Below the pieces are notes generated by a model. The model saw only the letters and a program-made list of their open reading frames with translations, searched no databases and was not told where the DNA came from. From Clostridiales bacterium (GTDB taxonomy: Bacteria > Bacillota > Clostridia > UBA1381), in the NCBI GenBank assembly GCA_029226065.1, contig JAQXXM010000042.1, positions 1 to 54,292 on the forward strand: a stretch of DNA of 54,292 nt, in the 5' to 3' direction. A program made the position numbers and the translations under genes. Positions 1 to 54,292 of the stretch are shown here, piece by piece. Positions within the stretch are counted from its first letter, which is position 1. Each line of letters opens with the position of its first letter.

Positions 1-124
1 CGATGAAATCAAAAAACGCTACTCAAAACAGCTTGAGCTTTATAAAAAAGCAATTGAGGAGCTTACAAAAAAGCCTGTTAAGGAATGTTATTTATACCTG
101 TTTGACACAGGCGAAACAACGTAA
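1..124 (+). CDS. addA: AddA-like helicase/nuclease, C-terminal end only
   Basis: The window opens inside a reading frame whose codons begin at base 2; about 40 codons remain before TAA at 122-124. The residues fit the extreme C-terminus of AddA, the helicase/nuclease subunit of the AddAB double-strand-break repair enzyme. In that family the last nuclease motif is Q-L-x-L-Y followed by a helix and a short strand ending near Y-L-F. Here QLELYKKAIEEL and ECYLYLF are seen. AddA processes DNA ends to produce 3' single strands for RecA. The tail is too short for certainty; another RecB-type PD-(D/E)XK nuclease is the alternative. It converges on the minus-strand gene that follows and shares a terminator with it. 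Confidence 0.6.
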   Translation, partial: DEIKKRYSKQLELYKKAIEELTKKPVKECYLYLFDTGETT

Positions 125-178
125 AACTAATCTCCCAAGCAGATCGGTTTTACAGGATTGCTTAATATAACGCTAAAT

Positions 179-208
179 GAAAAATTCGCATTTTACTGCG
201 AATTTTTC
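179..208. terminator. bidirectional rho-independent terminator
   Basis: A perfect 12-bp stem (179-190 with 197-208) closes a 6-nt loop. The outer stem is A-rich on one side and T-rich on the other, so it can act in both directions. It sits between the plus-strand addA end and the convergent minus-strand gene whose stop is at 219. Confidence 0.8.
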
Positions 209-218
209 ATGTAGTATT

Positions 219-2453
219 TTAATTCACATCAGGCATCCTTTGCACTCTGCCTCCATATCCTTGTGCTGTTGGTTGTGTGCCTATAACGGTATTTTGCCCT
301 GATATAGTTATATCGTGGCTTTCATCTCCGACACTCAGCACGTAGTCCGCTCCTGGTTCTATATCGGGTGAAGTGATTAAAACAGCACTATATACGGCTT
401 GTGGCAAATATTCTGCCAATATATCACCGCTTGAATTTTTAAGAGTAATGCTCTCGTTAGCATTATGGCTTGTTTCACTGTATAGATAAATCGCATTATT
501 CGGCAGAGAAAGTCCGCCTGCGTTTCCGTTTTTGCCGCCTCTGTCTGTTCCTCCTCTTGCGGCTAAAACAAGCGTAACATTTTCACCGACTGTTAATGTG
601 CCGTCAGGGTCTATGACACTATTCGATCCCGTAAATGTTCCGTTTTCTTTTACAGCTTGAACAGTTCCGCCGTTTAGAACAATATTTCCGTTTGAGTCTA
701 AGCAATCATCACCTGCAACCGCCTTGACAGTGCCGCCGTTTATAACAAGACAGTCTTTCATATTACCGCCCATCATACCGCCGTTCTGAGGTCTGTTTTC
801 TCCGCCTGTAAATTCGGGCGGCTGCATATCTTCGTTCTCATCCGGCACAGGTCTGTTTTCACGATGTGTATTGGGTGTCACAATATCTCCATTGGAGCTT
901 TTTTCTCCCTTATTAACCTTATCAATGCCGTTAAATTCAGGTCTCTCTACACCATTTTGCGACGGCATCATTTGACCTCTGCCGCCCATCATTGTGCCTG
1001 TTTTTCCGCCTGTTGCATTTATGGCATCGTCTAATGAAACAATATCTATTATACCGTTGTTTATCGTCAATATGTTTTTACTTTCCAAGCCTTCTGTGGA
1101 TTTTGTAATATTGATAACAGTATCTTCTCCGCCAATAGTCAGATTTCCGTGTGCGGATATTCCCTTGTCATAAGTCGAGTTCAGACTAAATGTACCGCCT
1201 GTAATTTCAATCTCGTCCTGACAGTGAATAGCGTGTGACGCAGAGTTTACTGTTATTGTGCCTCCCAAAATCTCAATCATCCATCCAGCATTAATTCCTT
1301 TTGATGATTTTTCAAACTCGACATCGGTATTGTTTTCTTCAGGACGCATTGGGAAACTATTGTCAAGTATATCTGTTGTATTTGTTTCAATGGGAGTTGC
1401 GTTTGTTTCTATGTTAAACTCTCCGCCCTCAATTATTACTATAGATTCCGAATCAACTCCGTCGCCAACCACAGATGCGTTTATAGTTCCGCCTGTCATT
1501 TTAAAAATATCGTTGACGTGTATTCCATCGCTTTCTGATGTAAGATTTAATATACCGTTTTCAATCGTCAGATTATCCGATGCTTTAATTGCGTGGCCGC
1601 CGTTTGCGGTGATGTTCAATGTTCCGTCACCTTTGATTTCAAGATTATCCTTTGCATATATTGCATCACTTTCATTATCTTTTACTGTCAGATTGTTTTC
1701 TGTTCCGTCAGTAATGGTAATATACGCTTTATCTGCATTTTCGATATATATACACGGATTTGTGCTTGAAGTAATCGAAACACCGCTAAGACGAAGCTTT
1801 ACCTTTTCTGCTGTATTTACGGTTATATTACCGTTATCGAGTGTACCCGTTAGAGTAAAATCACCGCCTGCTGTAATTTTAATCTCTTTATCTGAAATTT
1901 CCACACCCTCGCCTGTATATGTCAAATCATCGAGGTTGATTGTGCCTGTGTTCTCTTTCCAGCTTTCGTCATCATCCTCATCAGAGGTTATAGTCACATT
2001 TTTATTTGTATCGTCCCAATCCACATTCAGCCCAAAAGCTTCGGATATCGCACGTGCAGGTACTAACGTTCGTCCGTCTATTATTTGTGATGGTACATCT
2101 AACGTTACGGTTTCATAGACGGGGTTGCCCTCATTATCGGTATCGCCCTTGTCAATCTGCATATCAGAGGAGTTAATTACCATTGATATTGTTTTTGAGT
2201 TTTTTCTGGCTGATACTGTTTGCGTTTCACCGTTCCACTTTACAACTGCGCCTATTTCCTCAAAAATTCTCCTGAGCGGGACCATTGTTCTCCCGTCAAT
2301 AATCTGCGGCTGTACATCAAATTCAATTGCTTGACCGTCTAAAGTTACAGTGATATCATCATCGGCAAACGCTGACATTGAGCCTGTAAGCATTGTAACG
2401 ATTACTGCCGCACTTAAAAATAGAGATAATACTTTTTTCTTCATTGTTTTCAC
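219..2453 (-). CDS. secreted beta-helix carbohydrate-binding protein (Cthe_2159/DUF4353 type) with copper-amine-oxidase-like N-terminal domain
   Basis: About 744 aa. A signal peptide (KKK, hydrophobic core, SAFADD) is followed by two copper-amine-oxidase N-terminal-like repeats at about 35-160, each with an IIDGRT-V-P-R core. These are common surface modules in clostridia and not an oxidase. From about 170 the protein consists of short repeated strands such as LTIENGILNL and IEITGGTFSL, the pattern of the Cthe_2159 parallel beta-helix family that binds acidic sugars or cellulose. A Gly/Met/Pro/Asn-rich insert lies at about 485-565. I chose GTG at 2453 because GAAAGGA (2461-2467) is 7 nt upstream; TTG at 2456 and ATG at 2444 are alternatives. 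It is last in a trio with the DUF4956 and VTC proteins, so it is probably exported and works at the surface with them. Confidence 0.8.
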   Translation of the reverse strand: MKTMKKKVLSLFLSAAVIVTMLTGSMSAFADDDITVTLDGQAIEFDVQPQIIDGRTMVPLRRIFEEIGAVVKWNGETQTVSARKNSKTISMVINSSDMQIDKGDTDNEGNPVYETVTLDVPSQIIDGRTLVPARAISEAFGLNVDWDDTNKNVTITSDEDDDESWKENTGTINLDDLTYTGEGVEISDKEIKITAGGDFTLTGTLDNGNITVNTAEKVKLRLSGVSITSSTNPCIYIENADKAYITITDGTENNLTVKDNESDAIYAKDNLEIKGDGTLNITANGGHAIKASDNLTIENGILNLTSESDGIHVNDIFKMTGGTINASVVGDGVDSESIVIIEGGEFNIETNATPIETNTTDILDNSFPMRPEENNTDVEFEKSSKGINAGWMIEILGGTITVNSASHAIHCQDEIEITGGTFSLNSTYDKGISAHGNLTIGGEDTVINITKSTEGLESKNILTINNGIIDIVSLDDAINATGGKTGTMMGGRGQMMPSQNGVERPEFNGIDKVNKGEKSSNGDIVTPNTHRENRPVPDENEDMQPPEFTGGENRPQNGGMMGGNMKDCLVINGGTVKAVAGDDCLDSNGNIVLNGGTVQAVKENGTFTGSNSVIDPDGTLTVGENVTLVLAARGGTDRGGKNGNAGGLSLPNNAIYLYSETSHNANESITLKNSSGDILAEYLPQAVYSAVLITSPDIEPGADYVLSVGDESHDITISGQNTVIGTQPTAQGYGGRVQRMPDVN

Positions 2454-2473
2454 CAATAATTCCTTTCATTATA

Positions 2474-3163
2474 TTATTTTGTCACAGTTGCAGTTGCAAC
2501 CGATAAAATTATACTTAAATTGCCGTTTCGGCAACGAAGCTCGTTTATAAATTCCTGTTCATTTGCACCATCTGACATTTCAACGTTATAACACAGTTCA
2601 AAAAGTGATCCTAAATCTGTGGTCTTTATTTTTGTAAGTGTGTGCTTTTTTGTATACGTATTTAAAATTTCGTCAAACACACCCTCATAATTCAAATTTT
2701 CAGGAATGAGAATTCTTAGTGTCTTGTTTGTAGTTTTCTTTTCAAATGTCTTGAATTTTTCAAGCAAAATAATCACTAAGCAAAGGACAGCAACAAACAA
2801 TATTCCATATCCGTACAGCCCCACACCGCAGGCAAGACCTGCTGCAATATCAAAAAATATAAAGCCAATATCCTTTGCATCTCCCGGTGCACTACTGAAA
2901 CGTATAATAGACAGTGTTCCCGCAAGGCTGAAAGCACGTGCAATATTTGAGCCGATAAACAGAATTATAACCGAAAGAATTATCGGAAGCATACATAGTG
3001 TAATTGCAAGACTTCGTTGATAATATTCTTCGCCCTGAGTTTTGTAATATGTAAAGGCAATCCCGCCGCCAAGAATAAGTGCCACCGCCATTGTTATCAG
3101 GCTTTGAATAAATGTCAAATCCGCTGATGTATTTACTAAAAGTTCGTTAAAAAAGCTGTCCAT
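2474..3163 (-). CDS. DUF4956 family multi-pass membrane protein
   Basis: 229 aa. Hydrophobic segments near residues 20-40, 50-75, 95-120 and 120-135 suggest four or so membrane spans, followed by a soluble C-terminal domain of about 90 residues. The second span carries the family-typical stretch around AGTLSIIRFSSAPGDAKDIGF. DUF4956 proteins have no established activity. They are repeatedly found beside VTC-domain polyphosphate polymerases and CotH or beta-helix surface proteins, as here. It lies 13 nt after the VTC gene and about 20 nt before the beta-helix gene, so the three are almost certainly co-transcribed. A role as the channel or membrane partner of the polymerase is inference. Confidence 0.8.
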   Translation of the reverse strand: MDSFFNELLVNTSADLTFIQSLITMAVALILGGGIAFTYYKTQGEEYYQRSLAITLCMLPIILSVIILFIGSNIARAFSLAGTLSIIRFSSAPGDAKDIGFIFFDIAAGLACGVGLYGYGILFVAVLCLVIILLEKFKTFEKKTTNKTLRILIPENLNYEGVFDEILNTYTKKHTLTKIKTTDLGSLFELCYNVEMSDGANEQEFINELRCRNGNLSIILSVATATVTK

Positions 3164-3176
3164 TTCCTTCCTCCTG

Positions 3177-3893
3177 TTACATAGCCATCTGTAATTGATG
3201 AATAAATTCTGTTCCGTATTTTGAAAAGCTACGTCTTTTTATGTCATATTTTGCAAGCATATCCGTAAGCCACAAAGGCATCGCTTTTGATGTTTTTACC
3301 TCCATAAGATAAACTCCGTCGGGCAACAGTGCTTCGCCATAATCGCCGTCCTCTAACGCAACGTCATATCTGCGTGTCCTGATGTTTTTATCAAATGATA
3401 TTCGTAAATCGTTATTGTCTTTTTCAAAATACGCTATCCTGTCGTATGCTAAATATACCTTTGGCTTTAAGCGATAAACCTGTAGGAAATATTCAATTTC
3501 CTTAAGTACCTGTGTATTCATATATTCCTTTAACTCAGGCGGTTTTCCGCTTGAAATGAAATTATATGCCTCCGATAGCTTAAGCACTGTTCTGCGTTTA
3601 TTTACAATGTCGTTAAATTTCTTTTTTATCTCTAAAAATACTTGGCTGTCATTTGTCGGCACTCCGTATGAACGAAGCCTTAATTTTTCTTTATAATTCG
3701 GTTTTGACAGAGATGTGCGTATCAAATAGTCGTCCTCCGTATCAAAATATATATTGGAAATTGTATAAGGCTTATGGTTTACATTGTATTTGTCGGGCAT
3801 CATATATTCGTCCATTACTTCAATCACTTTTTGAAATGTATCTGCATCTAACAGATATTTTTGTTCGTGCCTGTTAAAAACTTCTATTGCCAT
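3177..3893 (-). CDS. VTC-domain (polyphosphate polymerase-like) protein
   Basis: 238 aa, the usual length of stand-alone bacterial VTC domains. The tunnel-fold signatures are in order: R-H-E-x-K-Y near the start, KLRLRSYG, a strand with LEIKKKF followed by KRR, AYDRIAYF, LRISFDKNIRTR, LMEVKT, and the C-terminal KYDIKRRSFSKYGTEF. In yeast Vtc4 this basic tunnel makes polyphosphate from ATP, with the metal-binding Glu on the EVK-type strand. The bacterial activity is inferred by fold. ATG at 3893 is preceded by AAGGAGG with about 8 nt spacing. It leads the surface trio and follows a possible small ORF. A phosphotransfer role other than polyphosphate synthesis is possible. Confidence 0.82.
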   Translation of the reverse strand: MAIEVFNRHEQKYLLDADTFQKVIEVMDEYMMPDKYNVNHKPYTISNIYFDTEDDYLIRTSLSKPNYKEKLRLRSYGVPTNDSQVFLEIKKKFNDIVNKRRTVLKLSEAYNFISSGKPPELKEYMNTQVLKEIEYFLQVYRLKPKVYLAYDRIAYFEKDNNDLRISFDKNIRTRRYDVALEDGDYGEALLPDGVYLMEVKTSKAMPLWLTDMLAKYDIKRRSFSKYGTEFIHQLQMAM

Positions 3894-3910
3894 AAATTTA
3901 CCTCCTTACT

Positions 3911-4009
3911 CTACTGAATTACGGAAATTGTCTCGCCGTCGCTGTAATATGTCTTTTGAAGCGGATAAGCCTCAAACAAAACGATCATCAAGTACAAAAG
4001 ACATTTCAT
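3911..4009 (-). CDS. possible 32-aa leader ORF before the VTC operon
   Basis: This is a short frame of 33 codons including the stop. It starts at ATG 4009 behind a strong Shine-Dalgarno (GGAAAGGAG, about 4021-4030) and ends with TAG 17 nt before the VTC start. The predicted peptide begins MKCLLYLMIVLFEAYP, a short hydrophobic segment, and ends in polar residues. I do not recognise it. The Shine-Dalgarno is 12 nt from this ATG, which is long; a GTG in another frame lies closer but gives only 16 codons. It may be a regulatory peptide, a small membrane protein, or a chance ORF. Confidence 0.3.
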   Translation of the reverse strand: MKCLLYLMIVLFEAYPLQKTYYSDGETISVIQ

Positions 4010-4043
4010 CAGTTCTGCCCACTCCTTTCCACTCGTTGGGGAC

Positions 4044-4049
4044 ATTATA
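4044..4049 (-). promoter_or_regulatory. candidate -10 box for the VTC operon
   Basis: TATAAT read on the minus strand, about 35 nt upstream of the possible leader ORF. No good -35 box is seen in the AT-rich stretch upstream, so this is only a candidate. Confidence 0.35.
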
Positions 4050-4080
4050 AATGACTTAAATTAAATTAACATTAAAAAGA

Positions 4081-4110
4081 AAAAAATCTGCAATTTTTTC
4101 TTGCAGATTT
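4081..4110 (-). terminator. rho-independent terminator after proS
   Basis: A 10-bp stem (4084-4093 with 4101-4110) with a 7-nt loop, followed on the minus strand by a run of T. It ends the galT-argC-argB-proS transcript. The arms are identical to those of the terminator at 42381-42411. Confidence 0.8.
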
Positions 4111-4134
4111 CTATAAATATTTATAGTATGGGAT

Positions 4135-4170
4135 TTATCGCCTTTAAACGGTATGTGCTAAAGGCGATAA
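4135..4170. repeat. 12-bp inverted repeat downstream of proS
   Basis: Perfect 12-bp arms (4135-4146 and 4159-4170) around a 12-nt loop, just after the proS stop and before the true terminator. No T run follows. A perfect 16-nt palindrome at 4111-4126 lies between the two hairpins. It may protect the mRNA 3' end. Confidence 0.55.
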
Positions 4171-4178
4171 TCCTTCGC

Positions 4179-5885
4179 TTATATATTAGCCTTAATAAAT
4201 TCTGTCACCTTTGCAACGGCATCTGAAAGCGGAATATCTACTGCACTTTCCATTGCACGTTCCTTGTACTCAACAATACCCTCCGACAGTTTCTTGCCGA
4301 CTACAACACGTACAGGAATACCGATTAAGTCAGCATCCTTGAACTTAACTCCGGCACGTTCTGCTCTATCGTCTATTAGTGTCTCAATTCCTGCCTCTGT
4401 AAGCTCATTGTAGAGTTTTTCTGCGGCATTGACCTGTTCTTCATCTTTATAGTTTGCAGGCACTACAATTGCCTGATACGGTGCAATAGATACAGGCCAT
4501 ATTATACCGTTATCATCATGGAGCTGTTCAACTGCCGCCGCAACACAGCGTGTAACACCAATACCGTAACAGCCCATTATAACAGTCTGCTGTTTGCCTG
4601 ATTCGTCAAGATACTTTAATCCCAACGCATCTGAATACTTTGTGCCAAGCTTAAAGATATGACCTACCTCTATACCCTGCTCGGACTTGATTGTGCCTCC
4701 GCATTTCGGGCATTTATCGCCCGTCACTACTACACGAATATCTGCAACAACATCAGGTGTAAAGTCACGGTCCATATTAACGTTCTTGTAGTGCATATCA
4801 GTCTCGTTTGCACCTACAACAAAGTTCTTCATAAGCTCGACTTCTTTGTCTGCATATATGGGTATTCCCAAATTTATCGGGCCTGCAAAACCGACCTGTG
4901 CATTTGTAATATCACGAACAACCGCAGGCTCTGCAAGCTCTAAGTCGTCACGACAGCCCACAAGATTTTTTAGCTTGACTTCGTTTACATCACGGTCGCC
5001 ACGCACCATTGCGGCAATATACTTATCGTCTGCCTTGTAAATAATCGTTTTAGCAAAGTTATGTGCCTGCATACCGAGAGACTCTACAAGCTCATCAATA
5101 GTATGTGCGTTAGGTGTCTCAATCTTCTCTAACGGAAGATCACCTTCAATCTGATCGACTTCCTGAGGTATACACTCGCACTTCTCATAGTTTGCCGCAT
5201 ATCCGCAATCGTCACAGTATGCAATTCCGTCCTCGCCTACAGGAGATTTTACCATAAATTCCTGTGAACCGCTTCCGCCCATTGCACCGCTGTCAGCATC
5301 AACTACAGTAAAGTCAAGTCCAAGACGTGTAAATATTCTGTTATATGCATCGTACATTTTCTGATACGATTCGTCAAGCCCCTTTTGGTCAAGGTCAAAG
5401 CTATATGCGTCCTTCATCACAAACTCTCGGCTGCGAATAACTCCAAATCTCGGTCTGCCCTCGTCACGATACTTTGTCTGAATTTGGTAAAGTGTCATAG
5501 GATATTCCTTATATGACTTTACGTTATCTATTACACACTGTGTAAATAGTTCCTCATGCGTAGGACCAAGACAGAAATCACGGTCGCCTCTGTCTTTAAG
5601 CTTAAACATACTCGGTCCGAATACATCCCATCTGCCCGATGCCTGATATGCCTCTGCCGGCAACAGTGCCGACATTAAAAGCTCCTGTGCCCCTGCCTTA
5701 TCCATTTCCTCACGGACAATGTTCTCTACCTTTTTGAGCGTTCTTAATCCCAACGGTAGATATGAATATATTCCTGCGGCAAGCTTACGAATAAGACCGG
5801 CCCGAAGCATTAGTCTGTGGCTTGCTATTTCCGCCTCTGCCGGCACTTCTCGAAGTGTTGGCATTAATAAGTTAGACATTCTCAT
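4179..5885 (-). CDS. proS: prolyl-tRNA synthetase (bacterial type)
   Basis: 568 aa, the length of bacterial-type ProRS with the editing insertion. It charges tRNA-Pro with proline in the cytoplasm. Class II motifs are present: an N-terminal helix rich in [19 protein letters not shown], motif 2 near [17 protein letters not shown], and motif 3 near [10 protein letters not shown]. The INS editing domain occupies roughly 225-400, with Cys pairs CDDC and CPKC. The anticodon-binding domain follows ([10 protein letters not shown], and [11 protein letters not shown] near the end). ATG at 5885 has AAAGGA 11 nt upstream; a second ATG lies two codons in. It is last in the galT-argC-argB-proS operon, an unusual place for ProRS. 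Confidence 0.97.
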
Positions 5886-5915
5886 AATGTATGGTTTCCT
5901 TTCATATCTTCAAAA

Positions 5916-6788
5916 TTAATAGCTTTGGCTCTTTATCATTGTGCCTATACCTGTTTTTGTGAATATCTCAAGTAACAGGCAATGCGGGATACGTCCGTCT
6001 ATAATATGCACGCCTTTTACACCGTCACGTATCGCCTCAACACAGCCTTGTACCTTAGGAATCATTCCGCCGTTTATTGTGCCATCATTAATCATATCGT
6101 CAATATCCTGCGGCATTGCCTCATATACTATTTCACCGTTTTTGTCCTTTATACCCTCGACATCAGTCAACAGAATAAGCTTTTCTGCCTGCACAGCTGC
6201 TGCAACTGCGGCGGCAACTGTATCGGCATTTACGTTATAGCTGTTACCGTCACTATCAGTACCTATCGGTGCAATAACAGGTATCCACTGGTCTTTATAC
6301 AGTAAATCAAGCACACATCTTTTAACTTTCTTGATTTTTCCTACAAATCCTATATCTACTTCCTCACCGTCAACTACGGTTTTCTGCTTTTCACATTCGA
6401 TAAATGATGCATCAATACCGCTTATGCCGACAGCTCTGCCTCCATGTTTGTTGATTAGTGCGACTATTTCCTTGTTTGTCTTACCGATAAGCACCTCCTG
6501 GGCAACCTTAACGGTTTCCTCGTCAGTTACACGCAGACCGTTTATAAACTGGCTCTTAACTCCTTTTTCGCTTAATGCCTTTGAAATATCGGGTCCGCCA
6601 CCGTGAACAACTATCGGGTTAAGTCCGATAAATTTCAATAGAATTATATCCTCAATTACCGAATTTTTCAGCTCCTCATTTATCATAGCATTACCGCCGT
6701 ATTTTATTACTACGGTTTTTCCTGAAAACTTCTGTATATATGGCAATGCATCAATAAGGATTTGCGCTTTTTTAATCAGTGTTTCCAT
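5916..6788 (-). CDS. argB: acetylglutamate kinase
   Basis: 290 aa. It phosphorylates N-acetylglutamate with ATP in the second step of arginine synthesis. The amino-acid kinase fold is clear: [10 protein letters not shown] near 27, the VHGGGPDI loop near 62, [12 protein letters not shown] near 180 and LLTDVEGI near 205. The last part, [21 protein letters not shown] and GIGTMI, is typical of the family, including arginine-inhibited forms. It lies between argC and proS with gaps of about 30 nt. Confidence 0.96.
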
Positions 6789-6818
6789 TTATATCCTCTT
6801 TTCGTACGTTTATATTTA

Positions 6819-7856
6819 TTACAGATAAAAGCCTGCATTGGCAATACCTGTCTTTTCGTCAAGACCAAACATCAAATTCATATTCTGTACAGCCTGTCCT
6901 GCCGCACCCTTGTAAATATTATCTATTGCAGATACTATAACGGCACGATTGAGCCTCTCATCTACTACCATACCGATATCGACAAAGTTCGAGCCCGCAA
7001 CGTGCTTAGTTTCGGGAAGCTTTCCTGCATCTTTGATGCGTACAAAATATTCGTCCTTATAGAACTCTTTATAAATATCTACAAGCTCTTCTGTCGTACA
7101 TGGCTTATTAAGATTTACATATATTGTAGCAAGAATACCTCTCTTTTGCGGAATAAGGTGGGGCGTAAAAGAAATCATTACCTCCTCGCCTGCGGCTTTT
7201 GAAAGCTCCTGTTCAATTTCCGATGTATGACGGTGAGTTGCAATCTTGTATGCCTTTGTGTTCTCCGTACATTCGCAGAAATGATAACCCAGTCCCAATC
7301 CTCGTCCTGCACCTGTAACACCTGATTTTGCATCAACTATTATGTTTTTACTGTTGCCTAATCCGCTTTTTAAAATCGGATATGTGCCAAGGATTGAACA
7401 CGTAGTATAACAGCCCGGGTTACCTATAAGACGAGCCGACTTCACCTTATCACGATAAAGCTCGCATAAGCCGTAAACAGACTCTTTTAAAAGCTCGGGT
7501 GACGAATGTTTCTGACCATACCATTTTTCATATACTTCTATATCGTCATATCTGAAATCACCGCTTAAATCAATGACTTTAAGACCTTTTTCGACAAGTG
7601 ACGGAATAACGTCCTTTGATGCGCCGTGAGGAAGTGCCGTAAACGCCACATCGCACTCCGCAACTCTGTCAATATCAAGCTCTTCGCAGTCCATATCAAG
7701 TACGTGTGCAAAATTCCCGTAAACCTCCGATATAGGCTGACCGTCAAAGCTGTGAGAGCCTAAAATCTTAAGCTCTGCGTCAGGGTGACTGCTAAGTATT
7801 CTTACAAGCTCAATTCCTGCATACCCTGTAGCACCCAATACAGCTACCTTTATCAT
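6819..7856 (-). CDS. argC: N-acetyl-gamma-glutamyl-phosphate reductase
   Basis: 345 aa, the normal length. It reduces the product of ArgB with NADPH, the third step of arginine synthesis. The N-terminal Rossmann motif is VAVLGATGYAGIELVRIL. The catalytic Cys lies in GNPGCYTT at about residue 149, and the conserved SGVTGAGRG follows. HRHTSEIEQ near 208 carries the catalytic His region. It starts 16 nt after the galT stop. No other arginine gene (argJ, argD, argF) is in the window. Confidence 0.96.
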   Translation of the reverse strand: MIKVAVLGATGYAGIELVRILSSHPDAELKILGSHSFDGQPISEVYGNFAHVLDMDCEELDIDRVAECDVAFTALPHGASKDVIPSLVEKGLKVIDLSGDFRYDDIEVYEKWYGQKHSSPELLKESVYGLCELYRDKVKSARLIGNPGCYTTCSILGTYPILKSGLGNSKNIIVDAKSGVTGAGRGLGLGYHFCECTENTKAYKIATHRHTSEIEQELSKAAGEEVMISFTPHLIPQKRGILATIYVNLNKPCTTEELVDIYKEFYKDEYFVRIKDAGKLPETKHVAGSNFVDIGMVVDERLNRAVIVSAIDNIYKGAAGQAVQNMNLMFGLDEKTGIANAGFYL

Positions 7857-7872
7857 TGTAAATGCCCCCTTA

Positions 7873-9366
7873 TTATACCTGTTCTACAAATTTATCAAAA
7901 GCCTTTCGACCTGCCTCGTCGCACTTATACACACCTGCGTGTCTTAGTACCTCAACGAAAACATCGCCAACCTCGTCTCGCAATATTTCCTGTACATTAT
8001 CTTTGTTAAGCTCAGGATGTCTTGCTTTAACGTCCATTGCCCATTCTTTATGAGATGATGTTTTTTCGTCCTCTGACATATCCTTATTGTTGAGCAACGC
8101 ATCGCCGACTGCATCAAGTTCCTCTACAAGTCTTGCAGGAAGTACAGCTAAACCCATAACCTCTATTAAGCCTATATTCTCTTTTTTAATATGGTGTAGC
8201 TCACTATGCGGATGATACACTCCCAGAGGATGCTCGTCTGTTGTGATATTGTTACGCAAAACAAGATCCATTACATACTTACCGTCTGCCATACTTGCAA
8301 TCGGAGTAATTGTATTATGGGGAGTACCGTCTGTCTGCGCAAATATAAACGCATCTTCGTCCGTATAGCTACGCCACGATTTTAGTATTCTGTCTGAGAG
8401 TTCGATTATTTTATCTGTATTATCACTCTTTAGACGGATTACTGACATAGGCCATTTAAGCCTTGATACTTCTACGTCCTCAAATCCGTTTATTGTATAT
8501 GTCTTTTCACTCTTTGCCTTGTGCATCGCAAAAATATGGTTTCCGCCCTGAAAATGCTCATGGCTTAGTATTGAGCCTCCGACTATCGGTAAATCGGCAT
8601 TTGAGCCTATTATGTAATGATTAAAATGTTTTATAAAATCAAGCAATTTCCCGAATACACTTCTGTCTATTGTCATAGGTGTATGCTTGCTGTTGAATAC
8701 GATACAATGCTCGTTGTAGTATACGTACGGCGAATACTGAAATCCCCATTTCTCTCCGCATATATCTATTGGGATAATTCTGTGATTTTGACGTGCAGGG
8801 TGGTTTACTCTGCCGCCGTATCCCTCATTTTCAACACAGAGCTGACACATAGGATATGACGATTGCTTTTGTAATTTCGCCGCTGCAATTGCTTTTGGAT
8901 CTTTTTCGGGTTTTGATCGGTTTATAGTTATTTCAATCTCTCCAAACTCCGAATTAACAGTCCATTTAACGTCACGTGCTATTCTCTGACGTCTTATATA
9001 GTTACTGTCACAGGAAAGCTTGTAGAAATAGTCTGTTGCCTGCTTTGGTGACTTTTCGTACAATGAATTAAATTTCTCAATAACAGTTGATGGGAACGGA
9101 GTCACTGTATCCATTATTTCCGTATCAAAAATGTCACGGTATACAATGCTGTTGTTCTCAAGTAAGCCGTTTTCTGCGGCATAATCTGTAATAGCATCGA
9201 GAATGTCCTCAAGCGTATTTGATTTGTCACAACTATCCGTTACTTCATAATCGTCAAGCCCCAGCTTTGTCAAAAGTCTGTTTCTTACATAGATTTTATC
9301 GCTTTCGCTTATAAGCTCTGCATCAATAGCATAGTTAATAAGCTCATCTATTTTGGTATATATCAT
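7873..9366 (-). CDS. galT: UDP-glucose--hexose-1-phosphate uridylyltransferase, type II
   Basis: About 497 aa, the length of the Bacillus/Lactobacillus-type GalT and not the ~350-aa enterobacterial form. It exchanges UMP between UDP-glucose and galactose-1-phosphate in the Leloir pathway. Seen motifs are YPMCQLC, GYGGRVNHPARQNHR, the substrate loop GFQYSPYVYYNEH, and the active-site SHEHFQGG near residue 250. I chose ATG at 9366, with AAGGAG 10 nt upstream; GTG at 9375 would leave almost no spacing. It leads an operon with argC, argB and proS. No galK or galE is present, so its place here is odd. Confidence 0.94.
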   Translation of the reverse strand: MIYTKIDELINYAIDAELISESDKIYVRNRLLTKLGLDDYEVTDSCDKSNTLEDILDAITDYAAENGLLENNSIVYRDIFDTEIMDTVTPFPSTVIEKFNSLYEKSPKQATDYFYKLSCDSNYIRRQRIARDVKWTVNSEFGEIEITINRSKPEKDPKAIAAAKLQKQSSYPMCQLCVENEGYGGRVNHPARQNHRIIPIDICGEKWGFQYSPYVYYNEHCIVFNSKHTPMTIDRSVFGKLLDFIKHFNHYIIGSNADLPIVGGSILSHEHFQGGNHIFAMHKAKSEKTYTINGFEDVEVSRLKWPMSVIRLKSDNTDKIIELSDRILKSWRSYTDEDAFIFAQTDGTPHNTITPIASMADGKYVMDLVLRNNITTDEHPLGVYHPHSELHHIKKENIGLIEVMGLAVLPARLVEELDAVGDALLNNKDMSEDEKTSSHKEWAMDVKARHPELNKDNVQEILRDEVGDVFVEVLRHAGVYKCDEAGRKAFDKFVEQV

Positions 9367-9403
9367 ATTTAGCACTCTCCTTACGCATATTTACTCATTT
9401 TAC

Positions 9404-9432
9404 ATTTTATCACAAAGATGCGTATTTGTAAA
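9404..9432 (-). promoter_or_regulatory. promoter of the galT-argCB-proS operon
   Basis: The minus strand shows TTTACA (9427-9432), a 17-nt spacer and TAAAAT (9404-9409), about 30 nt before the galT Shine-Dalgarno. No operator or leader structure is evident. Confidence 0.75.
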
Positions 9433-9446
9433 GGGGTTAAATACAA

Positions 9447-9483
9447 AAAAACAGGATTTTGCCAAACGCAAAATCCTGTTTTT
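9447..9483. terminator. terminator after jag
   Basis: A perfect 16-bp stem (9447-9462 with 9468-9483) around a 5-nt loop, flanked by A and T runs on either strand. It begins 1 nt beyond the jag stop codon and ends the rnpA-to-jag transcript. Confidence 0.9.
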
Positions 9484-9484
9484 A

Positions 9485-10420
9485 TCAATCCTTTGAATGT
9501 GCAGCCAAGTATTCTTCAAAATTCTTATATTCTGCCTTGTGCTGCTGTGGTTTGAAGTCAGCCTTATACGTCAATGTGCTTGATGTATTTTCTGTATCAG
9601 CCTCTGCATAGTTATTATTGTTGTAGCCGCCGCGCAGTGATGTTTCTTCCTTCTTCTCGCGCCTTGGTTTATCATGACTGTTGCGTTTCTGATACGGCTT
9701 CGGGTTCTTCGGTGCGATAACGACCTTTCTGTAAGGCTCCTGTCCTACAGAGAACGTTGTAACATCTTCATTATCCTGAAGCTTTGAATGTATTATACGT
9801 CTTTCATAAGGATTCATCGGCTCAAGTGCGAATTTTCTGCCTGTGCGAACAACTTTCGCAGCCAGTCGCTGTGCCAATGCGCATAAAACCTCTTCACGCT
9901 TCTCTCTGTAATTTTCCGTATCTATAGAAACTTTTACATAGTCCTCTGATGTCTGATTGACTACTAAAGATGTGAGGTACTGAATACTGTCTAATGTGTC
10001 GCCTCGTTTACCGATTACAACACCCATATTCTCGCCCTCAAGATTTACCTCGACCATATCGCCCTTAAGCTCAGCTGTAACTGTAGCCTCTATTCCCATA
10101 GCCGATAGTACATCCTTTATAAAATTCTTAGCATTCTCAGCAGGTGATTTGGAGTCATATACTCCGCCCTTTTTCTCTGACTTTACTGTTTCCTTTACAG
10201 GCTTTTCTTCAGTACCGGTTTTTCCTGTTTGCTCTACTGTTACTTTAACAATAGCCTCTTTAGCCATAAGACCTAAGAAACCCTTTGCCGGCTCCTGAAT
10301 TACCTCTATTTGTGCATCTTCTCTTTTTGCACCAAGCTCTTCTAATGCAAGCTCAACTGCTTCATCAATACTTTTTGCCTTTTTTTCCGTGCTGATAACG
10401 TTTTTCGGGAACTTTGACAA
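9485..10420 (-). CDS. khpB: RNA-binding protein Jag/KhpB
   Basis: About 311 aa. Jag/KhpB binds RNA, pairs with KhpA in many Firmicutes and affects cell elongation. Three domains are seen: Jag-N (KKAKSIDEAVELALEELG), a KH domain with GVVIGKRGDTLDSIQYL in the middle, and an R3H domain with NPYERRIIHSKL. A basic, disordered tail of about 65 residues follows. I chose TTG at 10420: GGGGAGG is 6 nt upstream and the protein then starts just before Jag-N. This start lies inside yidC, giving a 56-nt overlap in another frame. A TTG at 10444 is possible but lacks a ribosome site. Confidence 0.93.
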   Translation of the reverse strand: MSKFPKNVISTEKKAKSIDEAVELALEELGAKREDAQIEVIQEPAKGFLGLMAKEAIVKVTVEQTGKTGTEEKPVKETVKSEKKGGVYDSKSPAENAKNFIKDVLSAMGIEATVTAELKGDMVEVNLEGENMGVVIGKRGDTLDSIQYLTSLVVNQTSEDYVKVSIDTENYREKREEVLCALAQRLAAKVVRTGRKFALEPMNPYERRIIHSKLQDNEDVTTFSVGQEPYRKVVIAPKNPKPYQKRNSHDKPRREKKEETSLRGGYNNNNYAEADTENTSSTLTYKADFKPQQHKAEYKNFEEYLAAHSKD

Positions 10421-11315
10421 CGAAGTCCTCCCCTTTCTTTTCAAAATAATTGTTTAATGCTAACTGCTGGATAATCTGAACAACACCGCTTACAATCCAG
10501 TATAAACCTATACCTGCGGGTAATATCAACGCAAAATATCCCGACATAATCGGCATCATCCACTTCATCATTGCATTCATTGACTGAGCCTGGTCGGTGC
10601 CTGAATTTTTGTCCTGACCTGACTGCTTCATTGTAATCTTGCTCTGAAGAAATGATGATACTATTGCAAGTATCGGTATCAAAAGGAGCAATACAACGCT
10701 TAGATTTGCCATTGGATCACTTAAATATGCAATTGCGTTCTGGGGTTTCTTTGATAAATCAAGGCCCAGGAAGTTAAAATTGATATACCATTCGTGAAGC
10801 TTGCCCTCTACCTGTCCTGCCCAGCTTGAAATCTTTATCTGGTCGACACTCATAAGCTGAGACACGAACTGTTCAGCATTGCCTGTTACCTTTTCTCCTG
10901 CCTTTTCCGCAAGTTCAACAACCTTATTTACAACATCCGATGGGATATTCTTATACGGAACATTGAACATATATGTGAGCGGCTTTTGGATAGCCTGATA
11001 CAAGGCTACAAGAATAGGCATTTGAATAAGCATAGGCAGACAGCCGCCTGCCATACTAACATTGTTCTCCTTATAGACCTTCATCATCTCCTGCTGGAGC
11101 TTTTGCTGATCGTTAGCATATTTCTTTTGCAATTCAGCCACAATCGGTTGAATTTTCTGTTGTTTTTTCATGGCTTTTTGCGATTTTATATTCAAAGGAA
11201 GCAATAATAGCTTCACAACAATCGTAAATAGGATAATCGCAACACCATAGTTCTGTACCAAATCATAAATTGTCTTTATGATCCAGCCAAGTGCCATAAC
11301 AATATAATGCCACAT
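10365..11315 (-). CDS. yidC: membrane protein insertase YidC (Oxa1 family)
   Basis: 316 aa, the short Gram-positive form without the large external domain. It inserts proteins into the cytoplasmic membrane alone or with SecYEG. Membrane spans lie near 20-40 (VAIILFTIVVKLLLLPLNI, with the functional Arg/Lys region), 90-115 (GGCLPMLIQMPILVALYQAI), 200-220 and 260-285. The positively charged loop KSQKAMKKQQKIQP is typical of Oxa1 proteins. The C-terminus is basic. No lipobox Cys is visible at the N-terminus. It follows yidD closely and overlaps jag. Confidence 0.96.
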   Translation of the reverse strand: MWHYIVMALGWIIKTIYDLVQNYGVAIILFTIVVKLLLLPLNIKSQKAMKKQQKIQPIVAELQKKYANDQQKLQQEMMKVYKENNVSMAGGCLPMLIQMPILVALYQAIQKPLTYMFNVPYKNIPSDVVNKVVELAEKAGEKVTGNAEQFVSQLMSVDQIKISSWAGQVEGKLHEWYINFNFLGLDLSKKPQNAIAYLSDPMANLSVVLLLLIPILAIVSSFLQSKITMKQSGQDKNSGTDQAQSMNAMMKWMMPIMSGYFALILPAGIGLYWIVSGVVQIIQQLALNNYFEKKGEDFVVKVPEKRYQHGKKGKKY

Positions 11316-11339
11316 AAGCTTTCCTTTCCGATGCGAACG

Positions 11340-11552
11340 TTACGGTACCGGGTCATAACCGCCGCCGCCAAACGGCCTGCAACGGAGTATCCGCCTTATT
11401 GCAAGATACGAACCCTTAATCGCACCATACTTTTCTACCGCCTCTAACGCATATTCCGAGCAAGTAGGAATAAACCTACAGCACGAAACACCTTTACGCG
11501 GTGAAATTTGGTGTCTGTAAAATTTAATTAAAAAAATAAGTATCTTTTTCAT
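11340..11552 (-). CDS. yidD: membrane protein insertion efficiency factor YidD
   Basis: 70 aa, the usual length. The family signature is complete: [30 protein letters not shown], and [14 protein letters not shown] at the end. The protein is small, basic and membrane-associated, and helps YidC. It lies 4 nt after rnpA and 24 nt before yidC. Confidence 0.96.
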
Positions 11553-11556
11553 TGCT

Positions 11557-11901
11557 TTAGCAATTGTTGTTTATAACCCCAAGCGTGTGCAGTACAAACC
11601 GCATATCCTTTGAAATACGCTCATAGCTTTGTCCTGCGGCACGGTTACGTGCAACTATAATCATATCGTATCCGACCAAAAGCCTGTCCTCAACAAGTCT
11701 GTAGCTCTCACGCATAAGACGTTTTGTGCGATTACGCACAACCGCCTTACCAACGGATTTCCCAACAGTAAATCCGACACGGTTATATGTCCGATTATTC
11801 GGTCTTAAGTATACAACTACAAATCCGCCCGCTTCTGATTTTCCGCTTCGGTATAAACGCCTGAAATCTCTATTTAGTTTAATCGGCTGAGTATTTTTCA
11901 A
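11557..11901 (-). CDS. rnpA: ribonuclease P protein component
   Basis: 114 aa. It is the protein cofactor of RNase P, which trims tRNA 5' ends. The hallmark RNR motif is present as [16 protein letters not shown], and the N-terminal FRRLYRSGK and [11 protein letters not shown] are typical. An attenuator-like terminator between rpmH and this gene may keep RnpA levels below those of L34. Confidence 0.96.
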
Positions 11902-11931
11902 AAATAAACACTCCCCTTTACCGAAATCTCT

Positions 11932-11982
11932 TAAAAAAAGAGTGTCCCCGAAGGCAAGCTACGCCTCAAACCGAGACACTCT
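11932..11982 (-). terminator. terminator/attenuator between rpmH and rnpA
   Basis: An 8-bp outer stem (11939-11946 with 11975-11982) encloses a smaller inner hairpin and is followed by seven T on the minus strand. It should end most rpmH transcripts while letting some enter rnpA. Confidence 0.8.
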
Positions 11983-12008
11983 CACTGATCTCTCTTAACG
12001 AGCTATCA

Positions 12009-12152
12009 TTATTTCTCTGAAGTAGTAAGAATTTTTCTACCCTTTGCACGTCTTGCAGCAAGAACTTTTCTTCCTGACTTTGTAGCCATTCTTGCTCTGA
12101 AGCCGTGAACCTTTACTCTCTGACGCTTCTTAGGCTGAAATGTCATTTTCAT
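12009..12152 (-). CDS. rpmH: large ribosomal subunit protein bL34
   Basis: 47 aa, very basic. The signature [34 protein letters not shown] identifies L34. I chose ATG at 12152, with AGGAGG 10 nt upstream; a longer frame upstream is not conserved in this family. The C-terminus carries a few extra residues (TTSEK). The strong promoter at 12232-12259 drives it. Confidence 0.96.
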
Positions 12153-12231
12153 AATATTTGCACCTCCTATAATAATCACCGCAATCCCAATTGATTGCAT
12201 TTACTTCCAAATAAAATTAGACACCGCTTTT

Positions 12232-12259
12232 ATTATATCATCAAATCTCATTTTGTCAA
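12232..12259 (-). promoter_or_regulatory. rpmH promoter
   Basis: The minus strand shows TTGACA (12254-12259), a 16-nt spacer and TATAAT (12232-12237). It matches the consensus in both boxes. No DnaA-box-like sequence (TTATCCACA) is seen around it. Confidence 0.9.
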
Positions 12260-12322
12260 GTATTTTTTTAGATTTTGTTCTTTTTTTACTGTTTTTTGGC
12301 AAATTTAATTGTTTTTTGTGTT

Positions 12323-13714
12323 TTAACTGTCTACACCAACAGGTATTTTTGAAATTTCTTTTTTATATAGACGTTTATAGAAGAACAAGCTCATGCTTAT
12401 TGCAAACGCCTCTGCAACTAAAAATGACCACCATACATAAGTTACATTATTACCCATAGCTTTGCCTATAAGTGCAAGCACAAACGCACTTGGCAGCAGA
12501 ACGAACAGCTGTCTTACAAGCGATACCATCATACTGTAAACGCTATGTCCAAGTGCCTGAAACAGTGACGACAGCACAATTGCACAACCTGCAAACGGGA
12601 AACATACACATACTATTCTCAATGCCGGGACTCCGATTGACAGCATGTGCTCAGATGCATCAAACATCAAAAGCAATTTGTCGGGTATCCACTCGATTAC
12701 GAGTGCACCAAGAAGCATTAACGATACTGCATAAATGACGCTGTATTTAACTGTACTCATCATACGTGTGCGGTTTTGCGCACCGTAGTTATATGCAACT
12801 ATAGGTACCATACCGTTGTTAAGTCCGAACACAGGCATAAATACAATACTGTTTATCTTAAAGTACACACCGAATACCGCAACGGCTGTTGACGAAAACC
12901 AAATAAGAATTTTATTTAATGAGAATGTCATTACCGAGCCTATCGCCTGCATTATCATTGACGGCACACCTACTGCAAGAATTGTCTTTATTGCTCCTGC
13001 ATCAGGTCTGAATTTCTTAAAATTGATCGAAATATCATGATTTAGCTTAATATTAAATATACAAGCTAAAATTGCCGCTACCCACTGACCGAGTACGGTA
13101 GCAAGTGCCGCACCCAATACTCCCATTTTAGGGAATCCGCATAAACCGAAAATCAGTATCGGGTCGAAAATAATATTTATTATTGCACCCAATGTCTGTG
13201 TTATCATACTGTAGAATGTTCGTCCCGTAGAAATCAACAGACGTTCAAAAAGCATCTGAGCAAACATTCCTAACGAGCATACCAGAATACACGTCAGATA
13301 TTCTACACCGTACTGCGTTATAGGCGAAGATACATCACCCGTCTGAAAAACATAAAACGGCTTTACGGCAAATAATCCTATCAGCAAAAATATTATGTAT
13401 GCTATCAGTCCCAAAAGCAATCCGCTTGTTGCCGCAAGCGATGCCATCTTTCTGTTTTTCTCGCCCAGTGAACGTGAAAGCAGTGCATTTATACCTACGC
13501 CAATACCTCCTGCCGCCGCAACAATGAGCGTCTGCATTGAAAAAGCCATGGAAACGGCTGTCAGAGCATCTTCGCATATTTTCGCAACAAATATACTGTC
13601 TACTACATTATATAATGCCTGAATAAGCATTGAAATCATCATCGGTAAAGACATTGAAATCAACAGCTTATTTACAGGCATACTGCCCATTTTATTGGCA
13701 CCTGTTTTTTTCAT
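12323..13714 (-). CDS. MATE family efflux transporter
   Basis: 463 aa with twelve hydrophobic segments, normal for the family. The start, MKKTGANKMGSMPVNKLLISMSLPMM, and the first span with LIQALYNVVDSIFVA match MATE exporters of the DinF/NorM-like type. These proteins export cationic drugs or metabolites by H+ or Na+ antiport. The gene starts 1 nt after the RNase H stop and uses an AGGAGG that overlaps that stop. It is last in the his-RNase H transcript. The substrate cannot be told. Confidence 0.93.
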   Translation of the reverse strand: MKKTGANKMGSMPVNKLLISMSLPMMISMLIQALYNVVDSIFVAKICEDALTAVSMAFSMQTLIVAAAGGIGVGINALLSRSLGEKNRKMASLAATSGLLLGLIAYIIFLLIGLFAVKPFYVFQTGDVSSPITQYGVEYLTCILVCSLGMFAQMLFERLLISTGRTFYSMITQTLGAIINIIFDPILIFGLCGFPKMGVLGAALATVLGQWVAAILACIFNIKLNHDISINFKKFRPDAGAIKTILAVGVPSMIMQAIGSVMTFSLNKILIWFSSTAVAVFGVYFKINSIVFMPVFGLNNGMVPIVAYNYGAQNRTRMMSTVKYSVIYAVSLMLLGALVIEWIPDKLLLMFDASEHMLSIGVPALRIVCVCFPFAGCAIVLSSLFQALGHSVYSMMVSLVRQLFVLLPSAFVLALIGKAMGNNVTYVWWSFLVAEAFAISMSLFFYKRLYKKEISKIPVGVDS

Positions 13715-13715
13715 T

Positions 13716-14318
13716 TTATCCTCCTATACCAAGTGCAGACTTTGCAAGTAAATCCGCACGATCGTTATTTACATCACCCGAATGACCTTTAACCTTAATA
13801 AATCTTATGTCTATCTGTGATTTTACGGCATCGTAATATGCCTTGTATTTTGATGTACCCTCTTTATTAGTACGCCATGCACCACTGCACCATTTTTCAA
13901 TTCCCTCGTAATCGTAATATATATCAAGCTTATCTATAGAGTTGTCTATGCAATACTGCATAACAGCCTCCGCACCCTTTATTTCACCTGCAACATTACG
14001 CATCGAAGCAAGCTCCGCATCAGAAAACGCACAGCTCATTTCAATCTCTGTGCCATTTACAAATATTACTGCACCATAAGAAAACCGTGACGTATTAATA
14101 TCAAAACTCCCATCAACGTATGCAACAGCCGCACCGTCGCGCGATGCGGCAGATACGTCGCTTGTTTTTCCTGCCATAAAGCTTTCCGCCTCAGATAACG
14201 TTGAAAAGCTCTTGTATTCTGCGCCACCAAAGCCATGGACATTTTTCCTACATTCATCCCAACTCGTATAAATCCCGGGTACTTGTCCGCATCTTACAGC
14301 ATAGAACTTTTTAGCCAT
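13716..14318 (-). CDS. viroplasmin-RNase H fusion protein
   Basis: 200 aa. The first ~50 residues (KFYAVRCGQVPGIYTSWDEC, then F-x-T-L-x-E-A) form the caulimovirus viroplasmin-like domain that binds RNA/DNA hybrids. From about 65 an RNase HI domain follows: AYVDGSFD (first catalytic Asp), VAGEIKGAEAVMQYC (Glu), IYYDYEGIEKW (Asp), and VKGHSGDVNNDRAD (His and last Asp). It therefore appears catalytically complete and would remove RNA from hybrids. It sits 6 nt after hisA, an unrelated pathway. Confidence 0.92.
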   Translation of the reverse strand: MAKKFYAVRCGQVPGIYTSWDECRKNVHGFGGAEYKSFSTLSEAESFMAGKTSDVSAASRDGAAVAYVDGSFDINTSRFSYGAVIFVNGTEIEMSCAFSDAELASMRNVAGEIKGAEAVMQYCIDNSIDKLDIYYDYEGIEKWCSGAWRTNKEGTSKYKAYYDAVKSQIDIRFIKVKGHSGDVNNDRADLLAKSALGIGG

Positions 14319-14324
14319 AGACTG

Positions 14325-15044
14325 TTATTCTCCTCTGCCTGCTTTTATTGCCTCGGGCAGGTCAATATTGCCTGTATATAAGGCACGGCCTGTTATAACG
14401 CCCTCAACACCCGTCTGAACAAGAGATTTAATATGTTCGATACTTCCTATTCCGCCTGATGCGATTATATTCATATTTGTACTTTTTACCATTTCAGCCA
14501 TCGCCTCGACGTTAGGACCCATAAGAGTGCCGTCTGTTGCAATATCGGTATAGACTATAGTTTGTACGCCTATATCCTCCATCATTTTTGCAAATTCAAC
14601 GGCTCTGTAGTCCGAGGTTTTCTCCCATCCCTCTATTGCAACCATTGAATTTTTGGCATCTATTCCGATGACGATTTTATCACCGTATTCACGAACTGCT
14701 TCCTTAACAAAATTTGCATCGGAAACCGCCTTTGTTCCTATTATCACTCGGCTTATACCGCAATTAAGCTTTGCCTCTATATCCGACATTGTGCGTATTC
14801 CGCCGCCCGTCTGTACAGGCACTGACACAGCATTACAAATTGCCTTTATCGCATCAGCATTTACGCCATGACCTTTGAGGGCGCCGTCAAGGTCAACAAC
14901 GTGTATATATTCTCCCCCAAGCTCTGCCCATTTCTGTGCCATCTCGGCAGGATTATCACCGTATACGGTTACGTCGGAAAAACTTCCTCGTAACAGACGT
15001 ACGCATTTTCCGTCCTTTATGTCTATTGCAGGATAAATTCTCAT
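14325..15044 (-). CDS. hisA: HisA, phosphoribosylformimino-AICAR ribotide isomerase
   Basis: 239 aa (beta/alpha)8 barrel, the normal length. It catalyses the Amadori isomerisation in histidine synthesis. The first catalytic Asp lies in PAIDIKDGKCVRLLRG and the second in YTDIATDGTLMGPN; the phosphate-binding sites VQTGGGIR and IASGGIGS are present. It follows hisG by 11 nt. The other his genes (hisB, C, D, F, H, I) are not in this window. Confidence 0.95.
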   Translation of the reverse strand: MRIYPAIDIKDGKCVRLLRGSFSDVTVYGDNPAEMAQKWAELGGEYIHVVDLDGALKGHGVNADAIKAICNAVSVPVQTGGGIRTMSDIEAKLNCGISRVIIGTKAVSDANFVKEAVREYGDKIVIGIDAKNSMVAIEGWEKTSDYRAVEFAKMMEDIGVQTIVYTDIATDGTLMGPNVEAMAEMVKSTNMNIIASGGIGSIEHIKSLVQTGVEGVITGRALYTGNIDLPEAIKAGRGE

Positions 15045-15055
15045 TATATTTCTCC

Positions 15056-15691
15056 TTATTCCGAACGCTTAGCAAACTCGTTCACGATTGCCATTACCCT
15101 GTCACGTTCCATCTTCATACTAACTTTGTTTACGACAAATCTCGCACTTAACGGGCAGATTTCTTCAAGTACATCGAGTCCGTTTTCACGCAGTGTTGAG
15201 CCTGTTTCCACAATGTCGACAATAACGTCAGACAGTCCCACGATAGGTCCAAGCTCTACCGAGCCGTTGAGCTTAATAATGTCTATCGTCTGTCCCTTTT
15301 CGTCCTGAAAATATTTGCGTGCGATATTGGGGTATTTTGATGCAACCTTAAGATTTGTAATTGTGCCAAGCTTGCCCTTTAATTCAGGCGAACCGCAAAC
15401 GCACATACGACATTTTCCAAATCCCAAATCAACCATTTCATACAGGTTTCTGTTCTCCTCCAACAGAGTGTCCTTACCGACAATTCCAATATCTGCCGCA
15501 CCGTATTCTACATACGTCGGCACATCAGATGCCTTGACAAGTATAAACTTCATCTTATTCTCCTCATCGGTAAAGACAAGCTTTCTCGATTTCTCTTTCA
15601 TTTCCGAGCAGTCCATACCAATTGAGATAAATATATCCATTGCAAGTTCTGCAAGTCTGCCCTTTGCAAGAGCGACAGTTAAGTATTTCAT
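15056..15691 (-). CDS. hisG: ATP phosphoribosyltransferase, short catalytic form
   Basis: About 211 aa, the short HisG that lacks the C-terminal ACT-like regulatory domain and needs HisZ. It makes phosphoribosyl-ATP, the first step of histidine synthesis. Seen motifs are [32 protein letters not shown], and the PRPP loop near [19 protein letters not shown] chose ATG at 15691, directly behind GGAGGATAAT. The gap to hisZ is 13 nt. Confidence 0.95.
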
Positions 15692-15704
15692 ATTATCCTC
15701 CAAG

Positions 15705-17018
15705 TCAGAAATTTCTAAATCCCATATCCTGCGGCGTTGCCTCTGTAAAATCAGGCTCGTCCATCATATCGCCGTAGCCAATAAACGTATCTATGTCTGT
15801 TTTTATTATATCATCACGCTTCAGGTCATATATATCAAGCATCTTGTCATCATACACACGTAAAATACATGAATTATTTGTAGCCGCTGCGTACTTTTTA
15901 GCTTCAGCAAAATCATTGCCAAGATACATTTCACACAAACAGCCGTTTATTCTAAGATTAGCCGCAAGTTCGTATGCTAAGCCTTCAGCATTTTCTTCTG
16001 CAAATACAAGAGTTGATTCGACACTTAACGCATCACCCTTGTAAATCTGCATTATTCTGTTTACACCTATAGCACAGCCGACAGCACCCTTTTGCGTACC
16101 AAAAACGCCCATAAGATTATCATATCTTCCGCCTGCGGCAATCGGGAAACCAACTCCGTGCGTATAGCATTTGAATATTGAGCCTGTATAATAATCGATG
16201 CTTTGCAACATTCCTAAATCAAGTGAAATATAATGCTCAAAACCGTAAAGCGTCAAAAGTTCGTATATCTCACGCAAATTCTCAAGCGCCGCCTTTGATG
16301 TCGGATTAAGACCTTGTACATCTGCACGGCAAATCACATCCGCACCGCCAAAAAGATACGGCAAATCTATCATAAGCTGTTTTATATCCTCTGCAATATC
16401 GAGATCTTTCACAATGCTTTTTATGCTCGGTGAGTTCTTTGAGTCGATACTCTCACGCAATTTTTCTGTTGTGTCCTCATCAAGACCAAGCTGTTCTACA
16501 AGTCCGTTAAAAAACCCAACCTGTCCTATCTCCATAGAAAATTCTTCAATGCCCAGTGCTGTTATAGCCTCCATAGCCGCGGCAATGACTTCCGCATCTG
16601 CCTTCGGGCTGTAGGAGCCTATCAGCTCAATTCCGCTTTGAGTTATTTCACGATTTCTTACACCCTCTGTATGCTCGGCTCTGAAAACGCTTCCGTTATA
16701 CATATACCTGGCAGGAGATATTGCATCTGATGCCTTAGTTGCCGCCATTCTCGCAATAGACGTGGTGAAATCAGGACGTAATGCAAGAATTCTGCCCTGT
16801 TCGTCAAAGAACTTATAGAGCTTTTCCTGTGTTATCTGTCCACGCTCACCGCTGTAGCAGTCATAGTACTCAAATGACGGAGCTTCGACTTCTTTATAGC
16901 CAAAGGACGTAAATACAGTCCATATTGTTGCTTCTATTTCTTTTTTTACCGCACATTCCTGTGGCAGTACATCGTTTACACCGTTTGGTGTGTGTAGCTT
17001 CCAATCTGACATTTCCAT
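15705..17018 (-). CDS. hisZ: ATP phosphoribosyltransferase regulatory subunit HisZ
   Basis: 437 aa. A histidyl-tRNA-synthetase-like paralogue that forms an octamer with short HisG and senses histidine. The class II core is seen: [11 protein letters not shown], the [11 protein letters not shown] region, [14 protein letters not shown] (motif 2 region), and [18 protein letters not shown]. The C-terminal ~120 residues differ from HisS and no anticodon-binding signature is clear. The immediate linkage to short hisG makes HisZ far more likely than HisS. It is first in the operon behind a structured leader. Confidence 0.93.
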
Positions 17019-17149
17019 TTTCCTCTTTTCACATTAACCTATAAAAAAGTCACTATCGCGACTGTCGTTTCGCTTTGCTCCACTCCAATAGGTAGACTTT
17101 TGTGCTATCAGGAAATCGAGAAATTTCCTGATAGATAAAACACCTATTG
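17019..17149 (-). promoter_or_regulatory. structured 5' leader of hisZGA, possible attenuator
   Basis: Between the promoter and hisZ lie about 125 nt with nested complementarity. An outer 8-bp stem (17142-17149 with 17086-17093) encloses a perfect 12-bp hairpin (17123-17134 with 17105-17116, 6-nt loop). A competing pairing, gactttt (17095-17101) with aaaagtc (17045-17051), is followed on the transcript by a run of T and would act as a terminator. The two pairings are adjacent, so a read-through switch is plausible. I find no T-box core motif and no His-rich leader peptide. A shadow frame at 17034-17297 runs through it but lacks a credible start. Confidence 0.5.
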
Positions 17150-17150
17150 T

Positions 17151-17179
17151 ATTATAGCACAACTTTATTTTTATTTCAA
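17151..17179 (-). promoter_or_regulatory. promoter of the hisZGA operon
   Basis: The minus strand shows TTGAAA (17174-17179), a 17-nt spacer and TATAAT (17151-17156). The transcript would begin right at the first arm of the leader structure. Confidence 0.85.
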
Positions 17180-17235
17180 GATAAATTTGAAAAAAACATA
17201 TTAGAATGTCTGTATTTGTCAAACATATGTTACAT

Positions 17236-17297
17236 AAAAAAATGACAACAACCTTTTCTTTGTGGATTTTTATACCACAAATTTTGGCTATTGTCAT
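17236..17297 (-). terminator. terminator after the MATE gene
   Basis: A 7-bp outer stem (17242-17248 with 17291-17297) encloses an inner 7-bp hairpin (17259-17265 with 17275-17281) and is followed by T residues on the minus strand. Confidence 0.7.
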
Positions 17298-17328
17298 CTT
17301 TATGTATCACTACACATTTATCAATACG

Positions 17329-18684
17329 TTAGTGTTGCGCATCAAGCCACTCTTTCATTTCATGCGGCTGCCATTTTTTACTTCTGTACATTACGTATTC
17401 CATTATACCCTCTGCCAGCCACGACACAATCCAGCCGATAAACATACCGTATATTCCAAATTTCATAATGGTCAGAATGCTGACCGCCATTCTTACGAAA
17501 GAGCCGAATGCCGTACATACAACCAAGAATTTCAATGCGCTTACTCCACGGAAGAACGCATGGAATAAATTATTTATCAGGTTCAATAATATAAACGGCA
17601 GACACATCCTGCAAAAATCTACCACATAATTAAACGCAGTTCCCATATCCCCTTTCGGAAAAAACAACGCCGCTACGGATGGTGCGTAAAATATGCAGAT
17701 AATCAAGGTAGGTGCAGCAAAAACTGTTCCTTGTAACAAAGCTGTTCTTACCGCTTTTGCTACGTTTTTATATTTTCTTGCACCCATACACTGTGCCGCA
17801 TAATTACTCAGAACTTTAGACGAATTTTGGTACATTGAAGCATTTAGATCGTAAATTTTCAAAATGACGGTGTAAGCTGCGGTTGCGGCACTACCGATAC
17901 CATTTACAAACGGCGAAATACACGCCGATGACAAATACATAACGATCTGCTGCACCATAACTGCTGTTGAACTTGCAAAGGCATCCTTTATATATGAAAA
18001 TCCCGGTTTTACACGTTGATTTAACACGCCCATTTTCTTAAAACATATATATATCTTTACAATATAGCATACAAGCGCTATTCCCGAAACCGCAACCGTT
18101 ACGACTGCAAGCCCTATGACACCCATCTTCAGCACTGCAATTGCAAATATATTTCCAACAATGTTCATTATTGCAGACATAACAGATATACAAAAAGGAA
18201 ACGTACTTATACCAAACGCATTCATAATATATGTTCCGATCAGATTTGATACAATCACAAAAAGTCCGCCTATGTAAACAGCAAAATACCGATATGCATC
18301 CCCACGAATCGAATGGTCTACATTAAGAACATCAAAAATCCGCTCATGAAAGCATAGCACTAAAATTATAACAACGGCTGACATAGCAAGCATCGCAAGG
18401 CAATTGCTGTAAATACTTGCTTTAATTTTTTTATATTCACGCGCTCCAAACAAACGGGCAAGGTAAATCGAAAAGCCTGTTCCGTATCCCCAAAATACTG
18501 CTGAAATAAGCTGAATAAACGCCGATGTTGCACCCATTGCCGCAAGGCCGTCAGCACCCAAAAATTTACCCGCAATTATAGTGTCTACCGTATTGTATGC
18601 TTGATTCAGCAATCCCGCAAGCACCATCGGAACAGCAAATATTATGAATGTTTTGTACAAGTTATTTTTTGTCAGATCTTTCAT
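17329..18684 (-). CDS. MATE family efflux transporter (second copy type)
   Basis: 451 aa with twelve hydrophobic spans. The opening NNLYKTFIIFAVPMVLAGLLNQAYNTVDTIIAGKFLG and the SAFIQLISAVFWGYGTG region mark a MATE exporter of a subgroup different from the one at 12323. It has its own promoter (18750-18778) inside a 70-bp sequence that recurs in inverted form before the metallo-hydrolase gene. It is therefore probably controlled by the adjacent DeoR-type protein. The substrate is unknown. Confidence 0.92.
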   Translation of the reverse strand: MKDLTKNNLYKTFIIFAVPMVLAGLLNQAYNTVDTIIAGKFLGADGLAAMGATSAFIQLISAVFWGYGTGFSIYLARLFGAREYKKIKASIYSNCLAMLAMSAVVIILVLCFHERIFDVLNVDHSIRGDAYRYFAVYIGGLFVIVSNLIGTYIMNAFGISTFPFCISVMSAIMNIVGNIFAIAVLKMGVIGLAVVTVAVSGIALVCYIVKIYICFKKMGVLNQRVKPGFSYIKDAFASSTAVMVQQIVMYLSSACISPFVNGIGSAATAAYTVILKIYDLNASMYQNSSKVLSNYAAQCMGARKYKNVAKAVRTALLQGTVFAAPTLIICIFYAPSVAALFFPKGDMGTAFNYVVDFCRMCLPFILLNLINNLFHAFFRGVSALKFLVVCTAFGSFVRMAVSILTIMKFGIYGMFIGWIVSWLAEGIMEYVMYRSKKWQPHEMKEWLDAQH

Positions 18685-18747
18685 TTTCTACCCCAATTAA
18701 AAAATTGTATATTCTTTCTGTTGACATCTTGAATTTTTGTGTTAAAA

Positions 18748-18817
18748 TAATAATATATGATTTTTCAAAATTTGTCAACATAGTTTAAAATAATGAAGAT
18801 TTCTCATAATTTATCAA
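18748..18817. promoter_or_regulatory. shared 70-bp promoter/operator, copy 1
   Basis: On the minus strand it holds TTGACA (18773-18778), a 17-nt spacer and TATTAT (18750-18755) for the MATE gene. Near the DeoR end lies the imperfect palindrome ATGAAGATTTCTCAT (18793-18807). A weaker plus-strand promoter for the regulator (TTGAAT 18729-18734, 16 nt, TAATAT 18751-18756) overlaps it. The inverted copy at 19667-19736 differs at 6 of 70 positions. Confidence 0.75.
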
Positions 18818-18833
18818 AAAGGAGACGAATGAT

Positions 18834-19577
18834 ATGAATAAAAAAGAACGTCTGGATGCTATAATGGAGATCATGAGACGATATAAATATGTAACCGTTA
18901 AATTCCTGACGGAAGAGCTCCATTACAGTACAGCAACGATAAATCGAGATCTTAATTCTCTTATGCGGCAAAAACTGATAACACGAAGCTACGGCGGAGC
19001 GGAGCTTTTGGAAACAAAAAGTATTCCGCTAATGTTCCGCTATCATAAAATGAAGGCTGAAAAAAACAGAATTGCAAAAAAAGCGGCGGAATTTATAAAT
19101 GACGGCGACACAATTTTCATTGACGGATCTACTACCGCACAATATATAGGCCAACATCTTTTTAACAAAAAAAATATTACAGTGATAACAAATAATATTT
19201 ATCTTGTCTCTTTCCTCAGTGAAAACGGCATTGATGCCGTATGTCTCGGCGGGAAAATTTCAGAGCCTCCGAATATGCTTTGCAGCAGTGAAACGATTGA
19301 AAATCTATCGCATTATACGGCGGATAAGTTTTTCTTTTCGACCGTCGGTATAAACGAATACGGTGATATAGTGTCAAGCGATTTATATTTTCTGATGCAT
19401 CGCATTATGGCAAAAAATTCCGCAGAACAGTTTTTTCTTCTTGATCATGGAAAAACACATTGCAAAGCACCGAAAATTCTTTTTTCACTCGATGAAATAT
19501 CGCACTTTATTTCCGATTTTGCACTTCCTGAAAATATCACCGATAAGTTCCCTGACACAACATTTATTACAGTTTAA
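18834..19577 (+). CDS. DeoR/GlpR family transcriptional regulator
   Basis: 247 aa, the typical length. The N-terminal winged helix is seen as ERLDAIMEIMRRYKYVTVKFL and YSTATINRDLNSL, followed by the DeoR sensor domain with DTIFIDGSTTAQYI and TVITNNIYL. These domains bind sugar phosphates or related metabolites in the known family members. It is flanked by two inverted copies of a 70-bp promoter/operator, so it probably represses the MATE gene, the metallo-hydrolase gene and itself. Its start has AAGGAG 11 nt upstream. Confidence 0.93.
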   Translation: MNKKERLDAIMEIMRRYKYVTVKFLTEELHYSTATINRDLNSLMRQKLITRSYGGAELLETKSIPLMFRYHKMKAEKNRIAKKAAEFINDGDTIFIDGSTTAQYIGQHLFNKKNITVITNNIYLVSFLSENGIDAVCLGGKISEPPNMLCSSETIENLSHYTADKFFFSTVGINEYGDIVSSDLYFLMHRIMAKNSAEQFFLLDHGKTHCKAPKILFSLDEISHFISDFALPENITDKFPDTTFITV

Positions 19578-19579
19578 AA

Positions 19580-19607
19580 AGTAACCGTCACCCAAGGCGG
19601 TTATTTT
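19580..19607 (+). terminator. terminator after the DeoR gene
   Basis: A 6-bp stem (19582-19587 with 19598-19603) is followed by six T on the plus strand, starting right after the stop codon. The stem is short but the T run is good. Confidence 0.6.
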
Positions 19608-19666
19608 TTATACGAAGCGTGGCAAGCAATGCAAACATATAACAACTACAGACTTTCGAACAAAAC

Positions 19667-19736
19667 TTGATAAATGATGAGAAATCTTCATAATTTTGAA
19701 CTATGTTGACAAATTCCGAAAAATCATATATCATTA
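19667..19736. promoter_or_regulatory. shared 70-bp promoter/operator, copy 2 (inverted)
   Basis: On the plus strand it holds TTGACA (19706-19711), a 17-nt spacer and TATCAT (19729-19734) for the hydrolase gene at 19781. The palindrome ATGAGAAATCTTCAT (19677-19691) lies upstream of the -35 box. It is the reverse complement of copy 1 with about 91% identity. Confidence 0.75.
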
Positions 19737-19780
19737 CATAAGCATTAATCTTTTTTAAAAGTCAAAGGAGTATTTGACTT

Positions 19781-20608
19781 ATGAAGTTAAAGTATTTAGG
19801 TACAGCAGCCGCAGAAGGCATACCGGGTATATTCTGCAATTGCAGAGTGTGCAGAAATGCACTTGAAGTGAGAGGCAAGGAGATAAAGACACGAAGCCAG
19901 GCTTTAGTTGATGATAAATTGCTTATAGACTTTCCTCCCGATACATATCTACACATATTAAATTATGGTCTTGATTTGCGAAATATTCATCATTGCATCA
20001 TAACCCACAGACATTTCGATCATTTATTCCCAAAAGATTTTTGGTGCAGATTTGATGGGATTGCATATGATATAGACGAAGAGCCATTAAATGTTTATGT
20101 AACAGAAGCCGGGTATAACGAAATATTCAGACAACTTGGAGATCAAGCGAATAATACAAGAGTTAAATTTCACAAGATAGCACCGTTTGAACCGTTTGAT
20201 ATTGAGGATTATCATATAATACCTCTTGCGGCAAATCATGATGCTAACTCTGATCCTGTGATATATATTATTGAAAAGGGCGAAAAATCTTTACTTTATG
20301 CAAACGACACAGGTATTTTCCCCAAAGGCACATGGGAGTACCTTGCAAAGTACAATAAAAAATTCAACTTAGTGTCGCTTGATTGTACAGGAATGGCACA
20401 AAAATGCTGGAGAGATACTCATTTGAGCCTTGATACTGACAAAGAAGTATATGACAGGCTTGTTGAAATGGGATTATGTGACAGCAATACAATTGCATAT
20501 GTCAATCATTTCAGCCATAATGGACAGCTTACTCATAAAGAACTTGTAGTTGAAGCGGAAAAATATGGATTTTTAGCTACATACGATGGACTGGATGTTG
20601 AGTTTTAA
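19781..20608 (+). CDS. MBL-fold metallo-hydrolase, PhnP-like
   Basis: 275 aa. It carries the metallo-beta-lactamase signature ITHRHFDHLFP and later NHDANSD, YANDTGIFP and YVNHFSHNG. The early Cys group FCNCRVC resembles the structural zinc site of PhnP, a cyclic phosphodiesterase. The enzyme is probably a soluble phosphodiesterase or related hydrolase. It has a strong start (AAAGGAG 11 nt upstream) and shares its promoter/operator sequence with the MATE gene beyond the DeoR regulator. The substrate may be the DeoR effector or a metabolite the MATE protein exports; this is inference. Confidence 0.88.
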   Translation: MKLKYLGTAAAEGIPGIFCNCRVCRNALEVRGKEIKTRSQALVDDKLLIDFPPDTYLHILNYGLDLRNIHHCIITHRHFDHLFPKDFWCRFDGIAYDIDEEPLNVYVTEAGYNEIFRQLGDQANNTRVKFHKIAPFEPFDIEDYHIIPLAANHDANSDPVIYIIEKGEKSLLYANDTGIFPKGTWEYLAKYNKKFNLVSLDCTGMAQKCWRDTHLSLDTDKEVYDRLVEMGLCDSNTIAYVNHFSHNGQLTHKELVVEAEKYGFLATYDGLDVEF

Positions 20609-20667
20609 GTAATACACACAAAGACGATGCAGTGAGCAAATCCGACACGCAAAAATCTGAATATTTA

Positions 20668-20710
20668 AAAAGTTCAATAAATGGAGTATTATTACATTTA
20701 TTGGACTTTT
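20668..20710 (+). terminator. terminator after the MBL gene
   Basis: A 16-bp stem (20668-20683 with 20695-20710, one G-T pair) ends in a T-rich arm on the plus strand. Confidence 0.8.
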
Positions 20711-20755
20711 CTATATATTTAACTGTCAAATACTAATTTTTTTCAAGATAAATCC

Positions 20756-20791
20756 GAAAAAAGCTTGGTTTGCATAAATCCAAACCAAGCT
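20756..20791 (-). terminator. terminator after rpsR
   Basis: An 11-bp stem (20762-20772 with 20781-20791) is followed by six T on the minus strand. It ends the rpsF-ssb-rpsR transcript. Confidence 0.85.
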
Positions 20792-20803
20792 ATATTTAAC
20801 TTT

Positions 20804-21049
20804 TTATTCAGCAACGAACGGCAACAGAGCAATAATTCTTGCTCTCTTTATTGCAGTTGTCAGCTGTCTCTGATGCTTTGCACAGTTACCGCTAATTCTT
20901 CTCGGAACAATCTTGCCACGCTCTGAAACGTAACGACGAAGCTTTGCTGTATCCTTGTAATCAATGTTTTCTACCTTGTCTACACAGAACATACAAACCT
21001 TACGCTTCGGTCTTCTTGCTCTCTGCGGTCTGTCATTTCTTTCAGCCAT
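20804..21049 (-). CDS. rpsR: small ribosomal subunit protein bS18
   Basis: 81 aa, basic. The core [20 protein letters not shown] followed by [10 protein letters not shown] identifies S18. The Cys pair in KVCMFC plus the later Cys and His mark the zinc-binding (C+) version. I chose ATG at 21049, with AAGGAGG 8 nt upstream; TTG at 21067 would place the start inside the ribosome site. It is third in the classic rpsF-ssb-rpsR operon. Confidence 0.96.
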
Positions 21050-21085
21050 TGAATTTTCCTCCTTCAATTTTTATCACTTTGCAGA

Positions 21086-21562
21086 TCAGAATGGTAAATC
21101 ATCCTCACTGCCCATATCATTCGCAAAACTTAAATCAACAAAGCCTGAATCATCAGACTGTGCTGCGGGTGCCTGATATGACGGTGCATTGTTGTCAAAA
21201 TTCGACTGATACGCACCCATCTGCTGAGTATTGCCCGAGCCACCCTCATTTCTTGAGCCGCAAAAGAACGCATTGTCAATTACAACCTCTGTTGCATACT
21301 GACGCTTACCGTCCTGTCCGTCCCATGAACGTGACTGAATTTGCCCCTCAACAGCAATCATTCTTCCCTTCTGGAAATAACGGCACACAAACTCCGCCGT
21401 TTGACGCCATGCCACGCAAGTGATAAAATCAGCCTGCTGTGAACCTTCCTTGCGGAAACGTCTGTCAACTGCGATAGTAAATCTTGTTACTGCCGTACCC
21501 TGCGGTGTCTGTCTAAGCTCCGGATCTGCCGTAAGCCTACCCATTAATATAACTCTGTTCAT
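21086..21562 (-). CDS. ssb: single-stranded DNA-binding protein
   Basis: 158 aa. An OB fold at 1-105 (NRVILMGRLTADPELR, then TRFTIAVDRRF and FITCVAWRQTAEFV) is followed by a Gly/Gln/Asn-rich linker and the acidic tip DDLPF that recruits partner proteins. It coats single-stranded DNA in replication and repair. Its place between rpsF and rpsR is the usual one. Confidence 0.96.
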   Translation of the reverse strand: MNRVILMGRLTADPELRQTPQGTAVTRFTIAVDRRFRKEGSQQADFITCVAWRQTAEFVCRYFQKGRMIAVEGQIQSRSWDGQDGKRQYATEVVIDNAFFCGSRNEGGSGNTQQMGAYQSNFDNNAPSYQAPAAQSDDSGFVDLSFANDMGSEDDLPF

Positions 21563-21579
21563 TATATCACCGCTTTCAA

Positions 21580-21882
21580 TTACGCTTCGTCTTTGCGAAC
21601 TATGATTGTTCTGAGAATTTCCTCATCAATTCTGTATCTTCTGTCAAGCTCCTTCGGGAATTCAACATTTGATTTGAAATTAACAAGAACGTAGTAACCC
21701 TCAGTCTTGAAGTTTATCGGATATGCAAGCTTTCTCTTGCCCCAATCCTCAACTTCGCCGATTTCGCCATTGCTTGTGATTAAGTCAACAAACTTAGCCT
21801 TCTTAGCCTCGATTGCCTCCGGCTCCAATGTCGAATCGATGATAAAAATTGTTTCATAGCTGTGAATTGCTGTTTCTGCCAT
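21580..21882 (-). CDS. rpsF: small ribosomal subunit protein bS6
   Basis: 100 aa. YETIFIIDSTLEPEAIEA, EDWGKRKLAYPI, GYYVLVNFKS and the final YRIDEEILRTIIVRKDE are S6 hallmarks. S6 binds S18 on the 30S subunit. It is first in the operon, behind a strong promoter and a short leader with a hairpin. Confidence 0.96.
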   Translation of the reverse strand: MAETAIHSYETIFIIDSTLEPEAIEAKKAKFVDLITSNGEIGEVEDWGKRKLAYPINFKTEGYYVLVNFKSNVEFPKELDRRYRIDEEILRTIIVRKDEA

Positions 21883-21986
21883 TTTCTACACCTCCTTATG
21901 GACATTTGTCCCACGACTGCCTCGTGGGCAAGGATTGTCTTTTTTTCAGACTGAGTTATTATATCACGAAGTTTGTCCGTTGTCAA
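21883..21986 (-). promoter_or_regulatory. promoter and leader of rpsF-ssb-rpsR
   Basis: The minus strand shows TTGACA (21981-21986), a 17-nt spacer and TATAAT (21958-21963). The ~70-nt leader holds a 7-bp hairpin (21910-21916 with 21922-21928). A second small GGACA/TGTCC hairpin just before the AAGGAGG site shares bases with it. S6:S18 autoregulates through such leaders in many bacteria, but I cannot confirm the known motif here. Confidence 0.8.
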
Positions 21987-22079
21987 GGATTTTTTCATCT
22001 TTTTTGCACTTACCGGCAAAATCCCCCACTCAAAACGTATGATTACCCATAAAAGGATAAAATTTTTTCAAAAAAATAC

Positions 22080-22108
22080 TTGACATTTAATAAAAAATAG
22101 TGTATACT
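22080..22108 (+). promoter_or_regulatory. tRNA-Asp promoter
   Basis: TTGACA (22080-22085), a 17-nt spacer and TATACT (22103-22108), 19 nt before the tRNA. Confidence 0.85.
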
Positions 22109-22127
22109 ATGTCTTGTTGACAAACGA

Positions 22128-22204
22128 GGTCCGGTAGTTCAGTTGGTTAGAACGCTAGCCTGTCACGCTAGAGGTCGTGAGTTCGAGCCTCATCCGGATC
22201 GCCA
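22128..22204 (+). tRNA. tRNA-Asp (anticodon GTC)
   Basis: 77 nt including an encoded CCA (22202-22204). The acceptor arms ggtccgg and ccggatc pair with one G-T. The D-loop has agttggtt, the anticodon loop is cctgtcac with GTC, and the T arm carries the usual gttcgag. It is a single tRNA with its own promoter and terminator. Confidence 0.95.
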
Positions 22205-22230
22205 AGCTCTGCTGAAGCAGAGCTTTTCTT
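22205..22230 (+). terminator. terminator after tRNA-Asp
   Basis: A perfect 8-bp stem (22205-22212 with 22217-22224) with a TGAA loop, followed by TTTTCTTTTT, directly after the CCA end. Some read-through into the small gene at 22259 is likely, as that gene has no clear promoter of its own. Confidence 0.85.
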
Positions 22231-22258
22231 TTTAATACGATACAAAGGAGTTGTCGGT

Positions 22259-22492
22259 ATGAATAATGATGCACAAATACAAGCGGCAATCAAACTGCTT
22301 AACGAAAATAACTACATAGTTGTTCCAGTAACAAAAGGTCAGGTTTTTTTGTGTGACGAATGCAGGCAAAACGAAAACGAATGTCGATACAGCACTTTGG
22401 GTTACACATGCTCAAACCTGCTGTGCATAAACTCGCTTATAAAGTCTCAACTTGACATAGAACGTATAACAAACGAAACCGGCACGGATTAA
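22259..22492 (+). CDS. small Cys-rich protein of unknown function
   Basis: 77 aa. I do not recognise the family. AAGGAG lies 8 nt before the ATG, so translation is credible. The first 30 residues look like a helix and a strand (AAIKLLNENNYIVVPVT). Then come Cys residues in CDEC, ECRYST and CSNLLC, which could bind a metal or form disulfides. The C-terminus is a helix. There is no signal peptide or membrane span. The frame ends inside a shared terminator hairpin. Confidence 0.7.
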   Translation: MNNDAQIQAAIKLLNENNYIVVPVTKGQVFLCDECRQNENECRYSTLGYTCSNLLCINSLIKSQLDIERITNETGTD

Positions 22493-22509
22493 CATTATCC
22501 TGCCGGTTT
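22476..22509. terminator. bidirectional terminator
   Basis: A 9-bp stem (22476-22484 with 22501-22509) between two convergent genes. It overlaps the last codons of the small plus-strand gene. Confidence 0.75.
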
Positions 22510-22514
22510 TTGAT

Positions 22515-23366
22515 TTAAAATACTTCTATTTCGCTTATTGCTATATCCTTCCAGTCGCCATAGTACGAATCAAGGATTGTAATAGTTATGTAATCAGTGT
22601 ATACAGGCTCATCAAAAAGCACCTCGAGCATATTGCGGTAGTTGTCTATACCGAATGATGCTTCCTTATCACCGCCGTTGTAGCTGACACGTACACGTGT
22701 TATTCGTCTGTTTTTGGTGTACGTTTTTTCGGACTTGCAGTAACCGTTAGTCATTCGTATGCCCGACACATACTGATTTTCATTTGCATTAAGTGTAAAC
22801 GTTGGTCTTGAATCACGGTTTCTATCGGGTGTCCATGCTGTACGCATATCTCCGTCAATAGCATACTCGGGATAATAATGGCAAATCTCGCCCGTTGAAC
22901 TGTCAACATCATAGTTGCGTGTAGTCGATGCTGATACCCAGTCAAAATACGGTGGAGGCGGTGCCGGTGTCGGTGCTTCGGCTGACACTTCCGTCTCTTG
23001 TACATACTGTGTTTCCGTCTGATTGTTATTATCATTTCGTCCGTACAACATATATATAACTAACCCCGCACCTACAGCAATGACTAACACAAGTGCTACA
23101 ATAAGGATAACCATAGCAGCATTCCCCGATTGCTTTTGTGTGTTTATATTATAGCTGTTTACGGGATTGGACCGTGGCGGTACATTCGTGGGTGCACCCA
23201 CCTTAGCACCGCAATTCTGACAAAACTCTGCGCCGGCCTCAAGCTGTGCTCCGCAAACCTGGCATACGTTCGTATTCGCATACTGCGTCGGAGTCTGTTT
23301 AAATCCACATTCAGGGCAAAACATATCTCCATCGCCCAAAACTGTGCCGCAATTCCTACAATTCAT
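22515..23366 (-). CDS. membrane protein with two zinc ribbons and a C-terminal discoidin-like domain
   Basis: 283 aa. Two N-terminal zinc ribbons have the form CxxC-N-CxxC (CRNCGT and CPECGF; CQVCGA and CQNCGA). A linker, one membrane span near 83-108 (VILIVALVLVIAVGAGLVIYM) and a Pro-rich stretch follow. The outside domain from about 140 starts with a DWVSASTTR-like strand and includes YAIDGDMRTAWTPD. That matches the NADase-type glycan-binding or discoidin-like fold. The zinc ribbons would be cytoplasmic and the glycan-binding domain outside. The function is unknown; it may sense or bind cell-wall or host glycans. Confidence 0.82.
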   Translation of the reverse strand: MNCRNCGTVLGDGDMFCPECGFKQTPTQYANTNVCQVCGAQLEAGAEFCQNCGAKVGAPTNVPPRSNPVNSYNINTQKQSGNAAMVILIVALVLVIAVGAGLVIYMLYGRNDNNNQTETQYVQETEVSAEAPTPAPPPPYFDWVSASTTRNYDVDSSTGEICHYYPEYAIDGDMRTAWTPDRNRDSRPTFTLNANENQYVSGIRMTNGYCKSEKTYTKNRRITRVRVSYNGGDKEASFGIDNYRNMLEVLFDEPVYTDYITITILDSYYGDWKDIAISEIEVF

Positions 23367-23431
23367 AAATATCCCCCTTTTTAATTAATTGTTTATCACA
23401 AAATTAATGGCTTCGCCTGATCATCAAGTAT

Positions 23432-23460
23432 ATTATAACAGATATTTCTACATTTGTCAC
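23432..23460 (-). promoter_or_regulatory. promoter of the zinc-ribbon protein gene
   Basis: The minus strand shows GTGACA (23455-23460), a 17-nt spacer and TATAAT (23432-23437). Confidence 0.75.
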
Positions 23461-23487
23461 GTTATTTTTATAATTTTTTCCATTCTA

Positions 23488-23516
23488 TTGAATTTTTCTG
23501 TAAAATATGATATTAT
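23488..23516 (+). promoter_or_regulatory. promoter of the M15 peptidase gene
   Basis: TTGAAT (23488-23493), a 17-nt spacer and TATTAT (23511-23516), about 32 nt before the start codon. Confidence 0.75.
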
Positions 23517-23547
23517 AAGACTATAAATTACAAAGGGGATACTTTTA

Positions 23548-24369
23548 ATGGAAAGAAAACATCATAAACATTATAAAAAGAATTATAAACCGCTTATTGT
23601 GTTTTTAGTAACATTAATAGCTGTATTACTTATTATTTTGGTCAAGCTGGCATCTGATTACGATTCCGATATAAGGGTATATGACGATGGGGAGCAAGTT
23701 TTAAAAACCGAGGAAATTGTTGAGCCCACGCCATCGCCAACACCTGTCAAAACGGAAGAGCCAACGCCCACACCTCCGCCTCGTCGGGGTACGGCAGAGG
23801 CAATACCCGACTCGGTAAGAGCATCAATGCAGGGAAAATCAATGAAAAGCAATGCATCTGTCACGTTTGATGATTTGAGCTATCTCACAATACCGCACTA
23901 TGACTTTAACTACAATGTCACGACAGGTCATCTTGTAGTAGCTAAGTCGGTTGCCGAAGAAGTCCTTGATATATTTGCCGAGCTTTACGATGCGAAATAT
24001 CCCATAGAACGTATGGAGCTTATAGATAAATATAATGCAGATGACTACACCTCCATAGAGTATAACAACACATCAGCATTTAACTACAGAGTTGTATCTA
24101 CAGGTACAGGCAAGCTGTCAAATCATGCATTCGGACGTGCTATAGACATAAACCCACAGCAAAATCCCTATGTATATTCTAATGGAACAGGTGCACACGA
24201 AAATGCACGAGAATTTTGGAAACGTGACACTTCTGTCTGGACACGACAGATTGATCGTGATGCTTGCATTGCTCATAACACAGATATTTATAAAATTTTC
24301 AAGAAATACGGCTGGACTTGGGGCGGCGACTGGTCACCGTCAAAGGACTATCAGCATTTTGAAAAATAG
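23548..24369 (+). CDS. M15 family D,D-carboxypeptidase-like protein, membrane anchored
   Basis: 273 aa. A basic N-terminus and one membrane span (LIVFLVTLIAVLLIILVKLA, about 16-36) are followed by a Pro/Thr-rich linker with PTPSPTP and PTPPP. The M15 domain fills the rest. Zinc ligands fit SNHAFGRAIDIN (His and Asp) and the final His in YQHFEK, with GWTWGGDW before it. Such enzymes trim D-Ala or other peptides from cell-wall peptidoglycan. The active part would be outside the membrane. The end of the protein right after the last zinc His is normal for this subfamily. Confidence 0.88.
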   Translation: MERKHHKHYKKNYKPLIVFLVTLIAVLLIILVKLASDYDSDIRVYDDGEQVLKTEEIVEPTPSPTPVKTEEPTPTPPPRRGTAEAIPDSVRASMQGKSMKSNASVTFDDLSYLTIPHYDFNYNVTTGHLVVAKSVAEEVLDIFAELYDAKYPIERMELIDKYNADDYTSIEYNNTSAFNYRVVSTGTGKLSNHAFGRAIDINPQQNPYVYSNGTGAHENAREFWKRDTSVWTRQIDRDACIAHNTDIYKIFKKYGWTWGGDWSPSKDYQHFEK

Positions 24370-24443
24370 AAAAACCGGGAATGTGAAAACCACAGTTATG
24401 GCTGAGGCTGAAAAGTCTCTCGTATGGTGGGCAGTAAAAAATC

Positions 24444-24487
24444 AAATTAAAGGCAGAGATGAATAAAATCACCTCCGCCTTTAATTT
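24444..24487. terminator. bidirectional terminator
   Basis: A perfect 11-bp stem (24444-24454 with 24477-24487) between the convergent M15 peptidase and anti-sigma genes. Confidence 0.75.
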
Positions 24488-24494
24488 GTTAATG

Positions 24495-25502
24495 TTAATT
24501 GTACGTCAGTCTAAACGATACATTATCTCCCGAATTGTACTTCAAATCACAGTCTAAGCCTACACCCTTGTCATTTAAAGTGTCAATCAACGTGTAAAAA
24601 TCTTCACGTGATGACATATAGTAACCTTCAGCATTCTTAATACCCATTTCGCTCATAGTGCTGACAACTGTACCCATATCTTCACTTTCTACATAGAGAT
24701 AGTCTGACATAACACTCGTAGAACGCTTTGACGGTATGGTATCATAATATCCATAAACCGTAGCCTCTCTTTGATTTGATACGGCATATTCATCAACATT
24801 ATGCGTATTTTCCGTTGTTTCGGCAGGAGCAACCGTCTGTTCAGGTTTTTGTGTAGACTGCGGTTTCTCTGTTGCGTTAGTCGATAAATCAGAATTTTTC
24901 GTTTCTGCCTGTGTTGGAACATAAGCCGTATTCGGCTTTGATGTTGGTTTTGGTGTTTTGTCAGGAACCTTTGTAGGCTTTGGCTCTGCTTTTATTTCAG
25001 GCGCCGCTGCTTCTTTTCCCGAAACAGCTCTGTCTTCTTTTTGAGCCTTTTGAGCAGCTTCTGCTTTTTTGTTTGTCGTATCGGTATCAACTTTCTGCTC
25101 AACAACAGGTGTCGCCTCGTCTGTCGGCACTTCTGTTGTAAGAGTTGTCTCTGTTATAACTCCGTCGGAGCTGTCACCGTCAATATTCTTCTTGATAAAT
25201 CCATTATTGACACCTACCGATATACCCAGCACAAGACATGCCGCAATAGTCGAAAGTATCCTTACATTCGGTCTGAAACGAATAATCGGTTTAGCATCAA
25301 GTCTTGCATTAACCTCACCTATAAGAGTATCAGGGGCTTTAGGCAACGGAATTGACGTTGATATTGACGTTATCGACTTAAAAAACTCAAGCTCACTTTT
25401 ACACTTTTCACACTCTGATGCGTGCTTTTCCAACTCACAACGCTCTGCATCTGTAAGCAATTCATATCTGTCAAGCAACTCGGCAAACTCTGAACAAATC
25501 AT
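24495..25502 (-). CDS. anti-sigma factor with zinc-finger N-terminus
   Basis: 335 aa. The N-terminal ~45 residues form an anti-sigma zinc finger (HASECEKC, the H-x3-C-x2-C motif) that would hold the sigma factor. One membrane span lies near 84-101 (ILSTIAACLVLGISVGV). A long Lys/Thr/Pro/Glu-rich low-complexity stretch (about 115-245) follows. A small folded domain with YLYVESEDMGTVVSTMSEMG ends the protein outside the membrane. It lies 68 nt after the sigma gene and is very likely its partner. The signal sensed is unknown. Confidence 0.88.
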   Translation of the reverse strand: MICSEFAELLDRYELLTDAERCELEKHASECEKCKSELEFFKSITSISTSIPLPKAPDTLIGEVNARLDAKPIIRFRPNVRILSTIAACLVLGISVGVNNGFIKKNIDGDSSDGVITETTLTTEVPTDEATPVVEQKVDTDTTNKKAEAAQKAQKEDRAVSGKEAAAPEIKAEPKPTKVPDKTPKPTSKPNTAYVPTQAETKNSDLSTNATEKPQSTQKPEQTVAPAETTENTHNVDEYAVSNQREATVYGYYDTIPSKRSTSVMSDYLYVESEDMGTVVSTMSEMGIKNAEGYYMSSREDFYTLIDTLNDKGVGLDCDLKYNSGDNVSFRLTYN

Positions 25503-25570
25503 CGTAATTCCTCCTTCCCCTTTAATTTATTTCAAAATATTTTCTATGTTACAATAATTTAGACGATATA

Positions 25571-26146
25571 TTACGAAAAAAGTTCCCGTTTATCAGATAA
25601 TTTTTTGCGTAATGCGTTTCTCGCTCTGTTCAGTCTTGATTTAACCGTTCCAACAGGGCATTTAAGTATCTGTGCTACCTCCTCGTATGATAGCTGCTGC
25701 ATATCCGAATAAATAAGAATTTCTCTATGTTCAAGCTTTAAGCTGTTTATTGCGTCCCACACTGCTTTTTGAGTTTCACTTAATTCTGCCTGTTCTTCAG
25801 GAGACGGTGCATCTGATTTTATTTCATTTAAAGGATTGTTATCAGACTCATCATCGTCAAGGCTCAATACAATATTTCCGTTTTTTTGACGTTTCCTTAA
25901 TATATCATTGCACACATTACGGCATATTACATATAACCACGTAGTAAATGCCGACTGACCTTTGAATGAGGAAATTGACTTATATACCTTTATGAAAATC
26001 TCCTGAGATGCATCTTTTGCATCCTCATAATCTGAAAGCAGGCTGTACGCCATACCGAAAACACGGTCCTGATGTTTTTGCATCAGCAAATTAAACGCAT
26101 CACGATCGCCTTTACGGCACAGCTCAATGATTTCATTATCCGTCAA
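25571..26146 (-). CDS. ECF-type RNA polymerase sigma factor
   Basis: About 191 aa. Region 2 is seen in KHQDRVFGMAYSLLSDYEDAKDASQEIFIKVY and TWLYVICRNVCNDILRK; region 4 in LEHREILIYSDMQQLSYEEVAQIL and GTVKSRLNRARNALRKKL. I chose TTG at 26146: AAAAGGAGG lies 8 nt upstream. A longer frame would start at TTG 26185 without a ribosome site. It lies about 35 nt after aroC and before its anti-sigma gene. An autoregulated ECF promoter was not identified, so it may be read from aroC. Confidence 0.93.
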   Translation of the reverse strand: MTDNEIIELCRKGDRDAFNLLMQKHQDRVFGMAYSLLSDYEDAKDASQEIFIKVYKSISSFKGQSAFTTWLYVICRNVCNDILRKRQKNGNIVLSLDDDESDNNPLNEIKSDAPSPEEQAELSETQKAVWDAINSLKLEHREILIYSDMQQLSYEEVAQILKCPVGTVKSRLNRARNALRKKLSDKRELFS

Positions 26147-26181
26147 TAACCTCACCTCCTTTTGCGAGAATGTCGAGTCTA

Positions 26182-27327
26182 TCAATAATGTTTCAATCTT
26201 TTTTCGTATGCATCATACGATGCCTTTATGTCCTCCATGCAGTCACCGCCGAATTTTTCGACAAATGCGTTTGCTATCTCAAAAGCCACCGCCGCTTCTA
26301 CCACCACAGAGCATGCCGGAACAGCACAAGCATCCGAACGCTCCACTGACGCTTTATGTTCTTTTTTATCTATAATGCTTGCGGTCTTAAGTGGATTATA
26401 TAATGTAGGAATAGGTTTCATTGCCGCACGAACTATTATCGGCTCGCCGTTAGACATTCCACCCTCTATTCCGCCTGCATTGTTTGTTTCACGTCTGAAT
26501 TTGTTTTCGTAGACTATTTCGTCATGCACATTTGAGCCGCAAGTCATAGCAGCACCAAATCCCATACCAATTTCAACGCCCTTTATAGCCTGTACACTCA
26601 TAACGGAGAACGCAAGACGTGCATCAAGCTTTCTGTCATAGTGAACATAGCTTCCAAGTCCTACGGGTACACCCTTTACGGCTGTTTCAACCACTCCGCC
26701 GCATGATTCGCCCGACTTTTTAATGTTATCTATATATTCCATTGCTTTCTTTTCAGAGTCAGCATCACCAAAGCCCACAGGAGAGTCAGCTACACGTGCA
26801 TAAAAGCCATCGCTGTCGGGATTTGCAGCATCCGCAACCTCGCCTATAGATACAACACGGCTGTTAAGAGTGATGCCGAAAGGCTCAATAATTTGACGCA
26901 CCAACGCACCTACCGCCACTCTTGCCGCAGTCTCTCTTGCTGAAGCACGTTCAAGCACGTTTCTCAAATCGTGGTGATTATACTTCATTCCGCCCGATAA
27001 ATCCGCATGTCCGGGACGCGGGAATTCGACCGCTTTTTCACCGTTTGAGCTCTCCGTACCCATTATGTCGCTCCAGTTTTTCCAGTCACGATTTTCTATT
27101 TTTATGGCAATGGGACTGCCGAGAGTTATCCCTCCACGAATACCTGACAAAATCTCGGCGGTGTCCTTTTCAATCAACATTCTTCCGCCGCGTCCGTATC
27201 CTTTCTGACGTTTTGCAAGCTGATTATTTATTTCATCAAGACTTATCCTGACTCCCGCAGGCACTCCCTCAATTATAACCGTAAGACATTTGCCGTGTGT
27301 TTCACCGGCTGTAAAATAACGTAGCAT
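26182..27327 (-). CDS. aroC: chorismate synthase
   Basis: 381 aa. It makes chorismate from EPSP with reduced FMN, the last common step of aromatic synthesis. Motifs are FTAGETHGKCL, FPRPGHADLSGGMKYNHHDLR, RASARETAARVAVGA, and near the end DACAVPACSVVVE. I chose ATG at 27327, with AAAGGA 10 nt upstream; the longer frame from 27357 would start in the promoter. It has its own promoter and is followed by the sigma/anti-sigma pair. No other aro gene is in the window. Confidence 0.95.
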   Translation of the reverse strand: MLRYFTAGETHGKCLTVIIEGVPAGVRISLDEINNQLAKRQKGYGRGGRMLIEKDTAEILSGIRGGITLGSPIAIKIENRDWKNWSDIMGTESSNGEKAVEFPRPGHADLSGGMKYNHHDLRNVLERASARETAARVAVGALVRQIIEPFGITLNSRVVSIGEVADAANPDSDGFYARVADSPVGFGDADSEKKAMEYIDNIKKSGESCGGVVETAVKGVPVGLGSYVHYDRKLDARLAFSVMSVQAIKGVEIGMGFGAAMTCGSNVHDEIVYENKFRRETNNAGGIEGGMSNGEPIIVRAAMKPIPTLYNPLKTASIIDKKEHKASVERSDACAVPACSVVVEAAVAFEIANAFVEKFGGDCMEDIKASYDAYEKRLKHY

Positions 27328-27366
27328 TTGTAATAAATCCTTTCTGAATATACTCATACATAATAC

Positions 27367-27395
27367 ATTTTATCACTTTTTGCGGAATTTTTCAA
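27367..27395 (-). promoter_or_regulatory. aroC promoter
   Basis: The minus strand shows TTGAAA (27390-27395), a 17-nt spacer and TAAAAT (27367-27372), about 35 nt before the aroC start. Confidence 0.8.
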
Positions 27396-27426
27396 CCCCT
27401 TTTGCGAAAAATGGGGCAGTAAGAAA

Positions 27427-27555
27427 GTCGAACAGTCCTGCAGGGATGTGAAAAAATAGTGCAGAACGGACGAAAACCGCCGAATAGCAAGGCTATGAGG
27501 GTTATTCCGAACTATACACGTGTATGTGAGGAACGGTTTTCGTTCGTAGTTTGAC
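27427..27555. other. highly structured non-coding segment, possible RNA or dispersed element
   Basis: It lies in a 352-nt gap between mgsA and aroC and fits no protein gene. It folds as a junction. Closing stem: 27427-27433 with 27549-27555 (7 bp with one G-U). A side hairpin: 27438-27442 with 27460-27464. A 12-bp stem: 27468-27479 with 27534-27545 (one G-U). At its tip are the hairpins 27484-27488/27492-27496 and the palindrome 27514-27525. The aroC promoter lies on its left and the mgsA terminator on its right, so it belongs to neither transcript. I cannot name a family; no clear promoter on the plus strand was found. A small non-coding RNA or a non-autonomous repeat are the options. Confidence 0.5.
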
Positions 27556-27567
27556 GGCATAGATAAA

Positions 27568-27594
27568 AAGAAATCTGAAAACGTCAGATTTCTT
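27568..27594 (-). terminator. terminator after mgsA
   Basis: An 11-bp stem (27568-27578 with 27584-27594) with a 5-nt loop, followed on the minus strand by TTTTTA. It would end the minC-minD-mgsA transcript. A weaker hairpin (27602-27617) lies nearer mgsA. Confidence 0.75.
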
Positions 27595-27679
27595 CAAAAA
27601 TAACTGCTTTAACAGTTTTTATTTATATTAATCTTACCGTCAAACGATCGGTGCTGTTTTTTTACATCCCACACGTTAT

Positions 27680-28084
27680 TTAATCTTTTGGATTTACTAT
27701 ATCACGCCAATCAAGATCGCCTCTGTCAAGGCCTCTTACAAGGACCTCTGCCGTTGCCGCATTTGTAGCGATAGGGATATTATGCATATCGCAAAGACGC
27801 AACAGTGAAAATACGTCAGGTTCATACGATTCCGTCGTCAAGGGGTCTCTGAAGAACAGAACAAGATCTATCTCGTTATATGCTATTCTTGCACCTATCT
27901 GCTGGTCTCCCCCCTGTGGTCCGGATAAAAATCTGTAAACATTAAGCCCTGTGTTTTCTGCTACAACTTTACCTGTTGTTCCTGTTGCATACAATGTATG
28001 TTTTTCGAGTATGCCCTTATATGCGATACAAAATTGTATCATTAGTTCTTTTTTCTTATCGTGCGCTATCATTGCAATGTTCAC
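27680..28084 (-). CDS. mgsA: methylglyoxal synthase
   Basis: 134 aa. It converts dihydroxyacetone phosphate to methylglyoxal and phosphate, a bypass of lower glycolysis. Seen motifs: [34 protein letters not shown] and FFRDPLT with the catalytic Asp. It begins with GTG at 28084, overlapping the minD stop by 4 nt, so translation is coupled. In clostridia it usually follows rodA in the mre-min cluster; here it follows minD directly. Confidence 0.95.
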
Positions 28085-28887
28085 AAGATTCTCTCCCTTC
28101 TTTTACTGTGACTTTTAAAAATCTTTTGCCATAAGGTTTGCGGTTTATCAATATCCATAATATGAATACTCTCACCTGTTATGCGGCGTGCTATATTGAA
28201 AAATGCCTGTCCTGCACCTATTCTGTCTTTCGCAGCTGCTACGCCCTGCGATAAAGCTTTAGCGACTTCGCCGTCCTCAGGTACAATTCCCAGTATCGGC
28301 ACAGACAAAACATCAATACAATCGTCTACATTCATCTGAATTTTATCGCTTATAAGACTTGGCTGAATTCTGTTTAGGACAAGACGTATCGTTTCCACTC
28401 CGCAGTTTTCAAGCCGTTCAATAACACGATCTGCATCTCTTAGTGACGGTGCTTCTGCAAGCGATACTATAATTGCCTCGTCTGCATACTCTGCCGCAAA
28501 CATAAAGCCGTCGCCCATCCCTGCGGGAGCATCTGCCAACACATAGTCAAATCTGGATTTCAAGCCATCCCAAAATTTTCTCGTTCTTTCGCCATCAAAA
28601 TCTGAGGTTGCCTTGGACTGCGGTGCAGCAATAAAATACAGATTTTCACAGCCATAGCTTTTGGTTAATACTTCGTCAATATCCATTTCCGATAAGATAC
28701 AGTCGGAATAATCATAGACAACATTGCTTTCAAGTCCTAAGGCTATATCAAGATTTCTAAATCCTGCATCGGCATCTACCAAAACGGTAAGATAACCCAA
28801 AGACGAAAGCCACATACCGACTTGTGATGTTAAAGTCGTTTTGCCTGTACCGCCTTTACCTGATGCAACAATTATCATTTTGCCCAT
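28081..28887 (-). CDS. minD: septum site-determining protein MinD
   Basis: 268 aa. The deviant Walker A motif [17 protein letters not shown] is at the start, followed by [15 protein letters not shown] and [10 protein letters not shown]. It is a membrane-bound ATPase that places MinC at the poles to block polar septa. The C-terminal residues ([13 protein letters not shown]) form a short basic amphipathic helix fit for membrane binding. A separate promoter sits in the end of minC. No minE follows. Confidence 0.92.
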
Positions 28888-28984
28888 AATATTCCTCCGG
28901 TATATTCCGAATTTTCAAGACGCTATACATAACACGCATTTTTTATTTTCTAAAAAAAACCAAACTACGCAATTGTATAACTAT

Positions 28985-29012
28985 ATTATACCATATTTTT
29001 TCAATTTGTAAA
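28985..29012 (-). promoter_or_regulatory. promoter for minD-mgsA
   Basis: The minus strand shows TTTACA (29007-29012), a 16-nt spacer and TATAAT (28985-28990). The -35 box lies within the last codons of minC. About 90 nt of untranslated leader follow before minD. Confidence 0.7.
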
Positions 29013-29807
29013 GTCTTCAAATGTAAAATTATCCAACTGAATTTTGTTATTTTTCAACAAAGCAATAGCAGAAACGGGTTCATTGTCCGATTTTTCCACA
29101 ACGTCCTGCTCCGTATTCTTTCGTCTTAGTCTGTCAAAAATACTCTTTTTGACAGTATCTGTATCCTCATTTTCTGCTGTCTCATCAGAATATGTATATT
29201 CTTCTGCTGTTTGAGCAATAGCCAAACCCTCCGGGTGCATATCCATCGCTATTATATACGAGCCGTTATGACCGTTACAGCCTGCATGTGCCGTTCCGTA
29301 AAGACCGCCTATTACTATTATATTGCCCACCGCAATTAACGACGCAGCCTCCTCTACCGAGCCAAGCAAAACAAGGTGTCCGTCGGAGCGAAGCGTTGCG
29401 CCTGATTTTAATACGCCCTGATACAGTCTTGCACGGTTTGAACGGAACACAGATATAAAATCCTCTTTCTGCTCTGTGACAGGTTCATGCTCTTCCTTAG
29501 GTTTCTCCTTGCCCTTTTCTTTGTAAGCAAGCATCCAATCGGTCTGCGGAATGGACTTTTTTAAATCCGACTCAAAGCTTATACGGCATAACGGTAACAA
29601 TCGCATTGTGAGTTCACAAAGCCGTTCTTTATCAGATGCCGACAGACGTCTTCCGCCAAAGCAAATTTTGCAGTCACCATCACCGAAAAAAGCCTTGCTG
29701 TTTATAATTTTATTTTCCAGTTCGTCAAGCAACTCAAATATACCCGCAGTATCGTCAAGATTTATACGTACTCCGTCTGCCATTCCCTTAAACGTAATAT
29801 GTTCCAT
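29001..29807 (-). CDS. minC: septum site-determining protein MinC
   Basis: 268 aa. The N-terminal domain (FKGMADGVRINLDDTAGIFELLDEL, about 1-105) binds FtsZ. The C-terminal beta-helix domain (about 115-210) has the Gly-rich SGATLRSDGHLVLLGSV, AVGNIIVIGGLYGTAHAGC pattern that binds MinD. An acidic tail of about 50 residues follows that is not part of the usual fold. MinC blocks FtsZ assembly at the poles. It lies 37 nt after the PBP2 gene. Confidence 0.9.
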   Translation of the reverse strand: MEHITFKGMADGVRINLDDTAGIFELLDELENKIINSKAFFGDGDCKICFGGRRLSASDKERLCELTMRLLPLCRISFESDLKKSIPQTDWMLAYKEKGKEKPKEEHEPVTEQKEDFISVFRSNRARLYQGVLKSGATLRSDGHLVLLGSVEEAASLIAVGNIIVIGGLYGTAHAGCNGHNGSYIIAMDMHPEGLAIAQTAEEYTYSDETAENEDTDTVKKSIFDRLRRKNTEQDVVEKSDNEPVSAIALLKNNKIQLDNFTFEDFTN

Positions 29808-29844
29808 TTTTTAACCCCCTTGTGCAAAACAGCTATCTGTGTAT

Positions 29845-31917
29845 TTACTGAATTTGACCTACAACACTCTGCTGTGGTTTTTCAGTCTCCCCGCTCTCGT
29901 TATTGCCAAAGAAATATTTATCAAAGACATCTCGTGCAACACGTCCTGCATTTGTTCCGCGCACGCCATGCTCAAGCACAACAGCTACAGCTATCTGCGG
30001 TTTATCAAAGGGAGCAAATGCAATAAATATAGCGTTATTTGCACCTTTTCCAAGCTGTGCCGTACCGGTCTTTCCGCCTACCTGTATGGGGTAGCCCTCA
30101 AAAATAGAGCTTGCACTACCCTCGTCCACAACCTTTTTCATACCGTTTCTAATCATACCCATAGTCTGTTCATCAATGTCTATTTTTTCGACTACATTGG
30201 GTGTGAACTCCTCAACAACAGAGCCATCAACGGATGAACGTATACTGTCTATTAAATTGACTTTGTATCTCGTTCCGCCGTTTGCAATTGTAGCACAGTA
30301 ATTTGCAAGCTGAACGGGAGTAAATAAGCTGTAGGACTGACCTATAGCCGCCTGAAGCGTGTCGCCGCCAAACCAGTCACTGTCGGTAACATTTGCAACC
30401 ACCTGCTCCTTATATTCGGGGCTTGCTATATGTCCCGACGTCTCCTCAGTAAGCTCTATACCCGTATATTCGCCTAAGCCGAATTTTTTTGCATATTCAT
30501 CAAGCTTTTCTATTCCCAACCGTCTGCCAAGCTCATAGAAATACACGTTACATGAATTTTCTATAGCAAGCGTTACGTCCTGCTGACCGTGAGTAGTATG
30601 GTACTCCGACCAAATCCAACAGCTCGGCTGATAGTCTTTATAGTAATCGTATATACCTGTACACGTAATCGTTTCACGAGGTTTAACTACACCTGACTGT
30701 ATCGCCGCAATAGCTGTCAGCGGTTTAAACGTTGAACCAGGGCTATATAGACCTGACACAGCACGGTTAAGCATCGGGTTTGATTTGTTTTTGATAAGCT
30801 CACTGTAAATGTCGTTAAACTGTGACATATCGTATGTCGGATATGATGCAATTGCAAGCGTATCACCGCTGTTTACATCAAGGACTACAGCACCTCCCGA
30901 ATGACAGTCATTGCCTATATTTTTTATTGTATTTTCAAGAGAGTCTTCAAGTGTTTTCTGGAGTTCACTGTCTATTGTAAGCATAACGTAATTACCCGGT
31001 ACCGCCTCTTTTTCTGCGGAAAGCTCAACCTTTTCTCCGCCGATATCGGCATACGCACCTGTCACTCCGTCTTTTCCACGCAAATACTTTTCTGCCCAAC
31101 GCTCTACGCCCTGTTTACCGATTATATCATTAATTCCGTAGCCGTTACTTTTATTCTTTTTATACTCATCGCTTGAAATCTGTCCTACTCTGCCCAATAC
31201 ATGTGTAGCAAATCCGGGATTTGTGTATGTCCTGATATAATCCTCAGTAACAATCGCTCCTTTTATGCTGTCTTTACTGCTCTTAATACGTGTTATTGCT
31301 TCAGCATTTATATCCTCTGCCACCGTCACAGGCGTCACCGCAGAATAGCCTTTTGTATCAGCCTCGTACCGCACGCTTACAATATCTCTTACACGTACGC
31401 TCCCTGCATCTCCCTCTATACCATATATATTACAGTATGCTTTTATTACCTCATCAGCAGACATATCCGAGAATATATATTCACCGTTATATTTATTCGA
31501 CTCAAACCACGCTTTTTTCTCGTCTTTGGTGCTGTTATTATCATTCTTGTCCGTAAACTCAAATTTATATGGCTCCTCCATTGTTATCGGCAGACTGTTC
31601 ACAACAGCATTATCCGTATCATTCAGTATATCAACAATTTCGCCTGCTATACTGTTGATTTCTGCATTATCGGAGGTTGTTTTTTGGAGCTGGAGCGAAT
31701 AGCCGCTCTTATTTGTAACAAGCACGTTGCCGTATCTGTCAAGTATATCGCCTCGGGGTGCTTTTGTAACGACACCCGTTGAAGCACGGGATGATGCAGT
31801 TTCTGCATACATATCACCATTTATTATCTGCATGGAAAAAAGTCTTACCGTAATCATTCCCAGCATCACAATAGCAATTACTTTTAATATGATAAATCTG
31901 TATTTACTGTTTTGCAT
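29845..31917 (-). CDS. mrdA: penicillin-binding protein 2 (elongasome transpeptidase)
   Basis: 690 aa, class B PBP. One N-terminal span (IILKVIAIVMLGMITVRLF) is followed by the dimer/pedestal domain and the transpeptidase domain. The active Ser lies in SPGSTFKP at about 394, the second motif in ENSCNVYF, and KTGTAQLG at about 616. It cross-links peptidoglycan during rod elongation with MreBCD and RodA. It follows mreD by 6 nt. Sporulation-type SpoVD is unlikely, since no PASTA domain is present. Confidence 0.93.
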   Translation of the reverse strand: MQNSKYRFIILKVIAIVMLGMITVRLFSMQIINGDMYAETASSRASTGVVTKAPRGDILDRYGNVLVTNKSGYSLQLQKTTSDNAEINSIAGEIVDILNDTDNAVVNSLPITMEEPYKFEFTDKNDNNSTKDEKKAWFESNKYNGEYIFSDMSADEVIKAYCNIYGIEGDAGSVRVRDIVSVRYEADTKGYSAVTPVTVAEDINAEAITRIKSSKDSIKGAIVTEDYIRTYTNPGFATHVLGRVGQISSDEYKKNKSNGYGINDIIGKQGVERWAEKYLRGKDGVTGAYADIGGEKVELSAEKEAVPGNYVMLTIDSELQKTLEDSLENTIKNIGNDCHSGGAVVLDVNSGDTLAIASYPTYDMSQFNDIYSELIKNKSNPMLNRAVSGLYSPGSTFKPLTAIAAIQSGVVKPRETITCTGIYDYYKDYQPSCWIWSEYHTTHGQQDVTLAIENSCNVYFYELGRRLGIEKLDEYAKKFGLGEYTGIELTEETSGHIASPEYKEQVVANVTDSDWFGGDTLQAAIGQSYSLFTPVQLANYCATIANGGTRYKVNLIDSIRSSVDGSVVEEFTPNVVEKIDIDEQTMGMIRNGMKKVVDEGSASSIFEGYPIQVGGKTGTAQLGKGANNAIFIAFAPFDKPQIAVAVVLEHGVRGTNAGRVARDVFDKYFFGNNESGETEKPQQSVVGQIQ

Positions 31918-31922
31918 AAGAC

Positions 31923-32429
31923 TTAGTTCCTTTCCGATACTATTAGCAGGGTTTTATCTGCAGTGTTCATTATCTTTTTTAAAATAAGGTATATTACGCA
32001 CACCCAGACAACAGTATACAAAGTATTCCATACAGCAAAGTTTGTAATAAAGCCGTATGTCAGCGTTCCGGACACCGCAAAAAACTCGGCGCAGTACATT
32101 AAAAACGCAAAAAATGCCGTCATTGCACCAACACGTATTGTTTTAGGTATAAATTGCATATATGGCATTGCAAGGTATACAGCAACGCCTGCAAGTCCGA
32201 CAAACAAAACGGCTATCGAAAAAACCCGTCCTGTACCTGTGCCACTAAGGATGGCACAAATGATTATTACAGGCGATATTCTCCTGAACCTTCTCTCAAG
32301 AGATGAATATGATACCGCAAAACACATCAAAAGCTCCGGCACATAACCGCTCAAAGACAGTACCGGATAGAATACGTTCTGGATTATATATAAAATAAAT
32401 ATCCATAAAACGAGTTTATAGGTACGCAT
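31923..32429 (-). CDS. mreD: rod shape-determining protein MreD
   Basis: 168 aa with five or so hydrophobic spans (LWIFILYIIQNVFYPVLSL, VFSIAVLFVGLAGVAVYLAM, VGAMTAFFAFLMYCAEFFAV and others). The sequence is weakly conserved, as is usual for MreD; its place between mreC and the PBP2 gene makes the call firm. It is a membrane part of the elongasome. Confidence 0.9.
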   Translation of the reverse strand: MRTYKLVLWIFILYIIQNVFYPVLSLSGYVPELLMCFAVSYSSLERRFRRISPVIIICAILSGTGTGRVFSIAVLFVGLAGVAVYLAMPYMQFIPKTIRVGAMTAFFAFLMYCAEFFAVSGTLTYGFITNFAVWNTLYTVVWVCVIYLILKKIMNTADKTLLIVSERN

Positions 32430-32455
32430 ACGTCATAAGTCCTTTCTATTGTGAA

Positions 32456-33280
32456 TTATCTTTTTGTTCCCACTATAACAAGCACGTGATTAAGCTTTGC
32501 AAAATCAACTGCGGGATCAATCTCAGCATAATTTAATGCTCCCGCACTGTTTGCCGATACATTTACCACAGTTCCTATTACAAGCTCTGGCGGATACATA
32601 CCGCCACTGCCCGATGTTTCTATGACATCGCCCACAATAATCTGCGAGTTTCTGTCTAAAAAAGACAGCTTGCATTTTAAGTCCTCTGCAAGCTTATCGT
32701 CACCTTCGACAAGTCCTGTACCGCCTGTTCTTGATACCTTTATGCCTACTACCGATGACTTGTCAAGAATAGTGGTCACTATAGCATAGCTCGGTCCTGC
32801 TTCTGTAACAGTGCCCACAACACCTTCAGGCGTTATTACGGCACAGCCTACATTTATTCCGCTCATTGTTCCTTTATTTATCTCTATTGCACGATACCAA
32901 TCGCTTTGCGAATACGAAATAACACTTGCCGCTACGGAGGAATAGTCGCCTGTTGATGATTTAAGCTGTAAAAGTTTCTCTAACTCCTCATTTTCCTCTT
33001 TATATGCGCTTACATCACGCACCTCTTGCTTTAGTTTTATAATCTCCGCTTCAAGACGTTTGTTGTCTTCTTTATATGCTCGCATATCCCATATAAAATC
33101 ACGTGCAGACTCTATTGAATGTGCTATATATGCACAGCCGCTTTTTATCGGCGATGCTATTGTATTTACCGCTACACTCACGGGATTATATCCGACAAAA
33201 TGCTCTAACACAAAACATCCTGCCGCAATTGCCGCTATTATAATTACTGTTATTCTCCAATTTTTTGAAAAGAAACTCAT
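32456..33280 (-). CDS. mreC: rod shape-determining protein MreC
   Basis: 274 aa. One N-terminal span (ITVIIIAAIAAGCFVLEHFVG) is followed by a coiled coil (about 65-105) and the two beta-barrel domains, with SGINVGCAVITPEGVVGTV and the GDVIETSGSGGMYPPELVIGTV signature. It links MreB inside to the PBP outside. It lies between mreB and mreD. Confidence 0.95.
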   Translation of the reverse strand: MSFFSKNWRITVIIIAAIAAGCFVLEHFVGYNPVSVAVNTIASPIKSGCAYIAHSIESARDFIWDMRAYKEDNKRLEAEIIKLKQEVRDVSAYKEENEELEKLLQLKSSTGDYSSVAASVISYSQSDWYRAIEINKGTMSGINVGCAVITPEGVVGTVTEAGPSYAIVTTILDKSSVVGIKVSRTGGTGLVEGDDKLAEDLKCKLSFLDRNSQIIVGDVIETSGSGGMYPPELVIGTVVNVSANSAGALNYAEIDPAVDFAKLNHVLVIVGTKR

Positions 33281-33295
33281 TTTTCTATCCTTTTA

Positions 33296-34315
33296 TTACA
33301 TCACGCTTGTTTTTTGTCTGTTAGATGCAAGAAGCTCCTTTATATTGTCAAGAGCCTTACCTGTTCCCAATGCAACGCAATCGAGCGGATATTCCGCCAC
33401 ATACGCAGGAATTTTTGTGACTTCAGTGATGAGTCTGTCAAAACCTTTTATAAGTGCACCGCCGCCTGTAAGAATCATACCACTCTCCATAACGTCAGCG
33501 GCAAGCTCGGGAGGGGTATGCTCCAGTGTCAGCTTTACAGCCTCGATAATTTCGTCAATATTCTCGCTCATAGCCTCACGTATCTTGCTTTCCTTTATCT
33601 GAACGGTTTTCGGCAAGCCTGTACGCACATCACGGCCTCGTACATCAAACAACAGCTCCCCGCCGTCATCGTAGGCTGAACCGATTTTCATTTTTATTTC
33701 CTCTGCCATCTTGTCGCCCACATTAATGCCGATATTCTTTTTAAGGTAGTTTATTATAGCATTATCAAAGGCGTCTCCCGCTATTCTGATAGAACGTGAT
33801 GAGACTATTCCGCCCATAGATATAACCGCAACCTCCGTTGTGCCGCCGCCGATGTCCATTACCATACTGCCTGTTGCACGGTCAACTGGTAAGCCTGCAC
33901 CCATTGCCGCCGCCATAGGTTCTTCTATAAGTGCGACATCTTTTGCACCCGCCTGAATTACTGCTTCTTCAACAGCACGTCTTTCAACTTCTGTTATGCC
34001 TGACGGAATACACACCGCCACTCTCGGCTTCATAATTCCCACAACGTTTGCTTTTTGTATGAAATGCTTTATCATAGCCTGCGTTATGTCAAAATCAGCT
34101 ATTACACCGTCTTTCATTGGGCGTATCGCAATGATATTATCGGGAGTTCTGCCTATCATTTTATTGGCCTCATCGCCTACGGCAACAATCTTTGTATTAT
34201 ATCTGTCAATCGCAACAACCGACGGCTCACGTATTACTATACCCTTTCCTTTTACATAGATTAAAGTATTTGCCGTACCAAGATCAATTGCTACGTCTCT
34301 TGTTAATATTCCCAT
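33296..34315 (-). CDS. mreB: rod shape-determining protein MreB
   Basis: 339 aa, actin fold. Nucleotide-binding motifs are DLGTANTLIYVKGKG (phosphate 1), MVMDIGGGTTEVAVI (phosphate 2) and LTGGGALIKGFD (adenosine). It forms membrane-bound filaments that guide lateral wall synthesis. First of the mreBCD-PBP2 set, 21 nt after maf. Confidence 0.97.
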   Translation of the reverse strand: MGILTRDVAIDLGTANTLIYVKGKGIVIREPSVVAIDRYNTKIVAVGDEANKMIGRTPDNIIAIRPMKDGVIADFDITQAMIKHFIQKANVVGIMKPRVAVCIPSGITEVERRAVEEAVIQAGAKDVALIEEPMAAAMGAGLPVDRATGSMVMDIGGGTTEVAVISMGGIVSSRSIRIAGDAFDNAIINYLKKNIGINVGDKMAEEIKMKIGSAYDDGGELLFDVRGRDVRTGLPKTVQIKESKIREAMSENIDEIIEAVKLTLEHTPPELAADVMESGMILTGGGALIKGFDRLITEVTKIPAYVAEYPLDCVALGTGKALDNIKELLASNRQKTSVM

Positions 34316-34336
34316 TATTTTTTCCTCCGAATTTAT

Positions 34337-34927
34337 TTAGATTACTTTAAAATCAAATTCTTTCTCAAGCGTATCGCCAAGTTCGCCCACAGGCAAGCCG
34401 ACTACGTTAAAGTAGTCACCGCAAATTTTCTCAACAAGCATTGCGCCCATACCCTGAATACCGTAACCCCCTGCCTTATCCATAGGCTCGCCTGTTTTAA
34501 TATATCTGTCTATCTTTTCAGGGCTAAGCTCTTTAAATGTAACGTCTGTACGTACATTTTTGCAGACCGTAAACGCATCGGAAAGCCTCATAACACAAAA
34601 GCCTGTGTATACAGAATGAGTCTTTCCCGAAAGTGCGCTAAGCATCAGCCGTGCATCGTCCTCATCTGTAGGTTTGCCTAATATAATGCCGTTGTTTACT
34701 ACTATCGTATCTGCCGCAATTACTATTGCCGATTTATTCTTTATTATCTCTTTGGCAACTGCCGCTGCCTTTAGGAGTGCAAGCTCCTGAACGTATATTT
34801 CGGGCGGAACGCTTTTATCTGCCACAGACTCGTCCGCATCGGATATATGCACCTTAAAGTCAATACCCATATTCTCTAAAAGTTCACGGCGTCTTGGGGA
34901 TGCCGAAGCAAGTATTATTTGTGACAT
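34337..34927 (-). CDS. maf: Maf-type nucleoside triphosphate pyrophosphatase
   Basis: About 196 aa. It hydrolyses non-canonical or excess (d)NTPs and is linked to septum control. The N-terminal SASPRRRELL motif, AADTIVVNNG and SGKTHSVYTGFCV are typical. Two ATGs compete: 34939 lies only about 1 nt after GAGAGG, so I prefer 34927. It belongs between the U32 gene and mreB, a standard clostridial order. Confidence 0.93.
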   Translation of the reverse strand: MSQIILASASPRRRELLENMGIDFKVHISDADESVADKSVPPEIYVQELALLKAAAVAKEIIKNKSAIVIAADTIVVNNGIILGKPTDEDDARLMLSALSGKTHSVYTGFCVMRLSDAFTVCKNVRTDVTFKELSPEKIDRYIKTGEPMDKAGGYGIQGMGAMLVEKICGDYFNVVGLPVGELGDTLEKEFDFKVI

Positions 34928-34957
34928 AATTTCTGTCATACCTCTCTCAAAATAATT

Positions 34958-37030
34958 TTAAACACCTCGTTTTAGGTGTCCTCGGGTAAATGTATTCTCA
35001 GCCATTGACGGCGGCATTTCACCCTCTAATGCTTTTCTGTATATATTTACTATTTTACCACATTCTTCACTTTTTTCAACGGTAAAATTCAATCTTATGC
35101 AATTTATTTTAGTTTTTCTTATTTCGTCAATCATATCGGCTGTGTATATTGGCTTGGAATTTAACAGTACGGCATTGCATCCTTTTGTGCAGATGATCGG
35201 AAATTCCATACCCTTTCTGTCTTTCAGTTTATATATATTCTTCCCATTCTGACATCTTCCCAACGCCTTTATGGGACAATTTTTCATAATCATCAGCGGA
35301 ATACGACCGTAGCCTATAAGCTCCGCATCAATATCAGGTAAATATGATACCACGTCAGCTATATCCCGAAGATTTAGTTCGGGTGAAATAGTGATACATG
35401 AAAGTCCCGACATTGCATTTGCCGTTAGAGAATTATATACATTAAGACGCCATTCGCCATATTTCGCCTTTTCTCCGTATCGTACCATTGCACCCAATGA
35501 CGAAACGGAAACAGCCTCTGTCTTTATATCCTCACAAGATAAAATATCTGATGCACGTGTTACGATTTCAACACCGCAATCAAGCTGTGAAAGCTCCTGC
35601 GCCACGTCACAAGGCGCATATATACGCTTTATTCCGCCTGCTTTTATAACGGCACTGCCCTGCTCTCTTGTCATAACCTCCGCAGTCAGATACATATTGG
35701 GAACATCACGTTTTTCTTTGCGTATAATTTCTACATTGTTTACTTGCCTTTTATTGATGTGACAAAGCTCGTTCCACAACAAATCGCACACATCACGACG
35801 TACCTTGTTTATTTCCTTTATTGGAACGGTAACGTTTTTGTCAACCTCAACAGTGACGGTTTTTGCCTCAAATGGAGTGTCACCTAACTTTCTCAGCTGT
35901 TCTTCTATCCTTGCTCCGTCAAGCGGACGACTTTGCGGAGTTTGTGCCGTTTCACTTCCCTCACAGACAACACACAAACCGTCTTTTCCGTATGCTGTCA
36001 CTCTGAACACATCGCCCTCATACAACGATGCATATATGTCAATGGGGATTTTTCTCACAAACTTACCCTCGGCTCGTAATTTTGCTTCGGCTGTAAAGGT
36101 GCTGCCTGAATTATTTGCAGGGTTTTTATGCGACATCATCTGTTTGCCAAGTTTACCTGTGAGGTATCCGTCGGTAAATCCCGAACGGGAAAAGGCATTT
36201 TTTAATTCTGCCATATCATTATCCGATACAGGCACAGGATTGTCAAGATATTTTCGATATACACCCACAACTGCACTGACATACTGCGCACTTTTCAGTC
36301 TGCCTTCTATTTTAAGCGATGATACTCCCACACGTTTTAAATCCTCAAGATGCTCTATGAGTGCCATATCCTTCGGACTTAATACATAAGCATTATCACA
36401 TACCTTATCTTTTTCAATAAGTTCGTAGGGCAAACGGCACGGCTGTGCACATTTCCCTCGGTTTCCGCTACGTCCGCCAAGCATACTCGACATCAGACAT
36501 TGTCCCGAATAACACATACATATAGCACCGTGAACGAACACTTCGATTTCCGCTTTTGAGTTTTTTACAATATGCTCTATCTCACCAAGAGACAGCTCAC
36601 GTGCAAGAACGACTCTTGAAAATCCCATCTTTTCGAGTGCCATTACGCCCTCAAGAGATGTAACTGTCATTTGCGTACTTCCATGAAGCTCCATACAGGG
36701 CAAAAGCTTTTTTATGTGCTGTGATAGACCTATATCCTGAATTATAAGTGCATCCACACCACATTCATTGGCACATACTGCCGTTTCTATTGCCGAGTCT
36801 ATCTCGCTTTCTTTTATAAGCGTATTTAGGGCACAATGCACTTTTACGCCGTATGCGTGAGCATATTCTACGGCACTTCGCATATCCTCAGGGCTGAAAT
36901 TGCCTGCACCTGCACGTGCGGAAAATGACGATGCACCGATATATACAGCATCTGCTCCTGATTGGACTGCGGCTTTAAGCTCCGCCATACCGCCTGCCGG
37001 AGCAAGAAGTTCTATATTATTTTTTAACAT
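34958..37030 (-). CDS. U32 family peptidase (RlhA-like)
   Basis: 690 aa. The U32 core (ELLAPAGGMAELKAAVQSGADAVYIG at the start) carries the iron-sulfur Cys group in CMCYSGQC, then GGRSGNRGKCAQPCRLPYEL. A C-terminal DUF3656-type part follows (about 360-690). The layout matches RlhA/YdcP, which hydroxylates a cytidine of 23S rRNA, rather than true proteases. I chose ATG at 37030, with GGAGG 6 nt upstream; a longer frame to 37120 overlaps zapA and is unlikely. It lies downstream of zapA. Confidence 0.9.
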   Translation of the reverse strand: MLKNNIELLAPAGGMAELKAAVQSGADAVYIGASSFSARAGAGNFSPEDMRSAVEYAHAYGVKVHCALNTLIKESEIDSAIETAVCANECGVDALIIQDIGLSQHIKKLLPCMELHGSTQMTVTSLEGVMALEKMGFSRVVLARELSLGEIEHIVKNSKAEIEVFVHGAICMCYSGQCLMSSMLGGRSGNRGKCAQPCRLPYELIEKDKVCDNAYVLSPKDMALIEHLEDLKRVGVSSLKIEGRLKSAQYVSAVVGVYRKYLDNPVPVSDNDMAELKNAFSRSGFTDGYLTGKLGKQMMSHKNPANNSGSTFTAEAKLRAEGKFVRKIPIDIYASLYEGDVFRVTAYGKDGLCVVCEGSETAQTPQSRPLDGARIEEQLRKLGDTPFEAKTVTVEVDKNVTVPIKEINKVRRDVCDLLWNELCHINKRQVNNVEIIRKEKRDVPNMYLTAEVMTREQGSAVIKAGGIKRIYAPCDVAQELSQLDCGVEIVTRASDILSCEDIKTEAVSVSSLGAMVRYGEKAKYGEWRLNVYNSLTANAMSGLSCITISPELNLRDIADVVSYLPDIDAELIGYGRIPLMIMKNCPIKALGRCQNGKNIYKLKDRKGMEFPIICTKGCNAVLLNSKPIYTADMIDEIRKTKINCIRLNFTVEKSEECGKIVNIYRKALEGEMPPSMAENTFTRGHLKRGV

Positions 37031-37067
37031 TTTTTCCTCCTCCGCTCCGATACGGTTCAATACCTGT

Positions 37068-37547
37068 TTATTTTGAGTCAAGCATATCAAGAAGTTCTTT
37101 TTCCCTGATTGCAAACTCACCGCGCTGTTTCTTCAAACGATTTTCCATAGTGCTTACCTGACCTTCCAAAAACTTGATTTTCTCCTCTGCCTCATCAAGA
37201 ATTTTCTCAGTCAGTTCGTTATCGGCTTTTAACTCCTCTATCTTTTCCTCTGCTGATAAATTATCCTTCTTTAAATCACGAATTTCCGATTCAAGCTGTT
37301 TGTTTTTTGAGATTATTTCAGACATATTTTCCATTGGCATAGAGCTATCAAGGAGTTTAAAATATTCATCGCAAATATTAAGTGCCGCAAGCACTAAGGG
37401 CTTTTCGCCCATTACATGAGTTCCCTCACTTATAACAAGCTTAACCTTTTCATTTACGTAATCACACAGTCTTTTTAAGTATGCCTCGTCCTCGTTTGCA
37501 ACAACTGTATATATCCTTGAATTTATTGTTATGTTTATTCTGCTCAT
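37068..37547 (-). CDS. zapA: cell division protein ZapA
   Basis: 159 aa. The N-terminal domain (INITINSRIYTVVANEDEAYLKRLCDYVNEKV) is the ZapA head that binds FtsZ. A coiled coil spans about 70-150 (Glu/Lys/Leu-rich heptads). It is longer than the ~90-aa Bacillus form, mainly in the coil. It overlaps the GerMN gene end by 4 nt and stabilises the Z-ring. Confidence 0.9.
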   Translation of the reverse strand: MSRINITINSRIYTVVANEDEAYLKRLCDYVNEKVKLVISEGTHVMGEKPLVLAALNICDEYFKLLDSSMPMENMSEIISKNKQLESEIRDLKKDNLSAEEKIEELKADNELTEKILDEAEEKIKFLEGQVSTMENRLKKQRGEFAIREKELLDMLDSK

Positions 37548-38488
37548 TCTTTATCCTCCTCGTTTATTATACCCGTATTTCTTCCAATGTGATTTTTTAT
37601 GCTTACACTGCCGAATTTATCAACACGCTTTCCGTCCATATAAAATTGCACCTTTGAAATTGTGTTAAGCTCCGTAAGCGAATTTACTATTGAATATATA
37701 ACAAGCTTCTCATGTTCTGTCGTCCCCGAATTATCATCAAGGAAGTTAGCCTTAAAATTAAGATAGCATATATTCTCATCAACATCTGCTGAAACAAGTA
37801 CGGTTTTCTTTGACAGAATTGATTTTAATTCTTTACTTTCCGTACCGTTTATAAGCTCGTTTATAAGATACTGTTCGACAGGCTGTTGGTCTGTGATTTT
37901 TATAGTACGTTTTTCAGGTTTAAGCTTTTTGCCGCTGCTGTCGGCAAAATACAGCGTTACCTCCATCATTTCACTGCTGTACTCCTCTGTTTCAAGATTT
38001 ATATCAGAGGCTGAAATGTAGCCAAGCGGTTTATTATCCCTGTCCCTTACAGGCTGCCCGTCAACAAGCACCTGAACGCTTGACACGCCGACAGTAGTGC
38101 AGAGAGTTTTTACTACCGCATATACATTAAGCACGTTTCTTGACGGATCCTCCGACAAAAACCCATCTGAAAAATTAACTGTTAAAAATCCGCCGCCTAA
38201 AAGCTCAACATCGGATATCTGCGTATCCTTCGGCATAATCCCGTTCAATTTTGAAGATGACGGACCTTGACGTAGCTTTTCAAGAGCGTTTCTTATTAAG
38301 TCGGTCTCGTCTTTGTAGTGCAGTTTTCTCGTTTCTGAGGCAATGCCGTTTCCCGAGTTATTAATAAAATATAAATCCACATCTGTTTTCTGTGCAGGTC
38401 TATCCTTGTTTATGCTGATGATAATCACTATCGCCGCTGCAATAACCGCCAACAGTGCCGCTACAAGTGCATATCCTTTTCGTGTCAT
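37544..38488 (-). CDS. GerMN domain protein, membrane anchored
   Basis: 314 aa. One N-terminal span (ALVAALLAVIAAAIVIIISI, about 7-26) holds two GerMN domains outside (about 35-155 and 175-295). Each shows the typical LRQGP or INELINGTESKEL turn and the later L-T-V-N-F or C-Y-L-N-F strand. No lipobox Cys is present. GerMN proteins take part in spore germination in Bacillus and in envelope roles elsewhere. Here it sits between the sensor kinase (4-nt overlap) and zapA, so an envelope or division role is likely. Confidence 0.88.
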   Translation of the reverse strand: MTRKGYALVAALLAVIAAAIVIIISINKDRPAQKTDVDLYFINNSGNGIASETRKLHYKDETDLIRNALEKLRQGPSSSKLNGIMPKDTQISDVELLGGGFLTVNFSDGFLSEDPSRNVLNVYAVVKTLCTTVGVSSVQVLVDGQPVRDRDNKPLGYISASDINLETEEYSSEMMEVTLYFADSSGKKLKPEKRTIKITDQQPVEQYLINELINGTESKELKSILSKKTVLVSADVDENICYLNFKANFLDDNSGTTEHEKLVIYSIVNSLTELNTISKVQFYMDGKRVDKFGSVSIKNHIGRNTGIINEEDKE

Positions 38489-40005
38489 AAGTTCGTTTCC
38501 TTTCCTGACTGAGGTATGGGCAGTGTAATTCTGAATATACTTCCGCCTGACGGAGAATCAAGAGCCTCAATTGTACCTTTATGCAGTAATACCGCCTCTT
38601 TTGTTATGGCAAGCCCAAGCCCTGTACCGCCTGTATCACGTGCACGTGAATCGTCAAGACGATAAAATCTTTCAAATACCTTAGTCTTTTCACCGTCGGG
38701 GATACCCGGGCCGTCATCCTCCACCTCCATTATACATTCTTTCTCGCCAAATGTAACACGCACCACTACGTGACCGCCTTCAGGTGTATATTTTATTGCG
38801 TTTACAACGATGTTATATATACATTCATATATCTTATCATAATCGGCACATATCAGTACATTGCCCGATTGCGGTTTTTCATAAGAAAGCTCAATGTCTT
38901 TCTCTCCTGCAAGCTTTACAAGGCTTCCGATTACGCCTGCACACAATGCCGAAATATCCACCTCGCTCATTGCAAGGTCTGCTCCTGTATCAAGGCGGCT
39001 CAAGGTCAAAAGCCTGTTTATAATACGTGTCAGGCGATCAATCTCCTCGGACATATCTGTGAGAAATTCACGAATTGTAGCTATGTCGGGATTTTCCGCC
39101 TGAACAAGGCTGTCACACAACAGTTTAATACCTGCCATAGGCGTTTTCAGCTCATGGGAGACATCAGACACAAAGTTCTTTCGTTTTTCCTCCAATGCGT
39201 TGAGCTCATCGCACATATAATTTAGCGCCTGTCCCATTTCCGCCATTTCACCCAAGCCGTCAACCTTTGCACGCTTGCTGAAATCACCCTTTGAGATTGA
39301 ACGGGCAACATCGGTAAAGCCTGCTATAGGGCTTGTTATTATATAGCTTGTACCGATACTTATAAGCACAATTATAAAAAGCAACAGTGCACTGAACAGT
39401 ACAAGACTTGCCTTTATGGCATTGACTGTCTCGGTTACCGACAACATATTCTCCGCAAGATATACTCCGCCCACTATTTCACCGTCACGCTCAATAGGCA
39501 CCGCAACAGTAAGGGTTTTTCCGCTGTCTGACTCGATTATAGAGTCGCACTGTTCACCGTCAACAGCACGCTTTAATACATCACGCATAAATACCTTACC
39601 TACCATATCCGCCGCAATATTGGTATCATAGCGAACATTATAGGAGCTGTCAGTCAGGACACCGCGTATATTCGTTCCTGCTAAAAGCCTGTCAAAAATC
39701 GCCTCTGCACGCATATACATAACGTTTTCATCGTCAGACTCCCATATCTCCGAGGCAGACTGAGAAATGATATTTGCCTTTGCATAAAGCTTTACGGTGT
39801 TTTCCGAATAAAGGCTTTCGGAAAGTATACCGATATTATATATATACATAATACCAAGGGCAACAAGCGTAACGGCAACATAAGTTGTCAGCATAGCAAA
39901 ACGTATAGTATGCGTGCCCCTGTACACCGTTTTTTTAATATCGTCTATTTTTAACTTACTTTTAAGTTCCTTAACTTTGTGCCACCTTGTAGTAATAGCC
40001 AACAC
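38485..40005 (-). CDS. sensor histidine kinase (PhoR/WalK type)
   Basis: About 506 aa. Two membrane spans (about 37-63 and 205-228) bracket an external sensor domain of about 140 residues. HAMP follows (about 228-280), then HisKA with the phospho-acceptor His in SHELKTPM and the ATPase domain with NAIKYTPEGG, EDDGPGIPDG and GTGLGLAI. The start is uncertain: GTG 40005 and TTG 40002 overlap the response regulator by about 35 nt, and no good ribosome site precedes any ATG before the first span. It pairs with the regulator just upstream. Confidence 0.93.
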   Translation of the reverse strand: MLAITTRWHKVKELKSKLKIDDIKKTVYRGTHTIRFAMLTTYVAVTLVALGIMYIYNIGILSESLYSENTVKLYAKANIISQSASEIWESDDENVMYMRAEAIFDRLLAGTNIRGVLTDSSYNVRYDTNIAADMVGKVFMRDVLKRAVDGEQCDSIIESDSGKTLTVAVPIERDGEIVGGVYLAENMLSVTETVNAIKASLVLFSALLLFIIVLISIGTSYIITSPIAGFTDVARSISKGDFSKRAKVDGLGEMAEMGQALNYMCDELNALEEKRKNFVSDVSHELKTPMAGIKLLCDSLVQAENPDIATIREFLTDMSEEIDRLTRIINRLLTLSRLDTGADLAMSEVDISALCAGVIGSLVKLAGEKDIELSYEKPQSGNVLICADYDKIYECIYNIVVNAIKYTPEGGHVVVRVTFGEKECIMEVEDDGPGIPDGEKTKVFERFYRLDDSRARDTGGTGLGLAITKEAVLLHKGTIEALDSPSGGSIFRITLPIPQSGKETNL

Positions 40006-40672
40006 CCCATTTTGTCTTTAAATATTTCGGCTCAGCCGGATTATCTTCAATCTTTTCACGCAAACGGCGTATATGCACATCTATAGTTCTTTCCTCGCTC
40101 GGATAACCAATTCCCCAGAGTATATCAAGGAGATTTTCACGTGTATACACCTTGTCGGGATTTTTCAAAAATAGCTCCAGCAAGTCAAACTCCTTGCCTG
40201 TAAGCTCCACTATCCTGTCAAGGACTATTGCACGGCGGAAGTTATAATCAAGAGTGATGTCGCCCGAAATCATCATTTTGCTGTTATCACCCTTCGGCTC
40301 GGGAGCAATACGCCGTAAAATTGCCTTTATTCTCGCCTCAACCTCACGTACATTAAATGGCTTTGTTATATAGTCATCGGCACCGTATTCAAGACCGAGT
40401 ATCTTATCCACGTCCTCGCTCTTTGCCGTCAGCATTATTATCGGCACATTTGAAAAACTGCGTATAGTTCTGCACACAGTAAATCCGTCAACCTTTGGAA
40501 GCATTAAATCAAGCAAAATTATATCTATACTTTCGTCATGGGCAAGGCGTATTGCCTCCTCACCGTCAAAAGCGGTAATAACCTGGTACCCCTCCTGCTC
40601 AAGATTAAATTTTAAACCCTTTACAAGTAACTTTTCGTCATCAACAACTAATATTTTCAAATCATTCGCCAC
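39971..40672 (-). CDS. OmpR/PhoB family response regulator
   Basis: 233 aa. Receiver domain with LVVDDEKLL, the phosphorylated Asp in LLDLMLPKVDGF and the Lys in YITKPFN. A winged-helix DNA-binding domain follows (VELTGKEFDLLELF, ERTIDVHIRRLREKIE, KWGVGYYYK). It is the first gene of the long envelope cluster, so its own level may set that of many downstream genes. A likely -10 box (TATAAT) lies about 35 nt upstream; the -35 is poor. Confidence 0.95.
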   Translation of the reverse strand: MANDLKILVVDDEKLLVKGLKFNLEQEGYQVITAFDGEEAIRLAHDESIDIILLDLMLPKVDGFTVCRTIRSFSNVPIIMLTAKSEDVDKILGLEYGADDYITKPFNVREVEARIKAILRRIAPEPKGDNSKMMISGDITLDYNFRRAIVLDRIVELTGKEFDLLELFLKNPDKVYTRENLLDILWGIGYPSEERTIDVHIRRLREKIEDNPAEPKYLKTKWGVGYYYKVAQS

Positions 40673-40771
40673 TCCTTCCGAGTCTATATCATACTATACC
40701 TATCATTATATCAATAATGAGCATAAATTTCCATAGTTTTTTGAAAAAATTTTTATTTTTTTATATTCCTA

Positions 40772-40800
40772 TTGAAATTCGCTGTCTTTTTTTGTATAAT
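40772..40800 (+). promoter_or_regulatory. promoter of the D,D-carboxypeptidase gene
   Basis: TTGAAA (40772-40777), a 17-nt spacer and TATAAT (40795-40800). It lies back to back with the response-regulator promoter region. Confidence 0.85.
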
Positions 40801-40862
40801 AATGGCATGAATACTAAAAACTTAATTGTATAAAACTAAAACTCAGGGGAGGACATAGTATT

Positions 40863-42350
40863 ATGAATAAATTAAAACGCCTTGCAGCCGCTTTTCTGTC
40901 AGTTATTGTTCTGTCATCATACGGCACTGTTGCTTTGGCAGAGCCTGATGCAACAGACAAGCCCGACAGCCAAATCTCAGGTGAGGTGTATCTGGAAAAT
41001 CCAAATCTTACACCGCCTGATACGTCGCATGCTGAAGCCGTATTACTTATGGATATGAAATCGGGGCGAGTGATTTACAGCAAAAACGCTGATGAAAAAA
41101 TGTACCCTGCGAGTACGACTAAAATGATGACAGCAATTCTCGCACTTGAAAGTGATAAAATGGGTGATACCGTTACTGCAACGTACGATGCATTAAAATC
41201 CATCACGCTTGAGGATTCACACATGGGTATACTTGTAGGCGAGGAGCTTACAATGACAGATTTACTTAACAGTATGCTTATATACAGTGCCAATGATGCC
41301 GCAAATGTTATTGCTATTCACGTAGGCGGATCACTTGACGCATTTGTTGATATTATGAATGCTAAGGCGGCAAAGCTTGGTCTTAAAGGCACGCACTTTG
41401 TAAATGCCTGCGGCGTTCACGCAAAAGAGCATTATACAACCGCTTCTGATCTTGCAACTCTCGCTCGCTATTGTATGGAAAACGAGACCTTCCGCGAAAT
41501 AGTTGCTAAACCGTCATACCACATCGCACCCACAAATAAATACACACGTGACCGTGACTTGCCGGCAACAAACCTGTTTTTAAGTACGGCACGCTCGGCA
41601 AACCATTTGTATAAGCCCTGTACAGGCATTAAAACAGGCACAACAGAAGCCGCAGGGCACTGCCTTGTTTCATCTGCAAAATATGAGGATATGGAACTTT
41701 TATCTGTCGTTTTAAAGGCAGACGATACCGATGTCAAAGAAAATGCTTATTCATACACAATATCAAGAGCGATGTTTGATTTTGGATTTAATAATTACGA
41801 ATCGGGAATTTTAGCATCACCGGGAACTATTGTTGCAGATTCCAAGGTGTATGAGGCAAAGAAAGACAAGCGTGTATCGTTAACCGTCGGCAGTGATATC
41901 ACAGCACTTATCCCCAAAGGTGACGATATTTCAAAGGAGGTTGAACCTAAGGTAAAGCTGAACGCTGAGCGTATAGATGCACCTATAAAAAAAGGTGATG
42001 AGCTTGGTACAGTAACGTATATCTACCACGACAAGGAGATTGCAACCGCTACGCTTGTTGCTGCAAATGATGTTGAGCTGAATATGGTTTTACATGTATT
42101 CCATTTGATTATAAACTTTATTACAAATCCGGTTGTGTTCATTCCGGGAATACTCATTATAATTGCATTGCTTGCGGCACGTTCAAAAAAACGCAAGCTT
42201 GAAAGACGCCGCAAACTGCATCAAATCCGTCAGCGCCGTGCCGCAGCAGAGGGCGATGCAGACATATATGCACAAAAACGTGCAATGCGTAATGCGGAGC
42301 TGAACCGCTCACGCTCAAAAGGCTCAAACTCACGCTATAGTGATAAGTAA
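40863..42350 (+). CDS. dacF: serine-type D-Ala-D-Ala carboxypeptidase (DacF/PBP5 type)
   Basis: 495 aa. Signal peptide (basic start, hydrophobic core, TVALAEP). The transpeptidase-fold motifs are PASTTKMM (Ser84, Lys87), YSANDA (about 142-144) and IKTGTTEAAG (257-259). It removes the last D-Ala of peptidoglycan stems. After the catalytic and small beta domain there is a membrane span (about 415-438) and then a ~55-residue Arg/Lys-rich cytoplasmic tail (KKRKLERRRKLHQIRQRR), longer than usual. It is a monocistronic gene facing the two-component genes. Confidence 0.93.
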   Translation: MNKLKRLAAAFLSVIVLSSYGTVALAEPDATDKPDSQISGEVYLENPNLTPPDTSHAEAVLLMDMKSGRVIYSKNADEKMYPASTTKMMTAILALESDKMGDTVTATYDALKSITLEDSHMGILVGEELTMTDLLNSMLIYSANDAANVIAIHVGGSLDAFVDIMNAKAAKLGLKGTHFVNACGVHAKEHYTTASDLATLARYCMENETFREIVAKPSYHIAPTNKYTRDRDLPATNLFLSTARSANHLYKPCTGIKTGTTEAAGHCLVSSAKYEDMELLSVVLKADDTDVKENAYSYTISRAMFDFGFNNYESGILASPGTIVADSKVYEAKKDKRVSLTVGSDITALIPKGDDISKEVEPKVKLNAERIDAPIKKGDELGTVTYIYHDKEIATATLVAANDVELNMVLHVFHLIINFITNPVVFIPGILIIIALLAARSKKRKLERRRKLHQIRQRRAAAEGDADIYAQKRAMRNAELNRSRSKGSNSRYSDK

Positions 42351-42380
42351 TATACAAATTCAATAGATATAGCATTTGTT

Positions 42381-42416
42381 GAAATCTGCAAGAAAAAAAA
42401 TTGCAGATTTCTTTTT
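42381..42416 (+). terminator. terminator after the carboxypeptidase gene
   Basis: An 11-bp stem (42381-42391 with 42401-42411) with an A-rich loop, followed by a T run. Its arms equal those at 4084-4110. Confidence 0.85.
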
Positions 42417-42448
42417 TCTATCGGTAGCGACTTAACATTTGCAATGAA

Positions 42449-42814
42449 ATGCAAAGATGTATATTTAATACATGGCTTAACGGTCAGACTTTCGGTTATA
42501 ACTATGGTGATCTTGTCTATATAATAAATAATGCAATATGGCAATACAGAGATATGCATTTAAGACCGGATTTTTGTATTACAAATATAGAAATAGTTCA
42601 AACTATAATTGCTCCCGTAATCGAAGATTATAAATCCGGTAAAATCACTTATTTGGAAGCTGAATTCAACGCCCGAAACAAGATTTATCAATCTGTAAAC
42701 CCAGCATTCCATCCTGATGTGGAATATATGAAAGATCCTCTTTCGAGAGATATTCCGCCGATGGATAATAGCTTATTTATACTTGCAAGAAAGCTGATTT
42801 TATGCTCAAAGTAA
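42449..42814 (+). CDS. hypothetical protein, possibly a gene fragment
   Basis: 121 aa. I do not recognise it. The frame is open and the residues look protein-like (YGDLVYIINNAIWQYRDMHL; a helix with IEIVQTIIAPVIEDYKSGKITYLEAEFNARNKIY). No Shine-Dalgarno precedes the ATG, and an overlapping ATG in another frame (42444) is short. No signal peptide or membrane span. It lies between two terminators with no clear promoter. It may be the remnant of a longer gene. Confidence 0.4.
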   Translation: MQRCIFNTWLNGQTFGYNYGDLVYIINNAIWQYRDMHLRPDFCITNIEIVQTIIAPVIEDYKSGKITYLEAEFNARNKIYQSVNPAFHPDVEYMKDPLSRDIPPMDNSLFILARKLILCSK

Positions 42815-42835
42815 TGTTCTGTACTATGTACGCAA

Positions 42836-42870
42836 ACGCCCGATGTTACTTCAACATCGGGCGTACATTT
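42836..42870. terminator. hairpin terminator
   Basis: A perfect 12-bp GC-rich stem (42836-42847 with 42853-42864) around a 5-nt loop, followed on the plus strand by a T-rich stretch. It separates the orphan ORF from the remnant on the minus strand. Confidence 0.75.
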
Positions 42871-42877
42871 TATTTGG

Positions 42878-43018
42878 TTATTTTTCGACTATAACAGCAT
42901 CATATTTCGGTCTTAAGGAGGATAATCCATCCCACAACACAACCTTAGCATACTCCCGTTGAAAATATGCACGGCTTGCACCGTCTTCTACAACTAACCC
43001 AAGCTTCTGATGAAATTC
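42878..43018 (-). pseudogene. start-less remnant of a coding sequence
   Basis: Downstream of the TetR gene the minus strand holds about 46 codons reading FHQKLGLVVEDGASRAYFQR, then a strand-like YAKVVLWDGLSS and the end YDAVIVEK before TAA at 42878. There is no start codon in frame, and the frame enters the TetR 3' end out of phase. The composition looks like the C-terminus of a real protein. I do not recognise the family. It points to a deletion at this locus. Confidence 0.4.
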
Positions 43019-43598
43019 ACTCCTTTTTATTGTACGAACTTATAATGTTTGGAATAGATTTTTTCAAAACAAACAGGGTGTATTCAATCAATTTATCACG
43101 ATTAATCTTATCTTTATTTTGAAAATAATCAATCAAAACACCTGCTAATGCTTCTGAATAAAAATTTGTTAAGTATGTTTTGAAATCTTTCGATAGGACA
43201 GTAGTATGTTCATTTTCCAAGCCTTCTATTATAGAAAGTACAACACCATAAAAATCAGCATGAAAAAAGCGTTTCATTTCCTCTCTGCCCATTGAATCGT
43301 ATGCACAGTTAAGTATGTGGCTGTTGTTATCCACATAATCAGTAACAAAGAGTATTGCTTCTTCGGGATTGAGCAATAAATCAAAATTTTTAAGAACTTC
43401 GACAGTTTCCTGCTCAAGCGTCCATTTTAAAAGTGCATATATATCTTGAAAATGGTAATAGAAAGTTTTTCGGTTGACACCACAATCAGCAACAATTTCA
43501 CTCACGCTGATTTTAGACAATGGTTTTATATTCATAAATTTTTTTAACGAAGCTGATAAAGTCTTCTTTGTATTCATACTTGTTATTTCGTGTTTCAT
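43017..43598 (-). CDS. TetR/AcrR family transcriptional regulator
   Basis: 193 aa. HTH at about 10-60 with KISVSEIVADCGVNRKTFYYHFQDIYALLKW. The C-terminal part resembles the DhaS-type TetR ligand domain (TetR_C_8-like). I chose ATG at 43598, with AAGGTGAG upstream; a longer frame from 43655 would start at the -35 box. It is divergent from the TSUP/MMPL/GLUG operon and probably represses it. Repeated TTGTCC and GGACAA half-sites lie between them. Confidence 0.92.
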   Translation of the reverse strand: MKHEITSMNTKKTLSASLKKFMNIKPLSKISVSEIVADCGVNRKTFYYHFQDIYALLKWTLEQETVEVLKNFDLLLNPEEAILFVTDYVDNNSHILNCAYDSMGREEMKRFFHADFYGVVLSIIEGLENEHTTVLSKDFKTYLTNFYSEALAGVLIDYFQNKDKINRDKLIEYTLFVLKKSIPNIISSYNKKE

Positions 43599-43619
43599 AA
43601 ATCTCACCTTCTTAAATTT

Positions 43620-43695
43620 ATTATACACTTGTCCAGCAAAAAATTCAACGGACAATTACGGATATTTGACCATCAATTTATATCAATTTGTCCGT
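43620..43695. promoter_or_regulatory. TetR promoter and likely TetR operators
   Basis: On the minus strand TTGAAT (43643-43648), a 17-nt spacer and TATAAT (43620-43625) precede the TetR gene. Half-sites TTGTCC (43629-43634), GGACAA (43650-43655) and TTGTCC (43688-43693) surround it; an 8-bp inverted pair is 43648-43655 with 43688-43695. For the plus-strand operon a -10 candidate TATAAT is at 43748-43753 with no good -35, as in many regulated promoters. Confidence 0.65.
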
Positions 43696-43789
43696 TTTTT
43701 ACACAAAACACATAACATTGACCATTTTATCAACTTACAAAGTCTTATATAATTTAGAGATATAGTATAACGAAAGGATAAACGGGAAT

Positions 43790-44098
43790 ATGAAAAAATA
43801 CGATTATAATGTTGTGCTTGACGCTGAACTCGGACAAAGAAAAGGTACAATGCAAATCCTTGTAAAAGAAAATAAAGTAGAGGGATTTTTGAATTTATTA
43901 AAACATACCGAGCCTATATATGGGAATATTAACATTGATGGCAGTTGTCGATTGCAAGGAAAAATTGTAACGCTGATAAGAGAAATTGCCTATATAGCAA
44001 CAGGACATATTAAAAGCGATGAATTGCTGTTAAATTTTCAAATTGGTACACACAGTTATCTGTTAAAGGGGTTTCCGTTCGAAGGAGAAGAAAAATAG
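43790..44098 (+). CDS. 102-aa protein of unknown function
   Basis: 102 aa, no signal peptide or membrane span. The residues suggest a small beta-rich fold (YDYNVVLDAELGQRKGTMQI, VEGFLNLL, PIYGNINIDGSCRLQGKIV, LLLNFQIGTHSYLLKGF). I do not recognise it. It starts behind GAAAGGA and ends directly before the TSUP gene, so it belongs to that operon. A cytoplasmic accessory or sensor role is open. Confidence 0.75.
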   Translation: MKKYDYNVVLDAELGQRKGTMQILVKENKVEGFLNLLKHTEPIYGNINIDGSCRLQGKIVTLIREIAYIATGHIKSDELLLNFQIGTHSYLLKGFPFEGEEK

Positions 44099-44875
44099 AT
44101 GTATTGGATTATTTATATTATTGCCGGACTTGGAGCAGGAATTGTAACAGGTCTTGCAGGACTTTCTGCTTCTGTTGTTATAACTCCATTGCTTGTAAGC
44201 GTGTGCAGTTGGGATAGCTACAATGCCGTAACGGTTGCTCTTGCCTCTGATGTTCTTGCAAGCTTGCTCACATCATACACATACGCAAAAAACAAAAATA
44301 TTGATGTTAAGCGTGGCTTGCTTGTAGGTATTATTGCCTTGATCGGTACAATTATCGGAAGCTATTCGGGGTATTTGTTTAATAAGGCACAGCCAAACGG
44401 ATTGGGATATATTGCTATGCTTACAACAGTTTCTCTTGGAATAAAGTTTTTGGTTAAGCCGGTAAACGGCGGACTTAACGCTGATGATTTCGAAAAACAA
44501 ACTGTTTTCAAAACTTTTTTAGCAATGTTATGCGGATTGCTGATTGGTTGGGTGTGTGGTTTTACGGGCAGTGGCGGCGGTATTCTTATGCTTACCGTGT
44601 TTACAATGCTTCTTGGTTACAATTTGAAAGTTGCGGTTGGTACAAGCACTTTAATAATGACTTTTGTTGCCTTTGTCGGAACTGTCAGCCACTTATCAAT
44701 GGGTGCAGAAATTCAAGCTCTTCCTATGGCGGTTGTTGTTATAACTTGCCTTATCGGTGCGGTAGTTGCCGCAAAATTCGCAAATAAGTGTGATATAGAG
44801 AAATTAAACCGTGTTATCGGTTTTGTGCTTCTCATACTTGGTATCTTTACTGTTGTAATTAAATTATTATCTTAA
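44099..44875 (+). CDS. TSUP (TauE/SafE) family permease
   Basis: 258 aa with about eight hydrophobic spans. The two Gly-rich family repeats are present: IAGLGAGIVTGLAGLSASVVITPLL and LLIGWVCGFTGSGGGILML. Members export sulfite, sulfoacetate or related anions, or import them. It begins right after the 102-aa gene and lies 50 nt before the MMPL gene. Its substrate here is unknown. Confidence 0.92.
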   Translation: MYWIIYIIAGLGAGIVTGLAGLSASVVITPLLVSVCSWDSYNAVTVALASDVLASLLTSYTYAKNKNIDVKRGLLVGIIALIGTIIGSYSGYLFNKAQPNGLGYIAMLTTVSLGIKFLVKPVNGGLNADDFEKQTVFKTFLAMLCGLLIGWVCGFTGSGGGILMLTVFTMLLGYNLKVAVGTSTLIMTFVAFVGTVSHLSMGAEIQALPMAVVVITCLIGAVVAAKFANKCDIEKLNRVIGFVLLILGIFTVVIKLLS

Positions 44876-44925
44876 ATCAAGAAGATGAAATCTAACTGTT
44901 TTGTGAAAGGAGTAATGTCGAGCTT

Positions 44926-47238
44926 ATGAGTAAATCTTCTGAAAAATTATCACCGTTAGAAAAAATTGCGGCGTTTATCGTTGACCGCCGCAAAGGATTT
45001 TATTTGATATACATATTGCTTATCATATTCAGCTTGTTTTCTACAAATTGGGTTTCTGTTAATAATGAACTTACCGATTATCTGTCCGAAGAAACAGAAA
45101 CACGGCAGGGACTTTCTCTTATGGAAAATGAGTTTGTAACTTATGCAACGGCTGAAATTATGATTGATAACATTTCTTATGCTGACGCAGAGGTTTTATG
45201 CAATGAACTCAAAGCAATAAACGGAATTAAGGACATAGCCTTTGACAGTACGGATAATCATTATGTAAATGCTTCTGCTTTGTTTTCAGTAACCTTTGAG
45301 GGAACAAGCAGCGATGATATAACCGTAACTGCTTTTAACGAGATAGAAAACAGGCTTGATGATTACGATACATATATTTCCGCTTCTATTGGTGACGCTG
45401 ATTCAAAAAGAATGGCAAACGAAATGAATATGGTTATGCTTATAGCTTGTGTCATTATTTTGGCAGTGCTTCTTATATCTTCTCATACATATATGGAAAT
45501 TCCCGTACTTGTCATAACTTTTGGCGTAGCGGCAATTTTGAATAAAGGCACAAATTTTATGCTTGGCACAATTTCCTTTATTTCAAATTCGATAGCTGTT
45601 GTCTTGCAGCTCGCTCTTGCAATAGATTATGCAATTATTCTATGTCACAGATATACGGAAGAAAGAGAAAGCAAAGAGCCAAGAGAAGCAGTTATCACGG
45701 CACTTTGTAAAGCAATCCCCGAAATTTCCGGCAGTTGCCTTACAACTCTTTCGGGACTTGCCGCAATGGGATTTATGCAATTCAAGATAGGTTTTGATAT
45801 GAGTATTGTACTTATCAAGGCAATTATCATTAGTATTTTATCTGTTTTTACACTTATGCCCGGACTTTTAATGTCATTTTCAAAGCTGATAGATAAAACA
45901 CATCACAAAAATTTCGTGCCGCAAATTACCGCTTGGAGTAACGGAGTTATAAAAGCAAGATTTGTTACGCCTTGTATTTTTGCCGTTTTGATTGTTATTT
46001 GCTTTTTCCTGTCAAATAACTGTCCGTATGCTTACAGCGATACTGACCTTGATACAATTAAAAAAAATGAAACACAAATTGCACGGGAAATGATAAATGA
46101 CACATTCAGCCGCACTAATGTACTTGCCGTTATTGTACCATCAGGGGATTATGAAAAAGAACAGGCATTAAAATCTAAACTTGAAAAATACAGTCAGGTT
46201 GACAGTGTTACGGGGCTTGCTTCTGTAGAAGCAATCGACGGATATGCGGTCGGCGACAAGCTATCGCCTCGTGAATTTTCGGAACTTACGGATATGGATA
46301 TCGAGGTAGTGCGGCTTTTATATTCTTCTTATGCCGCAAAGGGTGAAAATTACGGCAAAATTGTTGGTGGCATAGATAACTATAAAATCGCACTTTTAGA
46401 TATGTTTGACTTTGTTTTTGAAATGATTGATGAGGGATATGTTTCACTTGATGATGAAATGCAAAAGGATTTAGACGAACTACATAATCAGCTTACAGAC
46501 GGAAAGAAACAGCTTGGTAGTGAAAACTACTCTCGTTTGGTTATGAATTTGAATATACCCGAAGAAGGCGAGGAAACATTTGAGTTTTTAAGCACTGTCA
46601 GAGAAACGGCAAAGCGTTTTTACGGAGATGATGTTATACTCGTTGGAAATGCAACAAGCAATTATGATTTATCAGTCGCTTTCGTCAGAGATAATTTGAT
46701 AATTACAATACTTTCGATTGTTTTTGTGCTGATTGTGTTGTTTTTTACATTTCAATCGGCGGGCATACCGCTTATTCTCATTTTGGTTATTCAAGGCAGT
46801 ATTTGGCTTAATTTTTCATTCCCTACCTTGCAGGATAAGCCGATATTTTTTATGAGTTATCTTGTTGTAAGCTCAATTCAGATGGGTGCAAACATTGACT
46901 ATGCAATCGTAATTACAAACAGATACACGGAATTACGCAGAGAAATGAATAAATTTGAAGCTATAAAGCAATCTCTAGACTTGGCTTTTCCGACAATATT
47001 TACATCGGGAACAATACTTGCTTGTGCAGGGTTTGCCATAGGACTTTTTTCCTCAAACCCTGTAATTTCTTCTGTCGGCTCGGCACTTGGCAGAGGAACT
47101 GTCATTTCAATTATTTTGGTTATGGGAATATTACCGCAGTTATTAGTGCTTGGTGATTTTATCATTGAAAAAACATCATTTAGTTTGAAAGACATAAAAG
47201 AGCATATTAAGATTGGAGGCGGAACAGATGAAGAATAG
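44926..47238 (+). CDS. MMPL/RND family exporter
   Basis: 770 aa with twelve predicted spans and two large external loops (about 45-165 and 375-570). The first span region has KGFYLIYILLIIFSLFS. Seen family traits are ALAIDYAIILCHRYTEERE and the paired repeat GANIDYAIVITNRYTELR, each with the Asp used for proton relay, and the Gly-rich spans before the end. MMPL proteins export lipids, glycolipids or peptides across the membrane. The gene overlaps the following GLUG gene by 11 nt, a sign of tight coupling. Confidence 0.92.
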   Translation: MSKSSEKLSPLEKIAAFIVDRRKGFYLIYILLIIFSLFSTNWVSVNNELTDYLSEETETRQGLSLMENEFVTYATAEIMIDNISYADAEVLCNELKAINGIKDIAFDSTDNHYVNASALFSVTFEGTSSDDITVTAFNEIENRLDDYDTYISASIGDADSKRMANEMNMVMLIACVIILAVLLISSHTYMEIPVLVITFGVAAILNKGTNFMLGTISFISNSIAVVLQLALAIDYAIILCHRYTEERESKEPREAVITALCKAIPEISGSCLTTLSGLAAMGFMQFKIGFDMSIVLIKAIIISILSVFTLMPGLLMSFSKLIDKTHHKNFVPQITAWSNGVIKARFVTPCIFAVLIVICFFLSNNCPYAYSDTDLDTIKKNETQIAREMINDTFSRTNVLAVIVPSGDYEKEQALKSKLEKYSQVDSVTGLASVEAIDGYAVGDKLSPREFSELTDMDIEVVRLLYSSYAAKGENYGKIVGGIDNYKIALLDMFDFVFEMIDEGYVSLDDEMQKDLDELHNQLTDGKKQLGSENYSRLVMNLNIPEEGEETFEFLSTVRETAKRFYGDDVILVGNATSNYDLSVAFVRDNLIITILSIVFVLIVLFFTFQSAGIPLILILVIQGSIWLNFSFPTLQDKPIFFMSYLVVSSIQMGANIDYAIVITNRYTELRREMNKFEAIKQSLDLAFPTIFTSGTILACAGFAIGLFSSNPVISSVGSALGRGTVISIILVMGILPQLLVLGDFIIEKTSFSLKDIKEHIKIGGGTDEE

Positions 47239-50200
47239 AATAATTGCAAGCATACTTGTTGTAGCAATGGTTTTATATATGTTGCTTACAATAATTCCGC
47301 CTGTATTAGCTGCAGGAAATACAATAGACATAGACAGCAAAGATGATTTTGTCAAGTTTTCCGAAAAGTGTACCCTTGATACTTGGTCGCAAGGAAAAAC
47401 GGTCAATTTGAATTGTGATATACACTTTTCAAACAGCGATTTTTCGCCTATCCCTACATTTGGCGGAACTTTTAACGGAAACGGCTACACAATATCGGGG
47501 ATATCCTTTGACGATAAAGGCTCATATCAAGGCGTATTTCGTTATGTTCAGCAAGACGGAAAAATATCAAATCTCAATGTAAAAGGCACTTTTATTCCGG
47601 GCGGCTCGAAAAGTTTTATAGGCGGTATTGTCGGAGAAAATTCGGGAACTCTTGAAAACTGCACCTTTAGCGGCAGTGTAAAAGGTGAAAATGTTATCGG
47701 CGGCATTGTCGGCAATAATACCGAGTACGGTCAAATTATATCTTGTATTTCTTATGGAAACATCATCGGAGAAAATTCTACGGGCGGTGTTACAGGAAAA
47801 AACAGCGGATTTATTCAGAATTGCACAAATAATGCAACAGTAAATACAGTATATGAAGAAAAGAAAAGCGACATTACCAATATAGATACAGATGCAGGAG
47901 CAATTGTTGAAAATTATAGAACAAGTGAGGAAGAAACCGAAGAGAAAAGCGTTTTGGGACATAGCAATACAGGCGGAATAGTCGGTTATTCTTCAGGAAT
48001 TGTGCAAGGCTGCATTAACAATGCTGCTGTTGGTTATCAGCACATAGGTTACAATGTTGGCGGTATCGCAGGCAGACAATCGGGATATATGTTAGGCTGT
48101 AAAAATAACGGCTTTATTCAAGGAAGAAAAGATGTCGGCGGTATTGTAGGACAGACAGAGCCTTATATACTGCTCAACACTTCCGAAAGCACCTTGCAGG
48201 ATTTACGGAGTGAACTAAATAATCTCAACACAATGGTAAATAAATTCATAACAGATACCGACAATTTAGGTGATGATACGGAAAAGCATTTAAACGGCAT
48301 TGCAGAACACGCAAAAAATGCACAGGATAATGCTGAAACCTTACTTAATCAAGGGACAGATTTTATAGATGATAATTTAAGCGAAATAAATGCACAATCC
48401 GCAATTTTATCTAATACACTTGATAAACTGATACCTGTTTTTGAAAGTTTGGAAAGCGGCGGCGTTGATATGGTTGACGCACTTGATAAATCGCGGGAAG
48501 CACTTGACGATATAAAAATATATGTTCCAAATTTGAATGACGAAATTGACGACATCAGCTTCGCATTATCAGAAATCTCACGTGCAGAAAGAAGCATAAA
48601 AAAAGCTGTTCAAAGAGCAAACAGAGCAAGTAACGATTTAGATGAAGCTATTGAATTTAATAACATTCAAAAAGTAAAAACTTCAATATCGGAGCTTTCT
48701 TCTGCAATTAAAGGTATAATAACAGCAAAACAAACGATTAAAACATCTTTGGAAACAATAGAAACCGTATTAAAAACAAAGCCCGAAAATTTTGAAAGCA
48801 TTGTTATCAATGCAAAAGAAATTGCAGAAAACTTAAAAACTATCAAAGAAAATGTAGATACTACAATTTCATCATTAAAAACAATCGAACAAAGTCTTGA
48901 TACTATAACCTTGAATGCTGAAATAGATTTTTCGGAGTTTAAGTCTGCTGCACAAAATATGGAATCGGCAATCGGATATATAGGTGACGCTATGTATTAC
49001 ATAACAGACGGACTTAAAGATTTGGGAACAGCAATAGAAGATTTATCAGAGGAGATTTATGATTACGCCGATGATGTCAGCGATGAATTAAATAATGCAA
49101 AAAAAGATTTAGCTGACGCAATTAGTTCATTATCCTATGCAACAGACGATATTAAAACAGCCATCGGAGGTATTAAAAATATTATCGCAGATTTATCAAA
49201 AGAAAAACCACTTGAATTTGTAAAATTGGGTGATGACTTCAAAATTGCAAGTGAGAATTTATTTGACTCTCTTTCGGGAATATCGAGCGAAATTGACGGT
49301 CTAAAAGACACAGCTTCAAACGGAAAAAACAAAATCACAGGAGATATAACCTCTATAAGCAATCAGTTTAATTTGGTAATGAATTTACTGATAGGAGAAT
49401 TAGAAGAATTAACAAATGGAAACAACAGCCTTGCAGATGTATTCCTTGATGTTTCGGACGAGGATATAGAAAATACAAAGCAGGGGAAAATTGATAATTG
49501 TCAAAATTTTGGAACGGTTGAAGCTGACAGAAACACAGGCGGTATCGCAGGAGCTATGGCAATAGAATATTCCAAGGATCCCGAAGATGATATAGAAAAG
49601 CCTGATACACTTAATTTCACATATCGGACAAAAGCAATTTTATACGCTTGTATAAATGACGGTAAGGTAACCGGAAAAAAGGATTGCACGGGCGGCGTAG
49701 TCGGTCTTTCGGAAATAGGAACAGTTTATGGGTGTGAAAATTACGGAAACATCGAAAGTACAAGTGGCAACTATGTAGGCGGAATAGCAGGAAAGAGCGA
49801 ATCTGCTATCCGTAAAAGCTATGCAAAATCCAAACTGACAGGAAAAAGATACATAGGAGGCATTGCAGGGAAAGCAGATATAATAACGGCTTGCTACACA
49901 ATAGTAAATGTAAGCGGTGAAGAAAATACAGGAGCAATTTGCGGAGATACAGAAAGCAAAGAAAAACTATATCAGAACTTTTTTGTTAATAACAGCCTTG
50001 GCGGTATTGACAGTATAAGCTACACAGAAAAAGCAGAGCCTATCAGCTTTGAGGAATTAAAGAATATAAGTGGTATTCCTTTGAGATTTATCAGCTTTAC
50101 TGTAATCTTTATTGCAGATGATAAAATCATTCAAACCCAAGAGATAAAATTCGGTGATGAAACGGCAAGAATTAAATATCCCGAAATCCCCAAAAAAGAT

Positions 50201-50728
50201 GGACATTTTGGTAATTGGCAGCAGATAGAAGCCGAAACTATAACAGAAAACATTGAAATCATTTGCGAATATCAGCCTTATATTACCGTTTTGTCAAGCG
50301 TACAAAAAAACGAAAATGGTAAATTGGCTCTTGCTTTAGCAGAGGGCAAATTTACCGATAAGGCTGAATTAAATATAATGGACAGCAATCAAAAACCACC
50401 TGCAAGTGCAGACGGAAATATAAAGGTCTATGATATATCACTTTCAAATACTGATATTAAGGAAAACGATACTGTAACTCTCCGTATTCTGAATGAAAAC
50501 AAAGACAAGGTTACGGCTTGGATATTAAAAGGTGATAAATGGGAAAAGGTTGAAACTACCCACAAAGGTAAATATGTATTACTTCAAGCAAACGGCACAC
50601 AGAATACAATTTGCTTAAAATACGTAGAAAAAAATTTCAGCTTTATTTGGATTGGTTTAATAACGGTAATCGTTCTTTTTTCTGCGTTTCTGCTGTTCAA
50701 GCAAAAATATAGAAAAGCAAAAAAATGA
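47228..50728 (+). CDS. large secreted, membrane-anchored GLUG/coiled-coil protein
   Basis: About 1166 aa. A signal peptide (to about 28) is followed by a first block of GLUG-like repeats (about 80-310; GGIVGENSGTLENCTFSGS, GGIAGRQSGYMLGC). A mainly coiled-coil stretch of about 400 residues follows (about 320-745; heptads in DLGTAIEDLSEEIYDYADDV). A second GLUG block (about 755-920), an InlB-like beta repeat (near 950-1010), a Lys/Glu-rich domain and a C-terminal span (WIGLITVIVLFSAFLLF) with a basic tip end it. I chose ATG at 47228, with GGAGG 8 nt upstream inside MMPL; TTG 47213 is less likely. It is last in the operon. The long coil could bridge membrane and surface. Confidence 0.85.
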   Translation: MKNRIIASILVVAMVLYMLLTIIPPVLAAGNTIDIDSKDDFVKFSEKCTLDTWSQGKTVNLNCDIHFSNSDFSPIPTFGGTFNGNGYTISGISFDDKGSYQGVFRYVQQDGKISNLNVKGTFIPGGSKSFIGGIVGENSGTLENCTFSGSVKGENVIGGIVGNNTEYGQIISCISYGNIIGENSTGGVTGKNSGFIQNCTNNATVNTVYEEKKSDITNIDTDAGAIVENYRTSEEETEEKSVLGHSNTGGIVGYSSGIVQGCINNAAVGYQHIGYNVGGIAGRQSGYMLGCKNNGFIQGRKDVGGIVGQTEPYILLNTSESTLQDLRSELNNLNTMVNKFITDTDNLGDDTEKHLNGIAEHAKNAQDNAETLLNQGTDFIDDNLSEINAQSAILSNTLDKLIPVFESLESGGVDMVDALDKSREALDDIKIYVPNLNDEIDDISFALSEISRAERSIKKAVQRANRASNDLDEAIEFNNIQKVKTSISELSSAIKGIITAKQTIKTSLETIETVLKTKPENFESIVINAKEIAENLKTIKENVDTTISSLKTIEQSLDTITLNAEIDFSEFKSAAQNMESAIGYIGDAMYYITDGLKDLGTAIEDLSEEIYDYADDVSDELNNAKKDLADAISSLSYATDDIKTAIGGIKNIIADLSKEKPLEFVKLGDDFKIASENLFDSLSGISSEIDGLKDTASNGKNKITGDITSISNQFNLVMNLLIGELEELTNGNNSLADVFLDVSDEDIENTKQGKIDNCQNFGTVEADRNTGGIAGAMAIEYSKDPEDDIEKPDTLNFTYRTKAILYACINDGKVTGKKDCTGGVVGLSEIGTVYGCENYGNIESTSGNYVGGIAGKSESAIRKSYAKSKLTGKRYIGGIAGKADIITACYTIVNVSGEENTGAICGDTESKEKLYQNFFVNNSLGGIDSISYTEKAEPISFEELKNISGIPLRFISFTVIFIADDKIIQTQEIKFGDETARIKYPEIPKKDGHFGNWQQIEAETITENIEIICEYQPYITVLSSVQKNENGKLALALAEGKFTDKAELNIMDSNQKPPASADGNIKVYDISLSNTDIKENDTVTLRILNENKDKVTAWILKGDKWEKVETTHKGKYVLLQANGTQNTICLKYVEKNFSFIWIGLITVIVLFSAFLLFKQKYRKAKK

Positions 50729-50758
50729 GGACGATTGCAGTTGCAAAAGTCCTCATTT
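50723..50758. terminator. terminator after the GLUG gene
   Basis: A 10-bp stem (50723-50732 with 50749-50758) overlapping the stop codon of the plus-strand gene. It may also serve the convergent fucI gene. Confidence 0.7.
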
Positions 50759-50829
50759 ATGTGTTTGACAATATTCTGTTTCGTGGCTGATTATATAGTA
50801 TTATTGCATTGAAATTTTGTTCAATGGTA

Positions 50830-52611
50830 TCACTTATACATCGGTCCGTAATGCTTACAAGCCGCATAGTCTGCCGCCTGTGTGTCATCTGTTCCAAAAG
50901 ATGCCCACGCATGGGGACGGTATATCTTTTCCTCCGGCACATTATGCATTGTTACAGGTATTCTTAACATCGAACAAAGGGTTATTAAATCTGCGCCTAT
51001 GTGTCCGCCTATCGTTACTCCGTGGTTTGCACCCCAGTTTGCCATTACGCTGTATACATCCTTAAACGCACCCTTGCCTGTGAGTATTGGAGCAAACCAT
51101 GTTGTTGGCCATGTGGGGTCTGTGCGTTTGTCAAGCTTATTATGTATATCGTCAGGAAGTGTGCAGGTATAACCCTCTGCAATCTGAATAACCGGTCCTA
51201 TGCCGTCTACGATATTAACTCTTAACATTGTTACCGGCATTTCAGCCTGCGTCTTAAAGTGTGACGAGAAACCGCCTCCTCTGAAATATTCATAATCGGC
51301 TCTGCACCAGTCTGTAGCATCTATACATGACTTGATATCCTCATCAGTCATATTCCACCACTCTTTTATTGTGCCGTTTCCATTTTCATCCATTGACGCG
51401 CCTGTGCAGTCAAGAGCAGTAGCACCGGAATTTATTAAATGAATTATTCCGTCTGCCGCCCGGTCTTGAAGTTCCTTACCAGTTACACGCTTTACAGCCT
51501 CTGGTGACCAATATGTACGAACATCGTGGAAGGCTGGTGCCTTGCCTGATACGAGTGTACCCAACAGCATTGATATTCCGTTTAATGTATCGTTTTCCGT
51601 TGCGAATGGTGTCGGCATCTTCTTGCCGTTCCAGTTAAAGGAACTTGCCATAATTGCTTCGGTAAAGTCTGCGTTAGGCAGCCAATCCGTCCAGTTTCTC
51701 TGTCCCTGAAAACCTCCTGCAATTGCATTCTTGCCAAGTGATTCCTCGTGCCAACCCATTTCGCTAAGCTTTTCGTTTCCGTAAAGGATATCGTTCACTA
51801 TAATCGTAAATTTAGCAATAAACTCCCAATCCTTGTCGGCCGGAATGGTTTTGGATTTTGTTATGATTTCAGGGAGGTTCTTCCCTGCATTTTTATCAAA
51901 ACCTTCCTTGCAGTTCTCTTTAATCCATGCGAGAGCTTTTTCATACTCGTCCTTATCATAAATCCCGAGAGTAATTCTTCTTAAAATTTCCGTTAAGTCC
52001 ACAAATTCTGCTCTTATGCCTAAATACTTCTGCATAAATGACATATCACAGTATGAGCCGGCAATGCCCATAGAAACGCCGCCTAAATTAACATACGACT
52101 TATCCTTCATCTGTCCGACAGCTATCGCACCCTTTGCCCAACGTATCATCTTTTCCGCAACATCAGCGGGTACGGTGTTATCATCAATATCCTGTACGTC
52201 ATGACCGTACATTGAGAATGCCGGGAGATTTCTCTGTGCAAACGCCGCCATAACAGCCGCAAGATATACTGCGCCCGGTCTTTCCGTTCCATTAAAGCCC
52301 CATACTGCCTTAACTGTATTAGCGTCTAAGTCCATCGTTTCGCTACCATAGCACCAACATGGTGTTACTGCAAGCGTAGCACACACGTTTTGCGTCTTAA
52401 AGAAGTCAGCACATTTTGCCGCCTCTGCTCCGCCTCCTATTGTACAGGGCGATATTACACACTCAACCGGCTTTCCATCCATATAACGTACATTGTTTTC
52501 AATAAGCTCTTTTGCGGCATACGCCATTGCCATCGTTTTTTCCTCAAGGCTTTCTCTTACTCCGCCCCAGCGTCCATCAATTGTCGGCCTTATTCCTATT
52601 TTTGGTTTCAT
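50830..52611 (-). CDS. fucI: L-fucose isomerase
   Basis: 593 aa, the usual length. It converts L-fucose to L-fuculose with Mn2+. The N-terminus (KPKIGIRPTIDGRWGGVRESLE) and CWCYGSETMDLD are typical. The metal-binding Glu lies in FATENDTLN, the Asp in FHDVRTYWSPEAV and the His in GGHIGADL. No fuculokinase, aldolase or permease is near, so the rest of the path must lie elsewhere. SD GGAG is 7 nt before the ATG. A long leader and an AraC gene precede it. Confidence 0.95.
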   Translation of the reverse strand: MKPKIGIRPTIDGRWGGVRESLEEKTMAMAYAAKELIENNVRYMDGKPVECVISPCTIGGGAEAAKCADFFKTQNVCATLAVTPCWCYGSETMDLDANTVKAVWGFNGTERPGAVYLAAVMAAFAQRNLPAFSMYGHDVQDIDDNTVPADVAEKMIRWAKGAIAVGQMKDKSYVNLGGVSMGIAGSYCDMSFMQKYLGIRAEFVDLTEILRRITLGIYDKDEYEKALAWIKENCKEGFDKNAGKNLPEIITKSKTIPADKDWEFIAKFTIIVNDILYGNEKLSEMGWHEESLGKNAIAGGFQGQRNWTDWLPNADFTEAIMASSFNWNGKKMPTPFATENDTLNGISMLLGTLVSGKAPAFHDVRTYWSPEAVKRVTGKELQDRAADGIIHLINSGATALDCTGASMDENGNGTIKEWWNMTDEDIKSCIDATDWCRADYEYFRGGGFSSHFKTQAEMPVTMLRVNIVDGIGPVIQIAEGYTCTLPDDIHNKLDKRTDPTWPTTWFAPILTGKGAFKDVYSVMANWGANHGVTIGGHIGADLITLCSMLRIPVTMHNVPEEKIYRPHAWASFGTDDTQAADYAACKHYGPMYK

Positions 52612-52859
52612 AGTTTGTCTCCATTCCGCCGCCCTGCGTCGGCAAATATTAATCAGACTTCTCTTGTCCGCAGGTCAAACAATGACAAGAGATTATTACA
52701 CTCGTATTCGCTCCTTTTTCCTTTCGATTATCACTACAAACGGTAATATAATTCTAAATTAATCACCATTCCATAGCAGGCAGTTTTATATTGCTCTCAC
52801 ATATTCATAATATTCCTCCTTGACTTTTGCCATTTATTTGTGTATACTGTACTTGTGCT
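52612..52859 (-). promoter_or_regulatory. long fucI leader with hairpin and abortive start
   Basis: About 245 nt lie between the predicted start of transcription and fucI. Near its 5' end a consensus AAGGAGG is followed by ATG AAT ATG TGA, a three-codon frame. Further down an 8-bp hairpin (52661-52668 with 52684-52691) holds in its loop a CCTGCG that can instead pair with CGCAGG at 52633-52638. No protein gene is seen here. It may be a regulatory leader or the scar of a lost gene. Confidence 0.4.
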
Positions 52860-52893
52860 GATTAAATTGTATCACGCACGTTATCAAAATCAA
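52820..52893. promoter_or_regulatory. overlapping fucI and araC-type promoters
   Basis: Plus strand: TTGACT (52820-52825), 17 nt, TATACT (52843-52848) for the AraC gene. Minus strand: TTGATT (52888-52893), 16 nt, TACAAT (52866-52871) for fucI. The two promoters face each other and their start points lie within about 10 nt, so they may exclude one another. Confidence 0.65.
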
Positions 52894-52942
52894 TGTCTAA
52901 AATATGCGGAATATTGCTCAAAATCGATGTGGGGTGAAAAAT

Positions 52943-53686
52943 GTGTCGGAAATCGGGAAGCTTTATAACTATGGAAAATCCGCTGTCGGAGAGGATTGGG
53001 TATATATAAATTCAAAAAATCTCAATCGTCTGTACTATATACACAGTGACGGAGGGACATATTCTTTTGGTGGCAAAGATTACCGTTTTATACCTGATAA
53101 GCTCTATTTTTTACCGTACACGGCAAAAATTTCGCCACGGAGTGACCCAAATAATTATTTTTTGCACAGCTATGCGGATTTTGAACTTATCCCTCCCATA
53201 ACGGCATACGCTCCTGCAATATGCGACCCAAACACAGATGAAATGATGAGTTCAGCTTGCAGAGTATTTTTAGACGGAGCGGTAATGGCTTCAGAAAAAC
53301 GTATTAATATATCCGATCTTTCTGATAACCTCACCACACTTTGCACTTCCGCAATTAAATACCTTGCACACCGGGTAGCGGAAATAAATGGTTTTTTACC
53401 GGTCAGCGATGAGATAGTCATTGACTCCTTGGAATATATGCTTGAGAATATATCCAGGTCTATAACCATTAAAGAGATATCAGGAAGATATTTTCTAACC
53501 GAGGACGCATTTATCCGCAGATTTAAAAAATCAATGTGTATTACACCTTACGCGTGGCTAAAAACAGTGCGTTTAAAAGCAGCCCGTTCACTCCTTAATA
53601 ACGGAAAAACTCTTGACTACACAGCCGCTGCCGTAGGATATTCCGATGCCGCCGCATTGCTTCATGCTATGAAAAAGCGGTTATAA
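52943..53686 (+). CDS. AraC family transcriptional regulator
   Basis: About 247 aa. The N-terminal part is a cupin-like sugar-sensing domain (LYYIHSDGGTYSFGGKDYRFIPDKLYFLP). The C-terminal two-HTH AraC domain follows (SITIKEISGRYFLTEDAFIRRFKK, then ITPYAWLKTVRLKAARSLL and AAAVGYSDAAALLHAMKK). I prefer GTG at 52943 because GGGGTG lies about 6 nt upstream; ATG at 52904 has no ribosome site. It is divergent from fucI and is its likely activator, with fucose or fuculose as inducer. Confidence 0.9.
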   Translation: MSEIGKLYNYGKSAVGEDWVYINSKNLNRLYYIHSDGGTYSFGGKDYRFIPDKLYFLPYTAKISPRSDPNNYFLHSYADFELIPPITAYAPAICDPNTDEMMSSACRVFLDGAVMASEKRINISDLSDNLTTLCTSAIKYLAHRVAEINGFLPVSDEIVIDSLEYMLENISRSITIKEISGRYFLTEDAFIRRFKKSMCITPYAWLKTVRLKAARSLLNNGKTLDYTAAAVGYSDAAALLHAMKKRL

Positions 53687-53819
53687 TAGCTGCTCGAAAT
53701 GCCAATGCCAATATAGATACCGATGTTTTTTAGTCTATTGCCTAACGGCATACATTGTTATGTCGAGGGTGAGTTTTGCCCAAAGGCTAAATATATCAAT
53801 CAAAATAACCACAAAAAAA

Positions 53820-53851
53820 GGGTGCAAACACGTCTAAATATGTTTGCACCC
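53820..53851. terminator. bidirectional terminator
   Basis: A perfect 11-bp stem (53820-53830 with 53841-53851) around a 10-nt loop, with an A run to the left and a T run to the right. It lies between the convergent AraC and SPFH genes. The stretch 53687-53819 holds nothing else I can support. Confidence 0.85.
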
Positions 53852-53859
53852 GTATTTTT

Positions 53860-54292
53860 TTACTTTTCCTTAATTACCTCTGCAACCGATGTTGCAAGGC
53901 CTGCTATGCCCTGTAAGTCTGACGGCACAACTATCTTTGTTGCTTTACCGTCTGCTAATGCGTTAAGACTTTCAAGTGATTTTATTGTGAGATAGCCCTG
54001 CTTCGGGTCTGCCTCGTTTATAAGCTTGATACCCTCAGCAACCGCCTTTTGTACCTCAATTATTGCACGTGCTTTACCTTCAGCTTCACGTATTTCTGCT
54101 TCCTTTTTTGCCTCGGCACGCAAGATAAGACTTTCCTTTTCACCCTCTGCGATAAGGACAGCACTCTTCTTTTCACCCTCAGCTTTCAGGATGCTTTCAC
54201 GTCTTTCACGCTCTGCTTTCATCTGACGTTCCATAGCGTCACGAATAGCCTGAGGAGGCATAATATTTTTTAGCTCCACACGGTTGACCTTT
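53860..54292 (-). CDS. SPFH/band-7 domain protein, C-terminal part (runs off the window)
   Basis: About 144 residues up to the window edge, still open in frame with VNRVELKNI before the first Met. The region NIMPPQAIRDAMERQMKAERERRESILKAEGEK is the end of a band-7 (stomatin/QmcA) domain, followed by the Ala/Glu/Lys-rich coiled coil and a short C-terminal part (GYLTIKSLESLNALADGKATKIVVPSDL). Such proteins form membrane-bound oligomers. The N-terminal membrane span is outside the window. Confidence 0.9.
   Translation of the reverse strand, partial: KVNRVELKNIMPPQAIRDAMERQMKAERERRESILKAEGEKKSAVLIAEGEKESLILRAEAKKEAEIREAEGKARAIIEVQKAVAEGIKLINEADPKQGYLTIKSLESLNALADGKATKIVVPSDLQGIAGLATSVAEVIKEK

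Follow-up and report, generated by a model that had tools for sequence, protein, structure and literature searches.

We identified a two-gene unit in Clostridia that probably encodes a TetR-controlled RND exporter with two obligate subunits, in which a separate protein provides the external coiled coil in trans; we put the probability of this reading at roughly 0.7. The unit was found on contig JAQXXM010000042.1 of a Clostridiales bacterium (54,292 nucleotides, analyzed over its full length and called the window here) and consists of genes for a 770-aa MMPL/RND transporter and a 1166-aa GLUG/coiled-coil partner. A sequence-only reading of the window had taken four genes as the operon, and this larger unit is not supported, because two of the four are missing from most related loci. 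The core unit is two genes, MMPL and GLUG/coiled-coil, not four.

Results

Organization of the locus

The MMPL gene (44926..47238, plus strand; Pfam match and DY pairs) ends 11 nt inside the GLUG gene (47228..50728, plus strand; open reading frame, Pfam Glug match, and structure model), counting from ATG 47228, the best start for the latter; a longer form starting from TTG at 47213 is less likely. On the same strand lie the gene for a small protein, X102 (43790..44098), and, directly behind it with a spacing of 0 nt, that for a TSUP permease (44099..44875; PF01925, TauE), which is followed by 50 nt before the MMPL start at 44926. The minus strand carries a TetR-family regulator (43017..43598; TetR_N and TetR_C_8, distantly DhaS-like), and a 12-bp terminator at 42836-42864 sets the whole block apart from the upstream gene. 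All five open reading frames, their spacings, and their families were thus as first read from the sequence; Pfam agrees, with cut-offs passed for TetR_N/TetR_C_8, TauE, MMPL, and Glug.

X102 and the TSUP permease are optional members, and we ruled them out as fixed partners since both are found in few loci. X102 has no family match in a Pfam profile search and no signal peptide. It also adjoins the MMPL gene in L038, L042, L044, L117, L159, and L160, a neighborhood confined to a few families, with weak X102-like matches elsewhere. The TSUP gene is intact in the window, decayed in L044, and present as a divergent copy on the far side of the TetR gene in L053 and L153.

The listed TetR frame extends to TTG 43655. 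From comparison with L044 and the Shine-Dalgarno-like AAGGTGAGA, however, translation probably starts at ATG 43598, behind AAGGTGAGATTT, so that the repeated TTGTCC sites fall between the divergently oriented genes. This intergenic region (43599..43789, no strand assigned) holds candidate TetR operators, namely four TTG(A/T)CC sites and one inverted GGACAA, evaluated by alignment with L042 and L044 and by shuffles. The 194-bp intergenic stretch contains three exact TTGTCC/GGACAA copies, whereas 0.06 would be expected from the window. The order and orientation of the four TTG(A/T)CC sites are kept in L042 and L044, two relatives with the same TetR, one site being degenerate in L044. The repeats proposed earlier are therefore present and conserved in order; their description as inverted half-sites is only partly right, as they are mainly direct repeats, with a single inverted copy conserved in two of the three sequences. 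We infer that TetR binds at these sites.

Of 68 related loci, 48 have a neighboring TetR gene, which is upstream and divergent in 34, upstream on the same strand in 5, and downstream in 9; some of the other 20 stop at contig borders. TetR control of the block is plausible, given that an adjacent TetR gene is usual, but the presence and placement of this gene are variable.

MMPL and GLUG genes are inherited together

MMPL relatives were drawn from close genomes, a species-level contig collection, and a class-wide sample, and the surrounding genes were read. The 68 related loci obtained are partly non-independent, as some are close relatives; in 65 the GLUG gene directly follows the MMPL gene on the same strand, and in 3 the two are fused. 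All but one of the 65 separate pairs overlap or lie within 30 nt of each other, measured from the first possible start codon. L041 is explained by contig ends, and L056 has a broken MMPL frame with a GLUG fragment behind it. In 37 genomes of the order whose completeness is 90% or more, both genes are present in 19 and absent from 18, with no genome carrying only one of them, a pattern with a chance of about 6e-11 under random assortment, phylogeny being ignored. A sample of 300 genomes of the phylum gave four true GLUG/coiled-coil members, each adjoining an MMPL gene. One further match (G304, L121) was rejected as a member: it is a generic GLUG surface protein with no MMPL. In the isolate Monoglobus pectinilyticus, the TetR-MMPL-partner order is found on a plasmid, where the MMPL and TetR genes are named and the partner is a "hypothetical protein".

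The two genes also occur as one open frame in three members of one genus (G582, 2003 aa; G451, 1912 aa; G562, 1921 aa). At the joint, the MMPL tail is dropped and a signal-peptide-like segment is retained, with an A-x-A-type site at its end (e.g., VRAE). This segment would keep the GLUG part outside and the MMPL C-terminus inside, and the topology predicted for the fusions would agree with that of the separate proteins. In the MMPL tree, the three fusions form one clade nested among two-gene forms.

Taken together, adjacency, co-occurrence, and natural fusions strongly support the fixed MMPL-GLUG partnership suggested by the sequence-only reading, for which absence of co-occurrence in other genomes would have been the counter-evidence. 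It could still be argued that the two are independent envelope genes hitch-hiking in an operon co-regulated by TetR. Indeed, co-regulated envelope genes often travel together and TetR is often adjacent (48/68 loci). However, the adjacency outlasts changes in TetR, X102, TSUP, and flanks, fusions exist, and the co-occurrence is 19/18/0. The loci surveyed largely contradict such an explanation, which we regard as very improbable. The flanking genes, which encode among others a tRNA synthetase, a subtilase, NAGPA/Cu-amine-oxidase-N proteins, and a rhamnosidase, differ between lineages and give no consistent substrate clue. No description of a GLUG and MMPL pairing was found in the open literature, including work on MMPLs with heptad-repeat proteins or YhgE and on Gram-positive MmpL adaptors, in line with the initial impression that no system of this form had been described.

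The MMPL protein and its loop-2 module

The MMPL protein matches PF03176 with 146.9 bits against a cut-off of 20.5, and both halves were matched in a search of its own genome. It has the two-half RND plan, and the DY pairs D234-Y235 and D658-Y659 (TM4 and TM10) are invariant in 38 sequences. It is below the cut-off for the HAE3 family (TIGR00921; 134.8 bits vs 351.9). A profile search ranks MmpL4 (E 1.7e-17) and MmpL5 as the closest solved structures, with MmpL3 behind them.

No long coiled coil is inserted in external loop 2 (residues ~370-580). This loop contains a helical module of ~100 residues (~428-530; 46207..46515, plus strand), which a profile scan of related MMPLs found at 112-158 bits in 65/65 GLUG-type MMPLs, the fused ones included, and in 0/21 MMPLs having the other partner family described below. 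As the profile was built from 38 of the positives, the scan is independent only for the remaining positives and the negatives. GLUG-partnered MMPLs form one clade (SH-aLRT 100), and the covariation of module and partner amounts to a single change on the MMPL tree.

The GLUG/coiled-coil partner

The partner, labeled "hypothetical protein" by NCBI, matches Glug (PF07581) with 32.4 bits against a cut-off of 20.5 and has many invariant glycine motifs. A signal segment is followed by a confidently modeled beta-solenoid (32-317), a helical/coiled-coil stretch (~320-730), a second beta-solenoid (736-907), beta domains (936-1133), a TM span (1139-1165), and a KR-rich tail. The signal peptide, the coiled coil of ~400 residues, and the C-terminal span noted at first sight are all borne out, the coil occupying ~320-730 of 1166 aa; the N-terminal signal segment and the C-terminal span with its KR-rich tail are found in nearly all homologs. 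The helical stretch 320-730 is modeled with low to middling confidence, so that a hairpin, a bundle, and an oligomer are indistinguishable. In 28 members with both borders found, most lengths between the solenoid halves fall within 424-455 or 483-532 residues. The short exception, L040, has ~165 residues between its beta halves, and a long coil is thus not strictly required.

A Foldseek search with the whole GLUG model gave no match at E <= 0.001; generic long helices made up most of its output, and none of the best matches was an adaptor. Weak ZU5-like and beta-solenoid matches were also seen. The protein has no Pfam/NCBIfam match to an adaptor family of the HlyD/AcrA type.

These features bear on two other interpretations. 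The GLUG protein could act at the surface as an adhesin or wall protein, with the MMPL aiding its export or maturation indirectly, for instance by flipping a lipid or polymer needed there, and the coil then being outside transport. GLUG beta-solenoids are a common feature of other large surface proteins encoded in the same genomes, and the partner itself combines a signal segment with surface-type domains. However, its own Sec signal removes the need for a dedicated exporter, generic GLUG adhesins are unlinked to MMPL (L121), and the one-chain fusions and strict co-inheritance better fit a shared complex. We therefore consider an adhesin unlikely. Less likely still is a role as an extracytoplasmic sensor or lid, with the GLUG protein gating the MMPL on envelope stress or ligand and forming no conduit or stalk. 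The single C-terminal span and the long helical part are sensor-like, and the TetR linkage makes the locus probably stress-inducible; nevertheless, the C-terminal tail is short, KR-rich, and without a signaling domain, and the coil, usually kept at ~440 residues, is longer than a lid would call for.

A second partner family

For MMPLs with 24-39% identity by local BLAST, the gene directly behind likewise encodes a secreted protein, here with an unrelated base. Most of these proteins that were scanned contain xxxLxxG heptads (TIGR03057). In the model of this second partner (mean pLDDT 81), two antiparallel helices (223-324 and 345-452) form a hairpin inserted in a beta domain (30-214), and a closing strand and a C-terminal amphipathic helix follow. 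Foldseek points to a mu-homology-like beta-sandwich and to neither MmpS nor an adaptor. The partner of these distant MMPLs is built on the same principle, with a helical hairpin set into a beta base, which we counted in favor of the two-subunit reading.

Nearly every MMPL examined in the class has an extracytoplasmic beta and helix partner, the exceptions being L156, L157, and L184. L184 is an 849-aa MMPL with no partner. L156 and L157, also partnerless, have loop-2 inserts of 620-740 aa made of tandem helical repeats of ~75 aa, which rules out a cis version of the coiled coil; the repeats distantly resemble the loop-2 module.

Discussion

Proposed mechanism

In the two-subunit exporter that we favor, the MMPL would be the proton-driven membrane pump. 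The GLUG protein would be Sec-secreted and held in the membrane by its C-terminal span, with a helical stalk between two beta-solenoid halves. We infer that the two proteins are in physical contact, the GLUG base most likely docking on the MMPL external domain, for which the loop-2 module is a candidate site. By analogy with MmpL4/5, the MMPL would take its coil from its partner: the stalk may replace in trans the cis loop coil of those pumps, serving oligomerization and/or a longer exit path. The helical part of the GLUG protein may oligomerize, lengthen the exit path, and span the wall, and the TetR repressor would govern induction of the exporter. Exported substrates of MMPL pumps are lipids, siderophores, and drugs; the one here is probably hydrophobic or amphiphilic, as for characterized MMPL pumps, FarE being the nearest functional precedent.

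The co-inheritance of the MMPL with a giant coiled-coil protein, and its fusion to it in one lineage, suggests that single-membrane, gut-type Clostridia add a long external accessory part to MMPL pumps. A broader proposal is that clostridial MMPLs form a distinct multi-subunit RND class with a separate wall-spanning coiled-coil conduit or stalk, a counterpart of the adaptor/channel assemblies for which a second membrane is considered necessary, and that two unrelated partner families, possibly also the tandem loop repeats, reached the same solution. We offer this only tentatively and think it rather less probable than its opposite.

From a biological perspective, a coil encoded by a separate gene, and fused in one genus, means that pump and coil could be deleted, swapped, or mixed. 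This bears on the role of the MmpL4/5 coiled coil and prompts one to ask what use a long external extension would be to bacteria that have no outer membrane. It also provides a function hypothesis for a large family annotated only as hypothetical protein.

Comparison with known systems

Most members of the host class have a single membrane, and the annotated flanks showed no gene for an outer-membrane channel. The mycobacterial RND siderophore/bedaquiline exporters MmpL4/MmpL5 with MmpS4/MmpS5 share with the system described here the MMPL fold family, the DY pairs, an operon with an extracytoplasmic beta-domain partner, and a coiled coil beyond the membrane, and they are its best PDB matches. 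In these exporters, the DY pairs are the proton-coupling residues and the loop coiled coil is essential for export (PMC12803245); in the MmpL5 trimer it forms a 125 A needle (PMC12346298), and MmpS stabilizes the MmpL4/5 assembly (PMC12346298, PMC12803245). The difference is that their coil is part of the TM7-TM8 loop of MmpL itself, whereas here it is in a separate or C-terminally fused partner of, in the window, 1166 aa. MmpS is a small TM and beta protein, unlike the GLUG/coiled-coil protein, and no MmpS partner is present.

FarE of Staphylococcus aureus is a TetR-controlled MMPL/RND fatty-acid efflux protein that gives resistance to unsaturated fatty acids (PMC10019231). As in FarE/FarR, a Gram-positive MMPL gene is divergent from a TetR gene in the window and in 34/68 related loci. 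To our knowledge, no GLUG/coiled-coil partner has been described for FarE/FarR.

The periplasmic adaptors of tripartite pumps, such as AcrA, MacA, HlyD, and EmrA, also position a beta base, into which a helical hairpin is inserted, beside a membrane pump, a likeness that is a topological analogy; the GLUG base is a beta-solenoid, its anchor is C-terminal, and it has no sequence-family match to them. The xxxLxxG heptad-repeat proteins (TIGR03057) of other Clostridia share the arrangement, being secreted beta and helical partners directly behind an MMPL. They differ in their mu-homology-like beta-sandwich base and in having an amphipathic C-terminal helix instead of a TM span, and their MMPLs are without the loop-2 module. 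Judged by its sequence, the system is thus best classified as a member of the MMPL/RND family that is outside both the MmpL4/5 coiled-coil type, having no loop coil and no MmpS, and the adaptor families.

In a close relative (locus L044), the gene for the TSUP permease, which lies between those for the 102-aa protein X102 and the MMPL exporter (9165-10161), carries several stops and frameshifts, and the TSUP seems dispensable to the unit. The GLUG gene of genome G023 consists of two overlapping frames (L043:3697-7205, on a contig shared with locus L031); this split is a frameshift that is either genuine or an artefact of assembly. In the window, a strong 12-bp terminator (42836-42864) shortly before the block closes a plus-strand ORF encoding a 121-aa protein of no family (42449-42814).

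A TetR-MMPL-partner set is also found on a 37.7-kb plasmid of a Monoglobus pectinilyticus isolate (NZ_OY725729.1, locus L201), and since the host is an isolate, cultured material may be obtainable. An NAGPA/Cu-amine-oxidase-N (“stalk domain”) protein is encoded behind TetR on this plasmid, as it is in one family (loci L162, L165, and L166).

Across Clostridia, distant MMPL genes are directly followed by a gene for a second family of secreted partners (loci L074-L080, L176-L183, L185-L187, and L189-L191). These proteins combine a mu-homology-like beta-sandwich, into which a helical hairpin is inserted, with a C-terminal amphipathic helix, and often contain xxxLxxG heptads.

No partner gene lies behind the MMPL genes of loci L156 (5764-9972, plus strand, 1402 aa) and L157 (5129-9172, minus strand, 1347 aa). 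External loop 2 of both proteins holds an insert of 620-740 aa made of tandem helical repeats of ~75 aa each, which bear a distant likeness to the single loop-2 module of the window MMPL.
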